Assembly: GCA_023251235.1 (NCBI GenBank)
Contig: JAHEZE010000005.1
Location: 13,144 to 61,682 of the forward strand
Source of the DNA: Sphingobacteriales bacterium
GTDB lineage: Bacteria > Bacteroidota > Bacteroidia > Chitinophagales > Chitinophagaceae
Direction of reading: 5' to 3'
Length of the DNA: 48,539 nucleotides
The notes beneath the pieces were generated by a model, which saw nothing but the letters and a program-made list of their open reading frames with translations, was not told the DNA's origin and ran no database searches. Position 1 is the first letter of the stretch, and every line of letters starts with the position of its first letter. A program made the translations under genes and the position numbers. This document shows, piece by piece, positions 1 to 48,539 of this stretch.

Positions 1-2094
1 GGAGTAACTTTCACTGACAGCACCGTTTATTACTGGAGGGTTTCTCCTCTCGATAACTCTGGCAATCCTTCCAAATGGGCAAATGCTTCTTTTGTTTATC
101 TGGTGAACAGTGAATTGGGTTTTAACCAGTCACATTTCTTTCAGCATACAAAATCCCTTTCGCAACGTGTAGCTATAGATTCCACCAGTCGTTTATGGAA
201 GTATAAACCGGTTGTCAACAATTTGTTTATCAGGTCAGCCATATACCCTACCGGATCAGCCATGCAGGCAGATTATACAATTACAGTGAATGGCGAAATC
301 ATTATTGGCCCCGGTTGTCATTACAATGAACTTATGATTAATGTATTTGACCCTGTTTCATTTAAACCATGGAGGAATGATGCTACGGGAACTTTATATA
401 ATAGTTCTGGTACCTGCGGTACACAAAGAGAATTTAATTTCCATTTCTTTGTGGGTGATACATTATGGAGAAGAAGAGTGCAGAATTTTCTTGAAAATAT
501 AGTACCAGATGGTGCCTATGTTTCAATCAGAAGCAACACTTCTCCCGATAATTCCGGTAATACCTATGCGGCAGAATGGAGAGCTGATACTGCTTTCTTT
601 GGTTCAGGAAATTCATTATATCATACTTTAAAAAACCAGGGTTTTACTGATCTGGATATGTATGACACCACAAAGTGCTTCATATTTGTTTATAAAAAGA
701 ATAAGCTGAATCAGTTTACTCCTAAATCAATGTTTGGAGAAAACATTTATGAGCGTCTTTTATTAAGCGTTGACTGTCCTACCCCCGATACTCTTGGATA
801 TACAACCTCACCGGTATTCGGACCTGCAAAACAATGGAAACAACTGAAATGGCGTGGTTCCACATCTGACTTTTCGCCGGGCGACAATCCAACTGTAGAT
901 GTTATTGGTGTTACCAACGCAGGATCTGAAGCTACTTTATTTACCAACTTAGATTTAACTCAACAGGATATTAACATCACTTCAATTAATACTGCACAGT
1001 ATCCTTTGGTTAAATTAAGAATGAGAAATTTGGATTCTGTTTACCTGACACCTTACCAATTGCGCTATTGGAGATTGACATACGATCCCGTGCCGGAAGG
1101 CGCCATAGCACCTAATATATTTATCCAGTTTAAAGATACCCTGGAGGCAGGTGAACCGCTCGACTTCAAATTGGCATTTAAAAATATAAGCGAAGCCAAC
1201 TTTGACAGCCTGAAAGTAAAAATGGCTGTAACTGACAAGAATAATGTGACCAAAATTTTTCCGATTTCAAAATTTAAGCCATTACTGGCTGGTGATACTT
1301 TGCAAGTCAGGTATCCGCTCCCGACGACAAATAATACTGGCCAGAATACATTATATGTAGATGTGAACCCGGATAATGATCAACCTGAACAGTTCCATTT
1401 CAACAATTTTATGTATAAGAATTTTTATGTAAGTACTGATAAAATAAATCCATTGCTGGATGTAACTTTTGACGGTGTTCATATCCTTAACCGTGATATC
1501 GTATCATCCAAACCACACATAACGGTTAAATTAAAAGATGAGAATAGGTGGAGTATCTTAAATGATACGGCAGGTGCAAAAGTACAGGTACGTTATCCTA
1601 ATGGTACTATTCACTCTTTCTTCTTTAATAATCCGGATACACTGAAATTTACAGCTGCAGGTAATGCACCCAATCCTGACAATACTGCCACCATTGACTT
1701 CATGCCTTATTTCTTGCAGGATGGCGATTACCAGTTGATTGTATCCGGTAAAGACAGGAGTGGAAACACAGCCGGTAATCTTGAATACAAAGTGGACTTC
1801 CAGGTGATTAATAAGCCGATGATATCAAACATGCTTAACTATCCCAATCCGTTCACTACATCCACAGCATTTTTATTTACCGTTACGGGTAGTGAAGTAC
1901 CACAAAATATTAAGATTCAGATTATGACTATAACCGGTAAAATAGTAAGAGAAATTACCAAAGATGAATTAGGTCCGTTGCACATAGGAAGAAACATAAC
2001 AGAATTTAAATGGGATGCAACTGATCAATACGGTCAAAAGCTGGCGAACGGAATTTACTTATACAGGGTAGTTACCAATTTAAATGGCAGATAA
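1..2094 (+). CDS. C-terminal part of a large secreted T9SS protein, PorU2/C25-peptidase-like (5' end outside window)
   Basis: The frame is open from base 1, so the start and any peptidase domain lie upstream. From the left edge I see a fibronectin-III-like end (YYWRVSPLD..G..SKW), then an ILEI/EMT-inducer-like region (about 260-700) with the phrase ENIVPDGAYVSIRS, then a CARDB-like beta domain (about 1120-1440), another Ig-like stretch, and a FlgD-like T9SS sorting domain beginning NYPNPF (about 1840). This order resembles the C-terminal half of PorU2-type C25 proteins of Chitinophagaceae; that assignment is from memory. The protein should be exported by Sec and then cross the outer membrane by T9SS. 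The frame stops at TAA 2092-2094, but the same frame continues with 26 plausible codons to a second TAA at 2173-2175, so the sorting domain looks cut short. Confidence 0.75.
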   Translation, partial: GVTFTDSTVYYWRVSPLDNSGNPSKWANASFVYLVNSELGFNQSHFFQHTKSLSQRVAIDSTSRLWKYKPVVNNLFIRSAIYPTGSAMQADYTITVNGEIIIGPGCHYNELMINVFDPVSFKPWRNDATGTLYNSSGTCGTQREFNFHFFVGDTLWRRRVQNFLENIVPDGAYVSIRSNTSPDNSGNTYAAEWRADTAFFGSGNSLYHTLKNQGFTDLDMYDTTKCFIFVYKKNKLNQFTPKSMFGENIYERLLLSVDCPTPDTLGYTTSPVFGPAKQWKQLKWRGSTSDFSPGDNPTVDVIGVTNAGSEATLFTNLDLTQQDINITSINTAQYPLVKLRMRNLDSVYLTPYQLRYWRLTYDPVPEGAIAPNIFIQFKDTLEAGEPLDFKLAFKNISEANFDSLKVKMAVTDKNNVTKIFPISKFKPLLAGDTLQVRYPLPTTNNTGQNTLYVDVNPDNDQPEQFHFNNFMYKNFYVSTDKINPLLDVTFDGVHILNRDIVSSKPHITVKLKDENRWSILNDTAGAKVQVRYPNGTIHSFFFNNPDTLKFTAAGNAPNPDNTATIDFMPYFLQDGDYQLIVSGKDRSGNTAGNLEYKVDFQVINKPMISNMLNYPNPFTTSTAFLFTVTGSEVPQNIKIQIMTITGKIVREITKDELGPLHIGRNITEFKWDATDQYGQKLANGIYLYRVVTNLNGR

Positions 2095-2175
2095 CTTGAT
2101 AAATACAAGGCAGAAAATGATAATACTGACATGTATTTTAATAAAGGATATGGAAAAATGTATTTAATGCGATAA
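2095..2175 (+). pseudogene. In-frame continuation of the T9SS sorting domain after a premature stop
   Basis: Reading on in the same frame after TAA 2092-2094 gives 26 codons, beginning LDKYKAEND and ending FNKGYGKMYLMR, then TAA at 2173-2175. The ending is like the last beta strand of T9SS C-terminal domains (G-K-M-Y-L-x-R). It therefore looks like the true end of the upstream protein, separated by a nonsense change or a base error. Confidence 0.7.
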
Positions 2176-2211
2176 GGGCAGTAAATTAAAAAAGAATTTC
2201 AATTTTCGTAT

Positions 2212-2245
2212 AAAATCCCCCTCTGCACACGGGGGATTTTTCTTT
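2212..2245 (+). terminator. Rho-independent terminator after the T9SS protein gene
   Basis: A perfect 10-bp stem (2212-2221 with 2231-2240, AAAATCCCCC/GGGGGATTTT) with a 9-nt loop is followed by TCTTT. It lies 37 bp after the second stop (2175), which fits a transcript that was meant to extend past the premature stop. Confidence 0.8.
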
Positions 2246-2279
2246 CCATCTTCGTAAAGTCTTCTTAGAAATGAACCGT

Positions 2280-2287
2280 TACTTTTG
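2280..2287 (+). promoter_or_regulatory. Bacteroidota-type -7 box for hscA
   Basis: TACTTTTG matches the TAnnTTTG -7 consensus of the Bacteroidota housekeeping sigma factor and lies 24 bp before the hscA start. No clear -33 TTG is seen at the expected distance. Confidence 0.5.
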
Positions 2288-2311
2288 CGATTCTTTTTAG
2301 AATTCTAAGTA

Positions 2312-4180
2312 ATGGCAAAAATCGGCATTAATATAGCAACAGGCAGTTTGCAACAGCAGGAAATGATAGTAGGTATTGATCTTGGAACTACTAACAGCTT
2401 GGTAGCAATCATTCATCCCGAAAGCAAGAAGCCAGTAGCGCTTAAAGAACATGATGGCAATACATTGGTTCCTTCCATCATTCATTTTGATGAATCAGGA
2501 ATTATTTCAGTGGGAGAATTGGCAAAGAAATTTCTTATCACCGAACCTCAGAATACTATTTTTTCTATAAAAAGATTATTGGGTAAATCCTATAATGATA
2601 TTAAAAAGCGGTCCACATTTTTTACATATAAAATAATTGATGATAATACAGAGAGCCTGGTGAAAATTCAGGTAGGCTCAAAATTCTATTCACCTATTGA
2701 ATTATCATCATACATATTGAAAGAATTAAAAACAAGAGCCGAGCATATTTTAAAAACACCGGTTAAAAAAGCAGTCATCACCGTGCCCGCTTATTTTAAT
2801 GATGCACAACGACAAGCAACGAGAGATGCAGGAAAACTGGCCGGCCTGGATGTATTGCGTATAGTGAACGAGCCTACGGCCGCAAGTCTTGCTTATGGGT
2901 TAGGTATGAAAAAGGATGAAATAAAAACAGTAGCTGTGTATGATCTTGGCGGCGGCACATTTGATATTTCTATTCTTCGCATTACCAACGGAATTTTTGA
3001 AGTATTATCAACAAATGGAGACACTTATCTTGGCGGTGATGATTTTGACCAGACTATTATTAAATTCTGGATGCAACAAACCGGGATAACGGAAGAGGAA
3101 CTATCAATGCACAAGAATATTTTGCAGGAATTTCGCCTGAAAGCGGAAGAAGCAAAAAAACATCTTAGTTTAAATAATTTATATGAAGGTAAAGTTGCCA
3201 ATGATAATATAATTATTACCCGAAGCGAATTTGAAAAATTAGCTGAGCCTCTGGTGGAAAAAACCATTACCTGTTGTAAAAATGCCATGAGTGATGCCGG
3301 ACTTTCTTTTAATGAAATTGATGAAGTGATAATGGTAGGTGGATCAACAAGAATTCCATTGGTGAAAGAAAAAATCAGCAAGCTGTTTGGCAGAAAAGTT
3401 CATGATGAACTGAACCCTGATGAGGTGGTGGCCCTGGGCGCCGCAGTACAGGCAGATATTCTTGCAGGGAATAATAAAGATTTTCTGTTGTTGGATATTA
3501 CACCGCTGTCACTTGGTATTGAAACCATGGGTGGATTGATGGATGTACTGGTTCCACGCAATTCAAAAATTCCTTCCAAAGTGGGCCGTCAATATACAAC
3601 TCAGAAAGATGGACAAAGTGGAATTCGGATTTCTGTTTTCCAGGGGGAAAGAGACCTTGTACGGGATAATCGAAAACTTGCTGAATTCAATTTAAGCGGC
3701 ATACCACCTATGCCTGCCGGGTTACCCAAAGTAGAAGTTTCATTTTTAATAAATGCTGATGGTATTTTGACTGTAAAGGCAAAAGAATTACGAAGCGGCG
3801 TCGAACAGAGCATTGAAGTAAAACCTCAATATGGTTTAACGGATGAAGAGGTGGAAAAAATGCTTATGGATTCCATTAAACATGCAATAGAAGATATTGC
3901 TACAAGAGCCCTTGTAGAATCGAGGACTGAAGCCATGCAATTAATAGATACTACAGAAAAATTTATGCAAAAGAATAAAGCATCACTAACCGAAGACGAG
4001 TTGCGGATAACACAATCAGCTATTGATGATTTAAAAATTGTAATACAATCATCCGATAAAGATATCATACATCAAAAAACAGAGGCATTAAATGAAATTT
4101 CCCGGCCCTATGCGGAACGGGTATTGGATGTGGCTATCAGTAAAGCGATGAGCGGGAAGAATATTAAAGACGCTATTTAG
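2312..4180 (+). CDS. hscA: Hsp70 family chaperone HscA (Fe-S cluster assembly type)
   Basis: A 622-residue Hsp70: GIDLGTTNS at about 21-29 (ATP-binding phosphate 1), DLGGGTFD at about 210-217 (phosphate 2), a hydrophobic linker and start of the substrate domain ([17 protein letters not shown], about 392), and a helical lid from about 510. HscA is favoured over DnaK by the short N-terminal extension before the ATPase, the length (E. coli HscA is about 616 residues), the tract [21 protein letters not shown], and [12 protein letters not shown] after the substrate domain, without the acidic GGMP-like tail of DnaK. It would help transfer Fe-S clusters from the scaffold IscU with HscB; no isc gene is nearby. 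The start at 2312 keeps the HscA-like extension; 2363 is an inner alternative. Its 3' end overlaps the convergent gene by 8 bp. Confidence 0.85.
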
Positions 4181-5846
4181 CCCGGAAGCCATCTGTTATT
4201 TTTAATCCTCTTAAAATAAAATGCTCACAGCTATCATCTGTACAGGGAACAGGAATATTACCAAATGGAAAATTTGCAGGCGGTTGGTTAATCTTTATTT
4301 CACCACACTTAATGGTTTTATAATTTATTTTTTCAATTCCTAATGGTTGAAGCCACTGATCTCCTTTAAAGAAATGGTTAAAACGATAAGCAGAATATAC
4401 TGAAATAGCAATGACAGCTGCAGCCAGTGAAAAAAGCAAGACCAATTTCTTCAATCGGGTAGCCGGTATCAGAAAATTGCTGACAATTGCAATGAAACCA
4501 ATTAAGAATCCAAAACCAAATCGTGGATCCGGGGCATTGATAAACCAAAAAATTATTCCGACCAGCATGATCATTAAAGCAATTTTAATATTTAAGTCAG
4601 TTGAAATTATTTTTTTAAACCAGAGAAGGGAAGTAAAAAATGTCAAAGCAAAAACAATTAATATAGTTTTATCAGCCAACGAACGATTAGCCCACCATGC
4701 TGGGAGCCATTTACTTAATTTCATATTTACAGATGATTCTATTGCCTCTTTAGATCTGTCAGTTTCTGTTCTTGCATATGCTTTTATATAATCATTTTCA
4801 AGATTGGTGAGCTGCGTGTTATATTTCCAATCAGCATTTACAATATCCACTGCAGTAGTTGGAAATACAATGTATCCCGAAGAAATAACATTTCTTGCAA
4901 CAAATGGTAAAAGTGTAATTACTGCCATTACCACAAGAAGCATAAACAGCCTTATTTCTTTTTCTTTTAGAAATAATATAGCAGCTATTATAAAAAAAAT
5001 AATGACTGGCAAAGCTGACAGTTTTATCGTAATAGCAGTTAAACTTAAAAGAGAGATCAGGAGCCATTTGATTTTACCGGATACTTTTTTATCTGTTAAA
5101 AGATAAATAATGGCCCAAATAAAAAGGTTTGCAATAAAATCCGGGCTGGCAGATGTTGCTGTAAGCCTGACCTGGGTATAACTCCAGAAACTGATAGCTA
5201 AAAGCAAAATCCAAAAAATTTCTTTTAAATAATTTTCCTTTTGTAAAATACTTTTATTGATTTTGAAGACTATAAACAGGATATACCAGAGGAGGATAGT
5301 CGTATTAAGAAAGGTTGTTGCATTGCTGCCCAGGAATTTCAAACTGAACAAAGCGCAACTTGTAAACCACAACCCCTGGTAGCCAAAACGTGGATGCAGA
5401 TGAACTATGCCGGGAATTACTTTATATTTTTCAATCCATTGAATAGATTGCGCCTGGTAGCCAAGTGTATCGGGGTGTACAATTTTCCATGAACTCATTA
5501 CTAACAGCATCACAAGGCAAACAAAAAATAATATAAGTGCGGGAGGCCTTAATAGAATTAATTCTATCCTGATTTTTTCTATGATAATTTTCCGATGAGT
5601 TCTTAAAAGAAAAATTACAGAGGGTAATAAAACAATTAATTGCGCCTGCCATCCACCCAGTGGCATAAAAAGTGAGAGGATGCCGGCAATAGCCGAGATG
5701 GCTGCGAAACCCAATAAGCATAAAATACTAAAATGTGGAAATGCCTCTGCATTTTTTGAAGTAACGGCCATCAATCGGTAAACAAATACTCCCCACGCAA
5801 AGCAGATGATTGTAATATAAATGCATGCCAGCAGAATAAGAAGCAT
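4173..5846 (-). CDS. Multi-span membrane protein, GT-C glycosyltransferase-like (paralogue of 6680-8365)
   Basis: A 557-residue protein with about 10-12 hydrophobic segments. The first large loop carries HPDT (about 124-127) followed by [20 protein letters not shown], and a late loop has PDPRF (about 437). Both motifs recur in the 561-residue neighbour at 6680-8365, and both proteins end with a short soluble tail finishing in GFR. An acidic residue in the first outer loop is a feature of GT-C enzymes that use polyprenyl-phosphate sugars, so I infer a GT-C-like role. Such proteins are often annotated only as hypothetical (the LIC_10190-type family, from memory). ATG start at 5846; it is last in a minus-strand run with the GT2 79 bp upstream. 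The stop overlaps the hscA 3' end. Confidence 0.6.
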
Positions 5847-5925
5847 GTGTTATTATTTTTGTGCGATGAGAATTATTGAAAGTCCTGTTTTCTCAACCGC
5901 ATCTTTTTCAGAAATGTTTCCCCTT

Positions 5926-6639
5926 TCATCGACGATAAAAGATATTGTATTTCAGAATACACCAAAGGGCACTGAAACCATCTTTCCAGTTAATTTTTTT
6001 TCCTTCAGTATAAGTACGTCCGTAATAAGCAATACCTACTTCATAGAACCGGATATTTTTTATATGGCTCAGTTTTGCAGTAACCTCCGGCTCAAAGCCA
6101 AACCTGTTTTCTTTTAAATTTATCTGTTTTATTATTTCTGTTTTAAACATTTTGTAACCTGTTTCCATATCCGTCAGGTTTAATCCCGTAAAAAGATTGG
6201 AAAGAAAAGTCAGCAACTTGTTGCCTATAGTATGAAAGAAAAATAAAACACGGTGAGGCCCGTCGCCAATGAATCTTGAACCATAAACCACATCGGCATA
6301 TCCTTCAACAATAGGTTGTAATAATTTATTGTAATCATTGGGGTCATATTCCAGGTCGGCATCTTGTATTATGATTACTTCTCCGGAAACTTTTGTAAGC
6401 GCCGAACGTATAGCGGCGCCTTTGCCCAGATTTTTCTCCTGATGTATTATATGTATATAAGAATTTTGAGTGACAAAATTCTTTAATGTTTCAGCGGTTC
6501 CGTCAGCAGACCCATCATTGACAACAATGATTTCTTTTTCTAAGTCATATTTCAGGGTACCCTGCAAAACTTTATCCAGAATAGCTGTGATCAGTTTCTC
6601 TTCATTGTAACATGGAATTATGATACTAAGTTTTTTCAA
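5926..6639 (-). CDS. Family 2 glycosyltransferase, DPM1/GtrB-like polyprenyl-phosphate sugar synthase
   Basis: A 237-residue GT-A protein. It opens with KKLSIIIPCYNEE, has NDGSADGT (about 41-48) and the metal-binding QDADLEYDP (about 92-100), then YGSRFIG and a D-x-ETGYKMF stretch. This pattern is typical of dolichyl/undecaprenyl-phosphate mannose or glucose synthases, which move a sugar from a nucleotide donor to a lipid phosphate at the cytoplasmic face. There are no C-terminal membrane helices, so it is the soluble DPM1-like form. The first codon giving a full-length N-terminus is TTG (6637-6639); no ATG fits, which suggests a TTG start. It sits between two paralogous membrane proteins that could use its product. 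Confidence 0.8.
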   Translation of the reverse strand: MKKLSIIIPCYNEEKLITAILDKVLQGTLKYDLEKEIIVVNDGSADGTAETLKNFVTQNSYIHIIHQEKNLGKGAAIRSALTKVSGEVIIIQDADLEYDPNDYNKLLQPIVEGYADVVYGSRFIGDGPHRVLFFFHTIGNKLLTFLSNLFTGLNLTDMETGYKMFKTEIIKQINLKENRFGFEPEVTAKLSHIKNIRFYEVGIAYYGRTYTEGKKINWKDGFSALWCILKYNIFYRR

Positions 6640-6679
6640 GCAATTTTTTTTATCCGGAGGTGAAGATAATCTACAGAAA

Positions 6680-8365
6680 TCACTTTTCTAAACGAAAACC
6701 TGAGTTGATATCTTTTCCTCTTGCTTTCAGTCTGGGATCAATTTGATACAGGCAGGGCAGTGTTGTGCCATAGCAGCGGGGATTCCAGTTGTTATTTATT
6801 TTTTCAGGTATCCTGAGAATGATGCCATCAAGAGATATTTCAGTAACAGGAGGCTTTGGCAATGGAGCTGGTTTCATCCAGATCACTGTTGAGGGTTGCT
6901 TTATTATTTTTCTCACAGTATAAAATCCCGAACTAAACAGTACTAAAATAAAAATCCCGGAGATAACTTTCTGAAGGAACTCACCGCTGATAATTTTCAA
7001 ACAATAATAAACAAGCATAAACACTCCTGAAAGCAGGATTCCATAAACAAACCTTGGATCGGGGGAAATATAAAACCATGATATCAGTGACACAATAATT
7101 GTGAATAGAAAAAAACGATAAGGTGCGGAAAGAACAGATCTGTTTTTAACAAAAACGACTAAGCCGGTAATCAGACCAATGATACCGGGAATTAGAATCA
7201 ACTTGTCATATAGAAATAGATAATGAAACCATGCTGGTATCCACCCTGATCCCAGTGCTTTTGTTTGTTCAATGTCGAGAAAGGAAGTACTTACACGGTT
7301 ATAATATTTGATGTATTCCAGTAGTTTGTCAATGATCTGCGAATCGGCCTTCCAATCCACATTGAATAGATTAAAATATGGAGCCGGATAAAACGGATAG
7401 CCTGATGTAATTATATTTCTAGCGAGGAATGGGATAATGAGAATCAGACAATATACAATGGATAATAGGCAGCTCCTCCATTTTCTGTTTTTTGCCAGAA
7501 TATAAAATGCAAACAAACTCAGTAACAATAACGGATAATTGATGATTCGGACAGTGAAAAGATAAACTGGCCAGATAAGCCACTCTTCATTAAGTGAAAA
7601 ATTATTCGTTATATCTTTTTTCACAAATGTTTCAGTGAACAGTACAAACACAAGTAATGTTTTAATAAAATCATAATTGGTGGTAGCTGCATTACCTCTT
7701 GTTATCGGCCATATTGCTAATGAGAAAAGTAGAACAGCAATCAGAGCAATAGCTATATGGCTATTCTTTTCTTTTGTATACTTTACTGCTGTAGTGATCA
7801 GGTAAAAACAAAGCCAAACTGAAAGAACAGCATTCAACGTCGTAAAAAGGTTCAATTTACCGGCGATAGAACCAAAAAAAGCAATGCTGCTGAACCAGGA
7901 CGAATTGAACCCATACCGTTCATGCAGATTTACTATGCCAGGTACAGAACCATACTCCTGTATCCACTTTATCATTTGGATGTGATAACTCTCTGTATCG
8001 TCCATCATCACCGGCCCTGAATTGATCAGTATTATCATTAACCATAATACTATTAGCAATGCTTTTGCATAGAGGGGAAGAGAAACTATCTCATTCAGAA
8101 CAAACCGGAAGAATGTTGCGAATTGGTTTTTTTTAAAAAATGCAAACAGAAACAACAGTAACAAGATTACAGCCAGAAGATAAATGTTGACCGGTAAAAA
8201 CAGTGCAGCAACCTGGCTGATTATTGTAAGAAGGATCAACCCGCTGATGGCATAAAATATAACCGGTTTGGTTTCTTCATTTTTTAATATGTAGCGATAA
8301 AAAATAAATCCTGACCAGAGGCAAATAATTGTGATAGTTATATTAATAATAAGAGACAGAAGCAT
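6680..8365 (-). CDS. Multi-span membrane protein, GT-C glycosyltransferase-like (paralogue of 4173-5846)
   Basis: A 561-residue, very hydrophobic protein with about 11-12 predicted membrane segments. MDDTESY (about 121-127) sits in the first large loop, then WIQEYGSVPGIVNLHERYGF, and PDPRF (about 434) in a late loop. All three have counterparts at matching places in the 557-residue protein downstream, and both have a soluble C-terminal tail. The shared D-T in the first loop and the DPM1-like enzyme next door argue for a lipid-linked-sugar transferase; that is inference. ATG start at 8365; 40 bp upstream of the GT2 gene and 50 bp after the acyltransferase gene, same strand. Confidence 0.6.
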   Translation of the reverse strand: MLLSLIINITITIICLWSGFIFYRYILKNEETKPVIFYAISGLILLTIISQVAALFLPVNIYLLAVILLLLFLFAFFKKNQFATFFRFVLNEIVSLPLYAKALLIVLWLMIILINSGPVMMDDTESYHIQMIKWIQEYGSVPGIVNLHERYGFNSSWFSSIAFFGSIAGKLNLFTTLNAVLSVWLCFYLITTAVKYTKEKNSHIAIALIAVLLFSLAIWPITRGNAATTNYDFIKTLLVFVLFTETFVKKDITNNFSLNEEWLIWPVYLFTVRIINYPLLLLSLFAFYILAKNRKWRSCLLSIVYCLILIIPFLARNIITSGYPFYPAPYFNLFNVDWKADSQIIDKLLEYIKYYNRVSTSFLDIEQTKALGSGWIPAWFHYLFLYDKLILIPGIIGLITGLVVFVKNRSVLSAPYRFFLFTIIVSLISWFYISPDPRFVYGILLSGVFMLVYYCLKIISGEFLQKVISGIFILVLFSSGFYTVRKIIKQPSTVIWMKPAPLPKPPVTEISLDGIILRIPEKINNNWNPRCYGTTLPCLYQIDPRLKARGKDINSGFRLEK

Positions 8366-8415
8366 TTTATTGCTTTATAAATTTTACAACAAAGATTCGG
8401 GATAGAATAATAAAA

Positions 8416-9501
8416 CTAAGCAAAACGTTTTTTTAATTTTAAAAAATGCTTTTCAATCAAATGATAACATAATATGCTTGTTGTCAGCCCGGCCAAACTA
8501 GCCAGTAACGCCGATATAAACATTTGTACAAAATTTCCCTGGCCAAACCAATTTCCACTTAATTGATCTGTGTAAGGCTTTATCATTAATAAAACGGGGA
8601 AATGAAAAATATAAAAACCATAGGAATATTTACCAAGAAATGTTAAAACAGGGTTCGTCAGTATTAAATTCAGTAATCGATTTTCCTTCATCACGGCTTC
8701 ATAGATAATGAGTGCAAATAAAAGGGAGAAAGTTATAAAACCCGCAATAGCCCATGAGGGGAAATCAGGGTTTTGATTTTTTTGGAATAAATAAAAAAGG
8801 TAATTAAATAAAGTTAACGATATCAGAAAGGGAGTAAAATATTTTCTCAATAGTAATGGATTAATATTACAAAGCGTTGCCAGCATTGACCCAATTAAAA
8901 TACCATCAAATCTTGTAAACAGGAAGGCCCTTTCATAAGATGGGAAGTTCTCACTGTTTTTCCAGATATAAAAACGGGCAATTATCACCATTACCAGTAA
9001 TAGAATACAAATGCTAAGGATTCTTTTTGGCCGTTTCAATAATAAAATAATCAGAGGCCAAATAAGGTAATATTGCTCTTCTATTGCCAAAGACCAGTAA
9101 TGATTCAAAGCTTTGGCATTCGCATCATCTTTGAAAATCAGTGGCCAATTTTGCAGGTATGTCCAGAACCATATTTGGTTTTTCTGGTAATAGGTCATCT
9201 CCAACAGGGAATGACTGATGGCCGGTATCAGAAACAGGAAAAGAATAAGAGAAAAATAATACAAAGGGAAAATTCTTAATACCCGGCGGGAATAAAAATT
9301 TTTAAAATAATTCTTTGAATTAAGTGTATTCAAAAGAATATTGGTGATAAGGAAACCAGAAAGAACAAAGAATAAATCAACCCCAAGCCATCCATAATTA
9401 AAGTATTCTATAAAATTGAAATTATGATAAAGAATCACCAGAATGATAGCAATACCCCTGAGGCCATCGAGTGCTGGATAGTGTTTCAATTGATTTTGCA
9501 C
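8416..9501 (-). CDS. Acyltransferase 3 family membrane protein (OafA/YrhL-like)
   Basis: A 361-residue integral membrane protein. The N-terminus HYPALDGLRGIAIILVILYHN is the hallmark of acyltransferase-3 proteins, with the catalytic histidine in LYH; GWLGVDLFFVLSGFLI and an R-R-x-L-R-I-P loop follow, then repeated membrane helices. These proteins move acetyl or other acyl groups onto exported sugars such as O-antigen or exopolysaccharide. The start appears to be GTG (9499-9501): upstream the frame runs back to the riboflavin synthase stop with no ATG. It lies 39 bp after ribE and 50 bp before the first GT-C-like gene, which suggests that it decorates the same glycan. Confidence 0.88.
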   Translation of the reverse strand: MQNQLKHYPALDGLRGIAIILVILYHNFNFIEYFNYGWLGVDLFFVLSGFLITNILLNTLNSKNYFKNFYSRRVLRIFPLYYFSLILFLFLIPAISHSLLEMTYYQKNQIWFWTYLQNWPLIFKDDANAKALNHYWSLAIEEQYYLIWPLIILLLKRPKRILSICILLLVMVIIARFYIWKNSENFPSYERAFLFTRFDGILIGSMLATLCNINPLLLRKYFTPFLISLTLFNYLFYLFQKNQNPDFPSWAIAGFITFSLLFALIIYEAVMKENRLLNLILTNPVLTFLGKYSYGFYIFHFPVLLMIKPYTDQLSGNWFGQGNFVQMFISALLASLAGLTTSILCYHLIEKHFLKLKKRFA

Positions 9502-9540
9502 CTCTTTTCCGGATATTGAAAATTGATTAGTAATGGCTAT

Positions 9541-10131
9541 TTATTTATTCAAAGATAATTTCCTGATTATGTATTTCCCAATCATATCAAACTCCAGGTT
9601 CACATATTGGCCGGGTTCAATGGAATTTAAATTGGTATGATTATATGTATATGGAATAATGGCAACATCAAAGCTCTTCCTGGTTACATTAAATGCCGTA
9701 AGGCTGATGCCATTTACAGTAATCGATCCTTTTTCAATAATCAATTGGTTAAATTGTTCAGGAAATTCAAAATTGAATTTCCAGCTTCCTTTTTTGTCAT
9801 TTATTGCGATACATTTTCCGGTTGTATCTATATGGCCCTGTACAAAATGACCATCCAACCTGTCATTTACTTTCAGGCATCTTTCAAGATTAATTAATTG
9901 GCCGGGACTCCAATAATTTAATGTTGTCTTTTTAAGAGTTTCTTCCACCGCGGTTACTCTGTGGCTATTTCCTTTTATTTCTTCAACGGTAAGGCAAACT
10001 CCATCATGACAAACACTCTGGTCAATTTTTAACTTAGAAGTCAGAGATGATTTGACCCAGAAAGTCTTATTGCCACCACCTTCTGAAATTTTCCTGATTT
10101 GGCCTTGTGTTTCAATTATTCCGGTAAACAT
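9541..10131 (-). CDS. ribE: Riboflavin synthase (alpha subunit)
   Basis: A 196-residue protein made of two tandem lumazine-binding repeats. The first opens with MFTGIIETQG and has VCHDGVCLTVEEI (about 41-53); the second has KGSITVNGISLTAF. It dismutates two 6,7-dimethyl-8-ribityllumazine molecules to riboflavin plus a pyrimidine, as a trimer in the cytosol. Length and motif order are normal. The start ATG 10129-10131 faces rpsU across a 98-bp divergent gap. No FMN riboswitch fold is apparent there; expression with the downstream glycan genes is possible because the next gene begins 39 bp later. The symbol ribE is used here for riboflavin synthase; some annotations use ribC. Confidence 0.95.
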   Translation of the reverse strand: MFTGIIETQGQIRKISEGGGNKTFWVKSSLTSKLKIDQSVCHDGVCLTVEEIKGNSHRVTAVEETLKKTTLNYWSPGQLINLERCLKVNDRLDGHFVQGHIDTTGKCIAINDKKGSWKFNFEFPEQFNQLIIEKGSITVNGISLTAFNVTRKSFDVAIIPYTYNHTNLNSIEPGQYVNLEFDMIGKYIIRKLSLNK

Positions 10132-10186
10132 AGCAGCAAATTAACCTATTTTCAATTTTCAATTTCTGTTTTTCATTTTGGTCGCC

Positions 10187-10194
10187 TATCTTTG
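10187..10194 (+). promoter_or_regulatory. -7 box of the rpsU promoter
   Basis: TATCTTTG is a full match to TAnnTTTG, 35 bp before the rpsU start. The upstream stretch is T-rich with no perfect TTG at the usual distance. Confidence 0.65.
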
Positions 10195-10211
10195 CGATCC
10201 TAAAAAATACC

Positions 10212-10220
10212 GGAGGAGGT
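10212..10220 (+). promoter_or_regulatory. Strong Shine-Dalgarno site of rpsU
   Basis: GGAGGAGGT lies 9 nt before the rpsU ATG and can pair with the anti-Shine-Dalgarno ACCTCC of 16S rRNA. Other genes here lack such a site. In Bacteroidota the 16S 3' tail is normally masked on the ribosome with bS21 contributing, and a strong site on rpsU is reported to give autoregulation (Flavobacterium johnsoniae work). Confidence 0.8.
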
Positions 10221-10229
10221 ATATTAATT

Positions 10230-10427
10230 ATGTTGATTATTGATTCAAAAGATTGCGAAAACATAGACAAGGCTCTTAAAAAGTACAAAAAGAAGTTTGA
10301 AAAGAGTAAAGTATTGCTGCAGTTACGTGCACGTCAATCTTTCATGAAGCCCTCAGTTAAACGCCGGGGGGAGATTTTGAAAGCAGTTTACAAACAAAAT
10401 TTAGCCATCGGTAAGATCGAAAGTTAA
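10230..10427 (+). CDS. rpsU: 30S ribosomal protein bS21
   Basis: A 65-residue basic protein (MLIIDSKDCENIDKALKKYKKKFEKSKVLLQLRARQ... in the + frame) that matches bS21 in size and in the central KKKFEKSKVLLQLRARQ region. It binds the 30S platform near the 3' end of 16S rRNA. In Bacteroidota it takes part in hiding the anti-Shine-Dalgarno sequence, so the strong site 9 nt upstream is probably a feedback sensor: ribosomes lacking bS21 would translate this message best. A -7 box lies at 10187-10194, and a strong hairpin at 10452-10483 ends the unit just before xerC. Confidence 0.95.
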   Translation: MLIIDSKDCENIDKALKKYKKKFEKSKVLLQLRARQSFMKPSVKRRGEILKAVYKQNLAIGKIES

Positions 10428-10451
10428 TTACCGTGGTAATATATTTATAAG

Positions 10452-10491
10452 ATAGCTGCAAAGTTTAATAGCTTTGCAGCTATTTTATTTT
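10452..10491 (+). terminator. Terminator of rpsU, abutting the xerC start
   Basis: A perfect 12-bp stem (10452-10463 with 10472-10483) with an 8-nt loop is followed by TTTTATTT. The T-run ends at the xerC ATG (10492). Confidence 0.85.
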
Positions 10492-11397
10492 ATGGATCCA
10501 ATGACCCTTCCGGAAATCCAATCCTTTATTGATTACCTGAAATTTGAAAGAAGGTATTCTTCACTGACTATTCGTGCATATAAAGTTGACCTTGAACAGT
10601 TTTTTTATTTTCTTCAACTTCAGTATGGGCAAATAAAACCAGAAGAAATAAACCATAGTTTTATCCGAAGCTGGCTGACATTTCTGAAAGAACAGGAAAT
10701 TTCAACCCGAACAATCAACCGGAAAATTTCAACGCTGAAATCATTTTTTAAATTTCATTTAAAGCAGGGTACTATTCAACATACCCCGATGAGCAAAGTA
10801 ATTTCTCCAAAAATCAGTAAAAGATTACCTGTCTTTATTAAAGAAGAAGATATTGCAAACCTTATTTCAAATTTGAAAAATAATTCTGAGGATTGGGAAA
10901 GTCAGAATTCAAAAATGCTGATACTTCTTTTTTATGCAACAGGTATCCGATTAAATGAATTAATAAATCTCCGGGAAAGCCAGATTGATTATTATAAAAA
11001 GCAGATTAAGGTTCTTGGCAAAGGGAATAAAGAAAGAATAATACCTGTGGGAAAAGAAATAATTGGACATATTAAAGATTACATCCAAAGCAAAAGAAAA
11101 GAATTTAAAAAGACAGATGATGTATTTTTGGTAACATCAAAAGGAATGAAGCTTTACCCCAGGTATGCATATAAATTAGTGAATGATATATTGAATGAAA
11201 CAGTAAAAACCCTTGATAAAAAGAGTCCGCATGTACTTAGGCATACGTTTGCCACCCATTTAATGAATAACGGGGCCAATTTGGAAGCTGTAAAAGAACT
11301 ACTTGGTCATGCAAGCCTGGCTACTACCCAGGTGTACACTCATAATACGATCGGGAAATTAAAAGATGTTTACAAAAGATCACATCCCAAAGCATAG
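10492..11397 (+). CDS. xerC: Tyrosine recombinase XerC-like
   Basis: A 301-residue tyrosine recombinase when started at ATG 10492 (the next ATG, 10501, is also possible). The N-terminal SAM-like DNA-binding domain covers about 1-95 (FIDYLKFERRYSSLTIRAYKVDLEQF). The catalytic set is complete: R153 (TGIRLNELI), the beta-hairpin K near 177, H247 and R250 (HVLRHTFATH), H273 (LLGHAS) and Y282 (QVYTH). It should resolve chromosome dimers at dif with a partner recombinase. Upstream in-frame codons lie inside the rpsU terminator hairpin, so a start there is unlikely. The neighbourhood rpsU-xerC-hpf-tRNA-tuf is common in this phylum, as I recall. Whether it is XerC or XerD in function cannot be settled by reading. 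Confidence 0.9.
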   Translation: MDPMTLPEIQSFIDYLKFERRYSSLTIRAYKVDLEQFFYFLQLQYGQIKPEEINHSFIRSWLTFLKEQEISTRTINRKISTLKSFFKFHLKQGTIQHTPMSKVISPKISKRLPVFIKEEDIANLISNLKNNSEDWESQNSKMLILLFYATGIRLNELINLRESQIDYYKKQIKVLGKGNKERIIPVGKEIIGHIKDYIQSKRKEFKKTDDVFLVTSKGMKLYPRYAYKLVNDILNETVKTLDKKSPHVLRHTFATHLMNNGANLEAVKELLGHASLATTQVYTHNTIGKLKDVYKRSHPKA

Positions 11398-11427
11398 ATT
11401 TAACAGCCTAAGAACAATAAAATTTAA

Positions 11428-11453
11428 CCAAATAATATTTGGAATATTTTTTA
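11428..11453 (+). terminator. AT-rich hairpin after xerC, possible terminator
   Basis: CCAAATA-A-TATTTGG (11428-11442) is a perfect inverted repeat 30 bp after the xerC stop and is followed by a T-rich tract. The stem is weak. Confidence 0.4.
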
Positions 11454-11558
11454 TTTCGTATTAACTTCATAAGGAACCAAACGATAAGCCTATGTAACAA
11501 AACCTAAAAGCAAAATCAAGTTCTTTATTTATTAATTCACCTAAAAAATGCGATTGCT

Positions 11559-11858
11559 ATGAATGTGAAGATTCAAACAGTTCGTTTCGATGCGGACGAT
11601 AAACTAGTGGGTTACATTAATCAGAAATTGCAAAAACTTAAAGTATTCCACGACCGCATTGTAAAAGTAGATGTGTTCCTGAAACTCGATAATGTGATGC
11701 ATACCATTAAAGACAAAATCGCAGAAATCAGAGTACACGTACCCCGTCACAATTTTTTTGCAAAAACAACCAGTAAATCATTTGAGGAGTCGTTTGATGA
11801 TGCATTTGACTCCTTGTTAATTCAAATAAAAAAGAAAAAAGAAAAACAAGCCGCATAA
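11559..11858 (+). CDS. hpf: Ribosome hibernation-promoting factor (HPF/RaiA family, short form)
   Basis: A 99-residue protein with the beta-alpha-beta-beta-beta-alpha pattern of HPF/YfiA: NVKIQTVRFDADDKLVGYINQKLQKLKVFHDRIVKVDVFLKL, then the basic strand region and a lysine-rich tail. These proteins sit in the mRNA/tRNA channel of the 30S subunit and silence or pair ribosomes in slow growth. It lacks the long-HPF dimerisation domain. A four-codon frame (ATG 11548 to TGA 11560-11562) overlaps the start ATG 11559-11561 as ATGA, which might couple translation, but could be chance. A strong terminator follows at once. Confidence 0.88.
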   Translation: MNVKIQTVRFDADDKLVGYINQKLQKLKVFHDRIVKVDVFLKLDNVMHTIKDKIAEIRVHVPRHNFFAKTTSKSFEESFDDAFDSLLIQIKKKKEKQAA

Positions 11859-11865
11859 ATTCTTC

Positions 11866-11894
11866 AAGATCCCGACTCGTCGGGATCTTTTTTC
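11866..11894 (+). terminator. Terminator of hpf
   Basis: A perfect 10-bp stem AAGATCCCGA/TCGGGATCTT (11866-11875 with 11880-11889), loop CTCG, followed by TTTTTC. It belongs to the TCCCG/CGGGA hairpin class that recurs in this window. Confidence 0.9.
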
Positions 11895-11951
11895 TTTCTC
11901 ATTTTCAATTCAATAAATAAGTTCAAAATTTTTCCAATTGGCAAATTCCCT

Positions 11952-11959
11952 TACCTTTG
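11952..11959 (+). promoter_or_regulatory. -7 box of the tRNA-tuf unit
   Basis: TACCTTTG matches TAnnTTTG and lies 170 bp before the first tRNA. A short transcript leader would run from about 11966 to 12121. Confidence 0.65.
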
Positions 11960-12034
11960 CTTTCCCAAAAAATGGGGGTAGTTCTTTATTGTTTCGACCG
12001 CCGTAGCTCTAAATAAAGAGGGGGTATGTTAAAT

Positions 12035-12112
12035 GCCACTTTAGTACAATTGATATCCCGATAATTATCGGTAAGATTATTGATAAAAGTCAAGGTGGGA
12101 TTGAAGATTGAA
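12035..12112 (+). pseudogene. tRNA-Thr-like relic carrying a palindrome
   Basis: GCCACTTTAG (12035-12044) is identical to the first 10 bases of the tRNA-Thr at 12122, and the next bases are partly alike (TACAATTGATA against CTCAGCTGGTA). Where an anticodon arm would fall lies the perfect palindrome CCGATAATTATCGG (12058-12071). No usable T-arm or 3' acceptor strand is present, so this is at best a decayed copy. Confidence 0.35.
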
Positions 12113-12121
12113 ATCATTTAC

Positions 12122-12194
12122 GCCACTTTAGCTCAGCTGGTAGAGCAACTGATTTGTAATCAGTAGGTCGTTGGTTCGATTCCGACAAGTGGCT
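12122..12194 (+). tRNA. tRNA-Thr (anticodon TGT)
   Basis: The acceptor stem GCCACTT/AAGTGGC is perfect. D-arm GCTCAGCTGGTAGAGC, anticodon arm ACTGA-TTTGTAA-TCAGT with TGT, and T-arm with GGTTCGATTCC are present, then discriminator T. CCA is not encoded. It is first in the order Thr-Tyr-Gly-Thr-tuf, the same as E. coli thrU-tyrU-glyT-thrT-tufB. Confidence 0.97.
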
Positions 12195-12200
12195 CTAAAC

Positions 12201-12283
12201 GGGCAAGTAGCCAAGTGGCCAACGGCAGCAGACTGTAAATCTGCCCTCTTACGAGTTCGGTGGTTCGAATCCATCCTTGCCCA
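12201..12283 (+). tRNA. tRNA-Tyr (anticodon GTA)
   Basis: An 83-nt class II tRNA with acceptor GGGCAAG/CTTGCCC, anticodon arm GCAGA-CTGTAAA-TCTGC giving GTA, a long variable arm, the T-loop TTCGAAT, and discriminator A. Confidence 0.97.
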
Positions 12284-12288
12284 CTTTA

Positions 12289-12314
12289 TCCTCCAAAGCT
12301 TTAGCGTAGGAGGA
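12289..12314. repeat. Palindromic repeat, TCCTCC/GGAGGA type
   Basis: TCCTCC (12289-12294) and GGAGGA (12309-12314) flank a centre that starts with AAAGCTTTAGCG. The centre is shared with the element at 17660-17685. It fills the gap between tRNA-Tyr and tRNA-Gly and would be part of the tRNA precursor transcript. Confidence 0.7.
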
Positions 12315-12332
12315 ATAGTTCTTTCTAAATAA

Positions 12333-12405
12333 GCGGAAGTAGCTCATTTGGTAGAGCGATAGCCTTCCAAGCTATAGGTGGCGAGTTCGAGCCTCGTCTT
12401 CCGCT
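12333..12405 (+). tRNA. tRNA-Gly (anticodon TCC)
   Basis: Acceptor GCGGAAG/CTTCCGC, anticodon arm ATAGC-CTTCCAA-GCTAT giving TCC, a GCGAG/CTCGT T-arm around TTCGAGC, and discriminator T. Confidence 0.97.
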
Positions 12406-12442
12406 CTTGTTGAGGCCGACCACAAGAATGCCGGCTTAGTCA

Positions 12443-12514
<72 letters not shown>

Positions 12515-12532
12515 CAAAAGATTTTTGAATCT

Positions 12533-12620
12533 CCGTTAAAGAAAAAGAATTCTTGTTTGGGATAGAGCATCCCGATTGGAATCGGGAAGGTCAAGGGTTC
12601 AATTCCCTTTAACGGCTCAA
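12533..12620 (+). pseudogene. Degenerate tRNA-Thr copy with a palindrome as anticodon arm
   Basis: Bases 12588-12620 are identical to 12485-12517 of the tRNA-Thr (33 of 33), covering the variable region, T-arm, 3' acceptor strand and the first bases beyond. Upstream GATAGAGCA (12561-12569) resembles the end of a D-arm, and CCGTTAAAG (12533-12541) pairs perfectly with CTTTAACGG (12607-12615) as a 9-bp acceptor-like stem. The anticodon arm is replaced by TCCCGAT-TGGA-ATCGGGA (12570-12587), which has no normal 7-base loop, so it cannot act as a usual tRNA. Confidence 0.65.
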
Positions 12621-12633
12621 TAGAATTACCGAA

Positions 12634-12649
12634 TCCCGCCGAAGCGGGA
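12634..12649. repeat. TCCCGC-CGAA-GCGGGA hairpin
   Basis: A perfect 6-bp stem with a 4-base loop between the tRNA relic and tuf, without a T-run. It is one of the TCCCG/CGGGA palindromes in the window. Confidence 0.6.
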
Positions 12650-12750
12650 CAAACAGTACAAGTGTGCGACGCAACAAAAGCTTAATAGTAGTAATGTTGC
12701 TGAAAACATAATAAATAAAAATTGTAAACACAATCTAAAAACAGATAACG

Positions 12751-13941
12751 ATGGCAACTAAAGAAACATTTAAAAGGGATAAACCCCACGTTAACGTTGG
12801 TACTATTGGTCATATTGACCACGGTAAAACAACACTTACTGCTGCAATTACAACCATTCTTTCAAAAAGAGGTCTAGCTACAGAAAAAAAGTATGATGAA
12901 ATTGATGCTGCTCCTGAAGAAAAGGAACGAGGTATAACCATCAATACAGCTCACGTAGAATACCAGACGCTCAAAAGACACTATGCTCACGTTGATTGTC
13001 CAGGGCATGCTGACTATGTAAAGAACATGATTACAGGCGCTGCTCAAATGGACGGTGCTATTCTGGTTGTGGCTGCTACCGATGGTCCTATGCCACAAAC
13101 TAAAGAGCATATACTGCTTGCCCGCCAGGTAGGTGTTCCCCGTATGGTAGTATTTATGAACAAGGTTGACCTTGTAGATGATCCGGAACTTCTTGAACTG
13201 GTAGAAATGGAAATTCGTGAATTATTAACTTTCTACGGTTTCGATGGAGAAAATACTCCTATCATTCAAGGATCTGCAACAGGTGCATTAGCTGGTGAAG
13301 AAAAATGGCTAAAAGCTATTGATGAATTGATGGATGCAGTCGACAGTTATATTCCGCTGCCGCCACGTCCGGTTGATCTGCCATTCCTGATGTCGGTTGA
13401 AGACGTATTTTCAATCACGGGTCGTGGTACAGTGGCTACCGGTCGTATCGAAAGAGGTCGCATTAAAGTGGGTGAACCAGTTGAGATTGTTGGATTGATT
13501 CCTCAGCCGCTTGCTTCTGTAGTAACTGGTGTAGAAATGTTCCGCAAATTACTTGATGAGGGTGAGGCTGGTGACAACGCTGGTCTGTTATTGCGTGGAA
13601 TTGAAAAAACACAGATCCGCCGTGGTATGGTAATTTGTAAACCCGGTTCTATTACACCACATACGGATTTCAAATGTGAAGTGTACGTTTTAAGTAAAGA
13701 AGAAGGTGGTCGCCATACTCCTTTTTTCCAAAAATATCGTCCTCAGTTTTATTTTAGAACTACCGATGTAACGGGAGAAGTAGAATTGCCAGCAGGCACA
13801 GAAATGGTAATGCCTGGTGATAACTGTGCTTTGACTGTGAGGTTGATTCAGCCAATTGCGATGGAGAAGGGTTTGAAGTTCGCTATCCGTGAAGGCGGTC
13901 GTACAGTTGGTGCCGGACAGGTAACTGAGATATTGAAGTAA
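12751..13941 (+). CDS. tuf: Translation elongation factor EF-Tu
   Basis: A 396-residue EF-Tu of normal length. G-domain motifs are GHIDHGKT (about 20-27), the switch I region with [13 protein letters not shown], and NKVD; domains 2 and 3 follow, ending [10 protein letters not shown]. It brings aminoacyl-tRNA to the ribosome with GTP. It follows four tRNA genes after a 130-bp stretch holding the tRNA relic and a hairpin, so it is probably co-transcribed with them from 11952-11959. No second tuf is seen in the window. Confidence 0.98.
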
Positions 13942-13945
13942 AAAA

Positions 13946-13976
13946 AGCTACGAGCTACGAGCTTTTAGCTATGAGC
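13946..13976. repeat. AGCTACGAGC word repeat after tuf
   Basis: AGCTACGAGCTACGAGC, then TTTTAGCTATGAGC, lies 5 bp after the tuf stop. The same words recur at 24538-24632 and 43010-43078. Confidence 0.65.
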
Positions 13977-13999
13977 CGAAAGTTTTTGTCAAAGATTTA

Positions 14000-14007
14000 T
14001 ATCTTTG
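14000..14007 (+). promoter_or_regulatory. -7 box before tRNA-Trp, secE and nusG
   Basis: TATCTTTG matches TAnnTTTG 52 bp before tRNA-Trp. A leader hairpin TAAAAGCT/AGCTTTTA (14018-14025 with 14044-14051) sits between it and the tRNA. Confidence 0.6.
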
Positions 14008-14058
14008 TAACATAATTTAAAAGCTGTTTCGGTAACACGGAATAGCTTTTAGCTTTCT

Positions 14059-14129
14059 ACGGGCATATTTCAATGGTAGAATGAAGGTCTCCAAAACCTT
14101 AGATCTGGGTTCGAATCCTAGTGCCCGTG
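14059..14129 (+). tRNA. tRNA-Trp (anticodon CCA)
   Basis: Acceptor ACGGGCA/TGCCCGT is perfect, anticodon arm AAGGT-CTCCAAA-ACCTT gives CCA, the T-loop is TTCGAAT, and the discriminator is G. It lies between tuf and secE, a common bacterial order. Confidence 0.97.
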
Positions 14130-14134
14130 CTGAG

Positions 14135-14201
14135 AATTTTGAAATTGGGAAAAGTGCAATCTTAAAATTTCCCAATTTCCCAATTAGCAAATTTCAAAAT
14201 T
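14135..14201. repeat. Nested inverted repeats in the secE leader
   Basis: AATTTTGAAATT (14135-14146) pairs with 14190-14201, and GAAATTGGGAAA (14141-14152) pairs with TTTCCCAATTTC (14168-14179). The left arms overlap, so the two 12-bp stems exclude each other. CCCAATTTCCCAATT is also a short direct repeat. Confidence 0.6.
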
Positions 14202-14207
14202 GAAAAC

Positions 14208-14399
14208 ATGAACAAGATTACGACTTATTTTAAAGAGAGCTACAAGGAATTGATGGAAAAAGTAACATGGCCAACATGGAGCCAGTTACAACAATCTACT
14301 ATGATTGTTATAATAGCAACATTGGTTATTACTTCATTGATATGGGTGATGGATTTTCTTATTAATGGGGGATTAAAATTCATTTATAATTTTATATAA
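14208..14399 (+). CDS. secE: Preprotein translocase subunit SecE
   Basis: A 63-residue single-span SecE. The amphipathic region before the membrane carries ELMEKVTWPTWSQL, the conserved E-x-x-K-V-x-W-P box, followed by one helix (about 31-50). It clamps SecY in the inner-membrane channel. It is the short one-span form, lies 2 bp before nusG, and follows tRNA-Trp with a repeat-rich leader. No Shine-Dalgarno site is seen. Confidence 0.95.
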   Translation: MNKITTYFKESYKELMEKVTWPTWSQLQQSTMIVIIATLVITSLIWVMDFLINGGLKFIYNFI

Positions 14400-14401
14400 G
14401 A

Positions 14402-14980
14402 ATGGAATCTGCAAATCAGCAAAATACTCAGCTAGCCGAGACCAAGTGGTATGTGCTCCGGGTAGTTAGCGGTAAGGAAAAAAAGGTAAAAGAATACCTT
14501 GATAAAGAGGTATCCCGAAGCGGCTGGGATAAAGTCGTAAAACAGGTATTTCTGCCGGTAGAAAAAGTGTATAAAGTACAAAATGGGAAAAAAGTTATGC
14601 GTGAACGTAACTATTATCCGGGCTATGTAATGATTGAAATTTCTGAAGGAAAACTTTCAGATGATTTGAGGGATACAATCAAGAACATATCTAATGTTAT
14701 TCATTTTCTGGGCAAAGAACATCCAATTGCTTTACGTAAGGCCGAAGTGAATAAAATGCTGGGTAAAATGGATGAAATGGCAGAAGCAGGCGGCGTAAGT
14801 ATGAGTGAACCGTTTATTGTGGGAGAAACGATTAAGATTATTGAAGGACCCTTTAATGATTTTAACGGAGTGATAGAAGATGTAAATGATGAAAAAAAGA
14901 AACTGAAAGTGACAGTAAAAATTTTCGGCCGCTCTACACCAGTTGAACTGAATTATATGCAGGTGGAAAAGATTAATTAA
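14402..14980 (+). CDS. nusG: Transcription termination/antitermination factor NusG
   Basis: A 192-residue NusG. The NGN domain (about 12-115) begins KWYVLRVVSGKEKKVKEYL and contains YYPGYVMIEI; a C-terminal KOW domain (about 135-190) has FIVGETIKIIEGPFNDFNGVIEDV. It binds RNA polymerase and, through KOW, ribosomal protein S10 or Rho. The gene directly follows secE, and a strong terminator 27 bp later ends the unit. The usual next gene, rplK, is displaced 2.2 kb downstream by an LTA-synthase-like gene. Confidence 0.97.
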   Translation: MESANQQNTQLAETKWYVLRVVSGKEKKVKEYLDKEVSRSGWDKVVKQVFLPVEKVYKVQNGKKVMRERNYYPGYVMIEISEGKLSDDLRDTIKNISNVIHFLGKEHPIALRKAEVNKMLGKMDEMAEAGGVSMSEPFIVGETIKIIEGPFNDFNGVIEDVNDEKKKLKVTVKIFGRSTPVELNYMQVEKIN

Positions 14981-15007
14981 TAATATTAAAACCTATTTTA
15001 GTAAAAG

Positions 15008-15041
15008 GCAATCTAATAATTCAGATTGCTTTTTTAATTTT
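15008..15041 (+). terminator. Terminator of secE-nusG
   Basis: Stem GCAATCT/AGATTGC (15008-15014 with 15023-15029), an 8-nt loop, then TTTTTTAATTTT. It uncouples nusG from the next gene. Confidence 0.85.
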
Positions 15042-15045
15042 AGAA

Positions 15046-16890
15046 ATGCTCAAAAGAATTTTATTTATACTGGCTTATATTTTTGCTTGGGTGGTTTTTT
15101 TTGAAATTGCCCGTGTATTCTTTCTTTTTTCTACCTGGCAATATGCAAGCAGGGTTCCGGCTTATTTAGTTTTTCAAAGTTTATGGTATGGGTTAAAAAT
15201 GGACCTTTCAATGGCTTGTTATATTGCAATATCCGTTTGTTTGTTTGCCATCGCAGGTTTGTTTCTTCCTTTCTTCCGAACCAGGAAAATTTATCTTTTC
15301 TATACGGGAATAATTTTATTTATCATTTTATTATTGATAGTTACAGATGCTGAAATATATAAAGCATGGGGAACCAGAATTGATTTTACACCTCTGAAAT
15401 ATCTTTTTTATCCAAAAGAAGTATGGGCTTCCATCAGCCATCTTCCTGTTTTTTTTATTCTTTTTATTTTACTTATAGTCTATATTTTTTTGCTACTTAT
15501 TTTTAGAAATATTTTTATTAAAACACAACCATTATTAAATAGTATACGATTCAGATGGATTCAGTTAATCGTAACGCTTCTTTTTATGTGCGTTTTGATT
15601 GTACCTATCCGGGGTGGATTTCAGTTGTCTCCATTAAATCAAAGTAGTGTTTATTTCTGTAATAATCAGTTTGCAAACAATGCAGCATTGAATGCTTGCT
15701 GGAATTTTATGTATTCAGTCATCCGGATGAATCAATTGAATAATAATCCGTATGTGTATTTGACTGAACAACAGGCAACCGAAATAACAAACTCACTCTT
15801 TATTTCTGAAGGGAAAACTGAACAAGTAGTAAAAGATTCCGGATCAGTAAAACCAAACATTATTATTATTACGTGGGAAAGTTTTACAGAAAAGTCTCTG
15901 GCTGTAAAGGTTGATGGCAAATCAGTCATTAAATATTTTCCGGAGTTAAAGAAGGAAGGAATTTATTTCAGTAATTGTTATTCTTCAGGAGATAGAACAG
16001 ACAAAGGAATCAGTGCCATCTTAAGTAGTTATCCTGCATTGCCAAAAGGGTCAATTGTAAATTATCCGGACAAAAATGCAAGGTTGCAGGGGGTAGGAAA
16101 TTTGTTGGAAAAAAGTGGATATTCAACAGGTTTTTATTATGGTGGAGAGGCGGAATTTGCGAACATTAAAAGCTATATCTCTGCCCAGAAATTTCAAACT
16201 CTTACTACTAAAGAAAATTTTAATAAATCTGACATGAACTCAAAATGGGGAGCACATGATGGAGTAGTAGTAAAAAGATTACTATCGGATATTCCAACTA
16301 TTCAACAACCTTTTTTTATTACATGGCTAACTATAAGCAGCCATGAACCATATGAAACTCCGATACCTTCTGTATTTAAAGAAAATGATAAACAAACCAA
16401 GTTTCTTAATTCTCTTCATTATGCAGATTCTTGTGTAAATGAGTTCATTCAGGGGTTAAAAAAAATGCCTTTTTGGGGAAATACAATTGTAATTATTTCA
16501 GCAGATCATGGTCATTACATGCCAATAACAGGTAAAAGGGCGGACGATTATCGGATACCTGTATTATGGTTGGGGGGTGCATTGAAAAAAACAAATATTG
16601 TTGTTGATAAAACAGTAAGTCAACTTGATATTGCAGGAAGTTTACTTACTCAGCTTCATTTTAAGGAAAATCCTTTCCGATTTAGCAAAAATGTATTTGA
16701 TTCTTCGTCAAAGCACTGGGCTTTTTTTACTTTCAACGATGGAATCGGATATATTACCGACAGCAGTAGATTACTATTTGATAATGTAGGAAAGAGAGTT
16801 GTTTTTGAAGAGGGAAAAGTTAATAAAGAACAGATTAATAATGCAAAAGCCCTGGTGCAGATATTATATTCTGATTTTTTAAAGAAGTAA
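15046..16890 (+). CDS. LTA synthase family sulfatase-fold membrane enzyme
   Basis: A 614-residue protein with about five membrane segments in the first 200 residues, followed by a periplasmic alkaline-phosphatase/sulfatase domain. Catalytic-type residues are visible: IIIITWESF with E278, the probable nucleophile T318 in SGDRTDKG, and ADHGHY with D487 and H488 for metal. The family includes lipoteichoic acid synthases and, in Gram-negatives, phosphoglycerol or phosphoethanolamine transferases, so here it may modify a periplasmic glycan or lipid; the substrate is unknown. ATG start 5 bp after the nusG terminator. Its place between nusG and rplK is unusual. Confidence 0.85.
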   Translation: MLKRILFILAYIFAWVVFFEIARVFFLFSTWQYASRVPAYLVFQSLWYGLKMDLSMACYIAISVCLFAIAGLFLPFFRTRKIYLFYTGIILFIILLLIVTDAEIYKAWGTRIDFTPLKYLFYPKEVWASISHLPVFFILFILLIVYIFLLLIFRNIFIKTQPLLNSIRFRWIQLIVTLLFMCVLIVPIRGGFQLSPLNQSSVYFCNNQFANNAALNACWNFMYSVIRMNQLNNNPYVYLTEQQATEITNSLFISEGKTEQVVKDSGSVKPNIIIITWESFTEKSLAVKVDGKSVIKYFPELKKEGIYFSNCYSSGDRTDKGISAILSSYPALPKGSIVNYPDKNARLQGVGNLLEKSGYSTGFYYGGEAEFANIKSYISAQKFQTLTTKENFNKSDMNSKWGAHDGVVVKRLLSDIPTIQQPFFITWLTISSHEPYETPIPSVFKENDKQTKFLNSLHYADSCVNEFIQGLKKMPFWGNTIVIISADHGHYMPITGKRADDYRIPVLWLGGALKKTNIVVDKTVSQLDIAGSLLTQLHFKENPFRFSKNVFDSSSKHWAFFTFNDGIGYITDSSRLLFDNVGKRVVFEEGKVNKEQINNAKALVQILYSDFLKK

Positions 16891-17041
16891 TTTTCATTAT
16901 TGCTGATTAAAATTATCCCAAAGGGATCCCTTAGGAACCGGACGATGAAAGGATTACGCAGCAATCAAAACCCAATTAAGGAGATGAACCTGCTATCAAA
17001 AAATTCTTTTTCAAAACCTTTTTCAATAAGGCATTTGCCCA

Positions 17042-17049
17042 TATCTTTG
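17042..17049 (+). promoter_or_regulatory. -7 box of the rplK-rplA-rplJ-rplL unit
   Basis: TATCTTTG matches TAnnTTTG. It would give a leader of about 155 nt with two hairpins before rplK, a reasonable place for ribosomal-protein feedback control, though no L1-binding fold was recognised. Confidence 0.55.
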
Positions 17050-17073
17050 CCGCCCCAATTAGTTCTTTCTTTG

Positions 17074-17100
17074 TCCGCCATAGTTTAAACGATGGCGGGA
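17074..17100. repeat. Palindromic repeat, TCCGCC/GGCGGG type
   Basis: CCGCCAT (17075-17081) pairs with ATGGCGG (17092-17098) around GTTTAAAC. It is in the rplK leader and is related to the elements at 17111-17137 and 17660-17685. Confidence 0.65.
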
Positions 17101-17110
17101 GAATGGAAAT

Positions 17111-17137
17111 CCAGCCTTCGCCAAAAGCTACGGCTGG
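17111..17137. repeat. Palindromic repeat, CCAGCC/GGCTGG type
   Basis: CCAGCC (17111-17116) pairs with GGCTGG (17132-17137). The centre TTCGCCAAAAGCTAC resembles the TTCGCCAAAGCTTTAGCG part of the 17660 element. Confidence 0.6.
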
Positions 17138-17211
17138 TGAAGAGGAATTTGGGAGACTAAGTATCCGCCAATGGCAGAAAAAAGTCGCTTGAACCAATAA
17201 ATCAAAAGAAA

Positions 17212-17655
17212 ATGGCAAAAGAAGTCTCTGGCTTTGTAAAGCTTCAGTGCAAGGGTGGCCAGGCCAACCCCGCACCTCCAATCGGTCCTGCTTTAGGTTC
17301 CAAGGGTATTAATATTATGGAATTCTGCAAGCAATTTAATGCCCGTACACAGGACAAAATGGGTAAAACACTTCCCGTATTAATCACAGTTTATTCAGAC
17401 AAAAGTTTTGATTTTATTATTAAGACTCCCCCTGCAGCTGTTCAATTGCTAGAAGCTGCAAAGCTGCAAAGCGGTTCTAAAGAATCGAATCGCAACAAAG
17501 TTGGAAAAGTAAACTGGAACCAAGTGGAGGCAATAGCAAAAGATAAAATGCCGGACCTGAACTGCTTTACAGTTGAAAGCGCCATGCGTATGGTGGCAGG
17601 TACTGCACGCAGTATGGGTATTACAGTAGATGGTAAAGCCCCATGGGAAAATTAA
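17212..17655 (+). CDS. rplK: 50S ribosomal protein uL11
   Basis: A 147-residue L11: the N-terminal domain has [35 protein letters not shown], with the proline-rich hinge, and the C-terminal RNA-binding domain runs to about 145. It forms the GTPase-centre base on 23S rRNA and takes part in RelA-type stringent sensing. It is first in the L11-L1-L10-L12 set, behind its own -7 box. A palindromic element separates it from rplA. Confidence 0.97.
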
Positions 17656-17659
17656 CGTG

Positions 17660-17685
17660 TTCGCCAAAGCTTTAGCGAAGGCGGA
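17660..17685. repeat. Palindromic repeat between rplK and rplA
   Basis: TTCGCC...GGCGGA arms surround AAAGCTTTAGCGAA, with TTCGC/GCGAA also pairing (17660-17664 with 17675-17679). The centre is the same as in the element at 12289-12314. Confidence 0.7.
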
Positions 17686-17712
17686 TTGATGAAAAAATTA
17701 AAACGAATTACA

Positions 17713-18408
17713 ATGTCATTCCTTAGTAAAAAAAGAAAAGTTGCCCAGTCTAAAGTTGATGGCAGCAAATATTATAGCCTGAGAGAAGCTTCTTCCTTAG
17801 TGAAAGATGCGACCACTTGTAAATTTGATGCTTCTGTTGACCTGCACATTCGGTTAGGGGTTGATCCTAAAAAAGCTGACCAAGCCATCCGCGGTACTGT
17901 AAAGCTTCCCCATGGAACGGGTAAAACAAAAAAAGTACTGGTGCTTTGTACCCCAGATAAAGAAGCGGATGCAAGAGCAGCAGGCGCTGATTATGTAGGG
18001 CTCGATGAATATGTAACAAAGATCGAAAGTGGTTGGGTGGATGTGGATGTTATTATTGCCACACCGCAGGTAATGCCAAAGATTGGCAAGCTGGGTAAAG
18101 TACTTGGTCCAAGAAACCTGATGCCAAACCCTAAAACCGGAACTGTAAGTAATGATGTTGCAGCTGCTGTTAATGAAGTAAAAGGTGGTAAGATTGCTTT
18201 CAAAATTGATAAGGCAGGAATTATTCACGCATCCATTGGAAGAGTAAGCTTTTCACCAGAAAAAATTGCGGAAAACAGTAATGAGTTATTGAACGCAATT
18301 ATCAAAGCCAAACCTTCTTCATCAAAAGGAACTTACCTGAAAGGCATCAGCATGGCTAGTACAATGAGTCCGGGAATTTCTATTGACACAAAAGCTTTTG
18401 TTCATTAA
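17713..18408 (+). CDS. rplA: 50S ribosomal protein uL1
   Basis: A 231-residue L1 when begun at ATG 17713 ([14 protein letters not shown]). This matches family length; the frame is open to ATG 17689, but those nine codons look unlike L1 and abut a repeat. The two-domain L1 fold is supported by the [20 protein letters not shown] start of domain I and by [26 protein letters not shown] in the middle. It forms the L1 stalk at the E site and commonly represses its own operon by binding the message leader. rplJ follows after 13 bp. Confidence 0.95.
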
Positions 18409-18421
18409 TAATATTTAAATC

Positions 18422-18937
18422 ATGAATAAAGAACAAAAAAACGAAATTATTGAATTGTTGAAAGGCAAGTTTTCTCAATACAGTAACTTTTATGTAACCG
18501 ATACAGAATCGCTGACGGTTGAACAGGTAGTTAAACTGCGCCGTGCCTGTTTCAACAAGCATGTTGAAATGAAAGTGGCAAAAAATACGCTTATCAAAAA
18601 AGCATTGGAATCTTTGGATACAAAACGTTATACAGGCGTATATGATTCATTGCATAAAGTAACTGCACTGATGTTTTCAGAAAATCCAAAGGAACCGGCA
18701 CTTATCATCAGCTCATTCCGTAAAGAAAGTAAAGTTGAAGTGCCAGTATTAAAAGCTGCATTCATCAATGGTGATGTGTATATGGGTGATAATACTCTGG
18801 TTTCGCTTACAAAGATTAAAACTAAAAATGAGTTGATTGGTGAAGTGATAGGATTATTGCAATCACCTGCCAAGAGAGTAATTGCGGCTTTATTGAATAA
18901 TGCAGAAAAGAAAAGTGAAGCGGCACCAGTAGAATAA
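18422..18937 (+). CDS. rplJ: 50S ribosomal protein uL10
   Basis: A 171-residue L10. The N-terminal rRNA-binding domain has YVTDTESLTVEQVVKLRRACFNKHVEMKVAKNTLIKKAL, and the C-terminal helix (LLQSPAKRVIAALLNNAEKK) carries the L7/L12 dimers. It starts 13 bp after rplA. A 124-bp gap with a weak hairpin and T-run separates it from rplL, which might tune the higher need for L7/L12. Confidence 0.95.
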   Translation: MNKEQKNEIIELLKGKFSQYSNFYVTDTESLTVEQVVKLRRACFNKHVEMKVAKNTLIKKALESLDTKRYTGVYDSLHKVTALMFSENPKEPALIISSFRKESKVEVPVLKAAFINGDVYMGDNTLVSLTKIKTKNELIGEVIGLLQSPAKRVIAALLNNAEKKSEAAPVE

Positions 18938-18954
18938 TTTTCTTAGAATATGTA

Positions 18955-18998
18955 CCTGGCCGGATGGTATAAAAAGAAAGGCAGGAACAAATTTTTTT
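18955..18998 (+). terminator. Possible attenuator between rplJ and rplL
   Basis: CCTGGCC (18955-18961) pairs with GGCAGG (18980-18985) with one bulged base, followed 5 nt later by A-TTTTTTT (18991-18998). The stem is short and the loop is 18 nt, so the call is weak. Confidence 0.3.
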
Positions 18999-19061
18999 AA
19001 TCAGACCGTTGGACCCCGATAGTAATCATTGGGGAATGAAGGCGGTAAAAATTTAAATCAA

Positions 19062-19439
19062 ATGGCAGACGTAAAAGCATTAGCAGAAAGCCTGGTAGGC
19101 TTAACAGTAAAAGAAGTACAAGAGTTAGCAGATTTCTTAAAATCAGAGTACGGAATTGAACCCGCGGCTTCAGCAGTAGTAGTAAGCGGTGGTGGCGATG
19201 GCGGCGGTGCAGCTGCTGCTGAAGAAAAAACAGCATTCAATGTAATTCTGAAAAGCGGCGGAGCTTCTAAATTAAATGTAGTGAAGATTGTAAAAGATCT
19301 TACCGGTTTAGGATTGAAAGAAGCTAAAGATCTCGTTGATGGAGCACCAAAGAACATCAAAGAAGGCATTTCAAAAGCCGAGGCTGAAGAAATTGCTAAC
19401 AGGCTGAAAGAAGCTGGCGCAGATGTGGAGATTGCTTAA
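19062..19439 (+). CDS. rplL: 50S ribosomal protein bL12 (L7/L12)
   Basis: A 125-residue L7/L12 from ATG 19062 ([27 protein letters not shown]); an upstream in-frame ATG at 19029 would add 11 unlike residues. The N-terminal dimerisation helices, a short Gly/Ala hinge ([17 protein letters not shown], about 47-63), and the C-terminal factor-binding domain with [25 protein letters not shown] are all present. It forms the stalk that recruits EF-Tu and EF-G. A strong hairpin terminator follows, and rpoB has its own promoter. Confidence 0.96.
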
Positions 19440-19460
19440 TTCTTCTACAATTAAAAAATT

Positions 19461-19491
19461 AATATCCCGACCAACGTGTCGGGATATTTTA
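19461..19491. terminator. Bidirectional terminator between rplL and the convergent HhH gene
   Basis: A perfect 11-bp stem AATATCCCGAC/GTCGGGATATT (19461-19471 with 19478-19488), a 6-nt loop, then TTTATTG on the plus side and A/T-rich sequence on the minus side. Confidence 0.85.
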
Positions 19492-20463
19492 TTGTGTGGT
19501 GAGGTACGGGGCTATCTTTTTAAATAATTCTTCCGTTACCACCATCACATTTTTTATTTCTTCAATAGATTTAAAAGATCCATGCTCATTTCTATAGGCA
19601 ACGATTGGGCTAGCAATATTATATTTGATATAAGGATGTGCTTTTAATTCCTCGAGTGTAGCTGTGTTGATGTTGATTTTTTTGATTGAAGGATTTTCAA
19701 GTTTCAGGTATTGTTTTATTTTCTGAAAAGTTGAGTCTGGTAAACCATAAGTTTCACCAACTTGATCAATCAAATAAAAACCTCCAAGCTTATCCCGGAA
19801 GGTTACAATCCTGGCTGCAAGTTTACTACCGATGCCAGGTAAAGAAATAAAAACAGAGGTATCGGAAGTATTAATATTAATTGCAGAGTAGCGAGACAGA
19901 TTTATTGATGTTATCTTTGCAGACTCTGACGGTTTGGAACTGTAGGTCTCAAAATTCTTTGTTTCATTTTTTGTTTCAATCCTGATATATGTAGCCAGTT
20001 TTTCATAATCATCCTTACGCAATCCATAAATTTTTTGCAGGTCTTCCTTTTTGTAAAAATGCCCCCCTTTATCCAAATAGTTTTGAAGAGTATTGATCAA
20101 TTTTTCTTTTAATCCAAGTTTTTTCCAACCTTCGGTTGAAAGCGTATTGGGATCAAATAAAAAAAGTTCACCTGATGAAATTTTTGATGAGCTGTTTTGA
20201 GTGCGGTCATACACATATGAGTTAACATTGTTTTCACCCTGATAGTTTTTATCTTGTTGTTCAAATTCCGGAGATTTTATTTCCAGTTTTTTTAATGCTG
20301 AAATCCATGATGTATCCTGATTTTGGTTTATTGAATTAACAGATTCAGATAACATCCCTGGCAAAAAAATAACAATGAGCATTATTGCAACTATTACCAG
20401 AGTTCCTATTCGCTCACTTCGGCTGAAATTCAGATAATCCTTTGTGAAATCTTGCCATTTCAT
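19489..20463 (-). CDS. Membrane-anchored helix-hairpin-helix protein (ComEA-like)
   Basis: A 324-residue protein with one N-terminal membrane segment (about 20-38), an Asn/Ser-rich linker, and three HhH-type repeats: FDPNTLSTEGWKKLGL (about 103-160), ININTSDTSVFISLPGIGSKLAARIVTFR (about 196-255), and ININTATLEELKAHPYIKYNIASPIVAYR (about 263-322). ComEA-type proteins bind DNA at the cell surface during uptake, but Bacteroidota relatives are mostly uncharacterised, so the DNA-binding role is inferred. It is encoded on the opposite strand inside what is usually one rplL-rpoB unit; its start faces the rpoB promoter. Confidence 0.82.
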   Translation of the reverse strand: MKWQDFTKDYLNFSRSERIGTLVIVAIMLIVIFLPGMLSESVNSINQNQDTSWISALKKLEIKSPEFEQQDKNYQGENNVNSYVYDRTQNSSSKISSGELFLFDPNTLSTEGWKKLGLKEKLINTLQNYLDKGGHFYKKEDLQKIYGLRKDDYEKLATYIRIETKNETKNFETYSSKPSESAKITSINLSRYSAININTSDTSVFISLPGIGSKLAARIVTFRDKLGGFYLIDQVGETYGLPDSTFQKIKQYLKLENPSIKKININTATLEELKAHPYIKYNIASPIVAYRNEHGSFKSIEEIKNVMVVTEELFKKIAPYLTTQ

Positions 20464-20555
20464 GACTGGGGTTTTCTAAAAATACTAACTCATATAACCT
20501 CAAAAAATGGCCACTTAGTAGTATTTTCGGCCAGATTTTTGTTGGCAAATTTTTC

Positions 20556-20585
20556 TTGGCCGGGAAATTTAAATCCTTACCTTTG
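20556..20585 (+). promoter_or_regulatory. Promoter of rpoB-rpoC
   Basis: The -33 TTG at 20556-20558 and the -7 TACCTTTG at 20578-20585 are 19 bp apart, the best full Bacteroidota promoter in the window. The transcript leader would be about 140 nt. Confidence 0.7.
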
Positions 20586-20730
20586 CCATCCTTTTTATTT
20601 TGCACAACAATTTTGACGGCCCAAATCATGATTAAATAATTGATTTCCACTGGATTTTCTTTATCAACAAAGAGAAACCCGTGAGTCATTTTTTTGTCCC
20701 GTCGCATCATTAAAACCGGTTTTTACATTT

Positions 20731-23700
20731 ATGTCTTCAACAAAAATGAATCACAGGGTAGATTTCGGTAAAATCAAACATTTAGCTGATGCACCCGACC
20801 TGCTCGACATCCAGATTGAATCATTCAGAGATTTTTTCCAGTTAGAAACGACTCCCGATAAACGAAATGTGGAAGGGTTATTCCGCGTATTTAAGGAAAA
20901 TTTTCCAATCACTGATACCCGGAACATTTTTGTGTTGGAATTCCTGGATTATTTTATTGATCCTCCCCGGTACTCTATTGAAGAGTGTATGGAAAGAGGA
21001 TTGACTTATGCGGTTCCCCTTAAAGCAAAACTTCGTTTGAGTTGTAATGACGAAGAACATGTAGATTTTCAAACTATAGTTCAGGATGTATTTCTTGGAA
21101 ATATTCCTTACATGACTCCAAGAGGAACATTTGTGATCAATGGAGCTGAAAGAGTAGTGGTTTCTCAATTACACAGATCACCGGGAGTATTTTTTGGACA
21201 ATCCGTTCACCCCAATGGAACAAAAATTTACTCTGCCCGAGTGATCCCTTTCAAAGGAGCCTGGATGGAATTTGCTACAGACATCAATAATGTGATGTAT
21301 GCATACATTGACCGTAAGAAAAAATTCCCGGTAACAACATTGCTTCGTTCCATTGGCTACGAAACTGATAAAGACATTCTGGAACTTTTTGGAATGGCTG
21401 ATGAAGTAAAGGCAGATAAAAAAACATTGGCAAAATATACCGGCCGTCGGTTAGCTGCCCGTGTACTAAGAAGCTGGACAGAAGATTTTGTAGATGAGGA
21501 TACCGGTGAAGTGGTTTCTATTGAAAGGAATGAGATCGTACTGGAACGAGATTCAGTTCTAGATGATAACGCCATCAATATGATAACGGAGATGGATGTA
21601 AAGAGTGTGTTTATTCAGAAAGATGATGTAGGTGGAGATTATGCTATTATTTACAATACGCTGAATAAAGATACTTCAAACAGTGAGTTAGAAGCTGTTC
21701 AACACATCTATCGCCAGTTGCGTGGTACTGATGCACCTGATAATGAAACTGCCCGTGGTATTATTGATAAATTATTCTTCAGTGATAAGCGATATGACCT
21801 TGGTGAAGTTGGCCGTTATAAAATTAACCGCAAGCTGAACATAGATGCACAATTAACACAAAAGACATTAACAAAAGAAGATATTATTGAAATCATTAAA
21901 TATCTCGTTCGCCTTACTAATGGTAAAGCCGAGATTGATGATATAGATCACCTCAGTAACCGCCGTGTTCGTACAGTAGGAGAGCAATTATATGCTCAGT
22001 TTGGTGTTGGTCTTGCACGTATGGCACGTACGATCCGTGAAAGAATGAACGTACGGGACAACGAGGTGTTTACTCCAGTTGATTTAATCAATGCAAGAAC
22101 ATTATCTTCTGTTATTAATTCATTTTTCGGAACATCACAGTTGTCTCAGTTTCTTGACCAGACCAATCCATTAAGTGAGATTACACACAAACGCCGTATC
22201 TCAGCACTCGGACCGGGTGGTCTTAGCCGTGAAAGAGCAGGCTTCGAGGTTCGTGACGTTCACTATTCTCACTACGGCCGTTTATGCACTATTGAAACAC
22301 CGGAAGGACCTAACATTGGTTTGATCTCTACACTATGTGTGCATGCCAAGATCAATGAAATGGGCTTTATTGAAACACCCTATCGTAAAGTGGAGAATGG
22401 TAAAGTAAACATGAAACAATTGATCTTCCTGAGTGCAGAAGAAGAAGACAGCGCTAAAATTGCACAGGCAAATTCATTGTTGGATGAAAGCGGAAATTTT
22501 ACAGAAGAAAGGATTGTTAGCCGGGAGACGGGTGATTTTCCGATACTGGAGAAAAATGATGTAGAATACATGGACGTAGCTCCAAACCAGATTGTAGGTT
22601 TGAGTGCTTCTTTGATTCCATTCCTTGAACATGATGATGCCAACCGGGCATTAATGGGAAGCAACATGCAACGCCAGGCTGTACCATTAATTCGTCCTGA
22701 TGATCCGATTGTGGGAACAGGACTAGAAGGAAAAGCTGCCCGTGATGCAAGAATCCAGATACATTCTGAAGGAAATGGTATAGTAGAGTTTGTTGATGCA
22801 AATGAAATTCATGTTCGTTATGATCGTGATGAAATGGAAAAACTGATAAGCTTTGAAGATGACCTTAGAATTTACAGACTAACCAAATTCATAAAAACTA
22901 ACCAGGAAACTTCTATTAATCTGAATCCGGCTGTTAAAAAAGGTCAGAAAGTTAAAAGGGGGGATTTTCTAACTGAAGGATATGCAGTAAAAGATGGTGA
23001 ACTGGCTCTTGGTAAAAATCTGAAAGTGGCTTTTATGCCGTGGAAAGGTTACAATTTTGAAGATGCGATTGTGATCAGTGAAAGAGTTGTTCGTGAAGAT
23101 ATGTTTACATCCGTACATATTTCTGAATATGAACTTGAAGTACGTGATACAAAATTGGGAGAAGAAGAATTGACTCCGGATATTCCAAATGTATCTGAAG
23201 AAGCAACAAAAGATCTTGATGAAAATGGAATCATCCGAATGGGCGCTCAAGTAAAAGAAGGAGATATCATTATAGGAAAGATTACTCCAAAAGGTGAGAG
23301 TGATCCTACGCCGGAAGAAAAATTGCTTCGTGCTATTTTCGGAGACAAAGCGGGGGATGCAAAAGATGCTTCATTGAAAGCGCCGAATGGAGTGGAAGGT
23401 GTTGTAATCGGAAGAAAACTTTTCCAGAGAGCCAAGAAAGATAAGAATTCAAAAGTTCGTGAAAAAGCTGCAATTGACAAACTGGAAAAAATTCATGAGA
23501 AGAATGAAATTGATTTGAAAGAATTATTGCTGGATAAATTGCAGCAACTACTGAAAGATAAAACCAGTGCAGGTGTTACAAACAATTTTGGAGAAGTACA
23601 GATTGGTAAAGGAGCAAAGTTTACTCCCAAGAATCTTTCTCAATTAGATTTTCATAATATAAATCCTTTAGGATGGACTGCTGAAAAGAAAGTTGATGAT

Positions 23701-24534
23701 CAGATAAACACTCTCCTGCACAACTATAGTATTAAGTATAATGAAGAATTAGGTCGTTATAAAAGAGAAAAATTCAATATCAGTATAGGAGATGAATTAC
23801 CTGCCGGCGTGTTGAAACTTGCAAAAGTTTACCTCGCAGTAAAGCGTAAGTTGAAAGTAGGAGATAAGATGGCTGGTCGTCACGGTAATAAAGGAATTGT
23901 TGCCAAGATCGTTCGTGCTGAAGATATGCCTTTCCTTGAGGACGGAACACCTGTGGATATAGTTCTTAATCCACTTGGCGTACCCAGCCGTATGAACCTT
24001 GGGCAGATATATGAAACTGTTCTTGGCTGGACCGGGCAAAAGCTTGGAACAAAATTCTCCACACCTATTTTTGACGGAGCTACAGTAGATGAAATTGCAG
24101 AATACTGTAAGCAGGCAGACATTCCAATGTATGGTCATACCTATTTATATGACGGGGAAACGGGAGTTCGGTTCCATCAGAAAGCTACGGTGGGGGTTAT
24201 TTATGTTATCAAACTTCACCATATGGTGGATGATAAGATGCATGCCCGTTCTATCGGACCTTATAGCCTCATTACGCAACAGCCTTTGGGCGGTAAGGCT
24301 CAGTTTGGTGGGCAGCGTTTTGGTGAGATGGAAGTGTGGGCATTGGAAGCTTACGGTGCATCCAACATACTACAGGAATTATTAACTCTTAAATCAGATG
24401 ATATCATTGGTCGTGCAAAAACTTATGAGAGCATTGTAAAAGGTGATAATGTTCCAAAACCCGGTGTGCCTGAATCATTCAATGTATTGGTACATGAATT
24501 ACGTGGATTGGGGCTTGATCTGAAATTTGAATAA
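20731..24534 (+). CDS. rpoB: DNA-directed RNA polymerase subunit beta
   Basis: A 1267-residue beta subunit, complete from [28 protein letters not shown] to GLGLDLKFE. The rifampicin pocket lies at 467-495 ([23 protein letters not shown]) with D476, H486 and S491 (E. coli 516, 526, 531) all of the sensitive type. MAGRHGNKG marks the conserved active-site side of the C-terminal half. It has its own promoter because the HhH gene cuts it off from rplL. It is followed by rpoC after a 105-bp spacer that holds an AGCT-type inverted repeat. Confidence 0.98.
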
Positions 24535-24537
24535 GAA

Positions 24538-24632
24538 AGCTGCGAGCTAATAGCTACGAGCTCTTTTAAGAAAAACATTTTTTAAAAAATTAGTGAAGAG
24601 CTCATAACTCGAAGCTAATCGCTAAAAGCTAA
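24538..24632. repeat. AGCT-word inverted repeat in the rpoB-rpoC spacer
   Basis: Two arms built from AGCTGCGAGC/TAGCTACGAGC words face each other. GAGCTCTT (24558-24565) pairs perfectly with AAGAGCTC (24596-24603), and the outer parts pair imperfectly. It occupies nearly the whole spacer. Confidence 0.7.
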
Positions 24633-24639
24633 GATTAAT

Positions 24640-27600
24640 ATGGCAATGAAAAGAGATAATCGTCCGAAACCTACATTTTCAAAAATTACAATCGGGCTTG
24701 CTTCACCTGATACTATTCTTGAAAAAAGTTATGGTGAAGTATTGAAGCCGGAAACCATCAACTACCGTACCTATAAGCCGGAACGTGATGGATTGTTTTG
24801 CGAAAGAATTTTTGGCCCTGTAAAGGATTATGAATGTGCCTGCGGAAAATATAAACGGATCCGTTACAAAGGAATCGTGTGTGACCGCTGTGGTGTGGAA
24901 GTAACAGAGAAGAAAGTTCGTCGGGAACGTATGGGCCACATCAAACTTGTAGTACCGGTAGTTCATATCTGGTATTTTAAATCTTTGCCGAATAAGATTG
25001 GTTATTTGCTTGGGGTAAGCTCTAAGAAATTAGAAAGTATTGTTTATTATGAGAGATACGTTGTGATACAAGCAGGAATCCGTGTTGATAAAGGTCAGAA
25101 TGCTGGTGACTTAATAACTGAAGAAGAATATCTCGATATTCTTGATGCATTACCAAAAGATAACCAGTACCTGCCCGATGATGATCCTAATAAATTCATT
25201 GCTAAAATGGGGGCTGAAGCGGTCCATGATATGTTGCAACGAATCGATCTGGATCAGTTGTCTTTCGATCTTCGTAATACTGCAGCAACAGAAACATCAC
25301 AACAACGTAAAGCAGATGCTTTGAAGCGATTGAGTGTAGTGGAAGCTTTTCGAGATGCTAATACAAGAATTAATAACCGTCCTGAATGGATGGTCATGCA
25401 ATATATTCCTGTCATTCCACCGGAACTACGTCCATTGGTTCCATTGGATGGTGGGCGATTTGCTTCTTCTGATCTGAATGATCTCTATCGTCGTGTTATT
25501 ATCCGTAATAATCGATTGAAAAGATTATTAGAAATCAAAGCACCGGAAGTAATCCTTCGAAATGAAAAAAGAATGCTGCAGGAAGCAATCGATTCTCTTT
25601 TTGATAATTCAAGAAAATCAAATGCTGTAAAGGCTGAAGGTGGCCGGGCATTGAAATCACTAAGTGATGTATTAAAAGGTAAACAAGGTCGTTTCCGCCA
25701 GAATTTGTTAGGTAAACGTGTTGATTACTCGGGCCGTTCGGTTATTGTGGTAGGCCCAGAATTGAAATTGCATGAATGTGGGTTACCAAAAGATATGGCT
25801 GCTGAATTGTTTAAGCCATTTATCATACGAAAACTCATTGAAAGAGGTATTGTAAAAACTGTAAAGAGTGCAAGGAAATTGGTTGATAAGAAAGAAGCCG
25901 TTGTTTGGGATATTCTGGAGAATATTCTGAAAGGGCACCCGGTAATGTTGAACCGTGCTCCCACGCTTCACCGATTATCTATCCAGGCCTTTCAACCAAA
26001 ATTAATTGAAGGTAAAGCTATACAGCTACACCCGCTGGTATGTACAGCCTTCAACGCGGACTTCGATGGTGACCAGATGGCAGTTCACGTGCCATTAAGC
26101 AACGCAGCAGTATTGGAAGCACAATTACTTATGCTGGCTTCACATAATATTCTTAATCCACAAAACGGTACACCTATTACCCTTCCTTCACAGGACATGG
26201 TATTGGGACTTTATTATCTTACAAAAGGGAAAAAAAGTACTGAAACTGAGGTGGTGCGTGGCGAGGATATGAGATTTTATAGTACCAACGAAGTGATAAT
26301 TGCATACAATGAAGGTATACTGGATCTGCACGCATGGATAAAAGTAAAAGCAAATATCAGGGAGAATACCGAACTGGTAAACAAACTTATTGATACAACA
26401 GTTGGCCGTGTAATTTTTAATCAGCACGTGCCGGTAGAAGTTGGATTTGTAAATGCGCTGCTTACCAAGAAAAATCTTCGGGAGATCATTGGCGATATTA
26501 TCAAAATCACGAATATTCCAAAGACTGTAAAGTTTCTGGATGATATCAAGCAACTTGGTTTCCGTACTGCTTTCCAGGGTGGGTTATCATTCAGTATTAA
26601 TGACCTTGTAATTCCAGCGATAAAAGAAGAATTGCTTGAACAGGCAAAAAGCGAAGTAGATGAAGTATGGGAAAGTTATAACATGGGGCTTATCACTAAC
26701 AATGAAAGATACAACCAGATAGTAGATATCTGGAGCCGTGTTGATACCCGCATTACTGAAACATTGATACGTGAAATGAGTATCGATAAGCAAGGCTTCA
26801 ACTCTGTTTTTATGATGCTTGATTCCGGCGCCCGTGGCAGTAAACAACAGGTAAAGCAGCTTGCCGGGATGAGAGGATTGATGGCCAAGCCAAGAAAATC
26901 AGGATCGACAGGAAGTGAAATTATTGAGAACCCGATTCTTTCCAACTTCAAAGGAGGATTGAATGTATTGGATTATTTCATCTCAACGCACGGTGCCCGT
27001 AAAGGTCTTGCTGATACTGCGTTAAAGACTGCTGATGCTGGTTACCTTACCCGTCGTTTGGTTGATGTGTCACAAGACGTGGTGATCACTGAAGAAGACT
27101 GTGGTACACTTCGTGGTATTGCAACCAGTGCTTTAAAGGATAATGAAGATGTTATTGAACCTTTGAGTGATCGAATTGAAGGTCGTACTTCCTTACATGA
27201 TGTTTATGATCCCCAAACCGATCAGCTTATTATTCATGGGGGTGAGGAGATTACTTCTGAGCTTGCAAAAAGGATTGAAGAAAGCGGCGTGGAGATTGTA
27301 GAAATCCGTTCGGTTCTTACCTGCGAAAGTAAACGTGGTTGCTGTGTCAAATGCTATGGCAAAAATCTTGCTACCGGTAATATAACTCAGAAAGGTTACG
27401 CAGTAGGTATCATCGCCGCTCAATCTATTGGTGAGCCGGGTACACAGCTTACCCTGCGTACATTCCACGTGGGTGGTGTGGCAGGTTCTGCTACTGTCGA
27501 CTCCACATTGAATGCCAAATTTGAAGGCACCGCGCAATTTGATGGATTACGTTCAGTAACCGTTGAAAATAACGAAGGTCATAAAGTACAGGTTGTAATT

Positions 27601-28929
27601 GGCCGTACCGGTGAATTAAGAATAATGGATGTAAAGAATGATCGTCTGCTTATCACCAATAATATCCCATATGGGGCAACACTTAATGTGAAAGATGGTC
27701 AGAAAGTAAATAAAGGAGATGTGATCTGTACATGGGATCCATATAATAATGTAATTATTGCTGAGATAAATGGTACGATTAAATTTGATAATGTTATTGA
27801 AGGAGTTACTTACAGAGAAGAATCAGATGAACAAACTGGTCACCGTGAAAAAGTGGTAATTGAAACAAGAGATAAAACAAAAATTCCTTCATTAATTATA
27901 GAAGGTAAAGAAAACAGATCTTATAACCTTCCAACAGGTAGCCATATTGTAATTGAAGAACATGATGAAGTAAAAGCTGGCCGGGTAATTGTAAAAATTC
28001 CAAGGATCCTGGGCAAGCTTCGTGATATTACGGGTGGTCTTCCCAGGGTAACTGAATTGTTTGAAGCCAGGAATCCAAGTAACCCGTCCATCGTTTCAGA
28101 AATTGATGGTGTGGTAACGATGGGAGCGATTAAACGAGGTAACCGGGAGATTATTATTGAAGCAAAAGACGGCATTCAGAAAAAATATCTTGTGCCATTG
28201 ACAAGACAAATTCTTGCTCAGGATGGCGACTTTGTAAAAGCTGGTTCAGCTCTGTCGGATGGCCAAACTTCTCCGCAGGATATTCTTTCCATTCAGGGTC
28301 CGTTTGCTGTACAGCAATATGTTGTTAATGAAATCCAGGAAGTATATCGTTTACAGGGAGTAAAGATCAATGATAAACATATTGAAGTAATTGTCCGCCA
28401 GATGATGCGTAAAGTAAGTATCCAGGATCCGGGTGATACTAAATTCCTTGAAGAAGACCTGGTAGATAAATTTGAATTTGTGGAAGAGAATGACTGGGTA
28501 TATGACAAAAAGATCGTAACGGATTCAGGTGAATCCACTAAGCTGCGTGCTGGACAAGTGGCAAGCCTCCGCGAAGTAAGAGAAGAAAATTCAATTCTTC
28601 GCCGTAACGATAAAAAGCTTATTGAATTCCGGGATGCAAGTCCGGCTACTTCAGCCCCTACATTGCTGGGTATTACAAAGGCTTCCCTGGGTGTGCAAAG
28701 CTGGATATCTGCAGCATCATTCCAGGAAACTACGAAAGTTCTTTCTTCAGCCGCTATTCATGGTAAAACGGATGAAATGCTGGGATTGAAAGAAAATGTG
28801 ATCACGGGACATCCGATACCTGCCGGTACCGGGTTGCGTGAATTTGAGAACCTGATTGTTGGAAGTAAGGAAGAGTATGAGTTGTTACAATCTACCCGTG
28901 AAGCAATGACTTTTGATGACGAAGAATAA
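24640..28929 (+). CDS. rpoC: DNA-directed RNA polymerase subunit beta'
   Basis: A 1429-residue beta' subunit. The N-terminal zinc site is C66, C68, C81 and C84; the Mg-binding [12 protein letters not shown] has D474, D476 and D478; a second cysteine cluster is [11 protein letters not shown]; the trigger-loop region and the C-terminal jaw and clamp parts are intact, ending FDDEE. It assembles with alpha, beta and omega and is co-transcribed with rpoB. A terminator follows 41 bp after the stop. Confidence 0.98.
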
Positions 28930-28969
28930 TCAGGGATTTATGAATTGTAGGTATTTCACAGATATTATT

Positions 28970-29000
28970 AAGGAGCAGACTTGCTCCTTTTTTATTTTCC
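28970..29000 (+). terminator. Terminator of rpoB-rpoC
   Basis: A perfect 8-bp stem AAGGAGCA/TGCTCCTT (28970-28977 with 28982-28989), loop GACT, followed by TTTTTATTTT. Confidence 0.9.
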
Positions 29001-29092
29001 GGAATAAATTAGTTTTTTTATTTATGAAATCTCTTTTTCCTGGTACTGTAATCCGTGATTCGTTAACTGTTTCATAAAGTGAATTGAATGTT

Positions 29093-29100
29093 TATATTTG
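29093..29100 (+). promoter_or_regulatory. -7 box of the OmpH-like gene
   Basis: TATATTTG matches TAnnTTTG, 37 bp before the start codon. No good -33 TTG is seen. Confidence 0.5.
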
Positions 29101-29137
29101 CCCAGCTTGCATTGAGTAATTTGCATAAAATAATTGC

Positions 29138-29740
29138 ATGAATAAAACTTTACTTACACTGAACCTGATTTTAGTGGCTGCTGTAGGATTTTTATTTTAC
29201 CAGGTTTATTCTAAAAAAGAAAATATTGCCGGCAGAGCCATTGGTAAAATAAATGACAGCGCTAATTCTTCCCGACCGTTCAAAATTGGTTTTTTTGATA
29301 TGGATTCCATAGAAACTAATTTTTCTTTGTTTAAAGAAATGGAAAAGGAGGTAGGAATAAAGGAAGACAGCATGAATGCGATAATCAACCAGATGCGGGC
29401 AAGCTTCCAGCAGGAATATCAAAAATTCCAGGGGCAACAAAGTAAAATGACTCCCGAGCAGGTAAATGAAGCGGGTAAACAGTTTAGCCAGATGGATTTG
29501 GATATCAAAAACAGAACAGCTACACTCAATCAGAATTACCAGTCTTATTATATGAATAAACAGCAGGAGATAGTTACACTGATTAAAAAATACTGCATTG
29601 AATTTAATAAGTCAAATAATTATTCTCTGATCATCGCCAATGAACCCGGGTTGGTCTATTACAAGGATACCGCATTTAATATAACAACAGAATTGCTTCG
29701 GGGATTAAATGAAATGTACGGGGTCAAAAAGAAAAATTAA
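29138..29740 (+). CDS. OmpH/Skp family periplasmic chaperone
   Basis: A 200-residue protein with an N-terminal hydrophobic signal or anchor (about 4-22) and then FKIGFFDMDSIETNFSLFKEMEKEV, the typical first strand and helix of OmpH/Skp. A long Gln/Met-rich coiled coil (about 80-150) and a C-terminal strand (YSLIIANEPGLVYY) follow. Skp trimers hold unfolded outer-membrane proteins in the periplasm. It has its own -7 box and a terminator. The lack of a clear cleavage site leaves open whether it is secreted or membrane-anchored. Confidence 0.8.
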   Translation: MNKTLLTLNLILVAAVGFLFYQVYSKKENIAGRAIGKINDSANSSRPFKIGFFDMDSIETNFSLFKEMEKEVGIKEDSMNAIINQMRASFQQEYQKFQGQQSKMTPEQVNEAGKQFSQMDLDIKNRTATLNQNYQSYYMNKQQEIVTLIKKYCIEFNKSNNYSLIIANEPGLVYYKDTAFNITTELLRGLNEMYGVKKKN

Positions 29741-29764
29741 TCGTAAGAGTTTATCAAATCATTG

Positions 29765-29794
29765 CACCCGTTAAAATTTACCGGGTGTTTTCTT
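29765..29794 (+). terminator. Terminator of the OmpH-like gene
   Basis: Stem CACCCG/CGGGTG (29765-29770 with 29782-29787), an 11-nt A/T loop, followed by TTTTCTTT. Confidence 0.7.
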
Positions 29795-29844
29795 TCATTG
29801 GGGATATTAACTGAATTACTTATCTTGAACCATAAACCAACGCT

Positions 29845-31251
29845 ATGGCAGAACAGGCTTCCTTCAAACAATCATTAGGACTTCTAGATTCCACGATGAT
29901 TGTTGCCGGCTCTATGATCGGGTCCGGTATTTTTATAGTCAGTGCAGATATTACCCGTAATGTTGGCAGTGCCGGATGGTTGATTATTGTTTGGCTGATC
30001 ACAGGGTTTATGACCATTACCGCGGCTGTCAGCTATGGAGAATTGAGTGGAATGTTTCCAAAAGCCGGTGGCCAGTATGTTTATTTAAAAGAAGCTTATA
30101 ATCCATTAGCAGGATTTTTATATGGCTGGAGTTTTTTTGCCGTTATACAAACAGCGACGATTGCAGCAGTAGGTGTGGCCTTTTCAAAATTCCTGGCATA
30201 TATGGTTCCCAGTGTGAGCGAAGAATTGGTTGCTTATGATTTTGGATTTATAACAATTTCTAATGCTCAATTAGTTGCTATCGGCGTAATCATCTTTCTT
30301 ACTTTTATTAATACATTGGGTGTACACAGCGGTAAACTTATTCAGACAACATTTACCGTTACAAAAATTCTCAGTTTATTTGGTTTGATCGTTTTTGGAT
30401 TGATGCATATGAAAACAGATGTGTGGAATACAAACTGGACGGATGGCTGGCATCTTCATGCTCTTAACAGTACGACAGATTATGTGACAGTCGCAGCTTT
30501 TGGGGCTATGTCTGCGGCTATGGTGGGCTCCATCTTCAGTAGCGATGCATGGAACAATGTTACTTTTATTGCAGCTGAAATAAAAAATCCTAAACGCAAC
30601 ATTGGTCTTGCACTTTTTTTAGGAACACTCATAGTTACTATTATTTATGTTACTACTAATATTATGTACACAGCAGTATTGCCTCTCAGTGAAATTGCCG
30701 GTGCAGAGAAAGACCGGGTAGCGGTGGCAGCTTCACAGGTAATTTTTGGTAACCTTGGAACAGTTGTAATTGCGTTGATGATTATGATCTCCACATTTGG
30801 TTGTATTAACGGGCTGGTACTTGCCGGCGCCCGGGTATACTATACAATGGCGCAGGATGGACTGTTTTTCAAACAAGCAGGAAGATTAAATAGAAATGCA
30901 GTTCCGGGATGGGCTTTATGGGTGCAGTGCCTTATTGCAGCCATACTTTGTTTAAGTGGTAAATATGGTGATTTGCTTACCATGGTTTCATTTGTAGTAG
31001 TAATTTTTTATGCACTTACTATTGCAGGAATTTTTATTCTTAGAAAGAAAAAACCTGAACTGGAAAGACCTTATCGTGCTTTTGGTTATCCTGTATTTCC
31101 GGGGATTTATATTTTGTTAGCGGCAATTTTCTGTGTCGGCCTTGTCTATACGCTGCCAAAATATTCTTTATGGGGATTAGGAATTGCATTAGCCGGCATT
31201 CCACTTTATTATCTGGCGGTATCAAGGCAGAAAAAAATAAATCATCATTAA
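29845..31251 (+). CDS. APC family amino acid permease
   Basis: A 468-residue permease with about 12 membrane helices. The first helix has the broken-helix motif GSMIGSGIFIV (about 20-30), as in APC and LAT/SteT-type transporters, and GELSGMFPKAGGQYVYLKEAY follows helix 2. It imports or exchanges amino acids at the inner membrane; the substrate cannot be told. TTG 29798-29800 and TATCTTGA 29821-29828 give a weak promoter with 20-bp spacing. The heptose kinase begins 4 bp after its stop, so the two are probably co-transcribed. Confidence 0.88.
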   Translation: MAEQASFKQSLGLLDSTMIVAGSMIGSGIFIVSADITRNVGSAGWLIIVWLITGFMTITAAVSYGELSGMFPKAGGQYVYLKEAYNPLAGFLYGWSFFAVIQTATIAAVGVAFSKFLAYMVPSVSEELVAYDFGFITISNAQLVAIGVIIFLTFINTLGVHSGKLIQTTFTVTKILSLFGLIVFGLMHMKTDVWNTNWTDGWHLHALNSTTDYVTVAAFGAMSAAMVGSIFSSDAWNNVTFIAAEIKNPKRNIGLALFLGTLIVTIIYVTTNIMYTAVLPLSEIAGAEKDRVAVAASQVIFGNLGTVVIALMIMISTFGCINGLVLAGARVYYTMAQDGLFFKQAGRLNRNAVPGWALWVQCLIAAILCLSGKYGDLLTMVSFVVVIFYALTIAGIFILRKKKPELERPYRAFGYPVFPGIYILLAAIFCVGLVYTLPKYSLWGLGIALAGIPLYYLAVSRQKKINHH

Positions 31252-31255
31252 ACGA

Positions 31256-32245
31256 ATGAACCAGTTGCCTTCTGTATTTGAAAGTATTGAAAAACTCAAA
31301 GTGGGAGTGATAGGCGATGTCATGCTGGATTCATATATCTGGGGGAAGGTAGAACGCATTTCTCCTGAGGCTCCGGTTCCAATTGTATCCCTGCACCACA
31401 AAGAAGAACGTATTGGCGGCGCAGGAAATGTAGCGTTGAATTGCAGGAGCTTGGGCTCGCAGGTTTTTATTTTAGGAGTAACGGGTGAAGATGAAGAAGC
31501 AATGAAGCTTGAGAAATTGTTAAAAGAAAATAATATTGATACATCTTACCTGGTAAAAAGTAAACATCGCATTACCACCAATAAAACCCGAATCATCAGC
31601 CGTAACCAGCAAATGATGAGACTGGATGCCGAAGTAGAAACTGATCTTGATAAACATGATGAAAAGGTTGTTTTGAATAAGCTGGCGGCATTTATTGAGC
31701 AGGAGAATCCTGACGTATTGATATTTGAAGATTATAATAAAGGAGTATTGACTCAGGCAGTAATATCAAAGGCAATAACCCTTTGTAAGGCATCAGGAGT
31801 TATTACAACAGCGGATCCCAAAAGAAAAAATTTCTTCAGTTATAAAGGCGTTGATATTTTTAAACCTAATCTTAAAGAAGTAAAAGAAGCTTTGAATATG
31901 TTATTTGAAGAAGCGGGTATTTATTTATTGAGAGATATTCACAAGGAACTTCAAAATCTTTTACAGCATACCATTTCATTGATTACACTTTCTGAAAAAG
32001 GTATTTTTTATCAATGGGAAGAAAATGCAGCTATTATTCCCGGTCATCTGCGCAGTATTGCCGATGTATCAGGCGCCGGCGATACGGTGATTGCTGTTGC
32101 TTCACTGGTTTATGCGGCTACAAAAAATGCACACCTGATGGCGGAAATTGCCAATGTTGCCGGCGGACTTGTTTGTGAAGAAGTGGGAACAGTTGCTATT
32201 GACAAAGAGAAACTATTCAGGGAATGCGAGATACTACTCGTCTGA
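31256..32245 (+). CDS. rfaE1: D-glycero-beta-D-manno-heptose-7-phosphate kinase (HldE domain I)
   Basis: A 329-residue PfkB/ribokinase-fold protein equal to domain I of HldE. It has GDVMLDSYIWGKVERISPEAPVPIV near the N-terminus, GGAGNVALN (about 52-60), and the anion-hole plus catalytic aspartate VSGAGDT with D276. It phosphorylates heptose-7-phosphate at C1 on the way to ADP-heptose for LPS core. The nucleotidyltransferase half is absent, so a separate rfaE2 is expected elsewhere. Its 3' end overlaps the convergent DUF6498-like gene by 12 bp. Confidence 0.85.
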   Translation: MNQLPSVFESIEKLKVGVIGDVMLDSYIWGKVERISPEAPVPIVSLHHKEERIGGAGNVALNCRSLGSQVFILGVTGEDEEAMKLEKLLKENNIDTSYLVKSKHRITTNKTRIISRNQQMMRLDAEVETDLDKHDEKVVLNKLAAFIEQENPDVLIFEDYNKGVLTQAVISKAITLCKASGVITTADPKRKNFFSYKGVDIFKPNLKEVKEALNMLFEEAGIYLLRDIHKELQNLLQHTISLITLSEKGIFYQWEENAAIIPGHLRSIADVSGAGDTVIAVASLVYAATKNAHLMAEIANVAGGLVCEEVGTVAIDKEKLFRECEILLV

Positions 32246-32926
32246 AGATTTTAGTTCACCCTTTGCTGCTTTCTTAATCAGCCCTTCGAAATCAACAAAG
32301 ACTTCAAAAAATATTAATATCAATGCAAAAATGAGTATAAATATTTTGCCCGCTCCAAAGCTTAGGAACATACTGCCTGCAATAACCGTTACCTGTTGAA
32401 TAAAAATTCTTCCGTATGGTTGAAACATGAGGTAGCTGAGTGATGCGGTTTTGTATTCTCCACTTAAAATAAACTCATTTATATTTCTGAAAGCATAGCT
32501 TACAATAAAAACTCCAAGCATAATCATAACGTTGTTATCAACCAAATGCGGCCATTTATAAAAGAAATTAAAGAACCCCAAATTCTCCTTAGAAGCAATA
32601 CCTGAAACAGAAAAGAATAAGCCCATTTGAATTGCTACAAACATTCCATAGTGAAGAAAAAAGAACAGCATAAAAAAAATAGCCGGCTGTTTGGTTGTTG
32701 TACCCTGGTTTTGCCAATCATCTTTTTTCTTAATAACCCCGGTAATGCCCATTTTCAGCAGCGTAAACAAGCCGATAATGATTGTTTCAAGGCAATATAC
32801 CAGAAATACATCCTTTGCACTCCAGTTCAGGAACCAAACTCCGTAAACGGGAACAAGGTTAGCCGCAATCAATACATAATCGCTTTGTGTCAGTTTTCTT
32901 TTAAGTATATCATTCCATGTTGTCAT
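32234..32926 (-). CDS. DUF6498-like multi-span membrane protein
   Basis: A 230-residue protein from ATG 32924-32926; a longer GTG start at 32971 would run into the divergent asparaginase gene. There are about six hydrophobic segments, with KRKLTQSDYVLIAANLVPVYGVWFLNW at the front, FFLHYGMFVAIQMG in the middle, and a charged tail. I assign it to the DUF6498 type from memory. No function is known; a gene of this type next to rfaE1 does not define a role. Confidence 0.6.
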   Translation of the reverse strand: MTTWNDILKRKLTQSDYVLIAANLVPVYGVWFLNWSAKDVFLVYCLETIIIGLFTLLKMGITGVIKKKDDWQNQGTTTKQPAIFFMLFFFLHYGMFVAIQMGLFFSVSGIASKENLGFFNFFYKWPHLVDNNVMIMLGVFIVSYAFRNINEFILSGEYKTASLSYLMFQPYGRIFIQQVTVIAGSMFLSFGAGKIFILIFALILIFFEVFVDFEGLIKKAAKGELKSSDE

Positions 32927-32957
32927 ATAAAGGAGTAAAATAATTAATTTCGGCTCT

Positions 32958-33899
32958 ATGTCAAAATTCACTATTGCAGTTCATGGAGGCTCGGGTACAA
33001 TTTTGCAGGAATGCATGACTCCGGAATCGGAAGCAGCTTATATAAAAGGATTGAATGATGCATTAAATGCCGGCTATAGCGTACTGAATAATGGCGGCAA
33101 GGCTATCGAAGCAGTAAAAGCTTCTGCAATAGAATTAGAAAACAATATTCTTTTTAATGCCGGCAAAGGTTCTGTTTTCACCAAAACCGGAACACATGAA
33201 ATGGATGCTTCTATTATGGACGGAAGAAACTTACAGGCTGGAGCAGTAGCTTCGGTCAGTAATGTTCGTAATCCGGTGGAGCTTGCCTGGAGAGTAATGC
33301 AAAAAAGTGAGCATGTATTATTATGTGGGAAAGGTGCAGAAGAGTTTGCAAAACAAAACGGAATTGAATTTGAACCGGATGAATATTTTTTTTCAAAGTT
33401 TCGCTATGACCAGTGGCAGGCAATAAAAGATTCTGATGACACAGCATTGGATCATAATATAATTCCTGAAGTTTTAAAAGTAAAAAAGTTTGGTACTGTT
33501 GGCGCGGTAGCATGTGATATGCAGGGTAATCTTGCAGCGGCTACAAGTACCGGAGGAATGACGAATAAGCAATATGGCAGAATTGGAGACAGCCCGATTA
33601 TAGGCATCGGTACTTATGCAAATAATAATACCTGTGCCATCAGTTGCACCGGACACGGCGAACCTTTTATTAAAGCCGTGGCTGCTTATGATGTAAGTTG
33701 TTTGATGGAGTATAAAGGACTATCACTTGAAGAAGCTATAAACGTTGTCGTAATGGATAAATTAGCGAAAATTGATGGAGAAGGTGGGATGATCGGTGTA
33801 GATACGAAAGGAAATGCTGCACTCATTTTTAATTCTACTGGTATGTATAGGGGATTCAGAAATAGCGATGGCGAAGGTGTGACGGCAATCTATAAGTAA
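32958..33899 (+). CDS. iaaA: Isoaspartyl peptidase/L-asparaginase (Ntn-hydrolase)
   Basis: A 313-residue precursor. MSKFTIAVHGGSGT starts the alpha part, and autoprocessing should occur before T180 in KKFGTVGAVA, releasing the beta subunit with Thr at its N-terminus. MTNKQYGRIGDSPIIGIGTYA and GHGEPFIKAVAAYDV complete the active site. It removes isoaspartyl dipeptides and hydrolyses asparagine. No signal peptide, so it is cytosolic, unlike the secreted relative at 45425-46459. The start lies 31 bp from the divergent membrane-protein gene. Confidence 0.92.
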   Translation: MSKFTIAVHGGSGTILQECMTPESEAAYIKGLNDALNAGYSVLNNGGKAIEAVKASAIELENNILFNAGKGSVFTKTGTHEMDASIMDGRNLQAGAVASVSNVRNPVELAWRVMQKSEHVLLCGKGAEEFAKQNGIEFEPDEYFFSKFRYDQWQAIKDSDDTALDHNIIPEVLKVKKFGTVGAVACDMQGNLAAATSTGGMTNKQYGRIGDSPIIGIGTYANNNTCAISCTGHGEPFIKAVAAYDVSCLMEYKGLSLEEAINVVVMDKLAKIDGEGGMIGVDTKGNAALIFNSTGMYRGFRNSDGEGVTAIYK

Positions 33900-33929
33900 T
33901 AGAGCAAGGCTTTTAAAGCAGGGTGAAAA

Positions 33930-34706
33930 TTATACCTCATAAATATCTCCCGCAACTTTTTCGCTAACTTTTTTTGGCATTAGCCATACCATGAATTTCG
34001 TAATTTTATTTATAAGGCCTATTGTTGTTTCTGCTTTTCCGCTATACATAGCATTAATGGCTGCTTCGGCAACTGATGCCGGATTCATATTAAAAGTTTT
34101 TGCAGCTTTCAATGCTTTGGCCCCCACTTTAGCCCTGTTTGCAAAATCAGTATCAGTAGAACCAGGACAGGCAACAGTGACAGAAACATTGGTGTTTCGC
34201 AATTCATACCTTAATCCCCGACTGAAGCTTTGAAGAAAAGCTTTTGATGCAGCATAAATATTTAATCCCGGTACTGCCTGGAAGGAGGTCTGGCTGGCGA
34301 TATTCAGTATATATGCTTTTTCCTGATCACGAAGCATAGGGAGAAAATAAGAACAGAGTTCTACAATTACATTCATATTGATCCGCATTACTGCAAGATG
34401 TTCCTCCAAAGTGTAATTTTCAAAATGTCCGCTTAATCCATAGCCTGCATTATTAATCAGTATATGTATGTTGTATTTCTTTTCAATACAGCAATCATAT
34501 ATTTTTTTGGCTGCACCTTCAATTGCGAGATCAATAGCTATATAATTTGCTTTGATTCCGTATTTTGAACTAAATAATTCTGTAGTTTCTTTTAAAAGAT
34601 CTTCATTCCTTGCAATCAGGAGCAAATCAGTTTTTCTGTTTGCCAATTCTTCTGCCATAGCCCTACCAATGCCTTTACTGGCGCCTGTTATTATTGCTGT
34701 GCCCAT
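33930..34706 (-). CDS. Short-chain dehydrogenase/reductase (DltE-like)
   Basis: A 258-residue classical SDR from ATG 34704-34706. It has the TGASKGIGRAMA nucleotide loop (about 7-18), NNAGYGLSG, the catalytic Ser region NIASQTSFQ, Y-x-x-x-K in IYAASK, and ACPGSTDTDF after the active site. It should be an NAD(P)(H)-dependent oxidoreductase on an unknown carbonyl or alcohol. The PhyH gene lies just upstream on the same strand (34-bp gap), so they may share a message. Confidence 0.88.
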   Translation of the reverse strand: MGTAIITGASKGIGRAMAEELANRKTDLLLIARNEDLLKETTELFSSKYGIKANYIAIDLAIEGAAKKIYDCCIEKKYNIHILINNAGYGLSGHFENYTLEEHLAVMRINMNVIVELCSYFLPMLRDQEKAYILNIASQTSFQAVPGLNIYAASKAFLQSFSRGLRYELRNTNVSVTVACPGSTDTDFANRAKVGAKALKAAKTFNMNPASVAEAAINAMYSGKAETTIGLINKITKFMVWLMPKKVSEKVAGDIYEV

Positions 34707-34740
34707 CAAGATAGATTTTAAACAATTTAGTTCAGTTCAG

Positions 34741-35553
34741 CTAATGATGTGCTGTTTTTGTAAAAAGGTGGTAAAAGGGAGTTTTACTTTTTTCATTTTT
34801 AGGCTTGTATTTACCAGTAATGATTGGAATGTACATTACCCTACGCCGGCTTGCTTCACCTATTAATGCAGATTTTTGTACTCTGTGCCATATTCGTCCA
34901 TCATGTACAGTAAGATCTCCGGAATAGATGTCGAACCCAACTTCGCGGCGGTCAGTTTTATGATCAAGAAAATATTTTTTCCTGAAAAGCAACCTGAACA
35001 TGCTTTGATATTGAGTACCGGGTATTACCCGAAGACCACCATTTTTATAAAGACAGGTATCTAAGTGAATGCCTACGTTTAACATGGGCATAATTCTCTG
35101 ACCCTGAAAAAGATCCCTTGGGCTGTCGGTATGCCAACCCATCTGGCTGAAAGAACTACCCGGAATATTAATATAATTGTTGACCACTAATCCATCTTTT
35201 TCGTCTTCTGCCACACGTCCTTCATATGGGTACAACAATTCAGTCAGGCTTTTGATTCTTTCATCATTTAGAATTTCGTGCAGCGGTTTACTGAATAAGG
35301 ACATAAAACAAAGACGCTGTATGGTTGGGTTTTCATTTTCATCCTTTCCATATTTAAGGGGTATGCCATTAATCAACTCCTTTTTTTCTGCGATCCATTC
35401 ATTTTCCACTCTTCTTATTTCACTAATACAGGTATCCACCTTCTCAGAAGAAAGAAAATTCCGAAAAACGATAACACCATTTTTCTTAAAAAAAGTGATA
35501 TGTTCCTTTGTCAATTTATTATCAAGATTAAAATCACATGTCCATTTTTCCAT
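34741..35553 (-). CDS. Phytanoyl-CoA dioxygenase (PhyH)-like Fe(II)/2-oxoglutarate oxygenase
   Basis: A 270-residue protein with the double-stranded beta-helix metal triad: H141 and D143 in GWHTDSP, and a distal His in the TVHDGRIWHRV stretch. RVMYIPIITGKY follows, with an Arg that could bind 2-oxoglutarate. The N-terminus (HITFFKKNGVIVFRNFLSSEKV) is the usual PhyH opening. The substrate is unknown; the members range from lipid to small-molecule hydroxylases. It probably forms a short unit with the downstream SDR. Confidence 0.82.
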   Translation of the reverse strand: MEKWTCDFNLDNKLTKEHITFFKKNGVIVFRNFLSSEKVDTCISEIRRVENEWIAEKKELINGIPLKYGKDENENPTIQRLCFMSLFSKPLHEILNDERIKSLTELLYPYEGRVAEDEKDGLVVNNYINIPGSSFSQMGWHTDSPRDLFQGQRIMPMLNVGIHLDTCLYKNGGLRVIPGTQYQSMFRLLFRKKYFLDHKTDRREVGFDIYSGDLTVHDGRIWHRVQKSALIGEASRRRVMYIPIITGKYKPKNEKSKTPFYHLFTKTAHH

Positions 35554-36033
35554 TTAGGAAGAAGTTTAGTTTAATTTTTATTCCTCAATTCAGACGCAAT
35601 TTCAATAAAAGCTTATGCTTCATAGAGGCAATCATCCATGTTTGCATTTAATTAACATGATTTATATAACTGTTATGAAAGTTTGCATAAATGAATTACG
35701 AGAATACATTTATTAGCTGCAAGGAAAAATAATTATTTTTAAGTTATTATCAATATTGCTAAATAAATAGAAGGACTTGGTTCGGGAAGATACAATAAAA
35801 CTCAATAGGAATAATAGAACTGTTCCAAATATTGTGACCATGAAAAAAATACTGTAAAAACCCTGAAAGATCTTATAATCGGTTAGTTTAAGATGCAGTG
35901 ATATTAAGCCTGAGATCAGGATTAATGAATAAAGATAACTGTTGTGTAGAATTACGGAATGATAGACAAAACGTCGCAACAAAAGCTAAAACAAATTTAT
36001 TCAGCTTGTAACATAAATTGCAGATCTGTTATA
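35554..36033. other. 480-bp gap with no supported gene
   Basis: A minus-strand frame at 35713-35982 (89 codons, two hydrophobic stretches) lacks an ATG near its start and was not accepted, though a small membrane protein is not excluded. GTTTGCAT occurs twice (near 35639 and 35681). No strong hairpin or -7 box was found. Confidence 0.4.
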
Positions 36034-37941
36034 TCAATAATGCCATCTCACAAACGCTTCCATTGCTGCATAGTGAGTAAGGCCGAGATCAGCATACAGA
36101 TTGGCAGTGGCCGCATTTCTTTCTTCAGCCCGTTGCCAAAACTCTCTTGAATCACTTCCCTGAAACGGTACCATATCTTTTTGGGATTGGTGAATGAAGA
36201 TGCCAAACCTTTTTTTCAATACCTGGTCTGGGCTCATGGGTATAGCCATTTCAATTTCTTCAACATTCCATTCCTGCCAGGCTCCTTTGTATAACCAAAG
36301 CCAGCAATCATTTATCCACTCATCACCAGCTGATTTAATTCTTTTCAATGCTTCGAGAACAACATTAAAACAAACGATATGTGTGCCATGGGGATCAGCA
36401 AAGTCGCCGGCACAATAAACCTGCTGAGGTTTTACTTTGCGAAGCACCTCCATGGTGATTTTCACATCTTTTTCGCTCATTGGTTTTTTTTCTATTATAC
36501 CTGTTTCATAAAAAGGAAGATCGAGAAAGTGAATATTTTCTTCTTTGATTCCGACATAACGACAAGTCGCTTTGGCTTCACATCTTCTTATCAGACCTTT
36601 AATAGCCCTGATAATTGCTGTATCTGTCTGGTTTGATTTTTTATTGGATAAAAACTTTCTTGCATTGGCAAGAATTTTCCCGGATTTACTGGTGTCAATA
36701 CCGGCAATTTCTTCAAAGCCAACAGTAAAATCCAGGAACCTTGTTACAAATTCATCTGTTACTGCAATGTTTCCGGAAGTTTGATAACCCACATGTACAT
36801 CATTGCCCTGGTCGTGTAATCGTAGAAAAGTACCTCCCATACTGATGATATCATCATCGGGATGAGGAGAAAAGATGAAACAACGTTTGGGGTAGGGAGT
36901 TGATCGTTCCGGGTGTTCCGGTAAATCAACATTGGGTTTGCCTGCGGGCCAACCGGTAATGGAATCACGAAGCATATAATATACCTGCAGGTTTATTTCA
37001 TATGCATCGCCCTGCTCTACTAAAAGGTCACTCAATCCGTATTCATTATAATCACTGTTGGTTAAACTTAATACAGGCTTTTTAAGTTTCAGGGCCATAT
37101 TCACAACCGCCTTTTTAATCATCTTTTCAGTCCACTCACAGTCCCCCGTTAGCCAGGGCGATTTATTTCTTGTTAGTTCTGATGCAGCAGATTCATCTAC
37201 AACAAAAATTACATCATCATGGTTTTGCAATAAAGATGCAGGCACATGATCGGTTTCTTCATCTTCCACTGCTTTCTTTATCACCGGGGCTTTGCCACTG
37301 CCCCAAGCCATCAGAATAATTCTTTTTGCTTTTAATATTTCACCAATACCCATGGTAATAGCAAGGCGGGGCACTTCAGATATATTCGCAAACTCATAGG
37401 CATTGGCAATTCTTGTTGAATTATCGAGTGTGATCAATCTTGTTTTGGAATAAATGCCTGAGCCTGGTTCATTGAATCCAATATGTCCATTATTACCAAT
37501 GCCCAGTATCTGCAGGTCAATACCTCCTGCATCCTGTATCATTTTTTCATATTGGCGGCAATGCTCTTTGATATCTTCTTTTTTTACTTCTCCATTTGGA
37601 ATATGAATATTCTTTGGATGGATGTCTATATGATTAAAAAGATTAACCCTCATGAAACGATTATAACTCTGTAAAGCATCATTGTTAATCGGGTAATATT
37701 CATCCAGGTTAAAGGTGATGACATTTTTAAAACTCAGTTTTTCCTCTTTATGCATCCTTACTAATTCTTTATACAAAGTTTTAGGAGTAGAACCAGTAGA
37801 CAGGCCAAGGACACATTTTACTTTATTCTTCTGTTTTTCTCTAATCAGGGAAGCGATTTGTTTTGCAACTGCTACAGAACCCTGTTTCAAATCTGGATAG
37901 ATTTTTACCGGAATTTTTTCAAAAGAATCAACCATGCTCAT
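36034..37941 (-). CDS. Glucosamine-6-phosphate deaminase (NagB) fused to a PIG-L/LmbE deacetylase-like domain
   Basis: A 635-residue two-domain protein. NagB part (about 1-270): VLGLSTGSTPKTLY, the NLDEYYPI loop, and NGHIGFNEPGSG (about 149-160) of the sugar-isomerase active site. PIG-L part (about 355-600): FSPHPDDDIISMGGTF (about 358-372), the zinc-binding AHPDDE-type motif, and FADPHGTH. NagB converts glucosamine-6-P to fructose-6-P and ammonia; PIG-L enzymes remove acetyl from GlcNAc groups. A single chain might deacetylate and deaminate, but the second domain's substrate is unknown. Such fusions occur in Bacteroidota. No signal peptide. Next upstream, 186 bp away, is the hexosaminidase gene. 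Confidence 0.85.
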   Translation of the reverse strand: MSMVDSFEKIPVKIYPDLKQGSVAVAKQIASLIREKQKNKVKCVLGLSTGSTPKTLYKELVRMHKEEKLSFKNVITFNLDEYYPINNDALQSYNRFMRVNLFNHIDIHPKNIHIPNGEVKKEDIKEHCRQYEKMIQDAGGIDLQILGIGNNGHIGFNEPGSGIYSKTRLITLDNSTRIANAYEFANISEVPRLAITMGIGEILKAKRIILMAWGSGKAPVIKKAVEDEETDHVPASLLQNHDDVIFVVDESAASELTRNKSPWLTGDCEWTEKMIKKAVVNMALKLKKPVLSLTNSDYNEYGLSDLLVEQGDAYEINLQVYYMLRDSITGWPAGKPNVDLPEHPERSTPYPKRCFIFSPHPDDDIISMGGTFLRLHDQGNDVHVGYQTSGNIAVTDEFVTRFLDFTVGFEEIAGIDTSKSGKILANARKFLSNKKSNQTDTAIIRAIKGLIRRCEAKATCRYVGIKEENIHFLDLPFYETGIIEKKPMSEKDVKITMEVLRKVKPQQVYCAGDFADPHGTHIVCFNVVLEALKRIKSAGDEWINDCWLWLYKGAWQEWNVEEIEMAIPMSPDQVLKKRFGIFIHQSQKDMVPFQGSDSREFWQRAEERNAATANLYADLGLTHYAAMEAFVRWHY

Positions 37942-37975
37942 ATTGTTATGGGTTTAGAACTTCGAAAATACCGAA

Positions 37976-38127
37976 ATAATTGAGAACCTCTTGTCCCCCT
38001 TAAGGGGAGACTTAGAATGAAAATTTCCAAAAATAGTTGAGCATTGAAAATTATTCGGGCATTAAATGTTCAACACTTAATGCCGGATTTTCAATTTCTA
38101 AAGTTCGTGTGGTATCAAAGGCCCTCT
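37976..38127. repeat. Composite palindromic element between the NagB fusion and GH20 genes
   Basis: CCCCTTAAGGGG (37996-38007) is a perfect palindrome. ATTGAAAAT (38043-38051) and GGCATTAA (38058-38065) pair with TTAATGCC (38077-38084) and ATTTTCAAT (38088-38096) as a nested stem. A GGGGGTTGGGGG-like tract follows. The ends resemble common Bacteroidota intergenic words. Confidence 0.55.
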
Positions 38128-40497
38128 TTAGGGGGTTGGGGGTTGTATTTCTATTTCATCCACAAACAACCAGGCTTTCATACCTGCACCGGGATTACCG
38201 GCAGGTATTTCACCCCAGTTCTTTGCTACTACTTTTATATAGCGGACATTATTGGCTGCAAATTCTACTTTCATGGTTCCTGTTTCAAGACCTTTCAGTT
38301 TCACATTGAAATCATCAGTTAATCCAATTGGGATAAAATCAGTTCCATTAGCAGAAACAAATACTTCGATGGTTAGTGGCCGCCAGATCCAGCTATCTGT
38401 CTGCCTCAGGCAATGAACTATTACATTCGAAATAATATCTTCTTTGCCAAGGTCTATTGTTGCTATACAATCAGTTCCGGAAAATCCAAGAAACTCTTTA
38501 CTTCGGGATAATCCTTTTTCGTTTTGTATACCATTAACTAAAGTGAAAGCCCCGTCACCAGGATAATTTTTTGATGATTCATTAACAAGAGTGATTTTTT
38601 TACCGGTAGCTTTATTAAACCGGAAAGTTTGATAAACCGGGTTACCAATTGTTTTTCCATTAACCAAACCAATTGCTGCAATGATCATATTCCTGTTTAC
38701 TAAAACCGGGGACACATATTTTTTTCCATCAATAAATTTAGTTTCTCCGGTATTACCTGCCGTATGTGTGATAAAATTTATTTGGGTTCCCGGTTGTCTG
38801 GTTTCCACTTTCCAGAGTATGCCATTATAATTTTCTGTCGGGAGTATGCTTGCTTTCAAATCAAAATATGCTTTACTATAATTTGTTTTCCATAAGCCAT
38901 ATCGCTTAAACTGGAATTGCAATCTTTTTTCAAAATCATTCCAGTTTCTTTTTTCTTTAGAGCTCCAGAGTACTTCACTCAATGCACTCAGGCGGGGAAA
39001 GATCATATACTCCACAATGCTGGTGTTCTTCATATATTCTGTCCATATACTTCCTTGTGCCCCCAAAATAAATTTTTCTTGTTTTTCATGCAATGCAGCA
39101 GGTATGGGCTCATAGCCATACACTTTTTCAAGGGGTAAATATCCGTCAATATCGATGCTGTCTTCATTCTCACTTTGAGAGTTGTTAAGGTAACAATAGT
39201 CTCCCGGCGTCATTATCACATTATGTTTTGCTTTGGCTGCTGTTATTCCTCCTACTTCACCCTGCCAACTCATCACTATTGCTTTGGGGGCAAGTCCCCC
39301 CTCAAGTATTTCATCCCACCCTATCAATATCTTGTCTTTACTTTTCAGATATTTTTGTATACGCCGGATAAAATAACTCTGTAATTCCTGTTCATCCTTC
39401 AACTTATTATCTTTTATTCTTTTCTGGCAATTAGGGCATCGTTTCCAGTTATCTTTCGGGCATTCATCTCCACCCACATGAATATATTTTCCGGGAAATA
39501 ATGCTATCACTTCATCCAGTACATTCTCTAAGAAATTGAATGTATTTTCTTTTCCTGCACAGAATACATCATCGAATACTCCCCATGTCTGTTGTACCTG
39601 CTTTCCGGTTGAATCTCCATACCACTCACAGTTTTTCGGAAAATAGTTTATTGTTGGTTCCTGTGGAAAACAACTCAGTTCAGGGTAAGCAGCAATGGCA
39701 GCGCTGCCATGACCCGGCATCTCAATTTCAGGTACAATGGTTACAAAACGATCTTCTGCATACTTCACAATCTCTTTTATTTCTTCCTGTGTATAAAATC
39801 CGCCATGTTTTGTTTTATCATTTCCTGATCCCGGATAGGGGCCAATGATAGTTCCATTTCTCCATGCACCAATCTCGGTAAGGCCCGGATATTTTTTTAT
39901 TTCAATCCGCCAGCCCTGGTCTTCTGTTAAATGCCAGTGGAAATAATTCATTTTATGCAGGGCGATATAATCAATATATTTTTTTATGAAATCAACCGGC
40001 ATAAAATGGCGACCAACATCGAGGTGAAGACCGCGGTATTGGAATCTTGGTTCATCATTCACTTTGATGCAGGAAATTCTTATTGGGCCATTTTTAGTTG
40101 GTAATAGCTGAATAATAGTTTGTACTCCATTAAATACAGCTTCAGACGAGCTTCCTTCAAGCAAGATTGAATTTTGCTGAATGTTTAATGAATAGCGGGG
40201 GACCTGGTTGCCTTTAATATTTTTCTTTGCAGGAAAAAGTGACAATTGGATCATTGGTGATGCAGAGGAAGTGTGTGATATTTTCAGGTTTATCTTATAA
40301 AATGTATTTAAATAAGTTTGCAGAAACTGTGCAGAACTGATCAGCTCTTTATTTTCATACACGATAGTTACATTAGAAGAGACTCCAAACTCTCCGGGTA
40401 ATAAATTTGCTGAAACTGGTTTCGGAATAATATTTATTTCCTGTGCTTTAACTGTAAGATTTGCTGAAAGAATAAAAGCTAAAACTATCTTTATCAT
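38128..40497 (-). CDS. Beta-N-acetylhexosaminidase, GH20, with C-terminal F5/8-type domain
   Basis: A 789-residue secreted enzyme with a signal peptide (about 1-18, ending TVKAQE). The GH20b domain covers about 20-140, and the GH20 TIM barrel covers about 150-500, with FQYRGLHLDVGRHFMP at its start, HWHLTEDQGWR, PEIEMPGHGSAA, and the catalytic pair D344-E345 in HVGGDECP. A C-terminal discoidin/F5/8-like beta domain (about 640-785) may bind sugars. It releases terminal GlcNAc or GalNAc by substrate-assisted catalysis, in the periplasm or at the surface; no T9SS tail is seen. Genes for a NagB fusion and a glycosylasparaginase nearby fit GlcNAc use. Confidence 0.92.
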   Translation of the reverse strand: MIKIVLAFILSANLTVKAQEINIIPKPVSANLLPGEFGVSSNVTIVYENKELISSAQFLQTYLNTFYKINLKISHTSSASPMIQLSLFPAKKNIKGNQVPRYSLNIQQNSILLEGSSSEAVFNGVQTIIQLLPTKNGPIRISCIKVNDEPRFQYRGLHLDVGRHFMPVDFIKKYIDYIALHKMNYFHWHLTEDQGWRIEIKKYPGLTEIGAWRNGTIIGPYPGSGNDKTKHGGFYTQEEIKEIVKYAEDRFVTIVPEIEMPGHGSAAIAAYPELSCFPQEPTINYFPKNCEWYGDSTGKQVQQTWGVFDDVFCAGKENTFNFLENVLDEVIALFPGKYIHVGGDECPKDNWKRCPNCQKRIKDNKLKDEQELQSYFIRRIQKYLKSKDKILIGWDEILEGGLAPKAIVMSWQGEVGGITAAKAKHNVIMTPGDYCYLNNSQSENEDSIDIDGYLPLEKVYGYEPIPAALHEKQEKFILGAQGSIWTEYMKNTSIVEYMIFPRLSALSEVLWSSKEKRNWNDFEKRLQFQFKRYGLWKTNYSKAYFDLKASILPTENYNGILWKVETRQPGTQINFITHTAGNTGETKFIDGKKYVSPVLVNRNMIIAAIGLVNGKTIGNPVYQTFRFNKATGKKITLVNESSKNYPGDGAFTLVNGIQNEKGLSRSKEFLGFSGTDCIATIDLGKEDIISNVIVHCLRQTDSWIWRPLTIEVFVSANGTDFIPIGLTDDFNVKLKGLETGTMKVEFAANNVRYIKVVAKNWGEIPAGNPGAGMKAWLFVDEIEIQPPTP

Positions 40498-40522
40498 TTC
40501 CGGTCTATTTACTACAAGAGTA

Positions 40523-40554
40523 CAAAAAAGCCCGTTTAGAATTTCAAACGGGCT
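40523..40554 (-). terminator. Terminator of the CocE-type gene
   Basis: On the minus strand, AGCCCGTTT (from 40554 down) pairs with AAACGGGCT (down to 40529) around an 8-nt loop, then TTTTTTG. It separates the CocE-type and GH20 transcripts. Confidence 0.85.
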
Positions 40555-40572
40555 ATTGTTTAATCAATTATT

Positions 40573-42480
40573 TTATTTTAAAACGGGTAACAAAATACTA
40601 CTGCTGTATGTAGCATCATGATGAATCCTGATAGTGGCTTTTTGAAAATCAGTTATATCTGCTTCATAAATATTGACAAACTTCTGTGGGTTTCTGTCTG
40701 CCAGCGGAAACCAGCTGCTTTGTATCTGTATCATCAGCCGGTGACCTTTTTTAAAAGTATGGGCAACATCTGGCAGATCAAATTTTACTTTTTCAATTTT
40801 ATCAGGTGGAAATGCTGTGGGGTTTTCAAAACTGTTCCGGTATTTGCCTCTCATAATTTCACCCCTTACCAGCATTTGGTATCCCCCCATTGGATAATTG
40901 CTACCGCCAGCCCGGCCTTGTTGTGCAACGGCACCCGGGTAGCTAAAATTATCCGGGAACACATCAATTAGTTTTACAACAAAGTCAGCATCTGTTCCGG
41001 TAATGCTTACCATAAGGTCTGCAACAACTGGTCCAGCTAAAGTCAAATCTTCGTTTAAAGCATCAGTTTGAAATGAGAGTACATCCGTTCTTCTGGCAGC
41101 AAAACGCTGGTCATCGTCCATGTAAGCTGCAGTACGGTCAAAATGTACATCCTCCGTATAAGGAACAGGATGTGCAGGATCACTTATGTATTCGCTTGCA
41201 CTTTTTTTATCAGTTGATTTATCCCAGCTTAATTTTCCATTTGCCTGAAAAAATATTGGTTTACTTGCTGAAGTTGCCGGTGGCCATTGATCAAAATTTT
41301 TCCATTGATTTTCTCCGCTGAAAAAAATTGTTGCTTCGGAAAGCTTGGGATCATCACCTTTCCCTTTTAAATAATAATTGAAGAATGGTATTTCAATATT
41401 ATTTTGATACCAGATGGATGTGTTCGAACCAAACTGAATATTTCCCATCTTACTTCCATCACGACTGCTCCACTGGCCATGACTCCATGGGCCCATCACC
41501 AGCTTATTATGAATGCCGGGATTTTGTTTTTCAATTGCCTTATATAAGTTCCATGCACCATAACAATCTTCTGCATCAAACAATCCACCCACTACCAACA
41601 TAGCGGGTTTAATATTAATCATTGCATTCCTTGCATTTCTTGCTTTCCACCATTCATCATAGTTGGGATGTGCATATAAGTCTTTCCAGAATTTAATACT
41701 GTCGCCCATCAGCATAGCAAGGTTTTTTAAAGTGCCGGTTTCCAGGTAAAATTTATAGTTGTCTTTTATTTTAAAATCAAATCCTGATGGACCGATAGTT
41801 GTAGGCTTGGGTCTTGGTTTACCAAATCCTGAATAAAAAGAAAAGCCATCCATCTGGAAAAATGCGCCGTTGTGATGAAAGTCATCACCCAAAAACCATT
41901 CTGTAACCGGCGCCTGCGGACTCACCGCTTTTAATGCAGGATGACCGGAGGCTGCAGCCATTGTAGAATAAAAACCTGGATAAGATATTCCAAACACACC
42001 AACATTACCATTGTTGTTGGATAAATTTTTTACCAGCCAGTCAATCGCATCATAGGTATCGCTGGCTTCATCAATATCAGTATTTCCTGCCTGGCCGGCA
42101 GACAGGGATTTTTTATCTTTTATAAACGGGCGAACATCAACAAACTCACCTTCGCTCATCCAGCGGCCACGAACATCCTGGATGACGATGATATAGTTTT
42201 CACGTAAATAATATTTCCAGTGACTATTCCAGAAGCCTCTCCAATTATTTTCACCATAAGGGGCACAGGAATAAGGTGTCCTGTTCATCAATATCGGATG
42301 TTTTTCACTCATATCTTTTGGCATATAAACAGCGGTAAAAAGTTTAACCCCGTCTCTCATAGGAATAGTAACTTCTTTTTTAGTATAGTTTTCACGAATC
42401 CATAATGAATCCTGGTCGGTTTGGGCACTTACGAAAAAGGTAATCAACGAAAAGAGAAGGGCAATAAAAATTTTTTTCAT
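40573..42480 (-). CDS. CocE/NonD family (S15-like) alpha/beta hydrolase, secreted
   Basis: A 635-residue enzyme with an N-terminal signal peptide (about 1-19, FFVSAQT). The alpha/beta-hydrolase core has IPMRDGVKLFTAVYMPK, the DVRGRWMSEGEF loop, the nucleophile S166 in GISYPGF, and a cap domain; a C-terminal jelly-roll (X-Pro-DPP C-like) has DADFVVKLIDVFPD and KGHRLMIQIQSSWFP. Members are alpha-amino-acid ester hydrolases, glutaryl-7-ACA acylases, cocaine esterases and X-Pro peptidases; here an amino-acid ester or amide hydrolase is most likely. It has its own terminator. Confidence 0.87.
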   Translation of the reverse strand: MKKIFIALLFSLITFFVSAQTDQDSLWIRENYTKKEVTIPMRDGVKLFTAVYMPKDMSEKHPILMNRTPYSCAPYGENNWRGFWNSHWKYYLRENYIIVIQDVRGRWMSEGEFVDVRPFIKDKKSLSAGQAGNTDIDEASDTYDAIDWLVKNLSNNNGNVGVFGISYPGFYSTMAAASGHPALKAVSPQAPVTEWFLGDDFHHNGAFFQMDGFSFYSGFGKPRPKPTTIGPSGFDFKIKDNYKFYLETGTLKNLAMLMGDSIKFWKDLYAHPNYDEWWKARNARNAMINIKPAMLVVGGLFDAEDCYGAWNLYKAIEKQNPGIHNKLVMGPWSHGQWSSRDGSKMGNIQFGSNTSIWYQNNIEIPFFNYYLKGKGDDPKLSEATIFFSGENQWKNFDQWPPATSASKPIFFQANGKLSWDKSTDKKSASEYISDPAHPVPYTEDVHFDRTAAYMDDDQRFAARRTDVLSFQTDALNEDLTLAGPVVADLMVSITGTDADFVVKLIDVFPDNFSYPGAVAQQGRAGGSNYPMGGYQMLVRGEIMRGKYRNSFENPTAFPPDKIEKVKFDLPDVAHTFKKGHRLMIQIQSSWFPLADRNPQKFVNIYEADITDFQKATIRIHHDATYSSSILLPVLK

Positions 42481-42544
42481 ATAAGTTGAATTTGATGGTT
42501 TAAATTTACTGATTCTGTATTCACTTTTATTTTTTTTATTTTTT

Positions 42545-43018
42545 ATGCAAACAAATGCGGAAGTTGTCAGCCGGTTCTATACTGCATTTCAAAAACTGGA
42601 TTATAAGACCATGCAGGATTGCTACAGTGATGATATTATTTTCAGTGATCCTGTCTTTCTTACTTTACATGCCGGTGAGGTAAAAAGCATGTGGGAGATG
42701 CTTTGTAAGAATGCAAAAGATTTTTCACTTACATTTTCTGATATAGAATTACAGGATGAAGAATATGCTACCTGCAATTGGGTGGCTTCTTACACTTTTT
42801 CGAAGACAGGAAAAAAAGTTGTAAATCATATCAAAGCATTTATGAAACTCAATGACGGGAAAATCACTGAACATAGTGATGCTTTCCGGCTGAGTACATG
42901 GATTGGCCAGGCATTGGGTTGGAAAGGTGTATGGTTTGGCTGGACAGGATTTATGAAAAGAGCTGTACAAAAGAATGCAAGAAAAAATCTGGAGAAATTT
43001 ATGGTGGGAAAGCTGTGA
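42545..43018 (+). CDS. NTF2-like (SnoaL-type) protein
   Basis: A 157-residue alpha+beta barrel protein. VSRFYTAFQKLDYKTMQDCYSDDIIFSDPVFLTLHAGEVKSMWEML is the usual SnoaL-like opening, and NHIKAFMKLNDGKITEHSDAFRLSTWIGQALGW the usual end. This fold serves as an enzyme or binding module; no catalytic residue set can be named, so no activity is proposed. It is divergent from the CocE-type gene (64-bp gap), and an AGCT word repeat begins at its stop codon. Confidence 0.8.
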   Translation: MQTNAEVVSRFYTAFQKLDYKTMQDCYSDDIIFSDPVFLTLHAGEVKSMWEMLCKNAKDFSLTFSDIELQDEEYATCNWVASYTFSKTGKKVVNHIKAFMKLNDGKITEHSDAFRLSTWIGQALGWKGVWFGWTGFMKRAVQKNARKNLEKFMVGKL

Positions 43019-43078
43019 GTCATTAGCTATGAGCTTTGAGAACTTAAAACCCGAAGCTCTTAACCCAAAACCCATAAC
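43010..43078. repeat. AGCT-word repeat after the NTF2-like gene
   Basis: GCTGTGAGTCATTAGCTATG, then AGCTTTGAGAACTT and GAAGCTCTTAAC. It shares words with 13946-13976 and 24538-24632, and overlaps the NTF2-like stop codon (43016-43018). Confidence 0.5.
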
Positions 43079-43087
43079 TTTCTTCAC

Positions 43088-43966
43088 TTATCCCTCCAGT
43101 ACGCCATACTTTCCACTGTTTACATCATTGACTGCCTGCTCTATTTCTTCCCATGTATTCATTACAAATGGCCCGTAAGCAACAACGGGTTCATCAATTG
43201 GTTCTCCGGATAAAATTAATATCACAGTATCATCTGTAGCATCTATAGAAAAATTTTCGCCATCATTTTTAAATAAAACAAAATGATCGGCTGGCACATT
43301 TTCCTCATTTACTTTTATGCTGCCTTCAATAACTAATGCACAGGTATTATAATTTTTGGGAAAATTAAATTCCAGCGAAGCTTCTTTTTTCAATCTTGCA
43401 TTGAATGCATGTAACGGTGTGAAAGTTGAAGCTGCTCCTTTTACTCCTTTAAATTCTCCGGCAATAATTTCAACCACACCTTTATCATCCGGAAGATTAT
43501 ATCTTCCCATCATACTATTTGTTATTTCCTGATACTTGGGTTTTGTTTTTTTGAATTTAGCAGGAAGATTGACCCATAACTGTACCATTTGAAATGCTCC
43601 GCCATTTTTACTGAATTCCTTTTCATGATATTCTTTATGTAATAATCCGGAACCGGCAGTCATCCATTGCACATCACCTTCTCCAATGATACCGCTATTA
43701 CCGGCACTATCATGATGAGCAATTTTTCCATGATAGGCAATCGTTACGGTTTCAAAACCGGCATGCGGATGAACACCCACACCACGGGGTTCTTTCCTGG
43801 GACTGAAATCAACTTTGGCATTATAGTCCAGCATAAAGAATGGACTCATTCTCTGCTGATCAATAAGCCTGCTGTTGGGAAAAAAATTATGTACCCTGAA
43901 TCCATCGCCTACCATATGTGGAGGAGGAGGGGCAATGATTGCTTCAATAGTTTTTTTAGTACTCAT
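43088..43966 (-). CDS. Pirin family protein
   Basis: A 292-residue bicupin. The N-terminal pirin domain has HMVGDGFRVHNFFPNSRLIDQQRMSPFFMLDYN, and the metal-site HPHAGFETVTIAYHGKIAHHDS. A C-terminal pirin domain (about 170-285) follows. Prokaryotic pirins act as quercetinase-like dioxygenases or as partners of pyruvate dehydrogenase or stress regulators; the role here is unknown. It is the last of three close genes (10-bp gaps) with a second pirin and an FMN reductase. Confidence 0.9.
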   Translation of the reverse strand: MSTKKTIEAIIAPPPPHMVGDGFRVHNFFPNSRLIDQQRMSPFFMLDYNAKVDFSPRKEPRGVGVHPHAGFETVTIAYHGKIAHHDSAGNSGIIGEGDVQWMTAGSGLLHKEYHEKEFSKNGGAFQMVQLWVNLPAKFKKTKPKYQEITNSMMGRYNLPDDKGVVEIIAGEFKGVKGAASTFTPLHAFNARLKKEASLEFNFPKNYNTCALVIEGSIKVNEENVPADHFVLFKNDGENFSIDATDDTVILILSGEPIDEPVVAYGPFVMNTWEEIEQAVNDVNSGKYGVLEG

Positions 43967-43976
43967 ATATTTATTA

Positions 43977-44687
43977 TTATACCGGAACTTCCATTAAAAG
44001 CAGTTCAGAATTGGTGTTTGCTTCTATTTCCAATTTATCTGCTTCCATAATTCCTAAACCATCTCTTCGGTTCAGCTTTTCGCCATTAATAGTTACATCG
44101 CCTTCAATTACGAATGCATACACTCCGTTTTCTTTATTTTTCAATTGATAAGTTGTGTGGAAATCCTTATCTAATTTACCTAAACTGAACCATGCATCCT
44201 GGTGTATCTGCAAACCACTATCATTAGTTCCTACAGGTGATACAATAGTCAATAATTTATTTTGTTTATCAGCGTCAGTAAAACTCTTCTGATCATATCT
44301 TGGCTTTACATTTTTTTTATTCGGGAAAACCCAGATCTGGAAAAACCTGACTTCTTTATCATGGTTTTTATTTTTTTCTGAATGTTGGATTCCGGTTCCG
44401 GCACTCATTATCTGTATATCTCCCTGCCTGATTATTTGTTGTGTACCCATATCATCCCTGTGCTCCAGATCGCCACTGGTAGGAATGGAAATAATTTCCA
44501 TATTATCATGCGGATGGGCGCCAAATCCCATTCCACCCGCAACAGTGTCATCATTTAAAACTCTAAGTACACCAAAGTGCATTCTTTCAGGATCATGATA
44601 ACCGGCAAAACTGAATGTGTGATAAGAATCCAGCCAACCATGATTTGCATGGCCTCTTGTTTCTGCTTTATGTAAAATAAATTTCAT
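43977..44687 (-). CDS. Pirin-like bicupin (YhhW/quercetinase type)
   Basis: A 236-residue protein from ATG 44685-44687; the frame extends 10 codons upstream, into the neighbouring reductase gene, and those codons look unrelated. It starts KFILHKAETRGHANHGWLDSYHTFSFAGYHDPERMHFG and has GMGFGAHPHDNMEIISIP with the metal-binding His set. It is shorter than the neighbour at 43088-43966 and of the YhhW class, for which quercetin 2,3-dioxygenase activity is known. Linked to the FMN reductase, it may sit in a redox or xenobiotic-response unit. Confidence 0.87.
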   Translation of the reverse strand: MKFILHKAETRGHANHGWLDSYHTFSFAGYHDPERMHFGVLRVLNDDTVAGGMGFGAHPHDNMEIISIPTSGDLEHRDDMGTQQIIRQGDIQIMSAGTGIQHSEKNKNHDKEVRFFQIWVFPNKKNVKPRYDQKSFTDADKQNKLLTIVSPVGTNDSGLQIHQDAWFSLGKLDKDFHTTYQLKNKENGVYAFVIEGDVTINGEKLNRRDGLGIMEADKLEIEANTNSELLLMEVPV

Positions 44688-44697
44688 AAATAAATTA

Positions 44698-45252
44698 TTA
44701 TATATTTTTTTTCTCAACTATTTTTTCGGCCAGCCATAAAAATTCGCTTATAAAGTTGTGAATATTCTGATAGAAAGCCTGGTCAGTTAAATTTCCTTCT
44801 GCATCAAATTTCTTTTCTACGAAGGGAACTATCAGCAAACCCGGGGAAGCTATGCCAAATAAAGCAGGAATTAACTGAAGCAGTTGTTGTGATGCCCGGA
44901 TACCTCCCAGTGCACCTTGTGATGCCGTAACAATTCCAAAAGGCTTATGCAATTGTTTTGGAAAATGGTCTAATAAATTTTTCATAGATGGCGAATAGCT
45001 GCCATTATATTCAGGAGTTAACAGAATAAATGCGTTTGTACTGAAAATTCTTTTGGCCAGCGATTTAAATTCTTCCGGTGTATTATCAATGGAAGAAAAA
45101 ACTGTTTGAATAGCAGGAAGATTCCAGTCTTTCATGTCAATGATATCAACTGCATGCTTCGTGCAGGTTTGTAATTCTTTTTTTAAATGGATGGCTACTC
45201 TCCTGGTAATACTGTTAGCTCTTGAACTACCGGAAATAATTTCAATGTTCAT
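44698..45252 (-). CDS. NADPH-dependent FMN reductase family protein
   Basis: A 184-residue flavodoxin-like protein from ATG 45250-45252; a longer TTG start at 45270 is less likely. It has the phosphate-binding SGSSRANSITRR (about 6-17), a mid-chain LTPEYNGSYSPSMKNLLDH, and TASQGALGGIRASQQL. Relatives reduce FMN, azo dyes, quinones or chromate with NAD(P)H. First gene of the three-gene unit with two pirins. I cannot predict the substrate. Confidence 0.86.
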   Translation of the reverse strand: MNIEIISGSSRANSITRRVAIHLKKELQTCTKHAVDIIDMKDWNLPAIQTVFSSIDNTPEEFKSLAKRIFSTNAFILLTPEYNGSYSPSMKNLLDHFPKQLHKPFGIVTASQGALGGIRASQQLLQLIPALFGIASPGLLIVPFVEKKFDAEGNLTDQAFYQNIHNFISEFLWLAEKIVEKKNI

Positions 45253-45424
45253 AGTTTTCTTGTTTGACAAAATTCATTCCGTAAATAATTTCTATTCCTG
45301 ATTGGCAAAATTGCGGCTTTATGGCAGATTAGCAATTGATCTATGATAAATGAATCCATTTTGTCAGGTTTAAATTGATAAATTTTAATGAATGCTTTAA
45401 TTTGGCCCTTCTAATATTAAAACA

Positions 45425-46459
45425 ATGATAAATCGCAGAAAGTTTATTCATGCTTCAGTTTTTACTTCATTGGCCGGGTTGACAAATAAAAGACTGCCGG
45501 CAATACAGGATAGGCAAGCGGTAAAAGGGAATCCGATTGTTATTTCCACCTGGGATGCAGGATTGGAAGCAAATAAAGGTGCATGGGAAGTATTAAGCAA
45601 AAATGGAACTGCATTGGACGCAGTGGAAAAAGGAGTGATGGTAACAGAATCTTCAAAAAATTGTTGTGTTGGTTTAGGCGCTAATCCTGATCGGGATGGG
45701 TTTGTAACATTGGATTCCTGCATTATGGATCATCAATTCAATTGCGGCAGTGTGGCATTTCTGGAAAGAATAAAACATCCGGTGTCGGTGGCAAGAAGAG
45801 TGATGGAAAAAACTCCTCATGTTATGTTAGTTGGTATCGGTGCGCAGCAATTTGCGGTTGCAGAAGGATTTCCATTAGAGGAACAAAAGCTTTCTGAAGA
45901 TGCACAGAGGGCCTATGATAACTGGTTAAAAAAATCAGAGTATCATCCGCCGGCAGTTAATGTAGAAAACAAACAGGGGCATGGTCCATTTGCTCCTGCC
46001 AAATTAGATAATGGAGAATGGAATCATGATACGATTGGAATGGTAGCGATGGATGCAATGGGAAATTTAAGCGGCAGTTGTACCACCAGTGGTGCAGGAT
46101 TTAAAATGCGTGGCAGGGTGGGAGATTCGCCCATTATCGGCGCCGGGTTGTTTGTAGATAATGAAGTGGGAGCCTGTACGGCTACCGGCCAGGGAGAAGA
46201 TGTAATTCGAGTTGCCGGTTCGCATTCAGTAGTAGAATTGATGAGACAAGGATTATTTCCCGAAGCGGCTTGTAAAAAAATTGTTGAACGAATAGTAAAA
46301 ATAAAAGGAGAAAAAGCAAAAGATATCCAGGTGGCTTTTCTTGCTGTAAATAAAAAAGGGCAGGTAGGAGCATATGCCATTCACCCGGGGTTTGAATATG
46401 CAATAAAGACAAATGAGATGGAAAAACTTGTGAAAGCTAAGAGCTGGCTTAATACTTGA
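45425..46459 (+). CDS. Glycosylasparaginase-like Ntn-hydrolase, exported
   Basis: A 344-residue precursor. The N-terminus NRRKFIHASVFTSLAGL is Tat-like (twin Arg before a hydrophobic run). The alpha part has STWDAGLEANKGAWEVLSKNGTALDAVEKG; autoprocessing is expected before T203 in NHDTIGMVA, and RGRVGDSPIIGAGLFVDNE and ATGQGEDVIR form the substrate site. This matches bacterial N4-(beta-N-acetylglucosaminyl)-L-asparaginase, which splits the GlcNAc-Asn link of N-glycoproteins. It differs from the cytosolic isoaspartyl peptidase at 32958-33899 in export signal and specificity residues. CutC follows 83 bp downstream. Confidence 0.9.
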   Translation: MINRRKFIHASVFTSLAGLTNKRLPAIQDRQAVKGNPIVISTWDAGLEANKGAWEVLSKNGTALDAVEKGVMVTESSKNCCVGLGANPDRDGFVTLDSCIMDHQFNCGSVAFLERIKHPVSVARRVMEKTPHVMLVGIGAQQFAVAEGFPLEEQKLSEDAQRAYDNWLKKSEYHPPAVNVENKQGHGPFAPAKLDNGEWNHDTIGMVAMDAMGNLSGSCTTSGAGFKMRGRVGDSPIIGAGLFVDNEVGACTATGQGEDVIRVAGSHSVVELMRQGLFPEAACKKIVERIVKIKGEKAKDIQVAFLAVNKKGQVGAYAIHPGFEYAIKTNEMEKLVKAKSWLNT

Positions 46460-46469
46460 TTAAAATTTT

Positions 46470-46541
46470 CAATAATCAATACTCCATGTTCAATTCTCAT
46501 TTAATTGAACATTGAAAATTGAGAGTTGAGCATTGAACATT
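46470..46541. repeat. TTGAACATTGA word repeat with a hairpin before cutC
   Basis: ATGTTCAATT (46486-46495) pairs perfectly with AATTGAACAT (46503-46512) around 7 nt. Further copies of the words AACATTGAAAATTGAG and GTTGAGCATTGAACATT run up to the cutC start. Confidence 0.65.
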
Positions 46542-46542
46542 T

Positions 46543-47295
46543 ATGAAATACATTATCGAAATTGCTACTTCCGATTTTCTTACCACCAAATCTGCAGTAG
46601 AAGGTGGAGCTGATCGTATAGAACTGTGCGCCAATCTTGCTGAAGGCGGCACCACTCCTTCCTATGCTCATATAAAAAAATGCAGGGAAGCTTTTGATAT
46701 TCTTATTTATCCCATCATTCGTTCAAGAGGCGGGGATTTTTTATATACAAAAGATGAGTTTGAGATAATGATTAATGATGTGAAGTTGTGCAAAGAATTG
46801 GGTTGTGACGGAGTAGTGATTGGGTTGCTGAACATGGATGGAACAATTGATATAGCAAGAACAGCGCAGTTAATTGAGTTAGCTTATCCATTAGGTGTAA
46901 CTTTTCACCGGGCTTTTGACAGGGGCAAAGATCCATTTGAGGCAATGGAGCAATTAATTGAAATTGGCTGTGAAAGAATTCTGACATCAGGACAAAAGCC
47001 ATCTGTTGTGGATGGAGTTGATCTGGTAGCAGAATTGAATAAAAAAGGAGATGACCGGATAATTATTATGCCAGGCAGCGGTGTAAGAAAAGAGAATATA
47101 AAAATGCTGGCAGAGAAAACAGGTTGTGTTGAATTTCATTCTTCATTGCGCAGCAAAATAAAAAGCCCGATGCAGTTTATGCACCCGGCTTTTGCAAACC
47201 CGATAGCTATCGGGTCTGAGGAGAGTTATATGAATAATGAAATAAGCCCCGACGAAGTCAGGGCTTTAAAAAATGTGGTGAATCAGATCAATTAA
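46543..47295 (+). CDS. cutC: Copper homeostasis protein CutC (TIM-barrel)
   Basis: A 250-residue TIM-barrel protein. EIATSDFLTTKSAVEGGADRIELCANLAEGGTTPS, IIRSRGGDFLYTKDEFEIM, GVVIGLLNMDGTID, VTFHRAFD, and RILTSGQKP are the CutC signatures. The name comes from copper tolerance work, but the activity is unclear. The C-terminal tail carries two palindromes inside coding sequence (47198-47215 and 47244-47266). The gene ends overlapping the convergent TIM-barrel gene by 4 bp. Confidence 0.9.
   Translation: MKYIIEIATSDFLTTKSAVEGGADRIELCANLAEGGTTPSYAHIKKCREAFDILIYPIIRSRGGDFLYTKDEFEIMINDVKLCKELGCDGVVIGLLNMDGTIDIARTAQLIELAYPLGVTFHRAFDRGKDPFEAMEQLIEIGCERILTSGQKPSVVDGVDLVAELNKKGDDRIIIMPGSGVRKENIKMLAEKTGCVEFHSSLRSKIKSPMQFMHPAFANPIAIGSEESYMNNEISPDEVRALKNVVNQIN
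47198..47215. repeat. Perfect 18-bp palindrome inside cutC
   Basis: ACCCGATAGCTATCGGGT reads the same on both strands and encodes part of NPIAIG. It is of the TCCCGAT/ATCGGGA class seen in intergenic gaps elsewhere in the window. Confidence 0.8.
47244..47266. repeat. Hairpin inside cutC, near its 3' end
   Basis: AAGCCC and GGGCTT arms (47244-47249 with 47261-47266) and an inner GAC/GTC (47251-47253 with 47257-47259), each separated by one mismatched base. It encodes part of SPDEVRA. Confidence 0.65.
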
Positions 47296-48155
47296 ATTGA
47301 TAGTGTTTTCATGTACGCGGCATCTGCTTCTGCAGCTTTCAATGGTGTAGTACCATCCCAGCGTTCCTGTTCAATAATAAAATATTGCACACCCGATTTT
47401 TTGGCAGTCTTTAATATTTTAGGATAATCAATGCTTCCGGTACCCACAATACAACTTGCATCTTTTTCTTTAGTATTTTTTGTCCGATCTTTAACATGAC
47501 ACAAGCGGAAACGGTTAGGATATTTTTTTAACCACGCTTCAATATCCTGCCCGCCTGTAACTACCCAATACATATCCATTTCAAAATCCACAAGACCGGC
47601 ATCTGTATTTTTCATCATAATATCCTGAGGAAACTGCCCTTCCATAGCTGTAAAAGAATAATCATGATTGTGATAAGCAAAACGGATTCCGTTCTTTTTA
47701 CAGATATCGCCTTTCTGGTTAAACTCATCTGCAAACTGTTTAAAATTATCCAGCGATTTTTGAGGACCCTTCCATGGGCAGATAAGATATTTCATGCCGA
47801 TCTCAGCTGCTTCCGCTGCTTTCTTCTCAAAATCTTTGCCTATATCACAATGGCTGGAAATAATTTTCATTCCCAAGTCATCCATTTGTTTTTTGAATTC
47901 AGTGTGGCTCATTCCCCAAAACATTCCCTTACTTCCTTCAAAACTTTCGATCTGTTTATATCCATAGCCTGATAATTGTTTTAAGACAGCTTTCGGATCT
48001 TTTGCAAGATCATCACGGACACTCCATAACTGGATACCGAATTTTTTTATATTTTTCGCTTCTTCATTTTGTGAATAAGAAGCAAAAACAGATTTGGAAG
48101 CAAAACCGGCCATTGCCAGTCCGCTGCTTATTTTCAAAAACTCTTTTCTTTTCAT
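47292..48155 (-). CDS. Exported sugar phosphate isomerase/epimerase-like TIM-barrel protein
   Basis: A 287-residue AP-endonuclease-2-like TIM barrel. The N-terminus KRKEFLKISSGLAMAGFASKSVF is Tat- or lipoprotein-like (K-R-K-x-F). The barrel has FGIQLWSVRDDLAKDP, IISSHCDIG, FAYHNHDYSF, LVDFEMDMYWV, RLCHVKD, and IIEQERWDG with the metal-binding E, D, H and E residues expected. Such proteins act on sugars or inositols, often with oxidoreductases; the substrate here is unknown. It ends the same run as the gluconate-dehydrogenase-like gene (12-bp gap). Confidence 0.82.
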   Translation of the reverse strand: MKRKEFLKISSGLAMAGFASKSVFASYSQNEEAKNIKKFGIQLWSVRDDLAKDPKAVLKQLSGYGYKQIESFEGSKGMFWGMSHTEFKKQMDDLGMKIISSHCDIGKDFEKKAAEAAEIGMKYLICPWKGPQKSLDNFKQFADEFNQKGDICKKNGIRFAYHNHDYSFTAMEGQFPQDIMMKNTDAGLVDFEMDMYWVVTGGQDIEAWLKKYPNRFRLCHVKDRTKNTKEKDASCIVGTGSIDYPKILKTAKKSGVQYFIIEQERWDGTTPLKAAEADAAYMKTLSI

Positions 48156-48167
48156 AAAAATTGATTT

Positions 48168-48539
48168 TTAAGCAAACAGTTTATCACCTTTTTTATATGG
48201 CATTGCTCCGTCATATCTTCCCGGTACTGCATGATAATCGAAGCACTGTTCAAGCCCTGGCCTGGAAGTAAAGAAGCCCAGCAATGTTAATTGTTTTATC
48301 TGGCTGAAATAATGATTTGGTAAATTCTTATCCGTCTTTTTCTTTTCAGCATTGGCTTTTGCTTCTTTATCTAAAGAAATTAATAATTCTTTACGATGTG
48401 CGGCATCAGCTTTCATAAAGCCATGACCATGCATACTATTGCAGGCATCATCCAGCTTCTTCATTCCTTCATGGAATATTTTCTGATCGGGTTCTTCATA
48501 GCAATCATTTACCATTACGGTCATAAACTTTCCTACCTC
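48168..48539 (-). CDS. Gluconate 2-dehydrogenase subunit 3-like protein (5' end outside window)
   Basis: The frame is open at the right edge (codons E-V-G-K-F precede the first in-window ATG), so the start and any signal sequence lie outside. The visible 124 codons have VNDCYEEPDQKIFHEGM and the family ending QLTLLGFFTSRPGLEQCFDYHAVPGRYDGAMPYKKGDKLFA. Subunit 3 is the small periplasmic part of membrane-bound gluconate 2-dehydrogenase-type complexes with a GMC flavoprotein and cytochrome c; the flavoprotein is expected further upstream on this strand. Confidence 0.82.
   Translation of the reverse strand, partial: EVGKFMTVMVNDCYEEPDQKIFHEGMKKLDDACNSMHGHGFMKADAAHRKELLISLDKEAKANAEKKKTDKNLPNHYFSQIKQLTLLGFFTSRPGLEQCFDYHAVPGRYDGAMPYKKGDKLFA

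What the first reader, a model, noticed from the sequence alone, without database searches (positions are those of the whole stretch)
2080..2175. In-frame TAA removes the last 26 residues of a T9SS sorting domain
After the stop at 2092-2094 the same frame runs on for 26 codons ending FNKGYGKMYLMR, a natural-looking T9SS terminal strand, then TAA and a strong terminator. Either a real nonsense mutation, a base error, or a leaky stop. If real, it should disturb secretion or surface attachment of this PorU2-like protein.
Basis: partly seen in the sequence, partly recalled or inferred. Interest (0 to 1): 0.62.

Follow-up and report, generated by a model that had tools for sequence, protein, structure and literature searches.

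The report
Late stop codon in PorU2 gene
A gene for a surface-processing protein of the Bacteroidota type IX secretion system carries one stop codon shortly before its normal end, cutting off a tail of the kind that related proteins need to cross the outer membrane; it is most likely an ordinary recent loss-of-function mutation, or less likely a base error in the assembly.

Summary
TAA 2092-2094 is in frame in a PorU2 gene, and the frame stays open for 26 more codons to TAA 2173-2175. The tail is real coding sequence: 101 of 101 distinct homologues have a sense codon at the stop position (serine in 61) and continue into the same conserved end. Of 150 family match rows printed, only this genome's has an internal stop. 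The tail has 11 synonymous and 2 amino-acid changes in 26 codons against a near relative, and the C-terminal region is not accelerated. So the stop is very recent or a base error; it is not a natural end, an old pseudogene or a conserved recoding site. TAA ends 16 of 23 other checked window genes at their usual place. The lost part should hold the last strand of the T9SS C-terminal domain; in P. gingivalis PorU, replacing the last six residues mimics deletion (PMC11285876, section 2.2 read). PorU and SprA are intact here, and PorU2 is undetected in 75 of 244 family genomes. No reads were available to separate mutation from error. Ordinary; low interest.

The parts
1..2094 (+). 3' part (697 codons plus stop) of the porU2 gene; the gene starts upstream of the window at C135:10681
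1810..2172 (+). T9SS-type C-terminal domain (FlgD-Ig/Por_Secre_tail-like), including the part beyond the stop
   Evidence: on 1810-2091: TIGR04183 27.6 bits (cut-off 23); PF13860 29.4 bits (27); match of 1480-2091 to PorU 6za2_A, E 4.2e-10
2092..2094 (+). premature in-frame TAA
   Evidence: sense in 101 of 101 distinct homologues
2095..2172 (+). 26 codons beyond the stop, conserved in sequence, including the predicted last strand (model residues 224-229, window 2149-2166; low confidence)
2173..2175 (+). TAA at the family's usual gene end
   Evidence: 83 of 101 homologues have their own stop at exactly this distance from the position of the premature stop
2212..2241 (+). intrinsic-terminator-like inverted repeat and T-run

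Best explanation
A recent, lineage-specific nonsense mutation near the end of the PorU2 gene in the sampled strain. Shown: the stop is in frame; the relatives examined have a sense codon there; the tail was under selection until very recently. Inferred: the protein ends before the last beta-strand of its T9SS C-terminal domain, so it would be made and reach the periplasm but not be carried across the outer membrane, which amounts to loss of PorU2 function while the classical PorU/SprA machinery remains.
For: Sense codon in 101 of 101 distinct homologues, Ser in 61. In the genus the PorU2 match has no stop in 5 of 5 other genomes. Of 150 printed match rows in the family only the window's own has a stop inside. 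The tail against L004 has 13 identical, 11 synonymous and 2 changed codons of 26, and is more like the homologue than the upstream part is in 87 of 101 comparisons. No acceleration: mean identity to outgroups 0.677 against 0.657-0.676 for four relatives. None of 23 other orthologue-checked genes, all in the first 34 kb of the window (9049 codons counted stop to stop), runs into a comparable stop. The reading frame is kept on both sides, so it is a substitution rather than the commoner indel error (inference). PorU2 seems dispensable in the family: 75 of 244 genomes, 60 of 209 of the better ones, have no match at E 1e-40. P. gingivalis PorU with its last six residues replaced behaves like the deletion and stays periplasmic (PMC11285876 section 2.2).
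Against: No reads and no second genome of the species. The gene shows no other sign of decay, which is also what an isolated base error would give. A 100-N stretch in the same gene, 2.1 kb away, shows local assembly difficulty. The consequence for secretion is carried over from PorU. The tail adds nothing to the family scores: TIGR04183 27.6 bits without and 27.2 with it, and the match to PorU ends just before the stop with or without the tail, so the equivalence of the tail to PorU's last strand rests on position and a low-confidence model.
Confidence: 0.6

Rival explanations
1. The stop is a base error or a consensus artefact of a (probably metagenomic) assembly; the real gene is intact.
For: The genome is in 181 contigs and has 100-N stretches, one of them inside this gene. 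The gene is otherwise conserved and not accelerated. Relatives are intact.
Against: 23 other orthologue-checked genes of the window show no comparable fault. No excess of odd residues in the C-terminal region: 1 deviation at 39 fully conserved columns, and 14 of 101 homologues have at least as many.
Confidence: 0.32
2. Leaky or programmed readthrough of TAA gives some full-length protein.
For: The tail is intact and in frame.
Against: A functional readthrough site should recur in relatives; 0 of 101 have a stop there. TAA ends 16 of 23 orthologue-checked genes, within 14 residues of the relatives' ends. A recent mutation also explains the intact tail.
Confidence: 0.04
3. The shortened protein is functional: PorU2 in this strain works without the last strand.
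For: The domain still scores above the TIGR04183 cut-off without the tail (27.6 against 23 bits); no study of PorU2 export was found.
Against: Family-wide conservation of the tail (tail positions 18, 20, 21 the same in 101 of 101); tail replacements or deletions impair PorU, PorZ, RgpB (two residues) and PPAD (four residues, not two) according to PMC11285876 section 2.2.
Confidence: 0.04

Closest known systems
PorU2, putative type IX secretion system sortase (NCBIfam NF052324)
   Same: N-terminal part 789.5 bits (cut-off 450), Peptidase_C25 domain, PorV2 gene (NF052325, 542.3 bits, cut-off 325) directly upstream; C-terminal domain as in relatives
   Different: ends 27 residues early, unlike the 101 homologues examined
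PorU of Porphyromonas gingivalis (6ZA2; NF033707)
   Same: C25 protease with an Ig-like C-terminal domain; sequence match over that domain up to the stop; the model aligns to 6za2_B 946-1157 as second of 50 rows (Z 8.9, rmsd 10.2, 183 aligned)
   Different: far below the PorU cut-off (77.4 bits for the C part, 98.6 for the N part, against 420); the genome's true PorU lies elsewhere (C153, 1351.1 bits)
Laboratory PorU mutant 1152sHis (PMC11285876)
   Same: the end of the C-terminal domain is lost
   Different: engineered replacement of six residues in PorU; here 27 residues are cut from PorU2 and no phenotype is known

Membership tests
PorU2 (NF052324) | score over the curated cut-off of 450 bits | tested here: met
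   789.5 bits, residues 5-786 of the N-terminal part
PorU2 (NF052324) | C25-type peptidase domain | tested here: met
   PF01364 181.2 bits (cut-off 23); catalytic residues not checked
PorU2 (NF052324) | complete C-terminal end as in homologues | tested here: not met
   stop 27 residues early; 101 of 101 others go on. Hence 'disrupted PorU2'
PorU sortase (NF033707) | score over the cut-off of 420 bits | tested here: not met
   77.4 bits for the C part, 98.6 for the N part
T9SS type A sorting domain (TIGR04183) | score over the cut-off of 23 bits | tested here: met
   27.6 bits truncated, 27.2 read through; the match stops at model position 62-63 of 72 either way
Por_Secre_tail (PF18962) | score over the gathering score of 27 bits | tested here: not met
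   22.2 bits truncated, 21.5 read through, 21.6 in the relative L045
Programmed readthrough or recoded stop | stop codon kept at this place in relatives | tested here: not met
   0 of 101 homologues
Nonsense mutation as opposed to base error | read support for the stop | not testable with these tools
   no reads or second assembly of the species available

The most novel reading that the evidence does not exclude
PorU2 does not need the last strand of its C-terminal domain, and this strain carries a working, periplasmic or differently anchored short form of the second T9SS sortase.
Probability: 0.04. Interest if true: 0.45.

Novelty: new member of a known kind. Interest (0 to 1): 0.13.

Why it matters
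Little beyond this genome. It is a clean example of a late stop that a gene caller would report as a nearly full-length PorU2. It also shows that PorU2/PorV2, a conserved neighbour pair related to the studied PorU/PorV, is not named in the open library searched (PorU2: none; PorV2 with type IX: one false text match) and is undetected in 75 of 244 family genomes, so its role is open.

Tried and rejected
Natural shorter terminus: rejected, 0 of 101 homologues end at N-G-R. Old pseudogene: rejected, no acceleration and a conserved tail. TAA reassigned: rejected, 16 of 23 orthologue-checked genes end at TAA within 14 residues of the relatives' ends. General T9SS decay: not supported; PorU and SprA match over their whole length without stops and the genome has 25 TIGR04183 matches at E 0.001, this gene's included. 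Cluster of miscalls: the window has 5 residues before the stop and 1 after it seen in none of 101 homologues, against a median of 3 (range 0-33) for the others, and 22 of 101 others have one or more such tail residues; not unusual.

A second apparently short PorU2 (G255, match to query residue 179 of 231) ends 5 bases before the end of its contig. Two other rows with stops are weak partial matches, not PorU2: G052:C34 (E 2.9e-4) and G004:C15 (E 7.9e-4). In one search, 70 ORFs had a hit; the 23 genes besides PorU2 were chosen by hand as the main, non-overlapping frames. Minus-strand ORFs 3403-3588, 13506-13742, 17994-18224, 24148-24369 and 26424-26675 also gave readthrough scores over 100; I dropped them as shadow ORFs antisense inside longer intact genes, along with lower-scoring ones. 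Almost nothing beyond window base 34,000 had an orthologue in the stretches fetched, so that part was not checked. One search read plus strands only and mis-scored reversed loci; one search replaces it. For one search, 135 loci were held; 5 of the own genome (L001-L003, L033, L134) were left out and the rest were dropped if they scored below 250 or repeated the same DNA, leaving 101. Searches use a slightly different set (longer query, partial loci dropped), which also numbers 101. The structure model is weak at the tail (block means 53-64 pLDDT) and its match to PorU is second to an unrelated-looking row with rmsd 10.2, so I use it only as a hint; no second model was made. The Rfam search of 1700-2500 gave nothing. 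PorV2 in PMC10994853 is a false text match, one passage seen. Of the papers listed only PMC11285876 was opened (passages, sections 2.1 and 2.2).

Full report
What is there. The window lies at C135:13144-61682 of a 3.23 Mb assembly in 181 contigs, completeness 95; the relatives found are mostly Chitinophagaceae and other Bacteroidota, many of them metagenome-assembled (record titles). The first 2,094 bases are the end of a gene that starts at C135:10681, directly after a PorV2 gene (NF052325, 542.3 bits, cut-off 325). Its N-terminal part matches PorU2 (NF052324, 789.5 bits, cut-off 450) and Peptidase_C25 (181.2 bits). A 100-N stretch at C135:13044-13143, inside the gene, ends just before the window's first base; an unsized scaffold gap would account for this frame counting 1545 residues (tail included) instead of about 1700 in relatives.

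The stop. TAA 2092-2094 is in frame; the frame runs on for 26 codons to TAA 2173-2175. In one search, 101 distinct homologues were aligned: all 101 have a sense codon at the stop position (Ser 61, Ala 13, Lys 7, others 20), 83 of 101 have their own stop at exactly the same distance as the window's second TAA, and tail positions 18 (G), 20 (G) and 21 (K) are the same in 101 of 101. In the genus, the PorU2 match has no stop in 5 of 5 other genomes. Of 244 genomes drawn from the family, 169 have a match at E 1e-40; 150 match rows are printed (counted by hand; the rest are not shown), and only the window's own has an internal stop; 148 of the 149 others reach the last query residue, and the remaining one runs into its contig end.

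How old it is. Against L004, the relative most alike in the last 123 residues, the tail has 13 identical, 11 synonymous and 2 changed codons of 26; the 96 codons upstream have 33, 57 and 6. The tail is more alike than the upstream part in 87 of 101 comparisons. The C-terminal region is not accelerated: mean identity to outgroups 0.677, against 0.671, 0.674, 0.676 and 0.657 for four relatives, and the identities of PorU2 to two relatives (0.732 and 0.673 for the C part, 0.673 and 0.604 for the N part) lie near those of several neighbouring genes, below the most conserved ones. One tail residue (methionine at tail position 13) and one upstream alanine (2017-2019, glycine in 101 of 101) are seen in no homologue, but other homologues carry as many oddities (14 of 101 for fully conserved columns). 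The stop is therefore either very recent or not real.

Mutation or error. For other genes of the window I tested whether relatives' genes run on past a window stop into matching sequence. Of 24 orthologue-supported genes in the first 34 kb (PorU2 and 23 others with 9049 codons counted stop to stop, chosen by hand), only PorU2 shows this. TAA ends 16 of the 23 others, within 14 residues of the relatives' ends. This argues against a generally poor assembly and against TAA being read as sense, but cannot exclude a single wrong base. From general knowledge (no call), substitution errors in short-read consensus are rarer than disrupted genes in natural strains, which is why I put a real mutation ahead at about 2 to 1. 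Without reads this remains a judgement; how this genome was sequenced is not known to me.

Consequence. The domain cut is T9SS-like: TIGR04183 27.6 bits, FlgD_ig 29.4 bits, and a match to PorU 6za2 at E 4.2e-10 that ends at chain position 1141 of 1156, one residue before the stop. Against a simple reading, the tail adds nothing to these scores: with it, TIGR04183 gives 27.2 bits, PF18962 stays under its cut-off, and the PorU match ends at the same place. The model puts a last strand at residues 224-229, inside the lost tail, with low confidence, and a structural alignment, second of 50 rows, spans to PorU residue 1157 (Z 8.9, rmsd 10.2). In P. gingivalis, replacing the last six residues of PorU gives the phenotype of the deletion and periplasmic retention, and loss of two residues inactivates RgpB (PMC11285876, sections 2.1 and 2.2 read). 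By analogy the shortened PorU2 should stay in the periplasm. This is inference: no paper naming PorU2 was found in the library. The rest of the machinery, as far as tested, looks intact: PorU (1-1095 of 1095) and SprA (8-2318 of 2319), no stops, and 25 sorting-domain matches in the genome; other components were not searched. PorU2 is undetected at E 1e-40 in 75 of 244 family genomes, 60 of 209 of the better ones, so its loss seems tolerated in the family.

Verdict. Observation right, interpretation largely right, and ordinary: an isolated late nonsense mutation or base error in one genome's PorU2.

Noticed in passing
C135:13044-13143 (L002:7045-7144), just before window base 1: A 100-N stretch, probably a scaffold gap, inside the porU2 gene; a second one at C135:3048-3147 (L134).
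   Followed up: partly
window 2131-2133: Methionine at tail position 13 where 101 of 101 homologues have another residue (Lys, Gln or Arg in 99); possible first sign of relaxed constraint after the stop, or chance.
   Followed up: partly
window 2017-2019: Alanine after Trp-Asp where 101 of 101 homologues have glycine.
   Followed up: partly
L002:3500-4654: PorV2 gene (NF052325) directly upstream of PorU2, suggesting a shuttle-sortase pair parallel to PorV/PorU; no paper naming either was found in the searched library.
   Followed up: partly
window 4176-5846 and 6683-8374, minus strand: Two LIC_10190-family membrane proteins, less conserved than their neighbours, with a glycosyltransferase-like gene between them.
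   Followed up: no
window 2312-4180: HscA-type Fe-S assembly chaperone gene follows PorU2 (TIGR01991 716.5 bits, cut-off 708.55), as in four relatives.
   Followed up: no
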